NCBI GenBank assembly: GCA_020073005.1 | Contig: JAIQFX010000036.1 | Span: forward strand, 1 to 46,418 | Direction of reading: 5' to 3' | Origin: Terriglobia bacterium | GTDB taxonomy: Bacteria > Acidobacteriota > Vicinamibacteria > Vicinamibacterales > CAVVIG01 | DNA length: 46,418 nucleotides | The notes under the pieces: model-generated | The model's input: only the letters and a program-made list of their open reading frames with translations | Database searches by the model: none | What the model was told of the DNA's origin: nothing | Part shown: piece after piece, positions 1 to 46,418 of the stretch | Numbering within the stretch: position 1 is the stretch's first letter | Layout: every line of letters starts with the position of its first letter | Translations under genes and position numbers: made by a program

Positions 1-129
1 CCGCTGCCGACGTTTCCAGAAATCCGCAACCTCGTGCGCGAGATCATGGCCGCGCTCTTGTGGACCGCGCGCCCGGGTTGGTTACAACTGGCCATCGGTT
101 TTCAGCGGAATCCGCCGCTGCGAATCTGA
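1..129 (+). CDS. C-terminal fragment of an unidentified protein
   Basis: Frame 1 is open from the window edge to a TGA at 127-129 and encodes 42 residues ending in NPPLRI. The fragment is hydrophobic and rich in Trp, Pro and Arg, with one possible membrane-associated stretch (about residues 15-35). I do not recognise the family. The downstream gene is co-directional 48 bases later. The only support is the open frame and absence of a competing gene, so it could be a chance frame. Confidence 0.35.
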   Translation, partial: PLPTFPEIRNLVREIMAALLWTARPGWLQLAIGFQRNPPLRI

Positions 130-132
130 CAA

Positions 133-164
133 GGTAGTGGTAATTGGGTAGTGTTGGGTAATTG
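133..164 (+). repeat. Degenerate short tandem repeat in the leader of the next gene
   Basis: G/T-rich units of roughly GGGTAGT/GGGTAAT repeat about four times and end 12 bases before the ATG at 177. The same units, in the same orientation relative to the gene, precede the TonB-like gene at 1070, where they read as a clean octamer array. The array lies between the stop at 129 and the Shine-Dalgarno GGAG at 167-170. Confidence 0.6.
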
Positions 165-176
165 CTGGAGAGTCAC

Positions 177-668
177 ATGCGTGCTGCGCTACTGACTGGC
201 CTCGTCTTGGTCGCGTTCGCGTCGCCGGCACTGGCGAAAGGCGAGACAAAAAAGATCACGATTGCCGGCGACACGCTCGCATCGCCCATCGTCATCACAG
301 ATCCCGCGATTCTCGGCCACTTCAACGTCTGGACGGGGCCCGGAACCGGCGGGACCGTGCATGGCGTCGAGTGGAAGGCTACGGAAGGATTTGTCGTCGC
401 GAGCACGACGCCGGTCGGTCCGGCCCAGGGGCTCGTACGTTATGAGGTGACGTTCCTCGTCGACCGGCAGGACCGCGACGGCCATGACATGGCGTATGTC
501 GTCTTCTACGAGTACGACGCGAAGGCCGGCCGCGGCTATGTCTATTTCCCGGGCCGGAACGATTCGCAGTGGAGGACGAATGTCTTCCTGATCGTGCGCG
601 ACATCGAAGGCCGCTGGTATCCCGCGTCGCGCGCGTGGCAGGACGTCGTCACGCCATTGATCAAGTGA
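177..668 (+). CDS. Small secreted protein of unknown function (163 aa)
   Basis: I start it at the ATG at 177, which has GGAG six bases upstream, rather than the in-frame TTG at 162. The N-terminus is a clear Sec signal peptide (MRAALLTGLVLVAFASPALA, cleavage near residue 20). The mature part of about 140 residues is predominantly beta-type, rich in Gly, Tyr and Trp, and carries no motif I can assign. It is probably a periplasmic or surface protein. It is convergent with the TonB-like gene and the two share a REP-like hairpin between them. Existence of the gene is well supported; function is unknown. Confidence 0.75.
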   Translation: MRAALLTGLVLVAFASPALAKGETKKITIAGDTLASPIVITDPAILGHFNVWTGPGTGGTVHGVEWKATEGFVVASTTPVGPAQGLVRYEVTFLVDRQDRDGHDMAYVVFYEYDAKAGRGYVYFPGRNDSQWRTNVFLIVRDIEGRWYPASRAWQDVVTPLIK

Positions 669-682
669 CCACGTCGGCGCGA

Positions 683-705
683 GCAGCCCTGAAGGGCTGC
701 GCTAC
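683..705 (-). repeat. REP-like palindrome with GTAG head; likely shared terminator
   Basis: On the minus strand the element reads GTAG, CGC, then the palindrome GCAGCCCT/AGGGCTGC. The TAG of the GTAG head is the stop codon of the TonB-like gene (702-704). It lies between two convergent genes and could terminate both. The 5' GTAG tetranucleotide followed by a hairpin is the known architecture of RAYT-mobilised REP sequences. Confidence 0.6.
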
Positions 706-1070
706 TTCAGCGTGAAGTTGATGTTGACGTTCACGCGCACGGCGACGGGCTTGCCGTCCTTCCGCCCCGGCTTGAATTCCCAGAGCTTCATCGACTTCAC
801 GGCCTGCTGATCGAGACCGTACGTCGGATCGAGCGAGCGAACCACCTTCACGTCGCCGACCTTGCCATCCGACAGCACCACGGTCTCGAGGCCGACGATG
901 CCTTCGATGTGCGCATCCAGGGCTTCCTGCGTGTACTCGACCTTCGCCTGCTTGACGACGGTCGGGAGCGACACGCCGTCACCCGGCGTGTAGACTTCTT
1001 GCGCGCGCGCGACCGTAACGAACAGAGTCACAGCGGTCAGGGCCACCAGAGCGTGCAGTGTCTTCTTCAT
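702..1070 (-). CDS. Secreted TonB C-terminal-domain protein (122 aa)
   Basis: Residues 1-23 are a signal peptide ending ARAQ. The rest (about 30-122) matches the TonB C-terminal fold: an EYTQEALDAHIEGIVGLE strand-helix region, then VVRSLDPTYGLDQQAVKSMK and WEFKPGRKDGKPV, then a final amphipathic strand NVNINFTLK. Unlike classical TonB there is no N-terminal membrane anchor and no Pro-rich spacer, so it may be a free periplasmic domain rather than an energy transducer. It follows the Asp-box protein on the same strand after 38 bases, which are mostly tandem repeat. No Shine-Dalgarno is visible; the repeat runs almost to the ATG. The stop codon lies in a REP-like element. Confidence 0.85.
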   Translation of the reverse strand: MKKTLHALVALTAVTLFVTVARAQEVYTPGDGVSLPTVVKQAKVEYTQEALDAHIEGIVGLETVVLSDGKVGDVKVVRSLDPTYGLDQQAVKSMKLWEFKPGRKDGKPVAVRVNVNINFTLK

Positions 1071-1073
1071 ATC

Positions 1074-1107
1074 AATTACCCACTTACCCTACTACCCAAC
1101 TACCCAC
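1074..1107 (-). repeat. Octamer tandem repeat (NNGGGTAR x4) in a 5' leader
   Basis: On the minus strand four octamers follow each other: GTGGGTAG, TTGGGTAG, TAGGGTAA, GTGGGTAA. The array ends three bases before the ATG of the TonB-like gene (1070) and begins just after the stop of the Asp-box gene (1109). Related units precede the gene at 177. Confidence 0.7.
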
Positions 1108-1108
1108 T

Positions 1109-4342
<3,234 letters not shown>

Positions 4343-4366
4343 GGCAGGCCCTCTGAAGAAAGACCG

Positions 4367-4372
4367 ATTCTA
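4367..4372 (-). promoter_or_regulatory. -10-like box TAGAAT for the Asp-box gene
   Basis: TAGAAT lies 24 bases upstream of the ATG on the minus strand, leaving room for the AGAGGG ribosome-binding site. No convincing -35 is visible. The same hexamer precedes the genes at 25234 and 33763. Confidence 0.4.
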
Positions 4373-4400
4373 CTACCGGACCGCGGCGCGCTCCGCGGTT

Positions 4401-4432
4401 GTAGCGCGAGCCTGTCAGGCGAGCGGGCCTAC
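4401..4432 (+). repeat. REP-like element with GTAG at both ends
   Basis: The element opens with GTAGCGCGA, contains the tight palindrome GCCTGTCAGGC (4410-4420) and closes with CTAC (GTAG on the minus strand). The closing CTA (4429-4431) is the TAG stop of the metallophosphoesterase. It shares the core GTAGxGCGAGCCTxTCAGGC with the element at 8120-8174. Confidence 0.6.
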
Positions 4433-5574
4433 TGCAGATCGAGGCGCGAGCGGCCGCTGTACGGGCGGTACTCGCCCGGGCCGGATCCGATGACTTCCAC
4501 CGACAGATGGTCGCCGTCGACCTGCACCACGACGAAATGGTGCGGGTTGTCGGCGGCCGTCGGTCCCGGCTTCGTCAGATGCTGGACGCGCACGTTCTGC
4601 GCCTTGCCGGCCGCGAGGTACTGATCGAGATTCGGCTCGCTGTCGTACGTGTAGATCGGCGCGCCGCCTCCGCCTGTGACGATCTGATCCATGCGATACG
4701 TCACGCCCTTGTCGTCGTACAGCTCGACGAAGTGATCGAACAGGTGATCGTGGCCCGTGATCAGCAGCCGCACGTGATTGCGGCGGAACATCGGGACGTA
4801 GAGATTCCGGAGCGCGACCGTCGCCGGCTCCACGTTCTTCCCGCCGTGCGGGCCCGACGAGAAGATCGGATGGTGGAACACCGCCACGATGTGCGGGAAG
4901 CGCGCGCGATCGAGATGCTCGATCTGATCCTGCACCCACGCGAACTGCAGCGGATCGGATGCGATGTTCGAATCGAAGAGAACGAAGAACGCGTTGCCGT
5001 ACCCGAACGCGTACGTCGGGTACCCCTTGAGGCGCCGCGGCGATCCGTCCGCGGGAATCAGGTTCACGTTCGCGGCCAGCGCGTTCACGAGCCCGGCCTC
5101 GCGCTGCGGATCGCCGAGCGGCATGCCGCTCACGTCGTGATTGCCCACGGCGAAGAAGTACGGAACGCCGGCGCCCGTCAGCCGGTTGATGATCGGCGTG
5201 AAGCTGACGTTCCACATGTCCGCGCTCGCGCCGCGCAGCACCGCGTCGCCGGACTGGACGACGAAGCGCGCCGGAAACGGCGTCGACGCGAGGGACTTCG
5301 CCCTGGCGATCATCAGATCCATCAGCTTGCTGTGCTCGGGATGCAGGACTTCGCCGTCGCCCTGCGGGCCCGACGCGCTGCGCGTGTCGCCGTACGCAAG
5401 GAATGAAAACCGCGTGACGCCGGCCGACTCGGCTTCGGGAGGAAGCGGCTTGTCCGGCGCCTGAATCGGGCGCACGGTCGGCGGGATGTTGACGGGCGGC
5501 CGCCGCTGGGCAACGAGGGAAGCGCCGCAGGCCGCGGCGAGCATCAACGCGGCGAGGAGGCGGAGTCTGCGCAT
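4429..5574 (-). CDS. Secreted calcineurin-like metallophosphoesterase (381 aa)
   Basis: After a signal sequence (residues 1-23) the five metallophosphoesterase blocks are recognisable: FLAYGDTRS (Asp63), VVQSGDAV (Asp110), AVGNHD (Asn145-His146), AVFHHPIF and LITGHDHLFDHF. The first block has Arg where the usual D-x-H has His, so metal site 1 may be modified. The C-terminal 60 residues form a beta-rich tail. The family hydrolyses phosphomono- or diesters with a dinuclear metal centre; the substrate cannot be told. It is divergent from the ADOP permease. A TAACAT box lies only six bases upstream of the ATG and no Shine-Dalgarno is visible. The stop codon is supplied by a REP-like element. Confidence 0.88.
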   Translation of the reverse strand: MRRLRLLAALMLAAACGASLVAQRRPPVNIPPTVRPIQAPDKPLPPEAESAGVTRFSFLAYGDTRSASGPQGDGEVLHPEHSKLMDLMIARAKSLASTPFPARFVVQSGDAVLRGASADMWNVSFTPIINRLTGAGVPYFFAVGNHDVSGMPLGDPQREAGLVNALAANVNLIPADGSPRRLKGYPTYAFGYGNAFFVLFDSNIASDPLQFAWVQDQIEHLDRARFPHIVAVFHHPIFSSGPHGGKNVEPATVALRNLYVPMFRRNHVRLLITGHDHLFDHFVELYDDKGVTYRMDQIVTGGGGAPIYTYDSEPNLDQYLAAGKAQNVRVQHLTKPGPTAADNPHHFVVVQVDGDHLSVEVIGSGPGEYRPYSGRSRLDLQ

Positions 5575-5580
5575 CGGGGA

Positions 5581-5586
5581 ATGTTA
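5581..5586 (-). promoter_or_regulatory. -10-like TAACAT, probable leaderless start
   Basis: On the minus strand TAACAT is followed by TCCCCG and then the ATG of the metallophosphoesterase, a six-base spacing. The gene at 12480 has the same arrangement (TAACAT, GCCCCC, ATG). Transcription starting about seven bases after the box would begin at the start codon. Confidence 0.45.
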
Positions 5587-5619
5587 ACATCCGGCCCGGT
5601 AACAACGTCGTCACAGGCA

Positions 5620-8109
5620 ATGGAAACGCTCGCGCACGACCTCCGCTATGCCGTCCGCTCGCTGACGAGACTGCGCGGGGTGGCGCTCGTCGCGATCGCG
5701 GCCCTCGCGCTCGGCATCGGCGCGACGACGACGATGTTCGGCGTCGCCGACGCCGCGCTGGCGCGGCCGGTGCCCTTCGCCGATCCCGATCGGATCGTGA
5801 TGCTCTACATCACGCGCACGACGCCGCGCGAGGGCCTGGCGACGCTGCGCTGGTCGCGCCCGGTAATCGCCCTGCTGGAAGATTCCCTCGCGAAGACGCC
5901 GGCGTCATCGTTCGAAACGATGGCGTCCGTCACGGGCGCGAACATCACCATCGCGGGCGGCGACGGCGCGGCGGAGCAGATCGAGGGCGAGCTGGTGTCG
6001 CCCGATTATTTCCGGACCCTGCGGATTTCGCCGGCAATGGGCCGCGTCCTTCTCGAGAGCGAAGACGCGGTGCCGAACGCGCCGCCGATCGCGATGCTCG
6101 GCGATCGCGTGTGGCGGCAGCGCTTTCACGCCGACCCGGCGATCCTCGGACAGATCGTTCGCATCAACGACGTGCCGCTCACCGTCGTCGGCGTCCTGCC
6201 GCCGGGGTTCACGGGCATCACCGGCAGAGGCGACGTCTGGATTCCGCGGACGATGGCGCCGCGGTTGACGTACGCGGATTACCTGACGACGCCGCAGCAC
6301 TTCATCAGCGTCGTCGCGCGGCTGCGCGAGGGGGCGCCGCTCTCGCAGGCCAACGCCGAGCTCGCCGCCGGCGCCGCGCGGCTCGCGGACGCCGCCGGGC
6401 CAGCTGGCGCCACGTGGGGCGCCGTCGCAACGCCGCTCGGCGAAGCGCGCGTCGATGCCAGCGTGCGCCGATCGGTGCTCCTGCTCCTGGCGGCGGCGAT
6501 CGGCGTCCTCGTGATCGCCTGCGTCAACGTCGCGAGCCTGCTGCTCGCGCGCGCGCACATGCGCCGCCGCGAGTTCGCCGTGCGGCTCGCGCTCGGTGCG
6601 AGCCGCGCGCGGATCGTGCGTCTGCTGCTGACCGAGGGGCTGCTGCTCGCGATCGCGGCCGGCGCGTGCGGAACGCTCATCGCCGCCTGGGGCGTCGAGT
6701 TCTTCGCGCGCGCCGCGCCCGGCATCGCGCCGTCCGCGCAGAACAGCTTCGCGGCCGTTGCCGCGTTCGCCGTGCCGTCCATCGACGTCCGCGTGCTGCT
6801 GTTCGCGCTCCTCGCGACCGTCGGCACGACGCTGCTATTCGCGCTCGCGCCGGCGCTCCACGCGTCCCGGCCCGATCTCGTGCCGGACCTGAAGGCGGAC
6901 GAGCGCGGCGGACAGCGGCATCGCGCGCTCGCGGGCCTGGTCGTCTGCGAAGTCGCGATCGCCGTGCTGCTCGTCGCCAGCGCCGGCCTGCTGATCGAGA
7001 GCGTCTCGCGCATGCTCGGCCTGCGCACCGGCTTCTCGACCGATCGCGTGATCACGTTCTGGATCCGGCCGCCCAACTCGCGCTACCCGCCCGACTCGGG
7101 TCCGGCGATCCTCGGCCGGATGCTCACGCGCATCGAACAGGTGCCCGGCGTCGACGCCGCCGCCGTGAATCGCTGCGTACCGTTCACCGGCTGCGCGCGA
7201 ACCGTCGCGTCCTTTCCCGATCGCCCGGGCGACGCCGCGAGTCCGCCGATGGTCGGGCGGCATTACACGTCGCCCGACTACTTCCGCGCGCTCGGGATTC
7301 CGCTGCGTGCCGGCCGTTCGCTCGCGGACACCGATCGTCCGGGCCGGCCGCCGGTCGCCGTGATCAACGAAACGGGCGCGCGCCGCTTCTGGCCCGGCGA
7401 AAACCCGATCGGAAAACGCGTGTGGTTCGGGACGACGACCGGTCCGTTCTCGGATCCGGCGCACGCGGTGGAAATCGTCGGCGTCGTGGGCGACGTGAAA
7501 TACGAGAGCGTCGAACAGATCGATCCCAGTCGGGCGGACTTCTACACGTCGTTCCGTCAGTTTGCGTATCCCGACTCGATGATCATCGTCAAGACGCGAG
7601 GAGCGGCTTCAGCGCTGCTGCCGGCGCTGCGCGCCGCCGTCGCGGACGTGGACGCATCGACGCCGATCTTCGACGTGCAATCCCTCGACGAGCGCATCGA
7701 CGTCGCGACGTCGCGGCCGCGATTCAACGCCACGATCGTCGGGGCGCTCGCCGGCGCGGCGCTGCTGCTCGCCGCGATCGGCGTCTACGGCGTGCTGTCG
7801 TACGTGGTGTCGTCGAAGTCGCGCGAGCTCGGCATTCGCCTGGCGCTCGGCGCTGACCGCCGGCAACTCATCGGCCTCGTACTCGGCCAGGGACTGCGGC
7901 TCTCCTCCGTTGGCGCGGCAATCGGCGTCGCCGCCGCGCTCGCGACCGCGCGGTTGATGCAGAGCGTGCTGGTCGGCGTCGCGGCCACCGATTCGCGCAT
8001 CCTCGCCATCGGCGTCGCTACCCTGCTCGCCGCCTCCGCGCTCGCCGCGTTCCTCCCCGCCCGCCGCGCCGCCGCGATCGATCCGATCGTCGTCCTGCGG
8101 AACGAATGA
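5620..8109 (+). CDS. ADOP-family ABC transporter permease (829 aa)
   Basis: The protein has the hallmarks of the acidobacterial duplicated orphan permease family. There is an N-terminal HDLRYAVRSLTR segment and a first membrane helix (ALVAIAALALGIGATTTMF). Two MacB-type periplasmic domains each lead into an FtsX unit. The ARAHMRRREFAVRLALGASRARIV and SKSRELGIRLALGADRRQL regions are typical FtsX coupling segments, and the C-terminus FLPARRAAAIDPIVVLRNE is canonical. The family is thought to work in MacB-like export or lipoprotein handling, with the ATPase encoded elsewhere. I prefer the ATG at 5620 (METLAHDLRY) to the in-frame ATG at 5581, which would nearly abut the divergent gene. No ATPase or MacA partner lies nearby, consistent with an orphan. 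Confidence 0.92.
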   Translation: METLAHDLRYAVRSLTRLRGVALVAIAALALGIGATTTMFGVADAALARPVPFADPDRIVMLYITRTTPREGLATLRWSRPVIALLEDSLAKTPASSFETMASVTGANITIAGGDGAAEQIEGELVSPDYFRTLRISPAMGRVLLESEDAVPNAPPIAMLGDRVWRQRFHADPAILGQIVRINDVPLTVVGVLPPGFTGITGRGDVWIPRTMAPRLTYADYLTTPQHFISVVARLREGAPLSQANAELAAGAARLADAAGPAGATWGAVATPLGEARVDASVRRSVLLLLAAAIGVLVIACVNVASLLLARAHMRRREFAVRLALGASRARIVRLLLTEGLLLAIAAGACGTLIAAWGVEFFARAAPGIAPSAQNSFAAVAAFAVPSIDVRVLLFALLATVGTTLLFALAPALHASRPDLVPDLKADERGGQRHRALAGLVVCEVAIAVLLVASAGLLIESVSRMLGLRTGFSTDRVITFWIRPPNSRYPPDSGPAILGRMLTRIEQVPGVDAAAVNRCVPFTGCARTVASFPDRPGDAASPPMVGRHYTSPDYFRALGIPLRAGRSLADTDRPGRPPVAVINETGARRFWPGENPIGKRVWFGTTTGPFSDPAHAVEIVGVVGDVKYESVEQIDPSRADFYTSFRQFAYPDSMIIVKTRGAASALLPALRAAVADVDASTPIFDVQSLDERIDVATSRPRFNATIVGALAGAALLLAAIGVYGVLSYVVSSKSRELGIRLALGADRRQLIGLVLGQGLRLSSVGAAIGVAAALATARLMQSVLVGVAATDSRILAIGVATLLAASALAAFLPARRAAAIDPIVVLRNE

Positions 8110-8119
8110 TTTCCGGGGT

Positions 8120-8174
8120 GTAGGGCGAGCCTTTCAGGCGAGCCGATTCCGCTCGGCTGAAAGCCTCGCGCTAC
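8120..8174 (+). repeat. BIME/REPIN-like pair of inverted REPs
   Basis: Two 24-base arms (8120-8143 and 8151-8174) are inverted copies agreeing at 21 of 24 positions. Each arm starts with GTAG at its outer end and contains a CTTTCAG core. Two inverted REPs with outward GTAG heads match the REPIN structure mobilised by RAYT transposases. It lies between the ADOP permease stop and the M20 gene start, and its right-hand CTAC merges into the TACAAT box of the next gene. Confidence 0.7.
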
Positions 8175-8177
8175 AAT
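8172..8177 (+). promoter_or_regulatory. -10-like TACAAT, probable leaderless start
   Basis: TACAAT ends eight bases before the ATG at 8186, and no Shine-Dalgarno is present. The first three bases belong to the GTAG head of the REPIN arm. Confidence 0.4.
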
Positions 8178-8185
8178 GACACGTC

Positions 8186-9430
8186 ATGAATGCCCAACGC
8201 GTGATTGCCGATCTGCGCGAGCTGGCCGCGCTGACGTCGACGCCGGACGGCGCGCAGCGTCTCGCCTGGGGACCCGTGTGGCGCCAGGCCCGCGAGTGGT
8301 TCGCTGGAAAAATCAAGGCGCTCGGCCTGCGCATCGAAACCGACTCCGCCGGCAACAACTGGGTCACGATTGCCGGCGCGTCGTCGAAGACCGTGATCGT
8401 CGGCAGCCATCTCGACTCGGTGCCGAACGGCGGCTGGCTCGACGGCTGCCTCGGGGTCATGGCCGCGCTCGAGGCGCTGCGCATGCACACCGGCACGACG
8501 CCGCCGGTCACGCTGAAACTCGTCGACTGGGCGGACGAGGAAGGCGCGCGGTTCGGACGCAGCCTGCTCGGATCGTCGGCCGCCGCGGGCAGCCTCAAGG
8601 TCGATGAGGTTCGCGAGCTGAACGATCGTCAGGGCACGCGGCTCGTCGACGCGCTCGCGGAGAACGGCGTCCAGCTCGATCGCATGCTGAACGCGCACGG
8701 CGAGCTGAAGAAGATCGACGCGCGCGCCTATCTTGAATTGCACATCGAGCAAGGCCCGGTGCTCGAGTCGCTGAACACGCCGACCGGCGTCGTCCTCGGC
8801 ACGTTCGGCGTCGAGCGCAACATGCTGCGCTTCACCGGGCAGGCCGCGCACTCCGGATCGACGCCGATTCCGATGCGGCGCGACGCGTTTCTCGCCGCCG
8901 CGGAGACCGCGCTTGCCTGCCGCGAGATCGCCCGCCGGCATTCGAAACCTGGCGCGGGCGTCGTCTGCACGGTCGGCGTCGTCAACGTCGAACCGAAGAT
9001 CGTCACGGCGGTGCCCGGCGTCTGCGAGATCTCACTCGATCAGCGCGCGCTCGACGCGGGCGTGCTCGCCGCGATGCTCAAGGACGCGCGCGACGCGTCG
9101 GAGAAGGCCGCGCGCGACAACACCGTCACGGTGGAGTGGCGGGAGCTCTGGCGGATCAACCCGCGGCCGTTCGATCCGGCGCTGCTGCGCCTCTGTGAAG
9201 AAGCCGTGCGCGAGGAGACCGGTGACGCGCCGCGGCTGCCGTCGGGCCCGCTGCACGACGCCGCGGAGATGGTGCCGCACATGCCGGTCGTCATGATGTT
9301 CGCGTACTCGTCGAACGGCCTGTCGCATTGCAAAGAAGAAGATACGCCGCCGCAGCATCTCGAAAAAACGATCAGCGCCTATCTGCGCCTCGTTCAGAAA
9401 ACCGTCGCTCACGTGGAGGCCACGCGATGA
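8186..9430 (+). CDS. M20-family Zn-dependent amidohydrolase (carbamoylase/allantoate type, 414 aa)
   Basis: The full-length protein carries the hydantoinase/N-carbamoyl-amino-acid hydrolase metal ligands: His75 in VGSHLDSV, Asp86 in GGWLDG, Glu118-Glu119 in DWADEEG, His186 in ELHIEQGP and His381 in LSHCKEEDTPP. His222 in AAHSGSTPIPMRRDA is typical of the lid domain. The family removes carbamoyl or ureido groups (N-carbamoyl amino acids, allantoate, ureidoglycine); substrate specificity cannot be read from the sequence. There is no signal peptide, so it is cytoplasmic. It heads a translationally coupled operon: its TGA overlaps the ATG of the 56-aa membrane peptide (ATGA at 9427-9430). Confidence 0.9.
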   Translation: MNAQRVIADLRELAALTSTPDGAQRLAWGPVWRQAREWFAGKIKALGLRIETDSAGNNWVTIAGASSKTVIVGSHLDSVPNGGWLDGCLGVMAALEALRMHTGTTPPVTLKLVDWADEEGARFGRSLLGSSAAAGSLKVDEVRELNDRQGTRLVDALAENGVQLDRMLNAHGELKKIDARAYLELHIEQGPVLESLNTPTGVVLGTFGVERNMLRFTGQAAHSGSTPIPMRRDAFLAAAETALACREIARRHSKPGAGVVCTVGVVNVEPKIVTAVPGVCEISLDQRALDAGVLAAMLKDARDASEKAARDNTVTVEWRELWRINPRPFDPALLRLCEEAVREETGDAPRLPSGPLHDAAEMVPHMPVVMMFAYSSNGLSHCKEEDTPPQHLEKTISAYLRLVQKTVAHVEATR

Positions 9431-9597
9431 AAACTCTCTGCTGGCTGCTGATCGGGTTGGCGGCGCTGGCGTTCTGCGTCGGCACGGTGACCGCGTTCAC
9501 GCATCAGATGTTCCTGCTCGAGCCGGCCGGGTACTGGCGCGGCGCGGTCGGGTTCCTGCTGTTCGCGATCGCGTTCCGCACCATGGAGACGAAATGA
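9427..9597 (+). CDS. 56-aa two-span membrane peptide
   Basis: The sequence starts MKTLCWLLIGLAALAFCVG and has two hydrophobic segments (about residues 4-24 and 34-50) separated by a short loop containing HQMFLLEPAGYWRG. It overlaps the amidohydrolase stop by ATGA, and its own TGA overlaps the bicupin ATG in the same way (9594-9597). These tight junctions support it as a genuine gene. The family is not recognised; small paired-helix proteins like this are often membrane-complex subunits. Confidence 0.75.
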   Translation: MKTLCWLLIGLAALAFCVGTVTAFTHQMFLLEPAGYWRGAVGFLLFAIAFRTMETK

Positions 9598-10274
9598 TGC
9601 GGGCGATCGCGGCATTGGGCCTGGCGGCGATCCTGGGCGGAGCGAGCGCCGCTCCTGCGATTTCCCCGCAGGCACCGGCGACGTCGGGAATCGACCGCAC
9701 GCAGCTCATCGACAACGCGACGGTCACCGTCACACGGCTGCACTTCGCGGTCGGCGCCGCCGAGACGACGCACACGCACGCGTTTCCGCTGCTCATCATC
9801 CCGATCACGGACGGCACGATGAACGTCCGGCAGGGCGATCTGATCAAGGTGGGCGAACGCGCGGGCGAAACGTTTTTCGTGCCGGCCGAGACTCCGCACG
9901 CCGCATCGAATCGCGCGGGGAAGGCGATGGATCTGATCGCCGTCGCCATCAAGCCCACGCGTCCGAAGGCGCCCGCCGCGCCCGCGACAGCCGCGCCGCC
10001 TGGCATCACGCGCACGACGATTCTCGACAACGACGTCGTTCGCGTCGTGCTGGCGAAGTATGCGCCGGAGGGCCGTGAGCCGATGCACACGCACCCGAAC
10101 GATCTGCTGACGATTCAGATGACCGCGGGCCTGGTGGAAATCACGAACGGATCGGAGAAGTCGACCAGCGTCCGCCAGCCGGGCTTCGTGCTGTTCGTCC
10201 CGCGCAACGTGTCGCACGCCTACGCGAGCGCCGACACGAAGCCGTTCGAGTTGATCAGCGTGGCGATCAAGTAG
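9594..10274 (+). CDS. Secreted bicupin protein (226 aa)
   Basis: A signal peptide (about residues 1-20) is followed by two cupin barrels joined by an Ala/Pro linker (about 122-133). Barrel 1 has TTHTHAFPLLIIPITDG and barrel 2 has PMHTHPNDLLTIQMTAG, each with the HxH of cupin motif 1. Motif 2 His is clear in both barrels (ETPHAAS and NVSHAYAS), so both may bind metal. The signal sequence puts it in the periplasm or outside. It is the last gene of the M20/small-peptide operon. Function is unknown; cupins range from dioxygenases and isomerases to storage or binding proteins. Confidence 0.85.
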   Translation: MMRAIAALGLAAILGGASAAPAISPQAPATSGIDRTQLIDNATVTVTRLHFAVGAAETTHTHAFPLLIIPITDGTMNVRQGDLIKVGERAGETFFVPAETPHAASNRAGKAMDLIAVAIKPTRPKAPAAPATAAPPGITRTTILDNDVVRVVLAKYAPEGREPMHTHPNDLLTIQMTAGLVEITNGSEKSTSVRQPGFVLFVPRNVSHAYASADTKPFELISVAIK

Positions 10275-10277
10275 GCG

Positions 10278-10319
10278 GGTTCAGGGTACCGGGTTCTTGG
10301 TTCAGGGTTCCTGGTTCAC
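10278..10319. repeat. Six tandem heptamers GGTTCNN between convergent genes
   Basis: The 42 bases divide exactly into GGTTCAG, GGTACCG, GGTTCTT, GGTTCAG, GGTTCCT and GGTTCAC. The array starts three bases after the bicupin stop and supplies the stop codon (10302-10304) and the last five residues (VNQEP) of the radical SAM gene on the other strand. Confidence 0.8.
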
Positions 10320-11588
10320 ATGCGCGCGCGGATGGCACGTGTGCCACGCGTGCAGGGCGGCCTGGCCTCGCGCGTACTTGAGGGGATCGAGCACGGCCAG
10401 GTCCGCCTCGAACGACTGCGTCAGGCATCGCTGGCAGTCGGTCTCCGGAACAGGAAGCGAGGACTCGGCGTACAGCGCCTGGCGGCCGGTCATGACGCGC
10501 ACGAGATAGTCGAGCGACGGCGCCGCGCGATCGCCGTACCGCGCGCCGCCGGACACGATCCACGCCGCGTACTTCGGATAGATCCCGTGCTCGTCGCACC
10601 ACCGCATGCCTTCGAGCGTCGACTCGGCGGCTTCCGCGTCCGATCGGAACAGATCGGGAACGGCGGTCTCGACGCCCGCGACAAAGTTGCACAGCACGCG
10701 GCCGGGACCGAAGACGTCGACCGCCTCCTGCAGGCACTCCATCCAGCGCGCGCGCCCGAGCGATCGGCTCTTGCCCGGCAGCACCTCGGGCCATGCGCGC
10801 TCGTGCCACACTTCCATCGAGTAGCAGACGTAATCGAATCCCGCGTCGCGCAATCGGATCGAGTCGGCCCGATCGAGCGCCTGAATCGCGGCCACCGTCG
10901 CCGGCAGGCGCGCGCCGATCTCGCGCGCCGCCCGCATGTAGTCCAGGAACGCATCGGCTTCCTTCGTGCGATTGAACAGGCTGCCGCCGCTGAACGCGAG
11001 ATAGCCGACCGAGCGCTGCTCGGCGGTGATCGCGGTGAACGCTTCGCGCATCTCGTCGACGTCGGGCCGCATCTCGACGGACTTGCCCATCCGCACCCAC
11101 GAGCAGAAGCGGCACTCTTCGCCGGCGACCGCGAACTCGCAATGGCGCAGCAGGAAGACGGCGACGGGACCGCACGCGCCGCCCAGACTCGGCGTGAACA
11201 GCGTGGCGAGCGGCGTGCCCCGCGACGTTCTCGCCGACGTCCACGCGAACCGCGGGCCGGGATCGATGGCGGTCACGATCTCCTCGCGCCCTTCGTCTTC
11301 GGTGGCGACCGTCAACTCGAGGCCGCTCGACGCCGAGCGCAGCGCGTACGGACTGTTCGCGTTGTGCGTGATGAACGCGTGGACGCCGCCCGGCAGTTGC
11401 ACGCTGCCCTGCAGGTGCGCGCGCGGATCGACTCCGGCTTTCTGGCCCCGCGCGTCGTGGTGATGGTAGTGGCGGCTGCCGGCCTCGGGCGTGTCCAGCC
11501 GCGCGCCGTGGCGAAGCAGGTCCGCCTTCAGCAGCACGCTGCGCGGCACGTCGGGAAACAGATCGGCGAGTCGATCGAGGTGCGCCAC
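10302..11588 (-). CDS. Atypical radical SAM protein (428 aa)
   Basis: I start it at a GTG preceded by a strong GGAGG eight bases upstream; longer in-frame starts run into the leader repeat. The candidate [4Fe-4S] motif is RHCEFAVAGEECRFCSW, giving Cys150-x8-Cys159-x2-Cys162 rather than the usual CX3CX2C. The following LAFSGGSLFN resembles the GGE/SAM-binding segment of the barrel, and DAGFDYVCYSMEVWHERAW lies in the later barrel strands. A second Cys set near the C-terminus (ETDCQRCL and HTCHP) could hold another cluster or metal. The family and substrate are not recognised. Its last residues come from a heptamer array. Confidence 0.8.
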   Translation of the reverse strand: MAHLDRLADLFPDVPRSVLLKADLLRHGARLDTPEAGSRHYHHHDARGQKAGVDPRAHLQGSVQLPGGVHAFITHNANSPYALRSASSGLELTVATEDEGREEIVTAIDPGPRFAWTSARTSRGTPLATLFTPSLGGACGPVAVFLLRHCEFAVAGEECRFCSWVRMGKSVEMRPDVDEMREAFTAITAEQRSVGYLAFSGGSLFNRTKEADAFLDYMRAAREIGARLPATVAAIQALDRADSIRLRDAGFDYVCYSMEVWHERAWPEVLPGKSRSLGRARWMECLQEAVDVFGPGRVLCNFVAGVETAVPDLFRSDAEAAESTLEGMRWCDEHGIYPKYAAWIVSGGARYGDRAAPSLDYLVRVMTGRQALYAESSLPVPETDCQRCLTQSFEADLAVLDPLKYARGQAALHAWHTCHPRAHVNQEP

Positions 11589-11606
11589 GGGAATCCTCCG
11601 CAAGTG

Positions 11607-11627
11607 TGGTGATCGGTGACGCGTGAC
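11607..11627 (-). repeat. Three heptamers (GTCACNN) in the radical SAM gene leader
   Basis: On the minus strand the units are GTCACGC, GTCACCG, ATCACCA. They end 18 bases before the GTG start, with GGAGG in between. Units resemble those at 25116-25145. Confidence 0.55.
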
Positions 11628-11707
11628 GGATGCACGTGTCGTACCGCGAAAGAGACGGCGTATTTTCGGAATACATCCGGACACCGTGGCCCGGTTATGG
11701 AGGGGTT

Positions 11708-11721
11708 GCCGGAAAACCGGC
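11708..11721 (-). terminator. Possible weak terminator hairpin
   Basis: GCCGG-AAAA-CCGGC forms a five-pair stem directly downstream of the stop of the LolA-like gene. There is no T-tract after it on the minus strand, so intrinsic termination is doubtful. The rest of the 139-base gap (11589-11727) holds only the leader repeat and a second small hairpin around GTATTTTCGGAATAC. Confidence 0.25.
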
Positions 11722-11727
11722 GATCGA

Positions 11728-12480
11728 TCAGTGAGCCGCGGCGGCTGCGGCGCCCGTCGGCGGATGCGGCGGCTGAGGATTGCCGACGTGCTGGCCGTTC
11801 ACGGTCTCGTACTCGTACGTCATCTTGAAGGTCGAGCGTCCCGCGATGAGCACGTGCGCCACCGATTCGATCGAGACGGGCATGCGCTCGCCGGCGATGC
11901 GCTGGTAACGGCGGACGATGTCCACGCGCCGCGTCCAGAACGACGGCGGCTTCGACAGCTTCCCTTCGATGCGCGCGAGATCGCCGTCCTCCGGCTGCAC
12001 GAAGATCGATCCCTCGACGAGCAGCACGTCCTTGCGGCGCGGCTTGACGCTCACCGCCGTGAGACCGTCCGGCGTGACGACGCCGTTCTCGAATTCGTAG
12101 TTGTCGTGCGTGAAGGACGCTTTCTGCGGCTCGCGGTTCGTCCACATCTTCTGCTCGCCGTCGAGCGCCGCGAGAAACACTTTGCCGCGGATGTACGACG
12201 ATCCGCCTTCGGCGACGATGCGGTAGCGGAGACCGTTGGCACGATCGAACTCGGTCCAGACGTCCATCCACGCGCTCTGTTTGAAGTGAGGATTCTGCGC
12301 CTCGAGATGCCGCAGCGCGCGGTACGGCACCGGCGGCTCGTCGGTCCGCGCGAGGAACCGCTGGAGCGCGGTCGCGGTCACGTTCGGATGGCCCTGGGCT
12401 TTAGGCGTTTTCGCGTGAAGCGTCGCCATCGAGCCCGCCGCCGCCGCCACGACGATCAGCCGAAGCAGATGTCGCACCAT
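11728..12480 (-). CDS. Secreted LolA-like protein (250 aa)
   Basis: A signal peptide (about residues 1-23) precedes a beta-rich domain with YRIVAEGGSSYIRGKVFLAALDGEQ, THDNYEFENGVVTPDGLTAVSVKPRRKDVLLVEG and a closing strand STFKMTYEYETVNG. This resembles the half-barrel lipoprotein-sorting LolA/LolB superfold found in many outer-membrane lipoprotein-sorting homologues. Such proteins carry lipids or lipoproteins in the periplasm. The C-terminus ends in a Pro/Ala tail. It lies upstream of the radical SAM gene and downstream of the cytochrome on the same strand, but has its own TAACAT box six bases before the ATG, so it is probably transcribed separately. The fold is inferred from strand pattern only. 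Confidence 0.7.
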   Translation of the reverse strand: MVRHLLRLIVVAAAAGSMATLHAKTPKAQGHPNVTATALQRFLARTDEPPVPYRALRHLEAQNPHFKQSAWMDVWTEFDRANGLRYRIVAEGGSSYIRGKVFLAALDGEQKMWTNREPQKASFTHDNYEFENGVVTPDGLTAVSVKPRRKDVLLVEGSIFVQPEDGDLARIEGKLSKPPSFWTRRVDIVRRYQRIAGERMPVSIESVAHVLIAGRSTFKMTYEYETVNGQHVGNPQPPHPPTGAAAAAAH

Positions 12481-12486
12481 GGGGGC

Positions 12487-12492
12487 ATGTTA
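12487..12492 (-). promoter_or_regulatory. -10-like TAACAT, probable leaderless start
   Basis: TAACAT on the minus strand is six bases from the ATG at 12480 (spacer GCCCCC), closely matching the arrangement at 5581-5586. No Shine-Dalgarno can fit. Confidence 0.45.
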
Positions 12493-12520
12493 GCCCAAAA
12501 CCCGGCGGAAGATGTCGCGG

Positions 12521-13801
12521 CTACCTGGCGCGCCACGGCGAGATGCCGCGCCATCCGTTGATGGAATCACGCGCCCATTTGGTGGTTCGATCGGTGTGGC
12601 AGCTCGTGCACGGATTCGGAATCCTGTAGTCGTCGGTCATCGTCGGCGTGATGAACGCGAACGTGTGGCTGCGGACGTTCAGGTCGGCCATCTCCTGCGC
12701 GATCTTCGGCATGTGGCACGCGACGCAGTCGCTCCCCGCGCTCCCTGCCTGATGATGCGTGTGCTCCTCCATCGTCGCGACGTTGTGCGGTCCGTTCGGC
12801 GATCCGGGGCTGTGGCAGGTCAGACAGATCGTGCGCGCTGGCTTCAACGTGTCGGCGTTGTTCGACGTCCCGTGCACGTCGTGGCAGCTGAAGCAGGTGA
12901 CGCCGCGGCGATACATCACGCTCTGGACGAAATCGTTGCCCTGCATCCGGTTCTTGTGCGCCGCGCCGTCGGCGAAATGCATGAACGTCGTTTCGCCGAG
13001 CTTGTGCTCTTCCAGCTTCCAGTAGTCGGCGAGGTTCCCACCCTGGTGAAATCCGACGGGCCAGTCGTAGTACTGACCGAAGATCGGATTCGTCAGCGGC
13101 TGCCCCTGCGAGTGGCACTGAATGCACGTATCGTTCGCGCGTACGAAGTCGAGCTTCGCGGGATTGACGATGTTCGACGCGGACGGCTGCGCGACGTGCG
13201 CGCTGCCGGGACCGTGGCAGCGCTCGCAGCCGACGTTCCACTCCGTGACGGTCTTCGCCTGCGCGTTGTAGTTCACGGAGTGGCAGCCGTCGCACAGCGG
13301 CCCGGTCGGCCGCTGCATGTTGCCCGGCGGATAGAACGGGACCCACCAGTCGGTGTTCGGCGCCACTGAGTACGCGCGCCAGATCTTGTGCGCGACGTCC
13401 CACTGCCCCGGCAGCGGGTAGTAGTCGTTCCCGACCTTCGTGAAGTAGCGCTGTTTCCATTTCGTGCCGTAGACGAACGCGACGTCGTCGAGCTTGAACG
13501 TGAGGAGCGGATCGGGCTTGGAGAAATCCGGCAGCACGGCCTCGGGATGCTGTCGCGGATCCACGACGACGTTGGCCATTCGGGTCTTCGCCCAGCGCTC
13601 ATAGGTCGGCAGGTGGCAGCGGCGGCACGCCTCGGAGCCGACGTAGGTCCGGCCGGCGGGAGGCGGCGGCGCGGGCGTCGGCGCGGCGGCGGGCGGATCG
13701 TTGTGCGCTGGCGCGCGCTGTTGAGAGTAAACGCCCACGGTTAGCGAGGACGCAAACAGCAGCGTGGCAGCGGCGATTAGGAAAGGGCCGGTGTTCTTCA
13801 T
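12521..13801 (-). CDS. Octaheme c-type cytochrome (426 aa, cytochrome c554-like)
   Basis: Eight CXXCH motifs are present, starting at Cys59, 170, 192, 226, 303, 326, 359 and 398 (CRRCH, CDGCH, CERCH, CIQCH, CFSCH, CLTCH, CVACH, CTSCH). The signal peptide (1-26) and Pro/Ala-rich linker (31-50) place it in the periplasm, possibly tethered. Spacing and the Cys-x-x-Cys-His-Gly-Pro-Gly element resemble the cytochrome c554/NrfB-like multiheme group, which relays electrons or reduces nitrogen or sulfur compounds. A catalytic assignment is not possible without heme-ligand analysis. The ATG at 13801 is chosen because it begins the signal peptide. The gene is divergent from the two-component operon across a 131-base region with two palindromes. 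Confidence 0.92.
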   Translation of the reverse strand: MKNTGPFLIAAATLLFASSLTVGVYSQQRAPAHNDPPAAAPTPAPPPPAGRTYVGSEACRRCHLPTYERWAKTRMANVVVDPRQHPEAVLPDFSKPDPLLTFKLDDVAFVYGTKWKQRYFTKVGNDYYPLPGQWDVAHKIWRAYSVAPNTDWWVPFYPPGNMQRPTGPLCDGCHSVNYNAQAKTVTEWNVGCERCHGPGSAHVAQPSASNIVNPAKLDFVRANDTCIQCHSQGQPLTNPIFGQYYDWPVGFHQGGNLADYWKLEEHKLGETTFMHFADGAAHKNRMQGNDFVQSVMYRRGVTCFSCHDVHGTSNNADTLKPARTICLTCHSPGSPNGPHNVATMEEHTHHQAGSAGSDCVACHMPKIAQEMADLNVRSHTFAFITPTMTDDYRIPNPCTSCHTDRTTKWARDSINGWRGISPWRAR

Positions 13802-13812
13802 ACGTGCCAGAC

Positions 13813-13818
13813 ATCCTA
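13813..13818 (-). promoter_or_regulatory. Possible -10 box (TAGGAT) for the cytochrome gene
   Basis: TAGGAT on the minus strand lies 11 bases before the cytochrome ATG. If used, transcription would start near 13806, placing the palindrome at 13847-13862 about 48 bases upstream of the start point. Confidence 0.3.
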
Positions 13819-13846
13819 ACCGGAGCGTGTTTCTTTCGGGGCGTTC

Positions 13847-13862
13847 CTGACGCAAAAGTCAG
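13847..13862. promoter_or_regulatory. Palindromic operator candidate 1 (CTGAC-N6-GTCAG)
   Basis: The site reads CTGACGCAAAAGTCAG, perfect five-base arms with a six-base spacer. This is the half-site geometry of CRP/FNR-family regulators. It lies in the divergent region, on the cytochrome side. Confidence 0.5.
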
Positions 13863-13881
13863 AATCACGCGACTTGTATCC

Positions 13882-13897
13882 CTGACATAAAGATCAG
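13882..13897. promoter_or_regulatory. Palindromic operator candidate 2 (CTGAC-N6-ATCAG)
   Basis: CTGACATAAAGATCAG shares spacing and most positions with the site 35 bases to its left. Its centre is about 42 bases upstream of the predicted response-regulator start point, the classic position for activator contact with polymerase. Confidence 0.5.
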
Positions 13898-13919
13898 GAT
13901 CGAATGCGGCGGACCTCGC

Positions 13920-13925
13920 TAACAT
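13920..13925 (+). promoter_or_regulatory. -10-like TAACAT for the two-component operon
   Basis: TAACAT ends seven bases before the GTG start at 13933, with no Shine-Dalgarno, suggesting a leaderless transcript. Confidence 0.45.
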
Positions 13926-13932
13926 CATTCGC

Positions 13933-14616
13933 GTGCGTGTATTGGTCGTCGAGGACGAACGGAAGCTGGCGCAGATTCTGGCCTCCGCGCTGCAGTCGGA
14001 GCACTACGATGTGGTGGTCGCCCCGAACGGCCATGACGGGTTTTCCCGCGCCAATACCGAAGCCTTCGACCTCGTCGTGCTGGATGTGATGCTGCCCGGC
14101 CACAACGGCTTCGAGATTCTGCAGACCCTCAGACAACGGCACATCGAGACGCCGGTTCTGATCCTGACCGCGCGCGATGGCGTGGACGATCGCGTGCACG
14201 GTCTGGATCTCGGCGCAGACGACTATCTGGTCAAGCCGTTTGCGCTGCCGGAATTGCTCGCGCGAATTCGCGCGCTGATGCGTCGCGGCCGGCCGTCGGA
14301 CGTCTTGAGGCTGAAGGCCGCGGATCTGGAACTGGACCTGGTCACGCGGCGCGCCGTGCGCGGCGAGCGGCTGCTCGATCTGACGGCGCGCGAGTTCGAG
14401 CTGCTGGAGTATCTGCTCCGTGATCAAGGCCACCTCGTGTCGCGCGAAATGCTGGCGCGCGAGGTCTGGAAGGAGCCGCGCCGGGCCACGCCGCTCGACA
14501 ACGTCATCGACGTGCAGATGACCCGGCTGCGGAAGAAGGTGGATACGGAAGGCGCCGCGCGGCTCATTCACACGGTGCGCGGCGTCGGGTTCGTGTTGCG
14601 CGAAGGCGAACCATGA
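13933..14616 (+). CDS. OmpR-family response regulator (227 aa)
   Basis: The receiver domain (1-115) shows the acidic pair Glu7-Asp8, phospho-acceptor Asp51 in LVVLDVMLPG, Thr79 in LILTARDG and Lys101 in DDYLVKPF. The C-terminal winged helix (about 127-225) has the OmpR/PhoB recognition pattern DLTAREFELLEYLLR, VIDVQMTRLRKKVD and TVRGVGFVLRE. It is closest in style to CopR/CusR-type regulators. It begins with GTG seven bases after a TAACAT box. Its stop overlaps the kinase start by ATGA (14613-14616), so the pair is coupled. Likely targets, by position, are its own operon and the divergent octaheme cytochrome; that is inference. Confidence 0.95.
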   Translation: MRVLVVEDERKLAQILASALQSEHYDVVVAPNGHDGFSRANTEAFDLVVLDVMLPGHNGFEILQTLRQRHIETPVLILTARDGVDDRVHGLDLGADDYLVKPFALPELLARIRALMRRGRPSDVLRLKAADLELDLVTRRAVRGERLLDLTAREFELLEYLLRDQGHLVSREMLAREVWKEPRRATPLDNVIDVQMTRLRKKVDTEGAARLIHTVRGVGFVLREGEP

Positions 14617-16049
14617 CGCCGTGGTCACGCGCGTCCATCCGTGTCCGGCTGACCACCTGGTACACGGCGGTCCTGTGTCTGATGCTGGTCGTGTACGCCA
14701 CGGCGACGTTCGTGGCCGTGCGCCATGAGTTCTTCGAGCAGCTCGACGACCAGCTGCACGACGATTTCGAGACGGCCGAAGGTCTTCTCGCGCCCGCCGC
14801 CGACGGCCGTATCGTCTGGTCGGGCGATCGACGTCACGATCCCGACAACGACGAGGATCGGGGAACCGACGTCTGGTCGGCGAGCGGCGAGCAGATCTAC
14901 CGGTCCGGCGCGTCTGCGTCCCTGCCTCCGGCCGCTGTCGCTGCAACCACCGCGCAGGTTCGCTACGAGTCGATCATCGCCGACAGCCAGCACTGGCGGA
15001 CGCTGACCGGCACGTCGCTGGTCGGACGCGCGGTCGTGTTGAGAGTGTCGCGGTCGGAGGAGCGCCTCCGTGGCCAGCTGTGGGAAGTGCTGATCGTTCT
15101 CGTGCTCGGCCTTCCGCTCGTCGTCGTGCTCGCCGGCGTCGGCGGTTATGTGCTCGCGCGGCGCGCGCTCGCGCCCATCGACCACCTGGCGTCAGAAGCC
15201 AGGCGCATCACCGCCGATCGTCTGCACGAGCGGCTGTCCGTGCCGAATCAACACGACGAGATCGGACGGCTCGCCGGCGTCATCAACGAAACGCTCGCCC
15301 GTCTCGAATCGTCCTTCGATCAACTCCGCCGCTTCACCGCCGATGCCTCCCACGAGCTCCGCACCCCGCTGTCCGTCATTCGCGGCATCGGCGAAGCCGG
15401 CCTCGCTGAAACCCGCACGACGGCGGAGTACAAGGAGGTGATGGGCAGCATGCTCGAAGAAGTGGATCGCCTGACGAATCTCGTCGACACGCTTCTGCGC
15501 CTGTCCCACGGCGACGCGGGCACCGTTCGGCTGTCGCGCCAGGCCGTCGATCTCGGTCAGCTGACGCGCGATGTCGTGTCCTCCCTCGGAGTTCTCGCGG
15601 AAGAACGGCAACAACGGCTGACCGTCAACGCGGTTGATGACGTCTCCGTGACCGCCGATCGTCTGGTGCTGCGGGAAGCGATCACAAACATCGTCGATAA
15701 CGCGATCAAATACAGCCCGCAGGCATCGACGATCGACATCCGCGTGCATGCAGAGGCGAACCGTGCGGTCCTGAGCGTGGCGGACCACGGACCGGGGATC
15801 GCCCGTGAACACCGCGAGCGGATCTTCGACCGCTTCTTCCGTCTGGACGCTGCGCGATCGCGGGACGATGGCGGAACCGGCCTGGGGCTCGCCATCGCCA
15901 GGTGGGCCGTTGAAGCGAACGGCGGACAGGTCTCCGTCGATGACGGGCCGAACGGCGGCGCGATCTTCCGCATTGTTCTGCCCCTCGACGCACCGATACT
16001 CTCGAACGTTCCCCCACACGCCACCACGACAATCGGAGGTCATTCATGA
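14613..16049 (+). CDS. Membrane sensor histidine kinase (478 aa)
   Basis: Two transmembrane helices (about 13-36 and 158-181) flank a periplasmic sensor region of roughly 120 residues rich in Asp and His (GDRRHDPDNDEDRG). A HAMP segment (about 182-235) leads to the H-box DASHELRTPLSVIRG with His247. The ATPase domain has the N-box REAITNIVDNAIKYSP (Asn363), G1 DHGPGI, the F-box DRFFR and G2 GTGLGLAIA. The acidic, His-containing loop could bind a cation, consistent with CusS-like metal sensing, but this is a guess. It is coupled by ATGA overlaps to the regulator upstream and the DUF1259 gene downstream, tying the latter to the signalling system. Confidence 0.95.
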   Translation: MTPWSRASIRVRLTTWYTAVLCLMLVVYATATFVAVRHEFFEQLDDQLHDDFETAEGLLAPAADGRIVWSGDRRHDPDNDEDRGTDVWSASGEQIYRSGASASLPPAAVAATTAQVRYESIIADSQHWRTLTGTSLVGRAVVLRVSRSEERLRGQLWEVLIVLVLGLPLVVVLAGVGGYVLARRALAPIDHLASEARRITADRLHERLSVPNQHDEIGRLAGVINETLARLESSFDQLRRFTADASHELRTPLSVIRGIGEAGLAETRTTAEYKEVMGSMLEEVDRLTNLVDTLLRLSHGDAGTVRLSRQAVDLGQLTRDVVSSLGVLAEERQQRLTVNAVDDVSVTADRLVLREAITNIVDNAIKYSPQASTIDIRVHAEANRAVLSVADHGPGIAREHRERIFDRFFRLDAARSRDDGGTGLGLAIARWAVEANGGQVSVDDGPNGGAIFRIVLPLDAPILSNVPPHATTTIGGHS

Positions 16050-16945
16050 AGCGATGCTTGATTGCGTGCGCCGGGTTGCTGATGTTCTCGCTGGGAACGA
16101 TCGCTGGCGCGCAGGATGTACCGGCCGGGTACCAGCAGGTACTGACGACGCTCGGCAAGCAGGGCGATTTCAAGGACAACGTCCTCAAAGTCAACATTCC
16201 GCGCAATGACGTCAAGGTCACCGTCGCGGGCGTCGCGACACCGACGCCGTTCGGGTTCGGTGGATGGGTGGCGCTCACCAAAGGCACCGACGGCATGCAG
16301 GTGCTCATGGGCGATCTCGTGCTGCTGCAGGACGAGGTCAACCCCGTCATGTCCGCGTTGCTCGACAACGGCTTCGACGTCACGGCGCTGCACAACCATT
16401 TCTTGTGGGACGAGCCGCGGATGTTCTACATGCACGTGCACGGACACGGCAGCGCAGCCGATCTCGCGCGCAAACTAAAACCTGCAGTGGATCTGATCGG
16501 CAAAGGGCGCGCTGCGCGGACCGCGGGGGCGCCGCCGCCGGCCGCTGGCCAGCTCAACACCGCAAGGCTCGCGCAGATTGTCGGCCGCCCGGGCGAGCAG
16601 TCGGGCGCGGTCTACAAGATCACGATCGGCCGCGACGATCTCAAAGTGACCGAGATGGGCGCGGCGATCAACGCGCGCATGGGATTGAACACGTGGGCCG
16701 CGTTCGTCGGCACCGACGACAAAGCGGCGATCGCCGGCGATGTCGCGATGCTCGAATCGGAAGTGACGCCCGTTCTCAAAGCGCTTCGCAAGAACGGCCT
16801 CGACGTCGTCGCGATTCATCACCACATGACGAACGAGAAGCCGATGATCATCTTCCTGCACTATTGGGGAACGGGCCCGGCGGCGACGCTGGCCACGAGT
16901 TTCAAAGCCGCGCTCGATCGACTCGGAAAGGCCGCGCCGCGCTGA
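16046..16945 (+). CDS. Secreted DUF1259 (LppY/LpqO-like) protein (299 aa)
   Basis: A signal peptide (1-22) is followed by two copies of a similar domain of about 120 residues. Copy 1 contains VTALHNHFLWDEPRMFYMHVHGHG-type histidines, and copy 2 has the matching VVAIHHHMTNEKPMIIFLHYWGTG-type segment. An Ala/Pro linker (about 155-170) separates them. The His-rich element at the same place in each copy looks like a metal site. DUF1259 proteins include mycobacterial lipoproteins LppY and LpqO; the biochemical role is unknown. It overlaps the kinase stop by ATGA and is followed four bases later by a MacB-type permease, so it is probably an envelope effector or ligand-binding partner of the two-component system. 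Confidence 0.88.
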   Translation: MKRCLIACAGLLMFSLGTIAGAQDVPAGYQQVLTTLGKQGDFKDNVLKVNIPRNDVKVTVAGVATPTPFGFGGWVALTKGTDGMQVLMGDLVLLQDEVNPVMSALLDNGFDVTALHNHFLWDEPRMFYMHVHGHGSAADLARKLKPAVDLIGKGRAARTAGAPPPAAGQLNTARLAQIVGRPGEQSGAVYKITIGRDDLKVTEMGAAINARMGLNTWAAFVGTDDKAAIAGDVAMLESEVTPVLKALRKNGLDVVAIHHHMTNEKPMIIFLHYWGTGPAATLATSFKAALDRLGKAAPR

Positions 16946-16949
16946 GTCG

Positions 16950-18167
16950 ATGAACCTCTTTCTAATTCACCGCATCGCGCTGAAGGCCCTGTCGCAGAAC
17001 ATGCTGCGCACCGGCCTGACCATGCTCGGGATCATCATCGGCGTCGGGGCCGTGATCTGCGTGGTCGCGATCGGCGAAGGCGCTTCGGCGCGGGTCGAGC
17101 AGGCGATCGCCAACATCGGCGCCAACATGATTTGGGTTGAAGCCGGCGGAATCAATCGCGGCGGAGTGCGGACGGGCGCCTTCGGCACGAAGACGCTGAC
17201 GCTCGAGGACTACGACGCGATCAAGGCGCACGTGCCGCTCGTCACGAACGTCACGCCGCAGGCCGACACGCGCGTGCAGGTCGTGTACGGCAACCAGAAC
17301 TGGGGCACGTCTGTGCGCGGCGTCGGACCCGAGTATCTCGCGCTCAAGGACTGGAAGATCGTCAACGGCGGCATGTACACCGAGGCCGACGTCGAGCGCG
17401 CGAGCAACGTCTGCGTGCTGGGCCAGACGCTCGTCGATCAGCTGTTCGGCTCGCAGGATCCGATCGGGGAATCGATCCGCGTGAAGGATCAGCCGTGTGC
17501 CGTTGTCGGCGTGCTCGACGTGAAGGGCCAGTCGACGACCGGTCAGGATCAGGACGACAACCTTCTGATGCCCTACACGACGGTGATGAAGAAGATCAAA
17601 GGCCAGACGTGGCTCGACGACATCATGTGCAGCGCCGTCTCGGCGAAGGTCGTCGATCAAGCCGAGTTGGACATCGCCGCCATCGTCCGCGAGCGCCATC
17701 ACATCAAGCCGGGCGCGGACGACGACTTCAACCTGCGTCACCCGACCGAGATCGCTGAAGCCGTCAAGCAGTCCACGCAGATCATGGAGGCGTTGCTCGC
17801 CGCCATCGCGTCGGTATCGCTGATCGTCGGCGGGATCGGGATCATGAACATCATGCTGGTGTCGGTCACCGAGCGCACGCGCGAGATCGGCCTGCGGCTC
17901 GCGGTCGGCGCGCGCGGGCGCGACGTGCTGCGCCAGTTCCTGATCGAGGCGGTGATTCTCAGCCTGATCGGCGGCGCGGTCGGCATCGCGATCGGCACAT
18001 TCGCGGCGCAGACGATTGCCAGTAACTTCCAGTGGCCGACACGCGTGTCGTCGAATGCTGTCGCGGTCGCCTTCGGATTCTCGGCGCTGATCGGAATCTT
18101 CTTCGGCTACTACCCGGCGCGCCAGGCCGCGCGCCTCGATCCGATCGACGCGCTGCGTTTCGAATGA
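16950..18167 (+). CDS. MacB/FtsX-type ABC permease (405 aa)
   Basis: The topology is one N-terminal helix (about 15-37), a MacB periplasmic core domain (about 45-260) and three C-terminal helices. Signature segments are NMLRTGLTMLGIIIGVGAVI, GGIGIMNIMLVSVTERTREIGLRLAVGA and the terminal YYPARQAARLDPIDALRFE. MacB permeases export lipoproteins, peptides or other molecules by mechanotransmission, usually with a MacA adaptor and an ATPase or fused ATP-binding domain. Neither is present next to it; the operon's ATPase (23940) belongs to an importer. It sits four bases after the DUF1259 stop and overlaps the next gene by ATGA (18164-18167). Confidence 0.93.
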   Translation: MNLFLIHRIALKALSQNMLRTGLTMLGIIIGVGAVICVVAIGEGASARVEQAIANIGANMIWVEAGGINRGGVRTGAFGTKTLTLEDYDAIKAHVPLVTNVTPQADTRVQVVYGNQNWGTSVRGVGPEYLALKDWKIVNGGMYTEADVERASNVCVLGQTLVDQLFGSQDPIGESIRVKDQPCAVVGVLDVKGQSTTGQDQDDNLLMPYTTVMKKIKGQTWLDDIMCSAVSAKVVDQAELDIAAIVRERHHIKPGADDDFNLRHPTEIAEAVKQSTQIMEALLAAIASVSLIVGGIGIMNIMLVSVTERTREIGLRLAVGARGRDVLRQFLIEAVILSLIGGAVGIAIGTFAAQTIASNFQWPTRVSSNAVAVAFGFSALIGIFFGYYPARQAARLDPIDALRFE

Positions 18168-20335
18168 AGGGGCGAATCGTGCACGTGCTCGCGGGCGCGT
18201 TGAGCCTGGCCGGCGTCGCCTCCGCGGCGCAGCAGTCCGAGCACGGCCGCGCCGACGCGCCGCTCGCGACCGCCCGGCGCGCAACGGGACCCATTCGCCT
18301 GGACGGCCGGCTCGACGAGCCCGATTGGCAGTCGGCGGCGCCGATCGGCCCGCTCACGCAGCGCGAGCCGATCGAGGGTCAGGCCGCGACCGAGCAGACG
18401 GAGATCCGAATCCTGTTCGACGAGCTGGCGTTGTACATCGGCATCATGTGTCACGAGTCGCATCCACGCGCGACCGTGTCCACGCAACTCTTACGCGATG
18501 CCAACCTCGACGTCGACGACCGCATCACCATCGTGCTCGATCCGTTCTTCGATCACCGCAACGGATTCTTCTTTCAGGTCAACCCGGCCGGCGCGCGATC
18601 GGACGGTCAGATCTCGGACAATCCCCAGGACCTCATCCGCGACTGGGACGGAATCTGGGACGCCGCGGTCACCCGCACGGCGGAGGGATGGACGGTGGAG
18701 CTCGCGATTCCCTTCAAGACGCTGAGATTCAAGCCCGATCAAACCGTCTGGGGCTTCAACGTCGAGCGCCAGATCAAGCATCTGTTCGAGACCGACAGGT
18801 GGGCCGCCGCGCGTCAGACGAGCTGGATCGGGAACCTGGCCGATGCGGGACAACTCGCTGGCCTCGAGGGCGCGCGACAGGGCCGCGGACTGGACGTGCG
18901 GCCGTACGTGTCGGGCGGACGCGACACGGGAGACGCGCAAATCGCCGGCGGATTGGACGTGTTCAAGAACCTCACGCCGAATCTGAATGCGTCGGTGACC
19001 GTCAACACCGACTTCGCCGAAACCGAAGCCGATATTCGCCAGGTCAACCTGACGCGCTTTCCTCTCTTCTTTCCGGAAAAGCGCACGTTCTTTCTCGAGG
19101 GCGCTGGCGTGTTCAACGTCGCGGGCCTCGCCGGCGGAAGCGATCTGATTCCGCTGTTCACGCGTCGGATCGGCCTTCACGGCAACGAGGACACCGGTGG
19201 CCGGGTCCCGATCGCGGTTGGCGCGAAACTCGTGGGGCGCCAGTCGGACTACAACATCGGCGTGCTCGACGTGCAGACGCGGAGCGTGCCGGAAGCGTCG
19301 CTGGATGCCGAAAATCTGTTCGCCGCGCGGCTCAGCCGCAATCTCTTGCAGCAATCGTCGGTCGGCGCGATCGTGACGAGCGGCAATCCCGACGGGACCG
19401 GCCGCAATAGCCTGATCGGCGCGGACGCGCGGCTGGCCACGTCGACGTTTCACGGCAACAGGAACCTCAGCCTCGACATGTTCGTCGAGCGGACCGACGA
19501 CCGCTCCGCGGGCGCCGATTACGCGGGCGGCGTCCTCGTGAGATATCCGAACGACCGCTGGGATCTGTCGCTCGACTGGAAACAGATCGGCGAGCGGTTC
19601 CTGCCGGCGCTGGGATTCGTTCCTCGCGCGGGTATCCGGAAGGCCGTGGCCCGGCTCGCGTTTCAGCCACGCCCGAAGCGGCGGGCCATCCGCCAGTTCT
19701 TTTTCGAGTTCGAGCCGGAATACATCACCGATCTGCACAACACGGTCGAGAACTGGCGGCTGTTCATCGCGCCCTTCAACGCGCGGACCGAGTCGGGCGA
19801 GCATCTCGAGTGGAACTTCGTTCCGGAGTTCGAGCGGCTCGACGCGCCGTTCGAGATTTCTCCCGGAGTCGTCGTGCCGCCCGGATCGTACCAATGGCAT
19901 CGTTTCCGAGCGGAGGCGAACACCGCGACGAAGCGTCGATGGGTCGTCGACTTCACGTACTGGTGGGGCGGGCTCTACGACGGCACGCGGCGGCAGACAG
20001 GCGCCGGCCTGACGCTGAAGCCGAACGCGCACGTCTCGATGGCGGTGCGCATCGACCGCAACGACATCGCGCTCCGCGAGGGTAGCTTCTACACCGAGGT
20101 CGTCACCGCTCGGCTGGACTACAGCTTCACGCCGGACGTCTCGTGGCAGAACCTTCAGCAGTACGACAACGCGTCGCGGCTCCTTGCATTTCAGAGCCGG
20201 TTCCGGTGGATTCTCAAGCCCGGCAACGATCTGTTCGTCGTGGTCAATCGCGGATGGACTCGGACGTTCGACGGCAACTTCGAATCAACGTTCGACCGGG
20301 CGTCGTCGAAGCTTCAGTACACGTTTCGGTTCTGA
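18164..20335 (+). CDS. CBM9-like / DUF5916 outer-membrane beta-barrel protein (723 aa)
   Basis: I start at the ATG that overlaps the permease stop. A signal peptide (1-21) leads to a CBM9-like domain (about 35-220) with IRLDGRLDEPDW, LDVDDRITIVLDPFFD and WTVELAIPFKTLRF. The remaining 480 residues are alternating amphipathic strands typical of a DUF5916 outer-membrane barrel, including NLNASVTVNTDFAETEAD and FPEKRTFFLEGAGVF, ending in the aromatic LQYTFRF suited to BAM recognition. Such proteins are common in Acidobacteriota and Bacteroidota; a role in binding or passage of glycan-like ligands is assumed but unproven. Together with the MacB permease it could form an envelope-spanning path. Confidence 0.9.
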   Translation: MKGRIVHVLAGALSLAGVASAAQQSEHGRADAPLATARRATGPIRLDGRLDEPDWQSAAPIGPLTQREPIEGQAATEQTEIRILFDELALYIGIMCHESHPRATVSTQLLRDANLDVDDRITIVLDPFFDHRNGFFFQVNPAGARSDGQISDNPQDLIRDWDGIWDAAVTRTAEGWTVELAIPFKTLRFKPDQTVWGFNVERQIKHLFETDRWAAARQTSWIGNLADAGQLAGLEGARQGRGLDVRPYVSGGRDTGDAQIAGGLDVFKNLTPNLNASVTVNTDFAETEADIRQVNLTRFPLFFPEKRTFFLEGAGVFNVAGLAGGSDLIPLFTRRIGLHGNEDTGGRVPIAVGAKLVGRQSDYNIGVLDVQTRSVPEASLDAENLFAARLSRNLLQQSSVGAIVTSGNPDGTGRNSLIGADARLATSTFHGNRNLSLDMFVERTDDRSAGADYAGGVLVRYPNDRWDLSLDWKQIGERFLPALGFVPRAGIRKAVARLAFQPRPKRRAIRQFFFEFEPEYITDLHNTVENWRLFIAPFNARTESGEHLEWNFVPEFERLDAPFEISPGVVVPPGSYQWHRFRAEANTATKRRWVVDFTYWWGGLYDGTRRQTGAGLTLKPNAHVSMAVRIDRNDIALREGSFYTEVVTARLDYSFTPDVSWQNLQQYDNASRLLAFQSRFRWILKPGNDLFVVVNRGWTRTFDGNFESTFDRASSKLQYTFRF

Positions 20336-20347
20336 TTGGAGATGACA

Positions 20348-20971
20348 ATGAAACACATGATCTCGGTGGCGGTAGCGGCGTTGACGGCGGCTCCTCTCCT
20401 CGCGCAGACGATGAAGGTCGATTTCAAAAGCGATCAGATCGGCAAGGCGCCGGCCGGATGGACGGCGACCCAGACCGGAAGCGGCCGCGCAATATGGACC
20501 GTGGAGAAGGACGCCACCGCCCCGAGCAAAGGGAACGTCCTGAAGCAGTCGGGCACGGCAACGTATCCCGTCTGCCTGAAGAACGACACGAGCGTGAAGG
20601 ACGGAGCCGTCGAAGTGAAGTTCAAGTCGATCTCCGGCAAGGAAGACGAGGCGGGCGGGGTCGTATGGCGGGCGAAGGACTCGAACAATTACTACGTGGC
20701 CCGGGCCAATGCCCTCGAGGACAACGTCACGATTTACCACACGATCAACAGCAGGCGCACCGAGAGGAAGCGGGCCAACGTGAAGGTGACGGGCAACGCC
20801 TGGCATACGCTGCGCGTGGATTTTCAGGGCAACCACTTCGTCGTCTCGTTCGACGGCAAGCAGGCGATCGACTGGACCGATGACACGTTCAAGGACGCGG
20901 GCAAGGTCGGCGTCTGGACCAAGGCCGATTCAGTGACCGAGTTCGACGACTTCACGTACTCGGGAAAGTAA
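20348..20971 (+). CDS. Secreted LamG/DUF1080-like protein (207 aa)
   Basis: The ATG at 20348 has GGAG six bases upstream and gives a clean signal peptide (MKHMISVAVAALTAAPLLAQ). The mature protein is a concanavalin-like sandwich: VDFKSDQIGKAPAGW, VEVKFKSISGKEDEAGGVVWRAK-type strands, AWHTLRVDFQGNHFVVSFDG and a final KVGVWTKADSVTEFDDFTY. It aligns by eye with the 264-aa protein at 38543, so the window holds two paralogues. The fold is used by 3-keto-disaccharide hydrolases and by glycan-binding modules; no catalytic residue is evident. It follows the CBM9/DUF5916 gene by 12 bases. Confidence 0.85.
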   Translation: MKHMISVAVAALTAAPLLAQTMKVDFKSDQIGKAPAGWTATQTGSGRAIWTVEKDATAPSKGNVLKQSGTATYPVCLKNDTSVKDGAVEVKFKSISGKEDEAGGVVWRAKDSNNYYVARANALEDNVTIYHTINSRRTERKRANVKVTGNAWHTLRVDFQGNHFVVSFDGKQAIDWTDDTFKDAGKVGVWTKADSVTEFDDFTYSGK

Positions 20972-21004
20972 CGTGCGGTTGATACCGCGGAACGGAGCGT
21001 TCGA

Positions 21005-21469
21005 GTGATTGCGCAGATGCTGATGATCGTGAGCCTCTCGATGGGTCAGCCGGCCAAGCCGGCGGCGCCGGAGGTGGTGTTCGTCTGCGAACACGGCGCC
21101 GCCAAGAGCGTGATCGCCACGGCGTATTTCAACAAGATTGCCGCGGAGCGCGGACTCCGCGCGCGCGCCACGTACCGCGGCGTCAATCCGCAAACGGATC
21201 TCTCGGTCGGCGCGCTCAAGGGACTGCGTGACGACGGTCTCGCCACGCCGGATCGAAAGCCGTCGCCGATCACGCAGGCCGACGTTGACGCGGCGGCCGT
21301 GATCTTCGCGATTGGCTGCACGCTTCCGGCCAACGCGACGGCATCCGGTAAAGCTGGTTCATGGGACGACGTGCCCGAGGATAAGGGATACGCGGCGACG
21401 CGGGGTGCGATCAAGAAGCACGTCGAACATCTGATTGACGAGTTGCTCAAGAAGCAGCGATCACAGTAG
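21005..21469 (+). CDS. Low-molecular-weight phosphatase / ArsC-like protein with CX5K loop (154 aa)
   Basis: A hydrophobic N-terminus (about 1-14) precedes the LMW tyrosine phosphatase/arsenate reductase fold. The P-loop VFVCEHGAAKSV aligns with CX5R(S/T), but the essential Arg is Lys34; Cys28 and Ser35 are kept. A later SWDDVPEDKG stands where the general-acid loop (DP) is expected. Lys-containing CEHGAAKS versions are a recognised subgroup without a settled function. GTG at 21005 has GGAG seven bases upstream; an ATG at 21017 is an alternative. It sits between the LamG-like gene and the ABC importer (7-base gap). Confidence 0.85.
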   Translation: MIAQMLMIVSLSMGQPAKPAAPEVVFVCEHGAAKSVIATAYFNKIAAERGLRARATYRGVNPQTDLSVGALKGLRDDGLATPDRKPSPITQADVDAAAVIFAIGCTLPANATASGKAGSWDDVPEDKGYAATRGAIKKHVEHLIDELLKKQRSQ

Positions 21470-21476
21470 AGGGCGC

Positions 21477-22493
21477 ATGCGGCTCCGCATAATCGTGTTC
21501 GCGCTCGTCGTCGCCGGTGTTTCCTGCCGGCAGAACGAGGCCACGTCGAGCGTCGTGGTGTACTCCTCGGCCGACAAGGAATTCGCGGAGCTCATCTTCC
21601 GCGCCTACGAGCAGAAGACCGGCGTCAAGGTACTCCCGCTGTACGACACGGAGGAAACCAAGACCGCGGGATTGACAGCCAGGCTGGTCGCTGAAAAGGA
21701 TCACGCGCGGGCCGACGTGTTCTGGTCGTCAGATACCGGCCGTGCCGTGGCGCTGATCGATCAAGGCGTAGCCGCGCCGTACGTGCCGCGCGAGGCGGCG
21801 TCGATCCCGTCGCGCTACAAGAGCACGGCGGGGCTCTGGACAGGGTTCGCGGCGCGCATTCGCGTCTTCCTGTACAACACCGACAAGGTCATGGCGACCG
21901 ATGCGCCGCGATCGATGCTCGACATGGGCCAGCCTCGCTGGAAGGGACAGTTCGCGATCGCGAACCCGCACTTCGGCACGACGGCGTTCCAGATGGCCGC
22001 GCTCTTCGTGAAGTGGGGCGACGAGACGGCGGTGGGATTTCTGCGGAGCCTGACGCTCAACGGCGCCGTGCTGGCGGCCGGCAACTCGGACGTCAAGGAT
22101 CGCGTGGCGGACGGCCGCGTGGCGTTCGGCGTCCTCGATGAAGACGACGCCGTCGTCGCCCTGCGCGAGAAGAGGCCGGTCGCGCTGATCATTCCGGATC
22201 AAGACGGACCAGACGCGCTCGGGACGATGTTGATGCCGAATGCCGCGCTGCTGATCCAGGGCGCGCCGCACGCGGAGCAGGCCCGCAGGTTCATCGACTT
22301 CCTGACGTCCGCAGAAGCCGAGCAGATCCTCGCGGCCAGCGACGCGGCACAGTATCCGCTGCATCCCGGCGTGAAGGGCCCGGCCCTCCTGCCGGCGCTG
22401 GAAAGCCTCCGCATCATGAACGTCGACTACGCCGACGTGGCGCGGAAGCTGCCGGCGATGGACGCCGCCGTGAAAGCGGCGTTCGGATTGTGA
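21477..22493 (+). CDS. ABC importer solute-binding lipoprotein (Fbp-like, 338 aa)
   Basis: The ATG at 21477 follows AGAGGG and gives a lipoprotein-like leader (VAGVSC, Cys at about residue 18). The body matches type-II periplasmic binding proteins of the FbpA/FutA/PotD group: VVVYSSADKEFAELIFRAYEQ, ADVFWSSDTGRAVALIDQG and FIDFLTSAEAEQILA. The segment GRVAFGVLDEDDAVVAL stands where ferric-binding proteins have their paired tyrosines, and no Tyr pair is present. The automatic label iron(III)-binding is therefore doubtful. It is coupled to the permease by a GTGA overlap (22490-22493). Confidence 0.88.
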   Translation: MRLRIIVFALVVAGVSCRQNEATSSVVVYSSADKEFAELIFRAYEQKTGVKVLPLYDTEETKTAGLTARLVAEKDHARADVFWSSDTGRAVALIDQGVAAPYVPREAASIPSRYKSTAGLWTGFAARIRVFLYNTDKVMATDAPRSMLDMGQPRWKGQFAIANPHFGTTAFQMAALFVKWGDETAVGFLRSLTLNGAVLAAGNSDVKDRVADGRVAFGVLDEDDAVVALREKRPVALIIPDQDGPDALGTMLMPNAALLIQGAPHAEQARRFIDFLTSAEAEQILAASDAAQYPLHPGVKGPALLPALESLRIMNVDYADVARKLPAMDAAVKAAFGL

Positions 22494-23947
22494 TCGCGGC
22501 CGTTCCGCTCGCGCTGCTGCTCGCGCTGGCGGCGGCGCCGCTGCTTATCCTGCTCGGCAACGTCTTTTCCGCCGGCATCGCGATCGACGCAGCGTCGCTC
22601 GGTCCGGCCTTGGCGTTCGCGGCCGGCGGCGCGACGGTGGCGACGATAGTCGGCGGTGTCCTTGGCGCGCTCGCCGGTACGCGCGAGTACCCGGGCCGCA
22701 GATGGCTTATCGGCCTTTCGGTCGTGCTGATCGCCGCACCGCCGGCGTTCTGGTGGATTGGCGCGCTGAGGGTCCCTCTCGCCTGGGGCAACGCCGCCGG
22801 CGCCGGCATGGCCGCGCTCGTCGCAGGTCTTGCCCTGTCGCCGATCGCCCTCTTGATGGTCGTCGCCGCGCTTCGCGAGCTGCCGTCGAACGTCTACGAA
22901 GCGGCTCGCGTTTCGCTGCCGCCGGCGCTGCGCGTCAAGGCCGTGCTTCTTCCACTGCTCACGTCGGCGCTGGCCGGCGCGTTCTTCCTGGCGGTCATCT
23001 TTCTGCTGGGCGAGTCGGAGCTGCCGTTCCTCTTCGGATTCCGCACGGTCATGACCGACGTTGTCACGACCTTCTCTCAAACCTTCGACGTGGAGCGGAC
23101 GCTGCCGCTCGTCGTTCCGCTGCTGCTCGTCATCCTCGTGCTGGGCATCGCTGCGGGCCGGCCCCTCGTGCGCACCGTCCTCACGTCGTCGCGCGGCGGG
23201 CGCGGCGTCGTGCGCACGCGCGCGGCGGCAACGCTCAGCCTCTGCGCCGCGGTGCCCGTCGTCTTCCTCGCGCTGTCACTCGCCGGCTACGCAGCGGCGG
23301 CCATCACCGGGCTCTCCGTCCGGCAGTCAGTTCCGTCACTGAACGCCGCGACCGCGCTCGTCTCCATTGCGGAGCCGGTGGCCGTGGCGTGGATCGCGCT
23401 GTCGCTGGCGATCGCATGCGCATATCCAGCGCGCAGATCGCGAGCCTTGGGCATCCTGCTGTGGACCGGACTGCTGCTTTTCTGTGTTCCTCCGGCGATC
23501 TATGCGATCGGCTGGCTCAGGATGGGCCAGGTTCTCGGCGGCGTGACGATGCCGCCCATCGCCGCTCACGCATCGCGCGCAGTGGGACTGGCGGCGATGG
23601 GATTCGCCATCGGCTACGCGCGCGTGCCGGCGTCGCTCGAAGATGCCGCGAGGCTCGTGCCGGTGTCGCCCGCGAAACGGGCGTTTCGATTCGTTCTGCC
23701 GCTCCTGCTCCCGTCGCTGGCGGCATCGGCGGCACTGATCGCGGCGCTCACCTACGCGGATCGAGACGTCGCCTCGCTGCTGCTCTCGCCCGGCGCCTCG
23801 CGCCTCACGCTCGACTTCTACCTGGCGTCGGCGAACGCGCCGTCGAGCAGGATCGGCGTGCTGGCCGTCACCGTCCTCGCCGGAGCGGCCGCGGCCGTGA
23901 TGCTCGCGACGGCCGGCCCGATCGCGCTCTGGAGACGACGTGGCTGA
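22490..23947 (+). CDS. ABC importer permease with two BPD domains (FbpB-like, 485 aa)
   Basis: About twelve hydrophobic helices are visible in two homologous halves. Each half has an EAA-type cytoplasmic loop: LPSNVYEAARVSLPPALRVKAVLLPLL around residue 135-160, and VPASLEDAARLVPVSPAKRAFRFVLPLL around 385-415. This fused two-domain arrangement is typical of FbpB/ThiP permeases. GTG is the start and overlaps the binding-protein stop; the ATPase gene overlaps this gene's end by eight bases. The three genes form a complete importer. Confidence 0.92.
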   Translation: MIAAVPLALLLALAAAPLLILLGNVFSAGIAIDAASLGPALAFAAGGATVATIVGGVLGALAGTREYPGRRWLIGLSVVLIAAPPAFWWIGALRVPLAWGNAAGAGMAALVAGLALSPIALLMVVAALRELPSNVYEAARVSLPPALRVKAVLLPLLTSALAGAFFLAVIFLLGESELPFLFGFRTVMTDVVTTFSQTFDVERTLPLVVPLLLVILVLGIAAGRPLVRTVLTSSRGGRGVVRTRAAATLSLCAAVPVVFLALSLAGYAAAAITGLSVRQSVPSLNAATALVSIAEPVAVAWIALSLAIACAYPARRSRALGILLWTGLLLFCVPPAIYAIGWLRMGQVLGGVTMPPIAAHASRAVGLAAMGFAIGYARVPASLEDAARLVPVSPAKRAFRFVLPLLLPSLAASAALIAALTYADRDVASLLLSPGASRLTLDFYLASANAPSSRIGVLAVTVLAGAAAAVMLATAGPIALWRRRG

Positions 23948-24617
23948 TCTCGTCATCCGCGACCTTTCCGTTGCGCGGGATGGGCGAACGGTCCTGAACG
24001 CCTGCAGCGCCGACTTCTCCGGTGGACATCGAACGGTCTTGTGGGGACGCAGCGGCTCCGGAAAGTCGACGCTGCTCTCGGCGATCGCCGGACTTCTCAC
24101 ACCGCGATCCGGCGAGATCGCGATCGGCACTCGCGTGTTGTTTTCCGCGGCCACCGGGATCGATCTGCGCCCGCACGAACGGCAGGTGGGATTCGTGTTT
24201 CAGGACCTCGCGCTCTGGCCGCACCTCAGCGCGCTCGACCACGTCTTTCTGGTCGGCCAAGCCGCCGGGCGGACTCGGGACGCTGCGCGGTCGCTCCTCG
24301 ACTCGGTCGGCCTGGGCAGCCTCGGTCGTCGTCGTCCCGGGCAACTGTCAGGCGGCGAACAGCAGCGCCTGGCGATCGCCCGCGCGCTGGCCGGCCGTCC
24401 GTCGCTGCTGCTCCTCGACGAGCCGTTCTCTTCAGTCGACGCGACGACGAGGTCGGCGCTCTATCAGCTACTGGAGGAGATTTCGCCGCAGGTGCCGGGA
24501 CCGACGATCTACGTCACGCATCATGTGGAGGACGCGCGGAGACTGGCTGAGCGCGTGATGCGGCTGGACAACGGCACGCTCGTCGCGAGCGACGGGCCGT
24601 GGACCGAGGACTCGTAG
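23940..24617 (+). CDS. ABC importer ATPase (FbpC-like, 225 aa)
   Basis: All nucleotide-binding motifs are present: Walker [10 protein letters not shown] (36-44), Q-loop VFQD, signature LSGGEQQR, Walker B LLLLDEP, D-loop SSVD and switch His in VTHH. It lacks the C-terminal regulatory OB domains of full FbpC/PotA, which are about 350 aa. It starts with GTG inside the permease gene. Its TAG stop is the TAG of a REP-like element's GTAG head (24614-24617). It is the last gene of the ten-gene plus-strand run. Confidence 0.95.
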
Positions 24618-24637
24618 CGCGGCCCTTCAGCCGAGCG
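24614..24637 (+). repeat. REP-like element supplying both convergent stop codons
   Basis: The element reads GTAGCGCGGCCCTTCAGCC then GAGCG. Bases 24615-24617 (TAG) end the ABC ATPase gene, and 24627-24629 (TCA, TGA on the minus strand) end purE. It matches the GTAGCGC...CTTCAG core of the elements at 683, 4401 and 8120. Confidence 0.65.
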
Positions 24638-25112
24638 TCTCTTTCTTGATCGCCTCGGCCATTTCCGCGCGATACGCCTGGAGTTTCGCGCGCAGCTCGG
24701 GCCGCGAGTTCGCGAGAATCGCGACGGCGAGCAAGCCCGCGTTCGCCGCGCCTGACGGACCGATGGCCACGGTCGCGACGGGAATGCCCTTCGGCATCTG
24801 CACCGTCGACAGCAGCGAATCGAGACCGCTGAGCGCGGAGGTCTGCATCGGGACGCCGATCACCGGAAGGATCGTGTGCGCCGCGACGACGCCCGCCAGA
24901 TGCGCCGCGCCGCCGGCGCCGGCGATGATCACTTCGAGCCCGCGGCCAATCGCGCCCGAGACGTAGTCGGTGACCATGCCCGGCGTGCGGTGCGCGGACA
25001 TGACTTTGCTTTCGTGCGCGACGCCGAACCTGGTCAACACTTCGGAAGCCTGACGCATCGCCTCCCAATCCGACTTGCTGCCCATGAGAATGCCGACGAG
25101 TGGTGTGGTCAT
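24627..25112 (-). CDS. purE: N5-carboxyaminoimidazole ribonucleotide mutase
   Basis: At 161 residues this is a standard-length class I PurE. It catalyses conversion of N5-CAIR to CAIR in purine synthesis. Recognisable elements are ILMGSKSDW (phosphate and substrate loop), VMSAHRTP with the catalytic His, [15 protein letters not shown], and [14 protein letters not shown]. It stands alone; no purK or other purine gene is adjacent. Its leader consists of four heptamer repeats between a TATCAT box (25148-25153) and the ATG, without an obvious Shine-Dalgarno. The TGA lies in a REP-like element shared with the convergent ABC gene. Confidence 0.97.
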
Positions 25113-25115
25113 TTT

Positions 25116-25145
25116 GGTGGCTGGTGACTGGTGACTGGTAGCTGG
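25116..25145 (-). repeat. Four heptamers (AGTCACC type) forming the purE leader
   Basis: On the plus strand the units are GGTGGCT, GGTGACT, GGTGACT, GGTAGCT and a partial GG. The array ends three bases before the purE ATG, so most of the 5' untranslated region would be repeat. The unit is one base from the GGCTGGT frame found at 42332 and 44664. Confidence 0.75.
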
Positions 25146-25147
25146 AA

Positions 25148-25153
25148 ATGATA
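25148..25153 (-). promoter_or_regulatory. Possible purE -10 box (TATCAT)
   Basis: TATCAT on the minus strand lies 35 bases upstream of the purE ATG, with the heptamer array occupying the interval. No clear -35 is seen. Confidence 0.3.
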
Positions 25154-25183
25154 CCGCAATCCCGAAAGCGGACAGTTGGACTC

Positions 25184-25206
25184 GTGGCGTCCGGCTTCAG
25201 CCGGAC
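25184..25206 (+). repeat. REP-like palindrome with GTGG head
   Basis: GTGGC is followed by the perfect stem GTCCGGCT-TC-AGCCGGAC. The element at 31819-31841 on the minus strand agrees at 22 of 23 positions. It lies upstream of the M16 peptidase promoter. Confidence 0.65.
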
Positions 25207-25219
25207 CTCTTCGCGGGAG

Positions 25220-25225
25220 TAGAAT
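25220..25225 (+). promoter_or_regulatory. -10-like TAGAAT, probable leaderless start
   Basis: TAGAAT ends eight bases before the ATG at 25234, and no Shine-Dalgarno fits between. The sequence context GGAGTAGAAT is shared with the promoter at 33735. Confidence 0.45.
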
Positions 25226-25233
25226 CGCCCTCT

Positions 25234-26586
25234 ATGAAACGCGCACTCCTTTCGCTCGTCGTCGTCCTCGCGGCGCTGACCGCGCCTACGGCGGCGCAGT
25301 CGCCCCAGTCGCCAAGAATCGAAGTCCAGTACACGCAGTTCGCGCTGCCGAACGGACTGACCGTGATCCTCCACGAGGATCACAGCGTGCCGATCGTGAC
25401 GGTGAACATGTGGTACCACGTCGGCTCGGCGCGCGAGCGCACGGGACGCACGGGCTTCGCGCATCTGTTCGAGCATCTGATGTTCATGGGCTCGGGCCAC
25501 GTGAAGCCGGGCGAGTTCGATGAATGGCTCGAGGCGGCCGGCGGGGACAACAACGGCTCGACCGAGAACGATCGCACGAACTACTGGATCAACGTGCCGT
25601 CGAACGCGCTCGAGCTCGCGCTGTTCCTCGAATCGGATCGCATGGGCTATCTGCTCGACACGATGACGCCCAAGACCGTCGACGCGCAGCGCGACGTCGT
25701 CAAGAACGAGCGGCGGCAGAGCTACGAGAACAGACCGTACGGATTAGCCGAGCCGACGATCGGCGAGATGCTGTACCCCGAAGGCCATCCGTACCATTGG
25801 CCGGTGATCGGCTACATGCCGGACCTCACCGCGGCGAGCCACGAGGACGTCGTCGCGTTCTTCAAGAAGTACTACGCGCCGTCGAACGCGAGCCTCGTCG
25901 TCGCCGGCGATATCCAGACCGCCGCCGCGCGCGCGATGATCGAGAAGTGGTTCAGCGACGTGAAGGCCGCGCCCGCGCCTGAGCCGATGGTGAAGCCTGT
26001 CGCCGTGCTGACCGGCGTCCAGAAGAAAACGATGACGGACAAGGTCCAGCTGCCGCGCATTTACCTCGCGTGGCTGACGCCGCCGCACTTCGCGCCCGGC
26101 GACGCGACGATGGACGTCGTCGCGGACATTCTGGCGGGCGGGAAGAACTCGCGGCTCTACAAGCGGCTCGTGTACGACATGCAGATCGCGCAAAACGTGT
26201 TCGCGAACCAGCAGTCGCAGGTGCTGTCGTCGTCTTTTCAGATTGTCGCGACGGCGAGGCCGGGACACACGATCGACGAGCTGCAGAAGGTGATCGACGA
26301 GGAGATCCAGAAGCTGCAGCACGAGGCGCCGACGGCGCACGAGTTCGAACGATCGATCAACACGATCGAGGCGTCGTTCTACAACCGGATGGAGCACGTC
26401 GGCGGCTTCGGCGGCAAGGCCGATCAGCTGAACGCGTACTACACGGAGACGGGCCATCCGAACTGGTTCAACGAGGACCTCGCGCGGTACCGCGCGCTGA
26501 CGGCGGCGGACATCCGCGCGGCCGCCGCGCAGTACCTCCCGCTCGACAAGCGCGTCGAGCTGATCGTCGAGCCTGAAAAGAAGTAG
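25234..26586 (+). CDS. Secreted M16 zinc peptidase, catalytic subunit (450 aa)
   Basis: A signal peptide (1-21) precedes an M16 domain with the inverted zinc motif HLFEH (His77, Glu80, His81) and the distal ligand Glu159 in VVKNERRQSYENR. The fold continues with VAGDI and a C-terminal M16 half. It pairs with the next gene, three bases downstream, which lacks the zinc motif; this active/inactive pairing is typical of bacterial periplasmic M16B heterodimers. It would degrade peptides in the periplasm. Promoter TAGAAT is eight bases from the start. Confidence 0.95.
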   Translation: MKRALLSLVVVLAALTAPTAAQSPQSPRIEVQYTQFALPNGLTVILHEDHSVPIVTVNMWYHVGSARERTGRTGFAHLFEHLMFMGSGHVKPGEFDEWLEAAGGDNNGSTENDRTNYWINVPSNALELALFLESDRMGYLLDTMTPKTVDAQRDVVKNERRQSYENRPYGLAEPTIGEMLYPEGHPYHWPVIGYMPDLTAASHEDVVAFFKKYYAPSNASLVVAGDIQTAAARAMIEKWFSDVKAAPAPEPMVKPVAVLTGVQKKTMTDKVQLPRIYLAWLTPPHFAPGDATMDVVADILAGGKNSRLYKRLVYDMQIAQNVFANQQSQVLSSSFQIVATARPGHTIDELQKVIDEEIQKLQHEAPTAHEFERSINTIEASFYNRMEHVGGFGGKADQLNAYYTETGHPNWFNEDLARYRALTAADIRAAAAQYLPLDKRVELIVEPEKK

Positions 26587-26588
26587 CC

Positions 26589-28067
26589 ATGAAAACACCC
26601 ACATCTCCTCTTCTTCGTGCTTTCGTGTCTTCGTGGCTAACCGTCAGCCTGTCAGTCCTGTGCGCGGTCGTGGTCCTGACCGCCCAAGCCCCGGATCGCT
26701 CGCATCCGCCGACACCGGGGCCGGCGCCGTCGCTGCACATGCCGCCGATTCAGAAACGCGCGCTCTCGAACGGGCTGCCGGTCTGGATCGTGGAGCTGCA
26801 TGAAGTGCCGGTCGCGCAGATCAACCTGCTGGTGTTCAGCGGCAGCGCCGACGATCCGCCGGGACGCTTCGGCGCGGCGAGCCTCGCGTCGGCGATGCTC
26901 GAGGAAGGCGCGGGTTCGCGCTCGGCCCTCGAGATCGCGGACGCGATCGATTATCTCGGCGCGGATCTCTCGGCCGGCAGCGGGATCGACTCGTCCGCCG
27001 TCCGCCTGCACGTGCCGGTCGCGCGTCTGGCCGACGCGCTGCCGATCATGGCGGACGTCGCGCTGCGGCCGACATTCGAGAAGGAAGAGCTCGATCGGCT
27101 CCGCCAGCAGCGTCTGACGCAGATGATCCAGGGGCGCGACGATCCGCAGACGATCGCGAGCACGGCGTTCCCGCGCGTCCTCTACGGACCGCGGCACCGC
27201 TACGGCACGCCGACCGGCGGCACGGCAGAAACGATCAAGACGTTCACGCCAGACGATCTCCGTGAGTTCTACTCGTCGACGTTCCGTCCCGATCGCGCGA
27301 CGATCCTCGCGGTCGGCGATCTGACGCCGGACAAGGTGATGCCGCTCCTCGAGAAGAGCTTCGGCGCGTGGAAGCCGCAGGGCGCGGCGGCCGCGAAACA
27401 GGCCCTCGCCGCGGTCGACGAACCGGCCGAGCGCACGGTGTATCTCGTCGACAAGCCCGGCGCCGCGCAGTCGCAGATTCGCATCGGCTGGATCGGCGTG
27501 CCGCGGTCGACGCCGGACTACTTCCCGCTCGTCGTGATGAACACGATTCTCGGCGGCTCGTTCAGCTCGCGGCTGAACATGAACCTGCGCGAGCAGCACG
27601 GCTACACCTACGGCGCGTCCTCGCAGTTCGACATGCGCGCGGCCGCCGGTCCGTTCATCGCCGCCGCCGGCGTGCAGACGGACAAGACCAAGGAATCGCT
27701 GACCGAGTTCTTCAACGAGCTGAACGGGATCCTCAAACCGATTCCGGCCGAAGAGCTGGCGCGCGCGAAGAACTACGTCGCGCTGCGCTATCCCGGCGGC
27801 TTCGAAGCGACGAGCGACATCTCGCGCCAGCTCGAGAACGCGCTCATCTTCCATCTGCCCGACAACTATTTCTCGACCTACGTGCAGAACATCCAGGCCG
27901 TCACCGCCGCCGACGTCGCGCGCGTCGCGCAGAAGTACGTCGCCCCCGGCCGCTTCGCCGTCGTCGTCGTCGGGGATCAGAAAGCGATCGAGCCCGGCAT
28001 CCGCTCGCTGAATCTCGGGCCGATCAAGGTGATGACGATCGATGAGGTGTTCGGACCGAAACCGTAG
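26589..28067 (+). CDS. M16 peptidase non-catalytic partner (492 aa)
   Basis: The protein has the M16 fold but reads ASAMLEEGAG where the HXXEH zinc site should be, so it is proteolytically inactive. The C-terminal half keeps the substrate-binding Arg/Tyr pattern (EQHGYTYGASSQFDMRAAAGPF). It would form the closed heterodimer with the upstream catalytic subunit. Residues about 7-19 of its signal region are encoded by a copy of the CTTCGTG repeat (26608-26645), almost identical to an intergenic copy at 36308-36345. Its last 44 bases overlap the 3' end of the convergent lectin-like gene. Confidence 0.93.
   Translation: MKTPTSPLLRAFVSSWLTVSLSVLCAVVVLTAQAPDRSHPPTPGPAPSLHMPPIQKRALSNGLPVWIVELHEVPVAQINLLVFSGSADDPPGRFGAASLASAMLEEGAGSRSALEIADAIDYLGADLSAGSGIDSSAVRLHVPVARLADALPIMADVALRPTFEKEELDRLRQQRLTQMIQGRDDPQTIASTAFPRVLYGPRHRYGTPTGGTAETIKTFTPDDLREFYSSTFRPDRATILAVGDLTPDKVMPLLEKSFGAWKPQGAAAAKQALAAVDEPAERTVYLVDKPGAAQSQIRIGWIGVPRSTPDYFPLVVMNTILGGSFSSRLNMNLREQHGYTYGASSQFDMRAAAGPFIAAAGVQTDKTKESLTEFFNELNGILKPIPAEELARAKNYVALRYPGGFEATSDISRQLENALIFHLPDNYFSTYVQNIQAVTAADVARVAQKYVAPGRFAVVVVGDQKAIEPGIRSLNLGPIKVMTIDEVFGPKP
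26608..26645 (+). repeat. CTTCGTG repeat inside a signal-peptide coding region
   Basis: The 38 bases (CTCTTCTTCGTGC, TTTCGTGT, CTTCGTGG, CTAACCGTC) are the reverse complement of 36308-36345 with two mismatches. The core is the octamer CACGAARA repeated three times on the minus strand. Here the repeat is translated as part of the M16 partner's leader. Confidence 0.8.
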
Positions 28068-29643
28068 AAGGCGTGTAAGGCAGGTGGGGCGGGTGGGCTG
28101 ACGGATCGTCGCCGGTCCAGAGCGCGATGTAGCCGGGCGCGTAGACCGCGAGATGTCCGTCGTTCTGCACGATCAGGTACGAGCCGGGATGACTTCCGGT
28201 GCCGGCGCTCCACACTTGCGATCCGCCCGCGTCATAGATCGCGAAGTCGCCGTCGGCTTCCATCATCGCGCGCCCCGCCGTCTCGCCTTCCGTCTCGCTG
28301 CTCCACGCGCGGACGCGATCTGAATCGTAGAGAACAAGGTTGCCGTCGCGCTGATAGACGAGCTGGAACTTTCCGTCAGGCGAGCTGACCGACTGATCCG
28401 GCGCAAGGACCTGTCCCGCATCGAGTGACGGATAGACGATGTCGCCGTTCGCGATCGCCTTGTTGATGGCGTACATGAAAGTCAGCGGGCGATCGTCGGG
28501 CACGATCGCCGACGGACCTTCGAGCCAGCTCGAGTAGTCGTACAAATCCGCGACGAGACCGCGCGAGCGATACGCGGCCGCCTGCGACGTGACCGCGTCG
28601 AACCATCGCTGATCGTCGAACGACGTCGCGACGTTCGCGCCCCACAGAATGAGTCCGAAGCCGAGGCCGGCGGCGTGCGCGCGGGCCTTCAGCGCGACGA
28701 GCGGCTCGACGTCGAGCGCGCGGGCCCAGTCGTGATCGATCTCGATGTAGTCGACCGCGGGCTTGCCGTCGCAGCATGCGAGCGCGTCGATCCACGCGCC
28801 GAGCGAGCGATCGTCCTGTGCGGGAAATGGTTCGATGTCCACGACGCGCGCGCCTGGGTAACGAGCGCGAAGCAGATCGGCGAACGCGCGCGTCTGATTG
28901 ATCGCGTAGTCGACGTCGCCCTTCACCGCTCCGCTCGCGACGGCATGGAGCGGCTCGTCGAGAAAGAAGACGCCGATGCGCGCGCCGTTCTTCACCATGC
29001 GATCCCACGGCGCCCGCCTCGCCATGAAACAGCCGCGCGCCGACCGGCACTCCGGGCCCGGCTTGAGGACGCCGACTTCGACGCCGAGCGCGATGCCCGC
29101 GCTCGCGAGATTCGAGAAGCACGTGCGCTGCTCGCCGTCGGTCATCATGTCGACCGACCAGTCCGCGTTCGCGAGAAACGTCGTCCGCCTGCCGACCGAC
29201 AGCCACTGCGCGGGATTGAGGCACGCGGTCTTGAACGTCGACCGCCTGGAGCCGTACGACTCGAGATGTTCGGTGGGTTTGAGGCTGAGGACCGTCGCCG
29301 TCTGCGTGACGTCGATGGTCACGCTCGCGATCGTGACGGTCGTCGATCGCGTGGCGCCGGTGATGTTCGGACGGACGTTCCAGTCGACGGTCGCGGTGCC
29401 CGTGCGCGCCTTGCTCGACAGCGCAACCCACTCCGCGTCGCCGGCGCTCATCGTCCACGCGCACTTGTTCGATGGCGCGGTGACCGTGACGCGGCCGGTC
29501 CCGCCGGCGCCGCCGACCGAGATGGACGCCGTCGAGATCTGGTACTGACAGCGATCTGCAGGCTGCTGCGCGACCGCCGCACGCGCGGCGAACGCGCACG
29601 CCAGGACGGCGACGGTCAGGGCACGCGTGAAGCATTTCCCCAC
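28024..29643 (-). CDS. Secreted BACON plus B-lectin multidomain protein (539 aa)
   Basis: After a signal peptide (1-25) comes a BACON-type Ig-like domain (about 32-115; CQYQIS, GTGRVTVTAPSNKCAWTM, TVTIASVTIDVTQTA). A central region (about 125-385) looks like a TIM-barrel hydrolase-like domain with DEPLHAV, VVDIEPFPAQD, YIEIDHDWA and LILWGANVA. The C-terminal 110 residues have three bulb-lectin motifs (YQRDGNLVLYD, EADGDFAIYD, VQNDGHLAVYA; consensus QxDxNxVxY), a mannose-binding beta-prism II. It is probably an extracellular glycan-active or glycan-binding protein. GTG start follows GGGAGGGG from a G-rich array. It is the second gene after the S9 peptidase. Confidence 0.8.
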   Translation of the reverse strand: MGKCFTRALTVAVLACAFAARAAVAQQPADRCQYQISTASISVGGAGGTGRVTVTAPSNKCAWTMSAGDAEWVALSSKARTGTATVDWNVRPNITGATRSTTVTIASVTIDVTQTATVLSLKPTEHLESYGSRRSTFKTACLNPAQWLSVGRRTTFLANADWSVDMMTDGEQRTCFSNLASAGIALGVEVGVLKPGPECRSARGCFMARRAPWDRMVKNGARIGVFFLDEPLHAVASGAVKGDVDYAINQTRAFADLLRARYPGARVVDIEPFPAQDDRSLGAWIDALACCDGKPAVDYIEIDHDWARALDVEPLVALKARAHAAGLGFGLILWGANVATSFDDQRWFDAVTSQAAAYRSRGLVADLYDYSSWLEGPSAIVPDDRPLTFMYAINKAIANGDIVYPSLDAGQVLAPDQSVSSPDGKFQLVYQRDGNLVLYDSDRVRAWSSETEGETAGRAMMEADGDFAIYDAGGSQVWSAGTGSHPGSYLIVQNDGHLAVYAPGYIALWTGDDPSAHPPHLPYTPSTVSVRTPHRSSSP

Positions 29644-29646
29644 CAG

Positions 29647-29671
29647 CCCCTCCCGCCCTTCTGCCCTTCCC
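29647..29671 (-). repeat. G-rich octamer array containing the Shine-Dalgarno
   Basis: On the minus strand units GGAAGGGC, AGAAGGGC, GGGAGGGG follow one another between the S9 stop and the GTG of the lectin-like gene; GGGAGGGG can serve as ribosome-binding site. Confidence 0.5.
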
Positions 29672-29673
29672 GC

Positions 29674-31806
<2,133 letters not shown>

Positions 31807-31818
31807 GACACACTCCTG

Positions 31819-31841
31819 GTCCGGCTGAAGCCGGACACCAC
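31819..31841 (-). repeat. REP-like palindrome with GTGG head (second copy)
   Basis: Minus-strand GTGGT is followed by the stem GTCCGGCT-TC-AGCCGGAC, 22 of 23 identical to 25184-25206. It lies in the leader of the S9 peptidase gene, just upstream of AGGAG. Confidence 0.65.
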
Positions 31842-31847
31842 GATTCA

Positions 31848-31868
31848 AGCCACCAGTCACCAGCCACC
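31848..31868 (-). repeat. Three heptamers (AGCCACC/AGTCACC)
   Basis: AGCCACC, AGTCACC, AGCCACC abut the TAG stop of the PVADH-like gene. Unit and order match the array at 25116 read on the same strand. Confidence 0.7.
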
Positions 31869-33679
31869 TATTTCCCGTCGACCGAGAACGCGAGCAGGAC
31901 ATTTCCATTCAGCCCGCCCCACTGCGCATACCCCGACGTCGTCAGGACGACGCCATTGGCGATCGCGGGGCCGCCGACGTCGATCGATCCGCCGCGCGCC
32001 TTCGAGCCGTTGACGGTCGTGAACTCCTGCGCGGTGTCGAAGTCCCACACGATGTGGCCGTCGCGCGTCGAGTAGCCCCGCATGTGGCCGTCGACCGATC
32101 CCGAGAAGACGATGCCGTCGGCGACCGAGACCGGCGCCGACTGCGCGGGGCTGCAGCGCGGGCGATCGCCGCACCCGGGAATCGGCGCGCGCCACGCTTC
32201 TTTGCCGTCCGCTAACGTGAGCGCGAAGAGACCGCCGCCCACGGCGCCGTTGGGCGACATCGCGCCGAGACCGCCGCCAGGCTTGAACGCGATGTCGGAC
32301 AGCGGGACGTAGATGTTCTGCGCGTCGGCGGCCGATCCCCACTCGACGCCGCCGAGCGCGCCGCCGCGGCCGATCCGCGTGCTCCATAAAATCTTTCCGC
32401 CTTCGTCCGGATCGACGGCGTGCACGACCGCGGACTTCTGGCCGATGACGAGCGCGCGCTTCCCGGACGCGAGCGTCGCCAGAATCGGCGGCGACCCGAA
32501 GTCCACGTCGGGCCCGCGCGAGTCAGGACAGTTGGTCGGATCGGCGCCGCCGCACGCAAGGTTGTACGCGTCGCCCTTCGTCATCTGCTGCCACCACTTG
32601 ATCGCGCCGGTCTGCAGATCCATCGCCATGATCGCGTCGGAGGTGTCCGCCGGCGGATCGGAATAGCTGTCGCCGGTCGCGACGTAAAGCATCTGCGATT
32701 TCTCGTCGATCGTCGGCGACGACCAGATCGCCGCGCCCGACGGTCCGAAGAGCTGTGTGCCGACCTTGTTCTTGCGCCGCGGCGTCGGCGCTTCGGGAAT
32801 CGCGAACGTCTTCCACACGACCTCGCCGGTGGCCGCGTCGAGCGCGACGACGCTGCCGCGGAATGTGCAGCACGGGTACTGCGGTGACGCGCCGATCACT
32901 TCCTCGACCGACGACACGGGCACGTAGACGCGGCCGCGATAGAACTTCGGCGTCCCGGTGACGCGCGCGACGATGTGCGGATCGACCTTGCGCTTCCAGC
33001 GCAGCGTGCCCGTCGCCACGTCCACGGCGTACGCGTTGCCCGCGACATCGCCGAAGAACGCGATGGACGATCCGCCCGCGTCTCCGACGTCGACCGACGT
33101 GCGGACCATGGCGTCGGCGTCGAACGTCCAGTAGACGCAGCCGTCGCGCAGGCTCAACGAGTACACGCGTCCCGGCACGCTGCCGACGAAGACGCGGTCG
33201 CCGACGATGCTCGGCTGCACGGCGGCGGAGGCATCGCCGGCAAACGCGAACGCCCATTTGACCGTGAGCTTCGGCGCATCGTCCGGCTTGATGTTCGCCG
33301 CGCGCTGATAGCGATCGTTGGCGAGGGAGAGTCCCCATCCGGACCAATTCGAAGCGGCCGCCGCGGGCGCCGGAGCCGCGCACATCTTCAGCGGCGGCGG
33401 CGCGGGCGTGTCGCCGACCGCCTTGCCGGAGAGAAACGCCGCGAGCGCGCGCCGCTCGGCCGGCGTGCGGTCCGCGCCCTGCGTGCGCATCGTGCCGGTC
33501 TCGAGGGCCGCGACGATGCGTTCGGGGGCGAGCTGCATCAGCGCGAGCCGCGCGGGCGTGCGCGGCTGACCCGCGTCGTGGCAGCGGGCGCAGTACTGCA
33601 CGTAGAGCGCCCCGCCGTCCTGTGCAAACGCGGACGTCGCGAGGCCGAGAACGAACACGAAAAAGGCGAGGGCCCGCAT
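31868..33679 (-). CDS. Cytochrome c / PQQ beta-propeller dehydrogenase, polyvinyl-alcohol dehydrogenase-like (603 aa)
   Basis: Signal peptide (1-19), then a small cytochrome c domain with one heme site (YCARCH; Cys30, Cys33, His34), then an eight-bladed quinoprotein propeller (about 110-603). Blades such as GSVVALDAATGEVVWKTF and GRVYSLSLRDGCVYWTF show the tryptophan-docking pattern. Vicinal Cys270-Cys271 in YPCCTFRG matches the disulfide ring near PQQ in quinoprotein dehydrogenases. The domain order and YPCCTFRGS resemble polyvinyl alcohol dehydrogenase, which oxidises secondary alcohols with PQQ and passes electrons to heme c. The true substrate is unknown. Start ATG has GGAGG. It is divergent from the S9D peptidase. 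Confidence 0.88.
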   Translation of the reverse strand: MRALAFFVFVLGLATSAFAQDGGALYVQYCARCHDAGQPRTPARLALMQLAPERIVAALETGTMRTQGADRTPAERRALAAFLSGKAVGDTPAPPPLKMCAAPAPAAAASNWSGWGLSLANDRYQRAANIKPDDAPKLTVKWAFAFAGDASAAVQPSIVGDRVFVGSVPGRVYSLSLRDGCVYWTFDADAMVRTSVDVGDAGGSSIAFFGDVAGNAYAVDVATGTLRWKRKVDPHIVARVTGTPKFYRGRVYVPVSSVEEVIGASPQYPCCTFRGSVVALDAATGEVVWKTFAIPEAPTPRRKNKVGTQLFGPSGAAIWSSPTIDEKSQMLYVATGDSYSDPPADTSDAIMAMDLQTGAIKWWQQMTKGDAYNLACGGADPTNCPDSRGPDVDFGSPPILATLASGKRALVIGQKSAVVHAVDPDEGGKILWSTRIGRGGALGGVEWGSAADAQNIYVPLSDIAFKPGGGLGAMSPNGAVGGGLFALTLADGKEAWRAPIPGCGDRPRCSPAQSAPVSVADGIVFSGSVDGHMRGYSTRDGHIVWDFDTAQEFTTVNGSKARGGSIDVGGPAIANGVVLTTSGYAQWGGLNGNVLLAFSVDGK

Positions 33680-33734
33680 GAAGCGCCTCCAGAGAGTGCC
33701 AGTGGAACGCGCGGATTATATAAGGTCCACGGAG

Positions 33735-33740
33735 TAGAAT
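33735..33740 (+). promoter_or_regulatory. -10-like TAGAAT for the S9D gene
   Basis: TAGAAT in the context GGAGTAGAAT lies 22 bases before the ATG at 33763, with AAGGAG as ribosome-binding site between. TTATATAA (33716-33723 region) lies just upstream and may serve the divergent gene. Confidence 0.45.
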
Positions 33741-33762
33741 TCACTCTTCAAAGGAGCGGTCC

Positions 33763-36285
33763 ATGCTCACGCGAATTCCCCGCACGATCGCGCTGGCCGG
33801 TTTGATCCTCGCGCCCGCGCTCGCGCTTCAGCTCCGCGCGCAAGTGCCCGCGGCGTCCGATCCGCCGAAGTACGCGCTGCCGCCCAAGCCGGTCGTCGAT
33901 CTGTTCGACGCGGAGTTCCTGCCGCAGACGCTCGTCAGCCCGAATCATCAGGTCCTCGCGCTGACGAAGGCGCGCGCGTACCCGACGATCGCGGAACTGT
34001 CGCAGCCGATGTACCGGCTCGCCGGGCTGCGCGTGAATCCGAAGACCAACGGGCCGCACCGTGCATCGGGCCTGCAGGGCACGGGCATCTACGCGATCAC
34101 GCTGAAGAGAATCGCCGACGGCGGCGACGTCACCGTCACGGTGCCGCCGCAGGCGAAGATCTCGCACGTGAAGTTCTCGCCGGACGGCGCCCGCCTCGCG
34201 TTCTTGAACACCACCGAGACGGCGATTCAGTTGTGGGTCGCCGACGTGGCGACCGGACAGGCGAAGATCGCGACCGGCACGGATCGCGTGAACGCCGCGG
34301 GCTTCGATTCCACGTCGCACCCGAACCCCTGCGACTGGCTGCACGACAACGCGACGATGATCTGCGAGCTGGTGCCGGCCGGCCGCGGACCGGCGCCCGC
34401 CGAGCCGGCGGTGCCTCCGGGCCCGCACGTCGAGGAGAGCTTCGGGAAGGCGGCGCCCGCGCCGACGTACGAGGATCTGCTGAAGACGACGCACGACGAC
34501 GAGCTGTTCTCGTACTACTTCACGAGCCAGCTCGCGGCGATCAACGTCACCACCGGCGCAAAGACGACGATCGGCAGGCCCGCGATCTTCGGCAACGTCA
34601 CGGCGTCGCCTGACGCGAAGTACGTGCTCGTCACCACGATCAAGAAGCCGTATTCGCACATCATGCCGATCAGCGGCTTCGCGGAGAACGTCGAGATCTG
34701 GACGCGCGCCGGCGAGCTCGCGAAGCGGATCACGGATCGGCCGTCGCGGGAAGGCACGGCGCTGGCCGGCGTCGAGACCGGGCCCCGCAGCTTCCAGTGG
34801 CGCGCCGATCAGCCGGCGACCGTCGTCTGGGTCGAGGCGCTCGACGGCGGCGATCCGAAGGCCACGGTGCCGTACCGCGACAAAGTCGTGTCGCTGGCCG
34901 CGCCCTTCACGTCGACGCCGGCCGAGGTCGCGAAGACCGCGTGGCGCTACGGCGGCGTCTCGTACACGACCACGGGGATCGCGCTCCTGACCGAGAACGA
35001 TCGCCTCTCGCGCCGCACGCGCACGTGGATCATCGAACCGGGCTACGAGCCGCGGAAAGTGTGGGACCGCAAGCAGGACGCGGCGTACGACAATCCGGGA
35101 TCGCCGGTCAGGCGTCGCGACTCGGGAACGGCGCCCCGGCCACCGGGCGGCGGCGGACGCGGCGATACCAGGGGCGCAATCATCCAGAACGGCGACTACA
35201 TCTACCTCACGGGCGACGGCGCGACGCCGGAAGGCGATCGCCCGTTCCTCGATCGGCTGAACATCAAGACGCTGAAGACCGAGCGGCTCTTCCGATCCTC
35301 GAACGAGTCGCTCGAAGAGTTCGTCGCGCCACTGAACGACGAGATGACGAAATTTCTGACGCGCTACGAAACACAGAAAGAGTCGCCGAACTACTACACG
35401 CGCGAGCCGAACTCCGACGCGAAGCGGCGCGTGACGGCGTTCAACGATCCGCAGCCGGAAGTCCGCAGCGTGCTGCGGCAGTTCGTCACTTACAAGAGAA
35501 AGGATGGCGTGACGCTCTCTGGCACGCTGTACCTGCCGCCGGGATACAAGGAAGGCACGAAAGTGCCGGTCATCATGTGGGCGTACCCGCGCGAGTTCGG
35601 CGACGCCGACACGGCGGGACAAGTCACGGGATCGCCGAACAGCTTCACGACGGTCCGCGGCGGCTCACACCTGTTCCTGCTCTTCTCGGGCTACGCGATC
35701 TTCGACAACCCGACGATGCCGATCATCGGGCCGGGCGAGACGGCGAACGACACGTATGTCGAGCAGCTCGTCTCGAGCGCTGAAGCGGCGGTCGATAAGG
35801 TCGTCTCGATGGGCGTGACCGATCGCGATCACATCGGGATCGGCGGACACAGCTACGGCGGCTTCATGACGGCGAATCTGCTCGCGCACTCGCGGCTGTT
35901 CCGCGCCGGCTTCGCCGAGAGCGGCGCGTACATGCGGACGCTGACGCCGTTCGGCTTCCAGAACGAGCGGCGCACGTTCTGGGAAGTGCCGGATCTCTAC
36001 GCGAAGATGTCGCCGTTCTGGTACGCGCATCAGATCAAGGATCCGATCCTGCTGATGCACGGCGAGGTCGACGACAACACCGGAACGTTCCCGATCAACT
36101 CCGAGCGGCTCTACGAGGCGCTCAAGGGACTCGGCGGAACGGTGCGCTACGTGACGCTTCCGAACGAAGCGCACGGCTACGCCGCGCGCGAGACCCTGCT
36201 GCACGTCCTCGCCGAGCGGTTGAACTGGTTCGACAAGTACGTAAAGAACGCGCCACCGCGAACCAGCACGACTGCGGCTCAGTAA
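33763..36285 (+). CDS. Secreted S9D glutamyl-endopeptidase-like serine peptidase (840 aa)
   Basis: A signal peptide (1-27) precedes a long propeller domain and a C-terminal hydrolase with Ser697 in GGHSYGGFM, Asp770 in GEVDDNTG and His804 in NEAHGYAA. The segment YRLAGLRVNPKTNGPHRASG after the signal is the hallmark of the subfamily that includes the plant chloroplast glutamyl endopeptidase (S9D). Those enzymes cleave after Glu in peptides. An internal Pro/Gly-rich insert (about 450-470) is low complexity. Good AAGGAG Shine-Dalgarno and TAGAAT box. Three tandem octamers begin two bases after the stop codon. Confidence 0.93.
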   Translation: MLTRIPRTIALAGLILAPALALQLRAQVPAASDPPKYALPPKPVVDLFDAEFLPQTLVSPNHQVLALTKARAYPTIAELSQPMYRLAGLRVNPKTNGPHRASGLQGTGIYAITLKRIADGGDVTVTVPPQAKISHVKFSPDGARLAFLNTTETAIQLWVADVATGQAKIATGTDRVNAAGFDSTSHPNPCDWLHDNATMICELVPAGRGPAPAEPAVPPGPHVEESFGKAAPAPTYEDLLKTTHDDELFSYYFTSQLAAINVTTGAKTTIGRPAIFGNVTASPDAKYVLVTTIKKPYSHIMPISGFAENVEIWTRAGELAKRITDRPSREGTALAGVETGPRSFQWRADQPATVVWVEALDGGDPKATVPYRDKVVSLAAPFTSTPAEVAKTAWRYGGVSYTTTGIALLTENDRLSRRTRTWIIEPGYEPRKVWDRKQDAAYDNPGSPVRRRDSGTAPRPPGGGGRGDTRGAIIQNGDYIYLTGDGATPEGDRPFLDRLNIKTLKTERLFRSSNESLEEFVAPLNDEMTKFLTRYETQKESPNYYTREPNSDAKRRVTAFNDPQPEVRSVLRQFVTYKRKDGVTLSGTLYLPPGYKEGTKVPVIMWAYPREFGDADTAGQVTGSPNSFTTVRGGSHLFLLFSGYAIFDNPTMPIIGPGETANDTYVEQLVSSAEAAVDKVVSMGVTDRDHIGIGGHSYGGFMTANLLAHSRLFRAGFAESGAYMRTLTPFGFQNERRTFWEVPDLYAKMSPFWYAHQIKDPILLMHGEVDDNTGTFPINSERLYEALKGLGGTVRYVTLPNEAHGYAARETLLHVLAERLNWFDKYVKNAPPRTSTTAAQ

Positions 36286-36286
36286 C

Positions 36287-36310
36287 GTACTGAAGAACTG
36301 AAGTACTGAC
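36287..36310. repeat. Three octamers (GTACTGAA)
   Basis: GTACTGAA, GAACTGAA, GTACTGAC follow the S9D stop directly and run into the CACGAARA hairpin. Confidence 0.7.
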
Positions 36311-36315
36311 GGCTA

Positions 36316-36394
36316 GCCACGAAGACACGAAAACACGAAGAAGAGAGATAGGTGCTCTTTCCTTTCCTCTTCGTGCGCTTCGTGCCTTCGTGGC
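36316..36394. repeat. Long inverted repeat built of CACGAARA octamers
   Basis: Left arm 36316-36345 (GCCACGAAGACACGAAAACA then CGAAGAAGAG) and right arm 36367-36394 are near-perfect reverse complements of about 28 bases with a 21-base A/G-then-T/C loop. It lies in the 170-base gap between the S9D peptidase and the ABC pair; it could form a strong hairpin terminator. The left arm has a near-identical copy inside the M16 partner gene. Confidence 0.8.
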
Positions 36395-36449
36395 AACCGT
36401 TCGTCCGTCGTTCCACGTACGGCGACTGGTAGTAGCCCGTAACCGCCGA

Positions 36450-36455
36450 TAGATT
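36450..36455 (+). promoter_or_regulatory. -10-like TAGATT, probable leaderless start
   Basis: TAGATT ends eight bases before GTG at 36464, supporting that codon as start of the ABC ATPase. No Shine-Dalgarno is visible. Confidence 0.4.
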
Positions 36456-36463
36456 TGGTGGTT

Positions 36464-37177
36464 GTGGTTCGCGTCAGCCATCTCACCAAGCGCTACGGAC
36501 ATCTCACCGCGCTGAGCGACGTGTCGTTCTCGATCCGCCCGGGCGAAGTGCTCGGCGTGATCGGGCCGAACGGGTCCGGCAAGACGACGCTGTTCGAGTG
36601 TCTCGCGGGCGTGTTGCCGGACGATGGCGGCGCCGTGCTGGACGACGGGCGCGCGCTCGCAACGAACGAGCGGTCCTCCGTTCTGTTCTATTTGCCTGAC
36701 GCGATCGCGCCGTGGCCGGCACAGCCAGTCCGCTGGGCGCTCGATTACACGGTCGGCTTCTTCGGTGGCCGGCTCGATGCGCTCGACGATGTGATCGCGC
36801 GGTTCGATCTCGCCTCGATCCTCGACTCCCCCATCGGCACGCTTTCGAAAGGACAACGCAAGCGCGCGCTGCTGGCGATGAGCCTGTTGACGCCGCAGCC
36901 CGTGCTGCTCGCCGACGAACCGTTCGACGGCCTGGATCTGCGTCAGACGCGCGAGGTCGCCGAGGCGCTGCGCGCGCAGGTTGCAGGCGGGCGCACGCTC
37001 GTGCTCTCGATTCATCAGATCGTCGACGCCGCGCGCATCTGCGATCGCTTCGTGTTGCTGAGCGGCGGATGCGTCCGCGGCGAAGGCACGCTCGCCGAAC
37101 TGTCGGCGATGGCGACGGCGCGCGGCGCCGCGCCGCGTGAGCAGAACCTCGAAGAGGTGTTCCTTGCGCTTACATGA
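36464..37177 (+). CDS. ABC transporter ATPase of an export-type pair (237 aa)
   Basis: Motifs are Walker A GPNGSGKTT, a degenerate signature LSKGQRKR, Walker B VLLADEPFDGLD and switch-His in SIHQ. The C-terminal NLEEVFLALT is typical of CcmA/GldA/NatA exporter ATPases. Start is uncertain among TTG 36455, GTG 36458 and GTG 36464; I favour 36464 for its eight-base spacing from TAGATT. The permease gene follows, with a palindromic repeat beginning at the stop codon. The pair resembles gliding-type or Na+/drug exporters; the substrate is unknown. Confidence 0.9.
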   Translation: MVRVSHLTKRYGHLTALSDVSFSIRPGEVLGVIGPNGSGKTTLFECLAGVLPDDGGAVLDDGRALATNERSSVLFYLPDAIAPWPAQPVRWALDYTVGFFGGRLDALDDVIARFDLASILDSPIGTLSKGQRKRALLAMSLLTPQPVLLADEPFDGLDLRQTREVAEALRAQVAGGRTLVLSIHQIVDAARICDRFVLLSGGCVRGEGTLAELSAMATARGAAPREQNLEEVFLALT

Positions 37178-37240
37178 AGGGGACGGGTCTCCGACTGTGT
37201 TCGCGCGGAGACCCGTCCCCTTTTTCAGACCCGTCCCCTT
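37177..37240 (+). repeat. AAGGGGACGGGTC palindrome inserted at a gene start
   Basis: Perfect 17-base arms (37177-37193 and 37206-37222; AAGGGGACGGGTCTCCG and its complement) enclose a 12-base loop, and a third half-copy AGACCCGTCCCCTT follows at 37227-37240. Similar GGGGACGGGTC palindromes accompany Y1/RAYT transposases in other phyla. The left arm begins at the last base of the ATPase stop codon. Confidence 0.8.
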
Positions 37241-38546
37241 TGTCTGGCTCCTCGAGAAGGAGTGGCGGGAGCTGCTGTCGTCGCGCGCCTGGTGGGTCAT
37301 GCTGCTGCTGATCGGCCCGCTCGTCGGCGTCTCGTTCATCGGCGCCGTCCGCACGTATGCGGAGGTGAGCGGCGCCAACGGCGTCGCGACAGGCGCGGGC
37401 GAAGCGTTCTCGCCGCTGGTCGGCGTCTGGGCGCCGACCTTCAGCGCGTGCGAGCTGGCCGCGGCGTTTCTGCTGCCGTTCGTCGGCATCCGCCTCGTGT
37501 CCGGCGACAAGCAGAGCGGCGCGCTGAAGATCGAGTTGCAGCATTCGATGTCCGCGCTCGCGCGCATTGCGGCGAAGGCGCTCGTGCTGCTCGCCGGCTG
37601 GAGCTTCGCGTCGGCCGCGCCGCTGGTCGCCATCGTCCTGTGGAAGGCGTACGGCGGCAGCGCGTACGCGCCGGAGCTCGTCACGATCGCATTCGGCCAT
37701 CTGCTGAACGCGGGATTGACGATCGCGCTGGCGGCAGCGACGGCATCGCTGACCGATCATCCGTCGACCGCGGCGATCCTCACGCTGAGCGTCACCGTCG
37801 GCACGTGGATTCTGAATTTCATCGCCGCCGTACAGGGCGGCGTGTGGGAGCGCGCCGCCGGCTACACGCCGACGGCGATGGTGGCCGAGTTTCAGCACGG
37901 CCTCATCCGCCTCGACGTCGTCCTGATCGCGATCGCGCTGATCGTCGCGGGCCTCGCGCTCGCGTCGCTGTGGATGCGTCTGGGCGTGCCGGTCCGCCGC
38001 CGGACCTGCGAATCGCTCGCGCTCGCGGCCGGAACGATCGCCGCGATCATCGCGTGCTCGTTCGCGACGCCGAGCTGGGATACGTCGGAGAACCGGATGA
38101 ACTCGTTCTCCGACGCCGACGAAACCGCGCTGGCCTCGATTCGCGCGCCGCTCCACATCGAGGCGCACCTGGCGCCCGAAGATCCGCGGCGCGTGGACCT
38201 CGAGCGCCGCGCGCTGTCGAAGCTGCGTCGCGTGCTGCCGAAGACGCAGGTGCAGTACGTGTCGGCGACGTCGATCGGCTTGTTCGAGCAGAGCGCGCCG
38301 CACTACGGCGAGATCTGGTACGACCTCGGCGGCCGCCGTGAGATGAGCCGCCTGACGACGGCCGAGGGCGTGCTCGAGACGATTTACGCGCTGGCGGACG
38401 TCAAGCCGCCGGTTGAGAGCGACGAAGAGATCTTTCGCGGGCATCCGCTCGCGGCGCAGCCGAAAGGCGCCGCCGCGGTGTTCTACGGCATCTGGCCGGC
38501 GCTGATCGTCGCCGCCGGATTTCTGGTTCGGAGGAGACACGCATGA
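37197..38546 (+). CDS. ABC exporter permease, GldG-like, with repeat-derived N-terminus (449 aa)
   Basis: The most plausible start is GTG at 37197, inside the loop of the palindromic repeat. The conserved part begins FVWLLEKEWRELLSSRAWWVML. Six or seven membrane helices are visible (about residues 30-280), then an extracytoplasmic domain of about 140 residues (ADETALASIRAPLHIEAHLAPEDPRRVDLERRA in part) and a final helix. This resembles GldG/ABC-2 permeases with a periplasmic domain. The first residues FARRPVPFFRPVPF are encoded by the repeat and contain a duplicated RPVPF. The stop overlaps the next ATG (ATGA at 38543). Confidence 0.8.
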   Translation: MFARRPVPFFRPVPFVWLLEKEWRELLSSRAWWVMLLLIGPLVGVSFIGAVRTYAEVSGANGVATGAGEAFSPLVGVWAPTFSACELAAAFLLPFVGIRLVSGDKQSGALKIELQHSMSALARIAAKALVLLAGWSFASAAPLVAIVLWKAYGGSAYAPELVTIAFGHLLNAGLTIALAAATASLTDHPSTAAILTLSVTVGTWILNFIAAVQGGVWERAAGYTPTAMVAEFQHGLIRLDVVLIAIALIVAGLALASLWMRLGVPVRRRTCESLALAAGTIAAIIACSFATPSWDTSENRMNSFSDADETALASIRAPLHIEAHLAPEDPRRVDLERRALSKLRRVLPKTQVQYVSATSIGLFEQSAPHYGEIWYDLGGRREMSRLTTAEGVLETIYALADVKPPVESDEEIFRGHPLAAQPKGAAAVFYGIWPALIVAAGFLVRRRHA

Positions 38547-39337
38547 AGAGATTCGCCGCACTCGCTCTCGCCGCTCTGGCCGTCGCGATCGTGTCCGTGC
38601 GCGCGGCCGACATCAAGGTCGATCTGAGCAAGGAGCAGGTCGGCAGGACGCCGACCACGTTCGAGCCGATGGTCGGGACATGGGTCGTCGTCCAGGACGG
38701 TCCGGACAAGGCGATCATGGTCGACGGCCGGCCGTGGGTCGCGAGCAAGGACAACCCGACGAAGCTGCTCATCGAGAGCGCGCGGCGGCTCTACGGCACC
38801 AGCAACGAAGAGCTGATGGACAACGCGAAGCAGTTCGCGTACTTCCCCGTCGCCGTGCTCAAGAGCGTCGACAACTTCACCAACGGCACGATCAGCCTGA
38901 AGTTCAAGACGATCGCCGGCGAGGCCGACCGCGCGTCCGGCATTCTCTTCAACGTGAAGCCGAACGGCGACTGGCTGTCGGTCCGCTACAACGACACGGA
39001 GAACAACGTCGCGCTCTGGGAATTCCACAACGGCATCCGGCGCAACGTGCGCTTCAGCGATCGCGCGAAGAAGTTCACGCCCGATCGCGCGACGTGGCAC
39101 GAGCTGAAGCTGACCGTCGACGGCGCGGATCTCAAGACGTGGCTCGACGGCGAGCTCGCGCTCGAGTACACGCTCGGCGCGCAGCCGGGCCCGGGCCGAG
39201 GCGGCGCGGCGCCGAATCCGGATCTGGTTCCCGCGAACAACCCGGTCCTGCGTCCACCCGTCGTGGGGAAAGTCGGACTCTGGGCCAAGACCGATACCAC
39301 CAGTTATTTCAAAGACTACGTGGTCACCTCAAAGTGA
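38543..39337 (+). CDS. Secreted LamG/DUF1080-like protein, paralogue of the 20348 gene (264 aa)
   Basis: A signal peptide (1-20) precedes IKVDLSKEQVGRTPTTFEPMVG and a jelly-roll domain: ISLKFKTIAGEADRASGILF, WHELKLTVDGADLKTWLDGE and VGLWAKTDTTSYFKDY. These line up with the corresponding segments of the 207-aa protein at 20348; this copy has an extra N-terminal insert (about 35-85). It is coupled to the ABC permease by ATGA overlap, so the exporter and this protein are co-translated. A carbohydrate- or surface-binding role is inferred from the fold only. Confidence 0.87.
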   Translation: MKRFAALALAALAVAIVSVRAADIKVDLSKEQVGRTPTTFEPMVGTWVVVQDGPDKAIMVDGRPWVASKDNPTKLLIESARRLYGTSNEELMDNAKQFAYFPVAVLKSVDNFTNGTISLKFKTIAGEADRASGILFNVKPNGDWLSVRYNDTENNVALWEFHNGIRRNVRFSDRAKKFTPDRATWHELKLTVDGADLKTWLDGELALEYTLGAQPGPGRGGAAPNPDLVPANNPVLRPPVVGKVGLWAKTDTTSYFKDYVVTSK

Positions 39338-39347
39338 CGAACGCGGG

Positions 39348-39452
39348 CCGCGAAGATCACGAAGAAAGCGCGATGCACGGATCCCGGTCAACGATCACGA
39401 AACTCTTCTTTGTGTTCTTTGTGGTCTTCGTGGTTCCCTCCTTCGTGGTTCC
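39348..39452. repeat. CACGAAG / TTCTTTGTG nonamer repeat flanking and entering the receptor gene
   Basis: CGCGAAGATCACGAAGAAAG (upstream of the ATG) is complementary to the later array of TTCTTTGTG, TTCTTTGTG, GTCTTCGTG (39406-39432) followed by CTTCGTGG. The array encodes the hydrophobic core of the signal peptide. Confidence 0.75.
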
Positions 39453-42318
39453 TGCGTTCGCGCAGTCGCCGAACACCGCGGCTCTCGTCGTCACCGTCGC
39501 CGATCAGACCGGCGCGATGGTCTCCGGCGCGCAGGTCTCGATCGTCAACGCTTCGACGGGCACGACGCGTGAGGGGCTGTCGGGCGCGGACGGCTCACTG
39601 ACGCTGCCCGCGCTGCCGGTCGGCGGCGCCTACACGATCACCGTCGTGAAACCAGGCTTCACGCCCACGGTGATGACGGACATCGCGCTTCGCGCCGGCG
39701 AGACGGCGAGCCTGCACGTGACGCTCGTCGCCAGCGGCGGCATCAGCGAAGTCACCGTCTACGGCACGACGGAAGGCGTCCGCACCGATCCCGAGCTCGG
39801 CACGCGGATCGACGCTGAACGGATCGACGAGACGCCGCTGCTCGGCCGAAAGATCTCCTCCGTCCCGCTGCTCAACGCCGCGTTCCGCAACGCGAAGGGC
39901 ACCGGCGACATCTTCATGAACTCGGTCTACGTCGTCACCGGCGCCGGCGGCCGCCGCGAAGCGGACTTCATCGTCGACGGCGCGAGCGGCGACGAGCCGT
40001 GGGGCCGGCAGACGATGTTCTCGACGATTCCGGTCGGGGCGGTGCAGGAGATGAACATCATGTCGCGCGCGTTCTCGGCCGAGTTCGGCTGGACGGCGAG
40101 CGCGGGCATCAACATCGTGACGAAGTCCGGATCGAACGACACGCACGGTGAAGCGCTCTTCCTCGGACGGCCGGGCGGCCTGCAGTCGACGACGTTCTCT
40201 GCGGATCAACAGTGCCCGGGATCGATCTCGACGTGCGTCGTGCCGGCGGTCAGCGGCAACGCCGTGGTGCTCGTGCCGCCGGACATCCCGGATTCGCTCG
40301 CGCAGGGATCGTTCGCGCTCGGCGGCGCGCTCGTGAAAGACCAGACGCACTACTTCGTCGCCGCCGACTACACGCATCAGGATCGGACGGCGGCGGTCAC
40401 GTCCCCGCTCGTCGCCGCCGGGACGACGGCCGTCGGCAATTACCGTCAGGCGCTGGTCAACGGCCGCCTCGATCACAAGGTCGATCCCGCGAACTCGCTG
40501 CTCCTCCGCTTCAATCTCGATCGGTTCTACGACACGAACCCGCAGGACGCGGTCTCGGGCAACGTGCTGCCGAGCGCGGGGCGGCAGTTCACGCGCCATG
40601 CGTGGACCGCGCAGATGAATCACACCGCGGTCATTTCGTCGAACATGCTCAACGAGGCGCGATTCGAGTTCCAGAACGCCGATCCGGTGACGGCGTTCGA
40701 TCCGCTGACGCCGTCGGCGCAGTTCACGCGCGCCGGATCGCTGCCGTTCACGTCCGGCGAGTCGCGCTTCGCGCACGTGTTCAGCCGCGTCGCGCAGTTC
40801 TCGGACACGCTGTCGCTGACGAAGGGCAGGCACTACGTGCGCCTGGGCGGCAGCGTCGCGCAGAACACGTCTGGCGGCGACGGGACGGAATTCGGCAGCG
40901 CGTTCGTCCTCGGGCAGTACACGCTGAACGCGACGTCGACGAGAACGATCGAGCAGCTGACGCTCGCCGACGTGCAGCGCTACCAGCAGAGCTTCAACTT
41001 CGGCGCGGGCACGTACGAGCTCGGCCAGAAGATCTTCAACGTCTTCGCGCAGGACAGCATCCGCGCGCGCGGCGACCTGACGATCGACCTCGGATTGCGT
41101 TACGACCGCCAGACGTTCAGCGACGGGACGAACAACGTCGCGCCGCGGATCGGATTCGGATGGAATCCGGCCGGCAATCCGAAGACATCCGTGCGGGGCG
41201 GCTACGGGCTCTACTACACGATGCTGCGCGCCAACAACGACGCGAGCTTCGAGCTTTCCGGGCCGCAGGGCATCTTCACGTACGCGGCGACGCCCGGGCA
41301 GACCGGATTTCCGTCGTGCCTCACGTGCACGCCCGTCACCTTCGATCAAAATGCGGCAAAGAGCGCGCTGCCGGCGAGAAACATCACGATTCGCCCGGGC
41401 ATGGCGTCGTTCTACTCGCAGTTCTTCGACGTCTCGAAGCTCGCCGGGTACGGCGGCGCGACGTGGGTGAATCCGAAGAGCCAGGTCGCGTCGATCGGCA
41501 TCGAGCGCGAGTTCGCGCCGCGGCTGTTCGTCTCCGTCGACTACGTCAAGCAGCACTGGACAGATCTCGATCGCAGCGTCGATGTGAACGCGCCGTCGCT
41601 GTTCGCGCGCACGGCGCCCGGTCAGGTGCGCTCGACGATCGCGGCCGACGCGACGCGGCCGATCGTGCCGGTCAACGGCGGCTTCCGTTCGATCAACGTC
41701 CTCGAAAACCTCGGCGTCGCCGACTACGACGGCCTGCAGACGATGGTGCGATGGCAGAACGAGCGGAACGTCGTCTCGGTGAGCTACACGCTATCGTCGG
41801 CGACGAACACGACGGAGCCGAACGGCAACGGCGCGGCGCAGCAGGACTTCAATCAGCTCGGCGAGGAAGAGCGCGGGCCCAGCCTGCTCGATCAGCGCCA
41901 TCGCGCGGTGATCTTCCTGAGCCGGCGGCTGCCGTACGACGTGACGATCGGCACCGTGACGTCGCTGGCGTCGGCGAAGCCGTTCAATCCCACGACGGGC
42001 GTGGACAACAACGGCGACGGCAACAACAACGACCGCCCGATCATCAACGGCGTCGCGGCGGGCCGCTACTCGTTCCGTGGCACGCCGCTCTACGACGCGG
42101 CGCTGTTCGCCGAATACAAGCTCGGCCTGACGGAGGGCCGGGCGGTCACGCTGCGCGCGGAAGGATTCAACGTCTTCAATCGCGCGAACATTCTGGCGCG
42201 CAACGGCACCTACGGCGACACGGCGACGCCGCTCGCGACATTCGGTCAGGCGACGCCGGGACTCGCCGCAACGGATCCGGGGCGGATGGTGCAGGTGCAA
42301 GTGCGCTTCGCGTTCTAG
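39373..42318 (+). CDS. Oar-like TonB-dependent receptor (981 aa)
   Basis: ATG at 39373 gives a signal peptide (1-30, ending VPAFA). Next is a carboxypeptidase-regulatory-like domain (about 33-120; VVTVADQTGAMVSGAQVSIV, GSLTLPALPVGGAYTITV), a plug domain (about 125-260; FIVDGASGDEPWGRQTMFSTIPVGAV), and a barrel with the terminal strand MVQVQVRFAF. It would import a large substrate, such as a glycan, peptide or siderophore, powered by TonB. The open frame extends upstream over the LamG-like gene, but that part is a shadow frame. Hydrophobic signal residues 12-26 are encoded by nonamer repeats. Confidence 0.94.
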   Translation: MHGSRSTITKLFFVFFVVFVVPSFVVPAFAQSPNTAALVVTVADQTGAMVSGAQVSIVNASTGTTREGLSGADGSLTLPALPVGGAYTITVVKPGFTPTVMTDIALRAGETASLHVTLVASGGISEVTVYGTTEGVRTDPELGTRIDAERIDETPLLGRKISSVPLLNAAFRNAKGTGDIFMNSVYVVTGAGGRREADFIVDGASGDEPWGRQTMFSTIPVGAVQEMNIMSRAFSAEFGWTASAGINIVTKSGSNDTHGEALFLGRPGGLQSTTFSADQQCPGSISTCVVPAVSGNAVVLVPPDIPDSLAQGSFALGGALVKDQTHYFVAADYTHQDRTAAVTSPLVAAGTTAVGNYRQALVNGRLDHKVDPANSLLLRFNLDRFYDTNPQDAVSGNVLPSAGRQFTRHAWTAQMNHTAVISSNMLNEARFEFQNADPVTAFDPLTPSAQFTRAGSLPFTSGESRFAHVFSRVAQFSDTLSLTKGRHYVRLGGSVAQNTSGGDGTEFGSAFVLGQYTLNATSTRTIEQLTLADVQRYQQSFNFGAGTYELGQKIFNVFAQDSIRARGDLTIDLGLRYDRQTFSDGTNNVAPRIGFGWNPAGNPKTSVRGGYGLYYTMLRANNDASFELSGPQGIFTYAATPGQTGFPSCLTCTPVTFDQNAAKSALPARNITIRPGMASFYSQFFDVSKLAGYGGATWVNPKSQVASIGIEREFAPRLFVSVDYVKQHWTDLDRSVDVNAPSLFARTAPGQVRSTIAADATRPIVPVNGGFRSINVLENLGVADYDGLQTMVRWQNERNVVSVSYTLSSATNTTEPNGNGAAQQDFNQLGEEERGPSLLDQRHRAVIFLSRRLPYDVTIGTVTSLASAKPFNPTTGVDNNGDGNNNDRPIINGVAAGRYSFRGTPLYDAALFAEYKLGLTEGRAVTLRAEGFNVFNRANILARNGTYGDTATPLATFGQATPGLAATDPGRMVQVQVRFAF

Positions 42319-42331
42319 AGAGATGTCCGGC

Positions 42332-42359
42332 GGCTGGTGGCTGGTGGCCGGTGGCCGGT
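42332..42359 (+). repeat. Four heptamers GGCTGGT/GGCCGGT
   Basis: GGCTGGT, GGCTGGT, GGCCGGT, GGCCGGT lie between the receptor stop and the TACACT box of the next gene. The same unit recurs at 44664-44691. Confidence 0.8.
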
Positions 42360-42366
42360 GAACAGC

Positions 42367-42372
42367 TACACT
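42367..42372 (+). promoter_or_regulatory. -10-like TACACT, probable leaderless start
   Basis: TACACT ends seven bases before the TTG start of the ferric-reductase-like gene; no Shine-Dalgarno is present. Confidence 0.35.
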
Positions 42373-42379
42373 ATTCGAA

Positions 42380-42973
42380 TTGATTAACGACTTCGAACTC
42401 CCAACCGCGATCGACGTCTCGTCGGTCGTCGGCCTGATCGCGATCGGACTTTTCACGACGCAGATTCTGCTGGGCCTGCTGCTCTCGGTCGGCTACAACC
42501 CGATCCGGAAGTGGCCGCGCCGCCGCGTCAAGCTCTTCACGTTCCACAACTGGCTCGGGTACATCGGCCTCGCCACGGCACTCACGCATCCGCTGATCCT
42601 GTTGTTCTCGGCGACGGCGGGCTTCCATCTCTTGGACATCTTTGTCCCGATCTGGTCGCCCATGCAGCCGTTCGAGAACACGCTCGGCGCGATCGCGCTG
42701 TATCTGGTGACGTTCGTCGTCGTGACGTCGTACCTCCGTCGTCTCTACGCCCATCACACGTGGAGGCTGCTGCACTACTCGGCGTACGCCGCGGCCGCGG
42801 TGTTCTTCCTCCACGGCGTACTGGCGGATCCGCTGCTGAAGAACCAGCCGGTGGACTGGATTGACGCGGAGAAGGTGTACGTCGAGGGATGCGCGGTCGC
42901 CGTGATGGGCGCGACGGCGATGAGAGTGAACGTCAAACTGAGAAGTGAAAAGAGAAAACTGAAAAGGGTCTGA
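42380..42973 (+). CDS. Ferric-reductase-like heme-binding membrane protein (197 aa)
   Basis: Five hydrophobic helices carry histidines in the pattern of the FRD/MsrQ (YedZ) b-heme family: FTFHNWLGY, ALTHPLIL and LLHYSAYAAAAVFFLHGV. These membrane domains shuttle electrons across the membrane. The last residues (KLRSEKRKLKRV) are encoded by an AAACTGA heptamer array. Start is TTG at 42380, the only candidate before the first helix; confidence in the exact start is moderate. Confidence 0.8.
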   Translation: MINDFELPTAIDVSSVVGLIAIGLFTTQILLGLLLSVGYNPIRKWPRRRVKLFTFHNWLGYIGLATALTHPLILLFSATAGFHLLDIFVPIWSPMQPFENTLGAIALYLVTFVVVTSYLRRLYAHHTWRLLHYSAYAAAAVFFLHGVLADPLLKNQPVDWIDAEKVYVEGCAVAVMGATAMRVNVKLRSEKRKLKRV

Positions 42974-43008
42974 CGGCGTCTTGCTTTTCTGTTTTCACTT
43001 TTGAGTTT
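42935..43008. repeat. Inverted heptamer arrays at convergent gene ends
   Basis: AAACTGA, GAAGTGA, AAAGAGA, AAACTGA (42935-42962) is mirrored by a complementary array at 42984-43008; 21 of 25 positions pair. Both convergent genes end inside it, with C-termini (KLRSEKRKL and VQTQK) made by the repeat. The hairpin could terminate transcription from both sides. Confidence 0.75.
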
Positions 43009-44656
43009 GGACTTTGTCAGGCAGCACCACGCTCACCGTCATTCCCACACCCACACAGACCACTGCGCCGATCAGGTTGTACCAGAGGTACGTGATCCAC
43101 GGCAGCTCCCAGGCCACGGTCACGACCGTCACCATTCCCGCCGCCAATCCGCACAGCGCGCCGAGCGCGTTCGCGCGCCTCGTCAGGATTGCGAGAATGA
43201 AGACGCCGAGCAGCGATCCGTACACCCAGGATCCGTAGCGGTTCACGACTTCGATCAGCGAACCCTGGTTGGCCGCGAACGTCGCGACGACGCACGCGAA
43301 GAGTCCCCAGAAGATCGTGGCGAGCTTCGACGCCAGGATGTAGTGCGTCTCGGATCCGGCCTTGACGAAATGGCGTCGGTAGAAATCGATCACCGACGCC
43401 GTCGCGAGCGCGTTCAGCTCGCCGCCGCTCGCGGACATCGCCGCCGCGAAGATCGCCGCGATCATCAGGCCCACCAGGCCCATCGGCATGCGCGTGAGGA
43501 TGAACGTGGGGAACACGTAATTGACGTCGTTGTAGCTCGCGTCGCCGGTCGCCTGCTGGACGACGTCCGTCGCCTTCGCGCGGATGCCCTTCACGCGCGC
43601 GTCGCTCGAGAGAAACGCCTCGCGATCGCCACGCGACGCGGCGTCGCGCCTTGCGGCGATCGCGCCGTCGAAGTCGTGCTCGAGCGCCGTGTACTCGCCC
43701 GCCCGCGCGCTCGCCGCGACCGTCGCGTCGTACGCGCGGTTGAAGAGCATCGGCGGCGTCTCGAACAGATAGAAGACGAACACCAGCACGCCGGTCGTGA
43801 GGATGAGGAGCTGCAGTGGAATCTTGACGAACGCGCTCATCAGCAGCGACTGTCTCGCCTCGTCGATCGATTTGGCCGTCAGATAGCGCTGCACCTGACT
43901 TTGATCGCAGCCGAAGTACGACAGCATCAGGAAGAGTCCGCCGAGCATGCCAGACCAGAACGTGTAGGTTTCGCGCAGGTTGAACGTGAAGTCGATCGCC
44001 TGCAGGCGTCCGGTCGCGCCCGCCAGGTGCAGCGCCTGGCTGAAGCCGACGTTGTGCAGGATGCCGTAGAGAAGGATGGCGACCGCCGTCGACATGCCGA
44101 ACACCACGACGAACATCTGCTTCACGTCGGTCCAGGCGATGGCCTGCACGCCGCCGATCGTCGTGTAGATGATCATCGGCACGCAGATCGCCAGCACCGT
44201 GACGGGCATCGTCCAGCCGAGAATCTTCGACATCACGACGGCCGGCGCGGCGAGCGTCACGCCGAGCGACGCCGCGCGCGCGAGCAGAAACAGAAACGCC
44301 GCAAACGATCGCACCCGCACGTCGAACCGGCGCTCGAGGTACTCGTAGGCCGTGTAGACGCGCGCGCGCGTGAAGAACGGCACGACGGTCAGCGACAGGA
44401 TGATCATCGCCAGCGGGAGGCCGAAGTAGAACTGCACGAAGCGCAGCCCCGTGAGATACGCCTGCCCCGTGGTGCCGACGATCGTGACGGCGCTCATCTG
44501 CGTCGCCATCACCGAGAGACCCACGGCCCACCACGGCAACGACCGGTTCGCGAGCAGGTAGCCGTCCACCTTGTCGGTGCCCTTCGACCGGCGCAGGCCG
44601 TCGACGATGACCCAGCCGATGTAGGCGACGACGACGAGCCAGTCGATGAGATGCAC
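42995..44656 (-). CDS. Sodium/solute symporter, SSS family (553 aa)
   Basis: Thirteen or so helices with LeuT-fold signatures: ANRSLPWWAVGLSVMATQMSAVT, GTTGQAYLTGL, YTAYEYLERRFD (the SSS motif), SILGW-like and ITRRANALGALCGL. An unusually long loop (about 305-365), rich in Ala, Arg and Asp, interrupts the central part. The transported solute cannot be inferred. GTG is the start; the heptamer array 44664-44691 forms its leader. It follows the 35-aa peptide gene, which may be an accessory subunit. Confidence 0.93.
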   Translation of the reverse strand: MHLIDWLVVVAYIGWVIVDGLRRSKGTDKVDGYLLANRSLPWWAVGLSVMATQMSAVTIVGTTGQAYLTGLRFVQFYFGLPLAMIILSLTVVPFFTRARVYTAYEYLERRFDVRVRSFAAFLFLLARAASLGVTLAAPAVVMSKILGWTMPVTVLAICVPMIIYTTIGGVQAIAWTDVKQMFVVVFGMSTAVAILLYGILHNVGFSQALHLAGATGRLQAIDFTFNLRETYTFWSGMLGGLFLMLSYFGCDQSQVQRYLTAKSIDEARQSLLMSAFVKIPLQLLILTTGVLVFVFYLFETPPMLFNRAYDATVAASARAGEYTALEHDFDGAIAARRDAASRGDREAFLSSDARVKGIRAKATDVVQQATGDASYNDVNYVFPTFILTRMPMGLVGLMIAAIFAAAMSASGGELNALATASVIDFYRRHFVKAGSETHYILASKLATIFWGLFACVVATFAANQGSLIEVVNRYGSWVYGSLLGVFILAILTRRANALGALCGLAAGMVTVVTVAWELPWITYLWYNLIGAVVCVGVGMTVSVVLPDKVQTQK

Positions 44657-44663
44657 GACTAGT

Positions 44664-44691
44664 GGCTGGTGGCTGGTGGCTGGTGGCCGGC
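44664..44691 (-). repeat. Four heptamers (GGCTGGT type) in the symporter leader
   Basis: Plus-strand GGCTGGT, GGCTGGT, GGCTGGT, GGCCGGC; the symporter GTG lies seven bases away on the minus strand. The unit is identical to that at 42332 although the arrays flank different genes in opposite orientation. Confidence 0.8.
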
Positions 44692-44693
44692 GA

Positions 44694-44801
44694 TCACGAG
44701 AACATCCGGCCGAAGATCCACAAGAGTACGAGGATGGCGACCTGAAGGACGATGACCTTCACGTACCGGCCCGTCATCGGCGTGTCGCGCTCGTCGTTCA
44801 C
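44694..44801 (-). CDS. 35-aa single-span membrane peptide
   Basis: GTG at 44801 overlaps the lyase TGA by four bases (44798-44801). The product begins VNDERDTPMTGRYVKV and has one strongly hydrophobic helix (IVLQVAILVLLWIF) and a basic end (GRMFS). The coupling to the upstream gene and position before an SSS symporter support a real gene. Small single-span partners are known for other SSS carriers; that role is inference. Confidence 0.6.
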   Translation of the reverse strand: MNDERDTPMTGRYVKVIVLQVAILVLLWIFGRMFS

Positions 44802-46252
44802 AGCGCCGCGCTCCGCGCCACGAGCTTCTTCTCCGCGTCGGTCAGCGCGTCGGTCGTGCCCGTCCACCACGCCTCGTCTTCATCGAGCTGACGTCTGGCG
44901 ACGCCGGCCGCGCGCGCGGTTTCCGGCTGCGCGGGGCCGCCGAGCGTGCGCCTCACTTCGACAAAATGACGGGCGCTCATGATCGCCGCCAGCGCCTGGT
45001 CCGTGTATTCGAGCGGCGTGCCGATCACATCGCGAGAGACGTCGGCGAGCAGCAGGCCGAGCGAGCGCTTCGCATCGGCCTCGCGCGCGGCCATCAGCCG
45101 GCTCGCGATGGCGTGCGCCGCGCCGAACGGCAGGCCGTTCTCGCGCACCAGCGTATCCGCCAGCTCGGTGAGCGTCGTCCAGCCGTCCGCCGCTCGGGCT
45201 TCGAGGCGGACCGCGTCGAACTCGGCGGTCTTCATCGCCGCGCCGACGAGCTTCACGGCGCGCGACGCGTCGCGGAACATCGCGAATACGAGCGGCTGCA
45301 GATCGTCCTCCGTGTCCACGATGTCGCCGAACGGCGTGTTGTGGACGCACGTGACGATCGCCTGCGCCTGGCCGAGCGCCTTGCTGCCGATCGCGCGCGC
45401 GTGCTCGATCGCGACCGGATTCCGCTTCTGCGGCATGATGCTGCTGCACTGCACGAAGCCGTCGCCGAGGCGGACGTAGCTGAATTCGGCGCTGCTCCAC
45501 AGCAGCAGGTCCTGCACGAAGCGGCCGTGGCCGACCAGAAGAACGGCGGCGGCCGAGACGCTCTCGAGCAGGTAGTCTACGGTCGCGATGCTGCCGTAGG
45601 TGTTGACGGTCGGTCCGCCGAAGCCGAGCAGATCGGACGTCAGCTGCCGGTCGATCGGAAATCCAGTCCCCGTGATTGCGCACGCGCCGAGCGGATTCTT
45701 GTTCGTGCGCTCGTACGCGCCGCGCAATCGCGCGGCGTCCCGCTCCAGCTGCTCGACGACCGCCAGCATGTAGTGCGCGACCGTCGTCGGCTGCGCGCGC
45801 TGCGTGTGCGTGTGGACGGCGAAGATCGTGTCGCCGTGGCGATCCGCAATTTCCAGCAACGCCCGGCGCAGCTCGAAGCTCGCCGCCATCAGGCCGAGGA
45901 TGAACTCGCGCTGGCGCATCCGGTACATCGTCATGTCGATGTCGTTGCGCGACCGCGCGGTGTGCAGCCGGCCGGCGATCTCCTCGCCGCATGCGTTCGT
46001 GATCAGGCGCTGGACGTAGAAGAAAAGGTCCTCGCACGTGCCGTCGTATTTCGCCGCGCGCACTTCCTCCTGCGACACAGTGTCCAGCGCGTCGCGCAGC
46101 ACGCGGGCGTCCGCGGCCGACACGATCCCCTGCGACGCGAGCATCACGAGATGCGCGTAGTTAATCGCCATCAGCGGCGAGAGCAGCAGCTCTTTGGCGT
46201 CTTCGAAGTTTTCGTTGAGAACGTAGGTGACGTACTCAGGTGCGAACCGCAT
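44798..46252 (-). CDS. argH: Divergent argininosuccinate lyase / fumarase-superfamily lyase (484 aa)
   Basis: Superfamily signatures are HTARSRNDIDMTMYR (canonical ArgH has HTGRSRNDQ), HTHTQRAQPTT with the catalytic His, and the flexible loop SSIMPQKRNP carrying the catalytic Ser. The C-terminal GLPFGAAHAIASRLM resembles the ASL C2 domain. The N-terminus lacks the usual LWGGRF segment. These departures leave open another amino-acid-fumarate substrate. ATG at 46252 is preferred over the extended frame to 46303, which would run through the gap into the Rieske coding region. The Rieske gene ends 22 bases upstream and the 35-aa peptide overlaps the stop. Confidence 0.82.
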   Translation of the reverse strand: MRFAPEYVTYVLNENFEDAKELLLSPLMAINYAHLVMLASQGIVSAADARVLRDALDTVSQEEVRAAKYDGTCEDLFFYVQRLITNACGEEIAGRLHTARSRNDIDMTMYRMRQREFILGLMAASFELRRALLEIADRHGDTIFAVHTHTQRAQPTTVAHYMLAVVEQLERDAARLRGAYERTNKNPLGACAITGTGFPIDRQLTSDLLGFGGPTVNTYGSIATVDYLLESVSAAAVLLVGHGRFVQDLLLWSSAEFSYVRLGDGFVQCSSIMPQKRNPVAIEHARAIGSKALGQAQAIVTCVHNTPFGDIVDTEDDLQPLVFAMFRDASRAVKLVGAAMKTAEFDAVRLEARAADGWTTLTELADTLVRENGLPFGAAHAIASRLMAAREADAKRSLGLLLADVSRDVIGTPLEYTDQALAAIMSARHFVEVRRTLGGPAQPETARAAGVARRQLDEDEAWWTGTTDALTDAEKKLVARSAAL

Positions 46253-46274
46253 GTGTAACGGAAGTATATCGGTT

Positions 46275-46418
46275 TCAGTCGGCGAGGCGGACCTGGACGG
46301 CATCGCCGACGACCCTGGCCTCGTGCTTCGTCACGCCGACGACGGGATCCTGGACGAGGACGCCGGTCCGCACGTCGTACTGCCAGCCGTGCCACGGGCA
46401 CGTGACGATGCAGCTCTT
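46275..46418 (-). CDS. Rieske [2Fe-2S] protein, C-terminal part
   Basis: The frame is open at the window edge and ends at TGA (46275-46277), giving 47 residues. CPWHGWQYDVRTG is the second Rieske ligand motif (C-x-x-H) with the typical HGWxYD loop; the first motif lies outside the window. The small size after the motif suggests a ferredoxin-type or dioxygenase-ferredoxin Rieske rather than a bc1 subunit. It is the first visible gene of the minus-strand group with the lyase and symporter. Confidence 0.85.
   Translation of the reverse strand, partial: KSCIVTCPWHGWQYDVRTGVLVQDPVVGVTKHEARVVGDAVQVRLAD

Follow-up and report, generated by a model that had tools for sequence, protein, structure and literature searches.

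A REP-like palindrome at an ABC transporter ATPase-permease junction and its dispersed, mostly intragenic family in an Acidobacteriota genome

The palindrome and the permease start codon

In contig JAIQFX010000036.1 of Terriglobia bacterium, a palindrome spans the stop codon of an ABC transporter ATPase ORF and the start of the permease ORF that follows it, which raises the question of where the permease begins and whether the palindrome supplied its start codon. The window (the whole stretch of DNA analyzed, 46,418 nt) carries at this junction a perfect 17-nt inverted repeat on the forward strand, with arms at 37177 to 37193 and 37206 to 37222 and a 12-nt loop, ACTGTGTTCGCG, at 37194 to 37205. 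The left arm consists of an outer AA pair, the fixed 13-mer GGGGACGGGTCTC (37179 to 37191), and an inner CG pair; the right arm is CGGAGACCCGTCCCCTT, and a third half copy of 14 nt, AGACCCGTCCCCTT, occupies 37227 to 37240. Repeat analysis reproduced exactly the 17-base-arm palindrome and third half-copy given in the preliminary description. At arm lengths of ≥15 nt and loop lengths of 3 to 20 nt, no second perfect inverted repeat was present in the window. The predicted RNA folding energy of the hairpin region was −55.5 kcal/mol, compared with a shuffle mean of −39.5 kcal/mol (z, −4.26; equaled by 0 of 200 shuffles). A different palindromic repeat (CCACGAAGACACGAAAACACGAAGAA...TTCGTGCGCTTCGTGCCTTCGTGGC) lies at 36315 to 36395, between a peptidase-like ORF and the ATPase ORF; a similar piece is found at 26608 to 26647, and pieces also occur in other loci.

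The ATPase ORF (36455 to 37177, forward strand; Pfam ABC_tran, E value 1.1e−23) ends with a TGA at 37175 to 37177, and its last codons carry a Shine-Dalgarno (SD)-like stretch and a TTG in the permease frame. The likely SD, GAGG at 37154 to 37157, ends 6 nt before the TTG at 37164, and the stretch preceding this codon has a predicted anti-SD duplex energy of −7.1 kcal/mol. This TTG is upstream of the palindrome, starting 11 nt ahead of the stop codon that ends the ATPase ORF. Read from here, the permease ORF (MRLHEGDGSPTVFARRPVPFFRPVPFVWLLEKEWREL..., 37164 to 38546, forward strand) resembles ABC2_membrane_2 at 22.6 bits, under the Pfam gathering cutoff of 27.2.

Thirteen loci were compared for the start (the window's own, 10 relatives, and 2 further loci), and the core motif was present in 12 of them, G080 being the one without it; in 8 loci the named records matching the permease were Acidobacteria-type metagenome bins. 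At 11 of the 12 loci (the exception being G012), a TTG was found at the same distance (11 nt) ahead of the ATPase stop, the codons of the ATPase supplying an SD-like stretch (duplex, −5.9 to −12.5 kcal/mol). Seven of the 12 junctions were short and insert-free, placing the TTG 9 to 11 codons ahead of a conserved WLL; in the insert-bearing junctions this distance was 27 codons in the window's own genome (G000), 33 in the congener G001, 33 in G022, and 39 in G019, all in frame and open. In G001, which carries a different insert, the TTG is the sole ATG, GTG, or TTG in frame before the WLL core. Since the TTG and SD arrangement has been kept across orthologous loci, the native start of the permease is most likely TTG 37164.

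The preliminary description took a GTG at 37197 to 37199 to be the only good in-frame start and proposed that the insertion had replaced the native one. Sequence and ORF listing agree that this GTG lies within the loop and in frame, but neither of the two claims built on it was supported: orthologues share an in-frame TTG with a GAGG, and in G000 the insert comes after it. The probable ancestral start, which was to be sought there, is found upstream of the palindrome site in 11 of 12 loci, including the 7 insert-free junctions. The description of the repeat as inserted was borne out, as it is absent from this junction in G001 and from the 7 short orthologous junctions.

Four relatives carry inserts of their own at this junction (G001, G022, G019, and G012), all of which fold as hairpins and differ from the G000 palindrome; the TTG frame is open in three of them (G001, G022, and G019). 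The G001 and G012 inserts have a 33-nt stretch in common (91%), and 20 nt of the G019 insert are also found in L091, L114, and L116; no second copy of the G022 insert was found among the loci compared. The hairpin-forming sequence at the G012 junction (L039) includes CATCCTGAGCCCGTCGAAGGATGAG, and an ATG there could start the permease.

The favored explanation, to which a probability of roughly 0.7 is given, is that a REP-like element entered the ATPase-permease junction just after the native TTG of the permease. The element comprises 13 fixed bp, mostly flanked on each side by 2 variable paired bp, and a loop mostly of 12 nt. Because the length added is divisible by three and introduces no stop in the frame, the permease would still be translated from TTG 37164 in vivo, with the palindrome and its half copy probably contributing about 18 extra, presumably harmless, residues after the native start; a permease started in this way would contain a peptide spanning MRLHEGDGSPTVFAR. 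The repeat is thus likely part of the permease N terminus, extending it in frame downstream of the original start; of the earlier view of a new N terminus, the added residues probably stand, and the replacement of the start is unlikely. As only 10 nt separate the TTG from the hairpin, an effect of the latter on permease initiation is possible.

A dispersed family located mostly inside genes

The palindrome belongs to a REP-like family with copies scattered through the genome. In the 5.86-Mb G000 assembly (179 contigs), 37 exact pairs of GGGGACGGGTC and GACCCGTCCCC separated by 6 to 36 nt were identified (none with the reversed control pattern), which rules out a palindrome unique to one locus. 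The 13-mer arm GGGGACGGGTCTC occurred 124 times on the two strands with at most one mismatch (control, 0), and a shorter head, GGGGACGGG paired with CCCGTCCCC at 12 to 38 nt, gave 77 pairs (control, 0). Across 100 genomes, head pairs were present in nine: G000 (77), G025 (33), G028 (31), G001 (11), G002 (11), G072 (7, with 1 for the control there), G013 (3), G015 (1), and G097 (1). The longer arm GGGGACGGGTC was confined to four (G000, 37; G001, 4; G002, 2; G072, 1). Among the copies listed, the second half of the stem varied with lineage or subfamily, being TCTC or AGTC in G000, mostly AGCCC in G025, and mostly AGCT in G028. Another abundant palindromic repeat was seen at L118:5821-5877 (C148), with dozens of matches on both strands in G001 and G002, and the GGGGACGGG copy at L118:9461 is flanked by arms of a similar GGTCC-rich palindrome.

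Copies were placed relative to genes by codon-frame scoring and by reading of translations, a matter of judgment without a gene caller. By this placement, 25 of the 37 are intragenic and in frame; 6 of the 25 are close to the N terminus, where a later start is possible. Six more are at gene ends or junctions (the window copy, L003:2213, L006, L034, L067, and L072), and the other six are intergenic or ambiguous (L003:1501, L028, L030, L031, L118:9461, and L125). The codon score alone, trained on 15 ORFs of G001, gave 12 copies with the same open frame on both sides, 2 with a shared frame that contains a stop at or next to the element (L031 and L067), 14 that were coding on one side, 7 with the same strand in different frames, and 2 with opposite strands. 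Twenty-one ORFs were translated through the element. Their products presumably include an MFS transporter, a DEAD-box helicase, a protein kinase, another helicase carrying four copies, and aldo/keto reductase, glycerate kinase-like, HtrA-like, LigD-like, and QueC-like proteins; what we take to be a DnaE-like polymerase hosts a one-mismatch copy outside the 37. No clearly broken gene was found among the 37 copies read, with L067 and L031 as possible exceptions. By reading, two further genes are candidates for repeat-supplied starts: the start of a NUDIX-like gene seems to lie within a half copy (L003 ~2255), and that of a histidine-kinase-like gene may lie within a loop (L072 ~1535).

Twelve G000 sites, including C122:32960, a one-mismatch copy outside the 37, had bracketed alignments to G001. 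The element was absent from G001 at eight of these (the window included), present at two (the MFS site and, with degenerate arms, the aldo/keto reductase site), and partial at two (one arm at C122:32960; the right arm and half copy at C148:10127). Absence in the compared relatives was recorded at the four helicase sites, an ABC-ATPase site, and the window site. Compared with relatives, the helicase sites showed net gains of about 21, 27, 57 (versus G009, manual count), and 30 nt, in frame and with a short native stretch replaced. A clean 42-nt insertion does not account for these gains, so some native sequence was lost there. Net differences that were not multiples of three (+1 versus G001 at C122:32748, +43 versus G002 at C122:32960, and +13 versus G001 at helicase site 3) were located where an N terminus is presumed or next to a break in the G001 reading frame. 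This break accompanies a different insert at L112:1149-1185 in the G001 helicase, where G000 has a nested element; a misassembled G/C run could explain it. At the MFS site, 4 of 13 loop positions and about 1 arm position differed between G001 and G000 (manual count); aligned DNA of the two genomes was 83 to 95% identical in the C119 and window stretches. In G014 and G015 (L114 and L116), the C-terminal part of the orthologous helicase carries long in-frame peptide repeats of the SLRSSARTSEALPARG type.

The anatomy of the element was compared across 36 exact copies, one nested match of the 37 being excluded. Counted inward from GGGG, the stem is exactly 15 bp in 35 of 36, with 13 fixed bp and 2 variable but paired ones. 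The inner dinucleotides pair as GG/CC (17 copies), GC/GC (7), CG/CG (5), CC/GG (4), TG/CA (1), and GA/TC (1), and one copy has an unpaired GG/GG. Pairing stops at this point: none of the 36 copies is paired at inner stem position 16, against a permutation mean of 10.6 (0 of 20,000 permutations). Outside the arms, positions 1 and 2 are paired in 27 and 29 of 36 copies, respectively, and position 3 in 3. Half copies and nested arms adjoin several copies. The loop is 12 nt long in 24 of 36, and these 24 loops of the TCTC subfamily had a mean identity of 4.67 versus a null of 4.02 (SD, 0.09). The best pair agreed at 9 positions (null mean, 8.2), which rejects a recent burst with shared loops in this subfamily. 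A weak loop consensus was detected (EM score of 145.7 versus a null mean of 114.8 and a maximum of 130.9 among 60 nulls). A single base distinguishes the loops of two AGTC copies that lie 166 bp from each other (C60:13857 and 14023), and several G025 loops look alike.

These features raise the idea that the arm is copied while the dinucleotides and loop are mostly made anew at each insertion instead of being inherited from a parent copy. If so, loop and paired dinucleotides would be particular to each insertion, and, with survival mainly in frame inside genes, the genome would keep generating short peptide insertions that preserve the frame. The idea is weakened by the loop consensus, the near-identical C60 loops, and the similar G025 loops, and was considered quite improbable.

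Alternative readings of the junction

Had the element replaced the native start, translation would begin at GTG 37197 in the loop and give MFARRPVPFFRPVPFVWLLEKE. The codon is in frame, and its anti-SD energy of −7.6 kcal/mol, a value that does not specify which bases pair, is similar to the −7.1 kcal/mol for TTG 37164. TTG is moreover a weak start codon, G012 is without the TTG arrangement, and the NUDIX-like and histidine-kinase-like genes, as read, may be cases in which other copies supply starts. These points are outweighed by the well-spaced SD and upstream TTG conserved in 11 of 12 loci, by the position of the G-rich stretch preceding the GTG, which sits in the hairpin stem about 13 to 14 nt away, and by the frame itself: all four insert-bearing loci with the TTG keep it open, which would be unneeded with downstream starts. 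Replacement of the start by the GTG is therefore unlikely.

The hairpin could instead be a selected regulatory device, which couples translation of the ATPase and the permease or acts by attenuation between them, and not mainly a passing insertion. A very stable predicted RNA hairpin so soon after the TTG would suit such a role, as would the 6 of 37 copies at gene ends or junctions; most copies, however, lie within unrelated genes, and 7 of the 12 orthologous junctions are short and insert-free while the others carry different inserts, and this role is improbable. Strong hairpins within conserved-looking proteins, such as a kinase-like protein, or before the HCGTCSKC motif of a QueC-like one (names by reading), also recall the byps of yeast mitochondria, elements that are bypassed or removed. 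If the palindromes were bypassed or removed at the RNA level, their residues would be missing from the protein, but neither frame nor freedom from stops would then be needed, and the intragenic copies keep both; this is hardly credible. An in-frame insertion after a retained TTG remains the preferred reading.

Transposase genes and known repeat families

Spread of the element inserted after the native TTG would perhaps involve a RAYT-type (Y1/HUH) transposase. Four PF01797 genes were identified in G000 (Pfam Y1_Tnp, above cutoff). One of them, C106:14091-14645, is RAYT-like: its protein matched the REP-associated tyrosine transposase model NF047646 of NCBIfam (E value, 7.9e−19; 68 bits, below the cutoff of 80) and had no match in PDB. 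A GGGGACGGGAGTCGG...CCGACTCCCGTCCCC palindrome starts about 105 nt upstream of its start codon, and two half copies lie at its 3′ end. The flanking repeats belong to a sister subfamily, GGGGACGGGAGTC (AGTC), which has a 9-nt head in common with the TCTC subfamily of the window. No GGGGACGGGTC, with one mismatch allowed, was present within 1.5 kb of any of the four genes, so the idea that a RAYT gene adjoins a copy of the TCTC subfamily was discarded. The closest relative of the C106 transposase, in G025 (59%), is flanked by inverted GGGGACGGGAG with the same head, in a genome with 33 copies.

Relatives of the C106 transposase (E value, ≤1e−15) were found in 36 of 100 genomes, G000 included. 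Of the 30 transposase loci fetched, 26 were examined; 19 share inverted 12-mers between their flanks, and the head GGGGACGGG or GGGGTCGGG was read in 7. At the same threshold, a match was present in four of the nine copy-bearing genomes (G000, G025, G072, and G097, leaving G001, G002, G013, G015, and G028) and in 32 of the 91 genomes without copies. Across the 100 genomes, the presence of transposase relatives thus shows no clear correspondence with that of copies, and mobilization by the C106 transposase would be no more than a possible mechanism.

REPINs are short palindromic units linked to RAYTs; unlike these, the usual unit here is a single hairpin. Like GTAG REPs, the family is a short stem-loop dispersed in many copies through one genome, and unlike these mainly extragenic elements, its copies are mostly inside genes (25 of 37 by placement). 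Di Nocera et al. (2013; PMC3733652) describe intragenic REPs in several species, most REPs nevertheless being intergenic, and equate the intragenic repeats of R. conorii with RPE-4 and RPE-6. As characterized there, REPtrons and TIRtrons resemble the present system in their many short palindrome copies, half copies, and a RAYT-like gene flanked by a similar inverted repeat, and differ from it in that this family lacks an unpaired GTAG or CGTC tag and misses GGGGWSAS by one position. That motif is shared in part by the TIRs of the TIRYTs, which include an acidobacterial group (PMC3733652). Here, GGGGACGG matched it at 7 of 8 positions, no copy of the motif lay within 1.5 kb of any of the four PF01797 ORFs, and no fixed tetranucleotide was read in the flanks of 36 TCTC and 7 AGTC copies; because it lacks both the tag and the motif, the family was not filed as an intragenic REP or an RPE. 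RPEs, as summarized in a MITE review (PMC10969869), are about 150 bp long and encode a conserved peptide. Likened to them by that description, the family is similar in having in-frame palindromes within unrelated protein genes and dissimilar in its length of about 42 to 46 nt, its peptides that vary by frame and loop, and its occurrence outside Rickettsia.

The family works like an intragenic REP or RPE; unusual are its mostly intragenic location, the variable but paired dinucleotides of its stems, and loops with little in common. Among the papers listed by literature searches, none was a report of this palindrome family or of intragenic palindromes in the Acidobacteria group, and a search with the arm sequence gave only papers unrelated by title. 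What emerges is a REP-like element in the Acidobacteria group that is mostly inside genes and would lengthen proteins in frame. Genomes with and without given copies offer tests of the origin of the palindromes, the role of RAYTs, and the tolerance of proteins, and annotation should avoid moving starts to codons within the repeat. Two other Y1 transposase genes of G000, L081 (C114:62551) and L082 (C118:12449), have inverted repeats of the GTAGCGCGA type near their ends, which suggests a separate, GTAG-tagged REP family.
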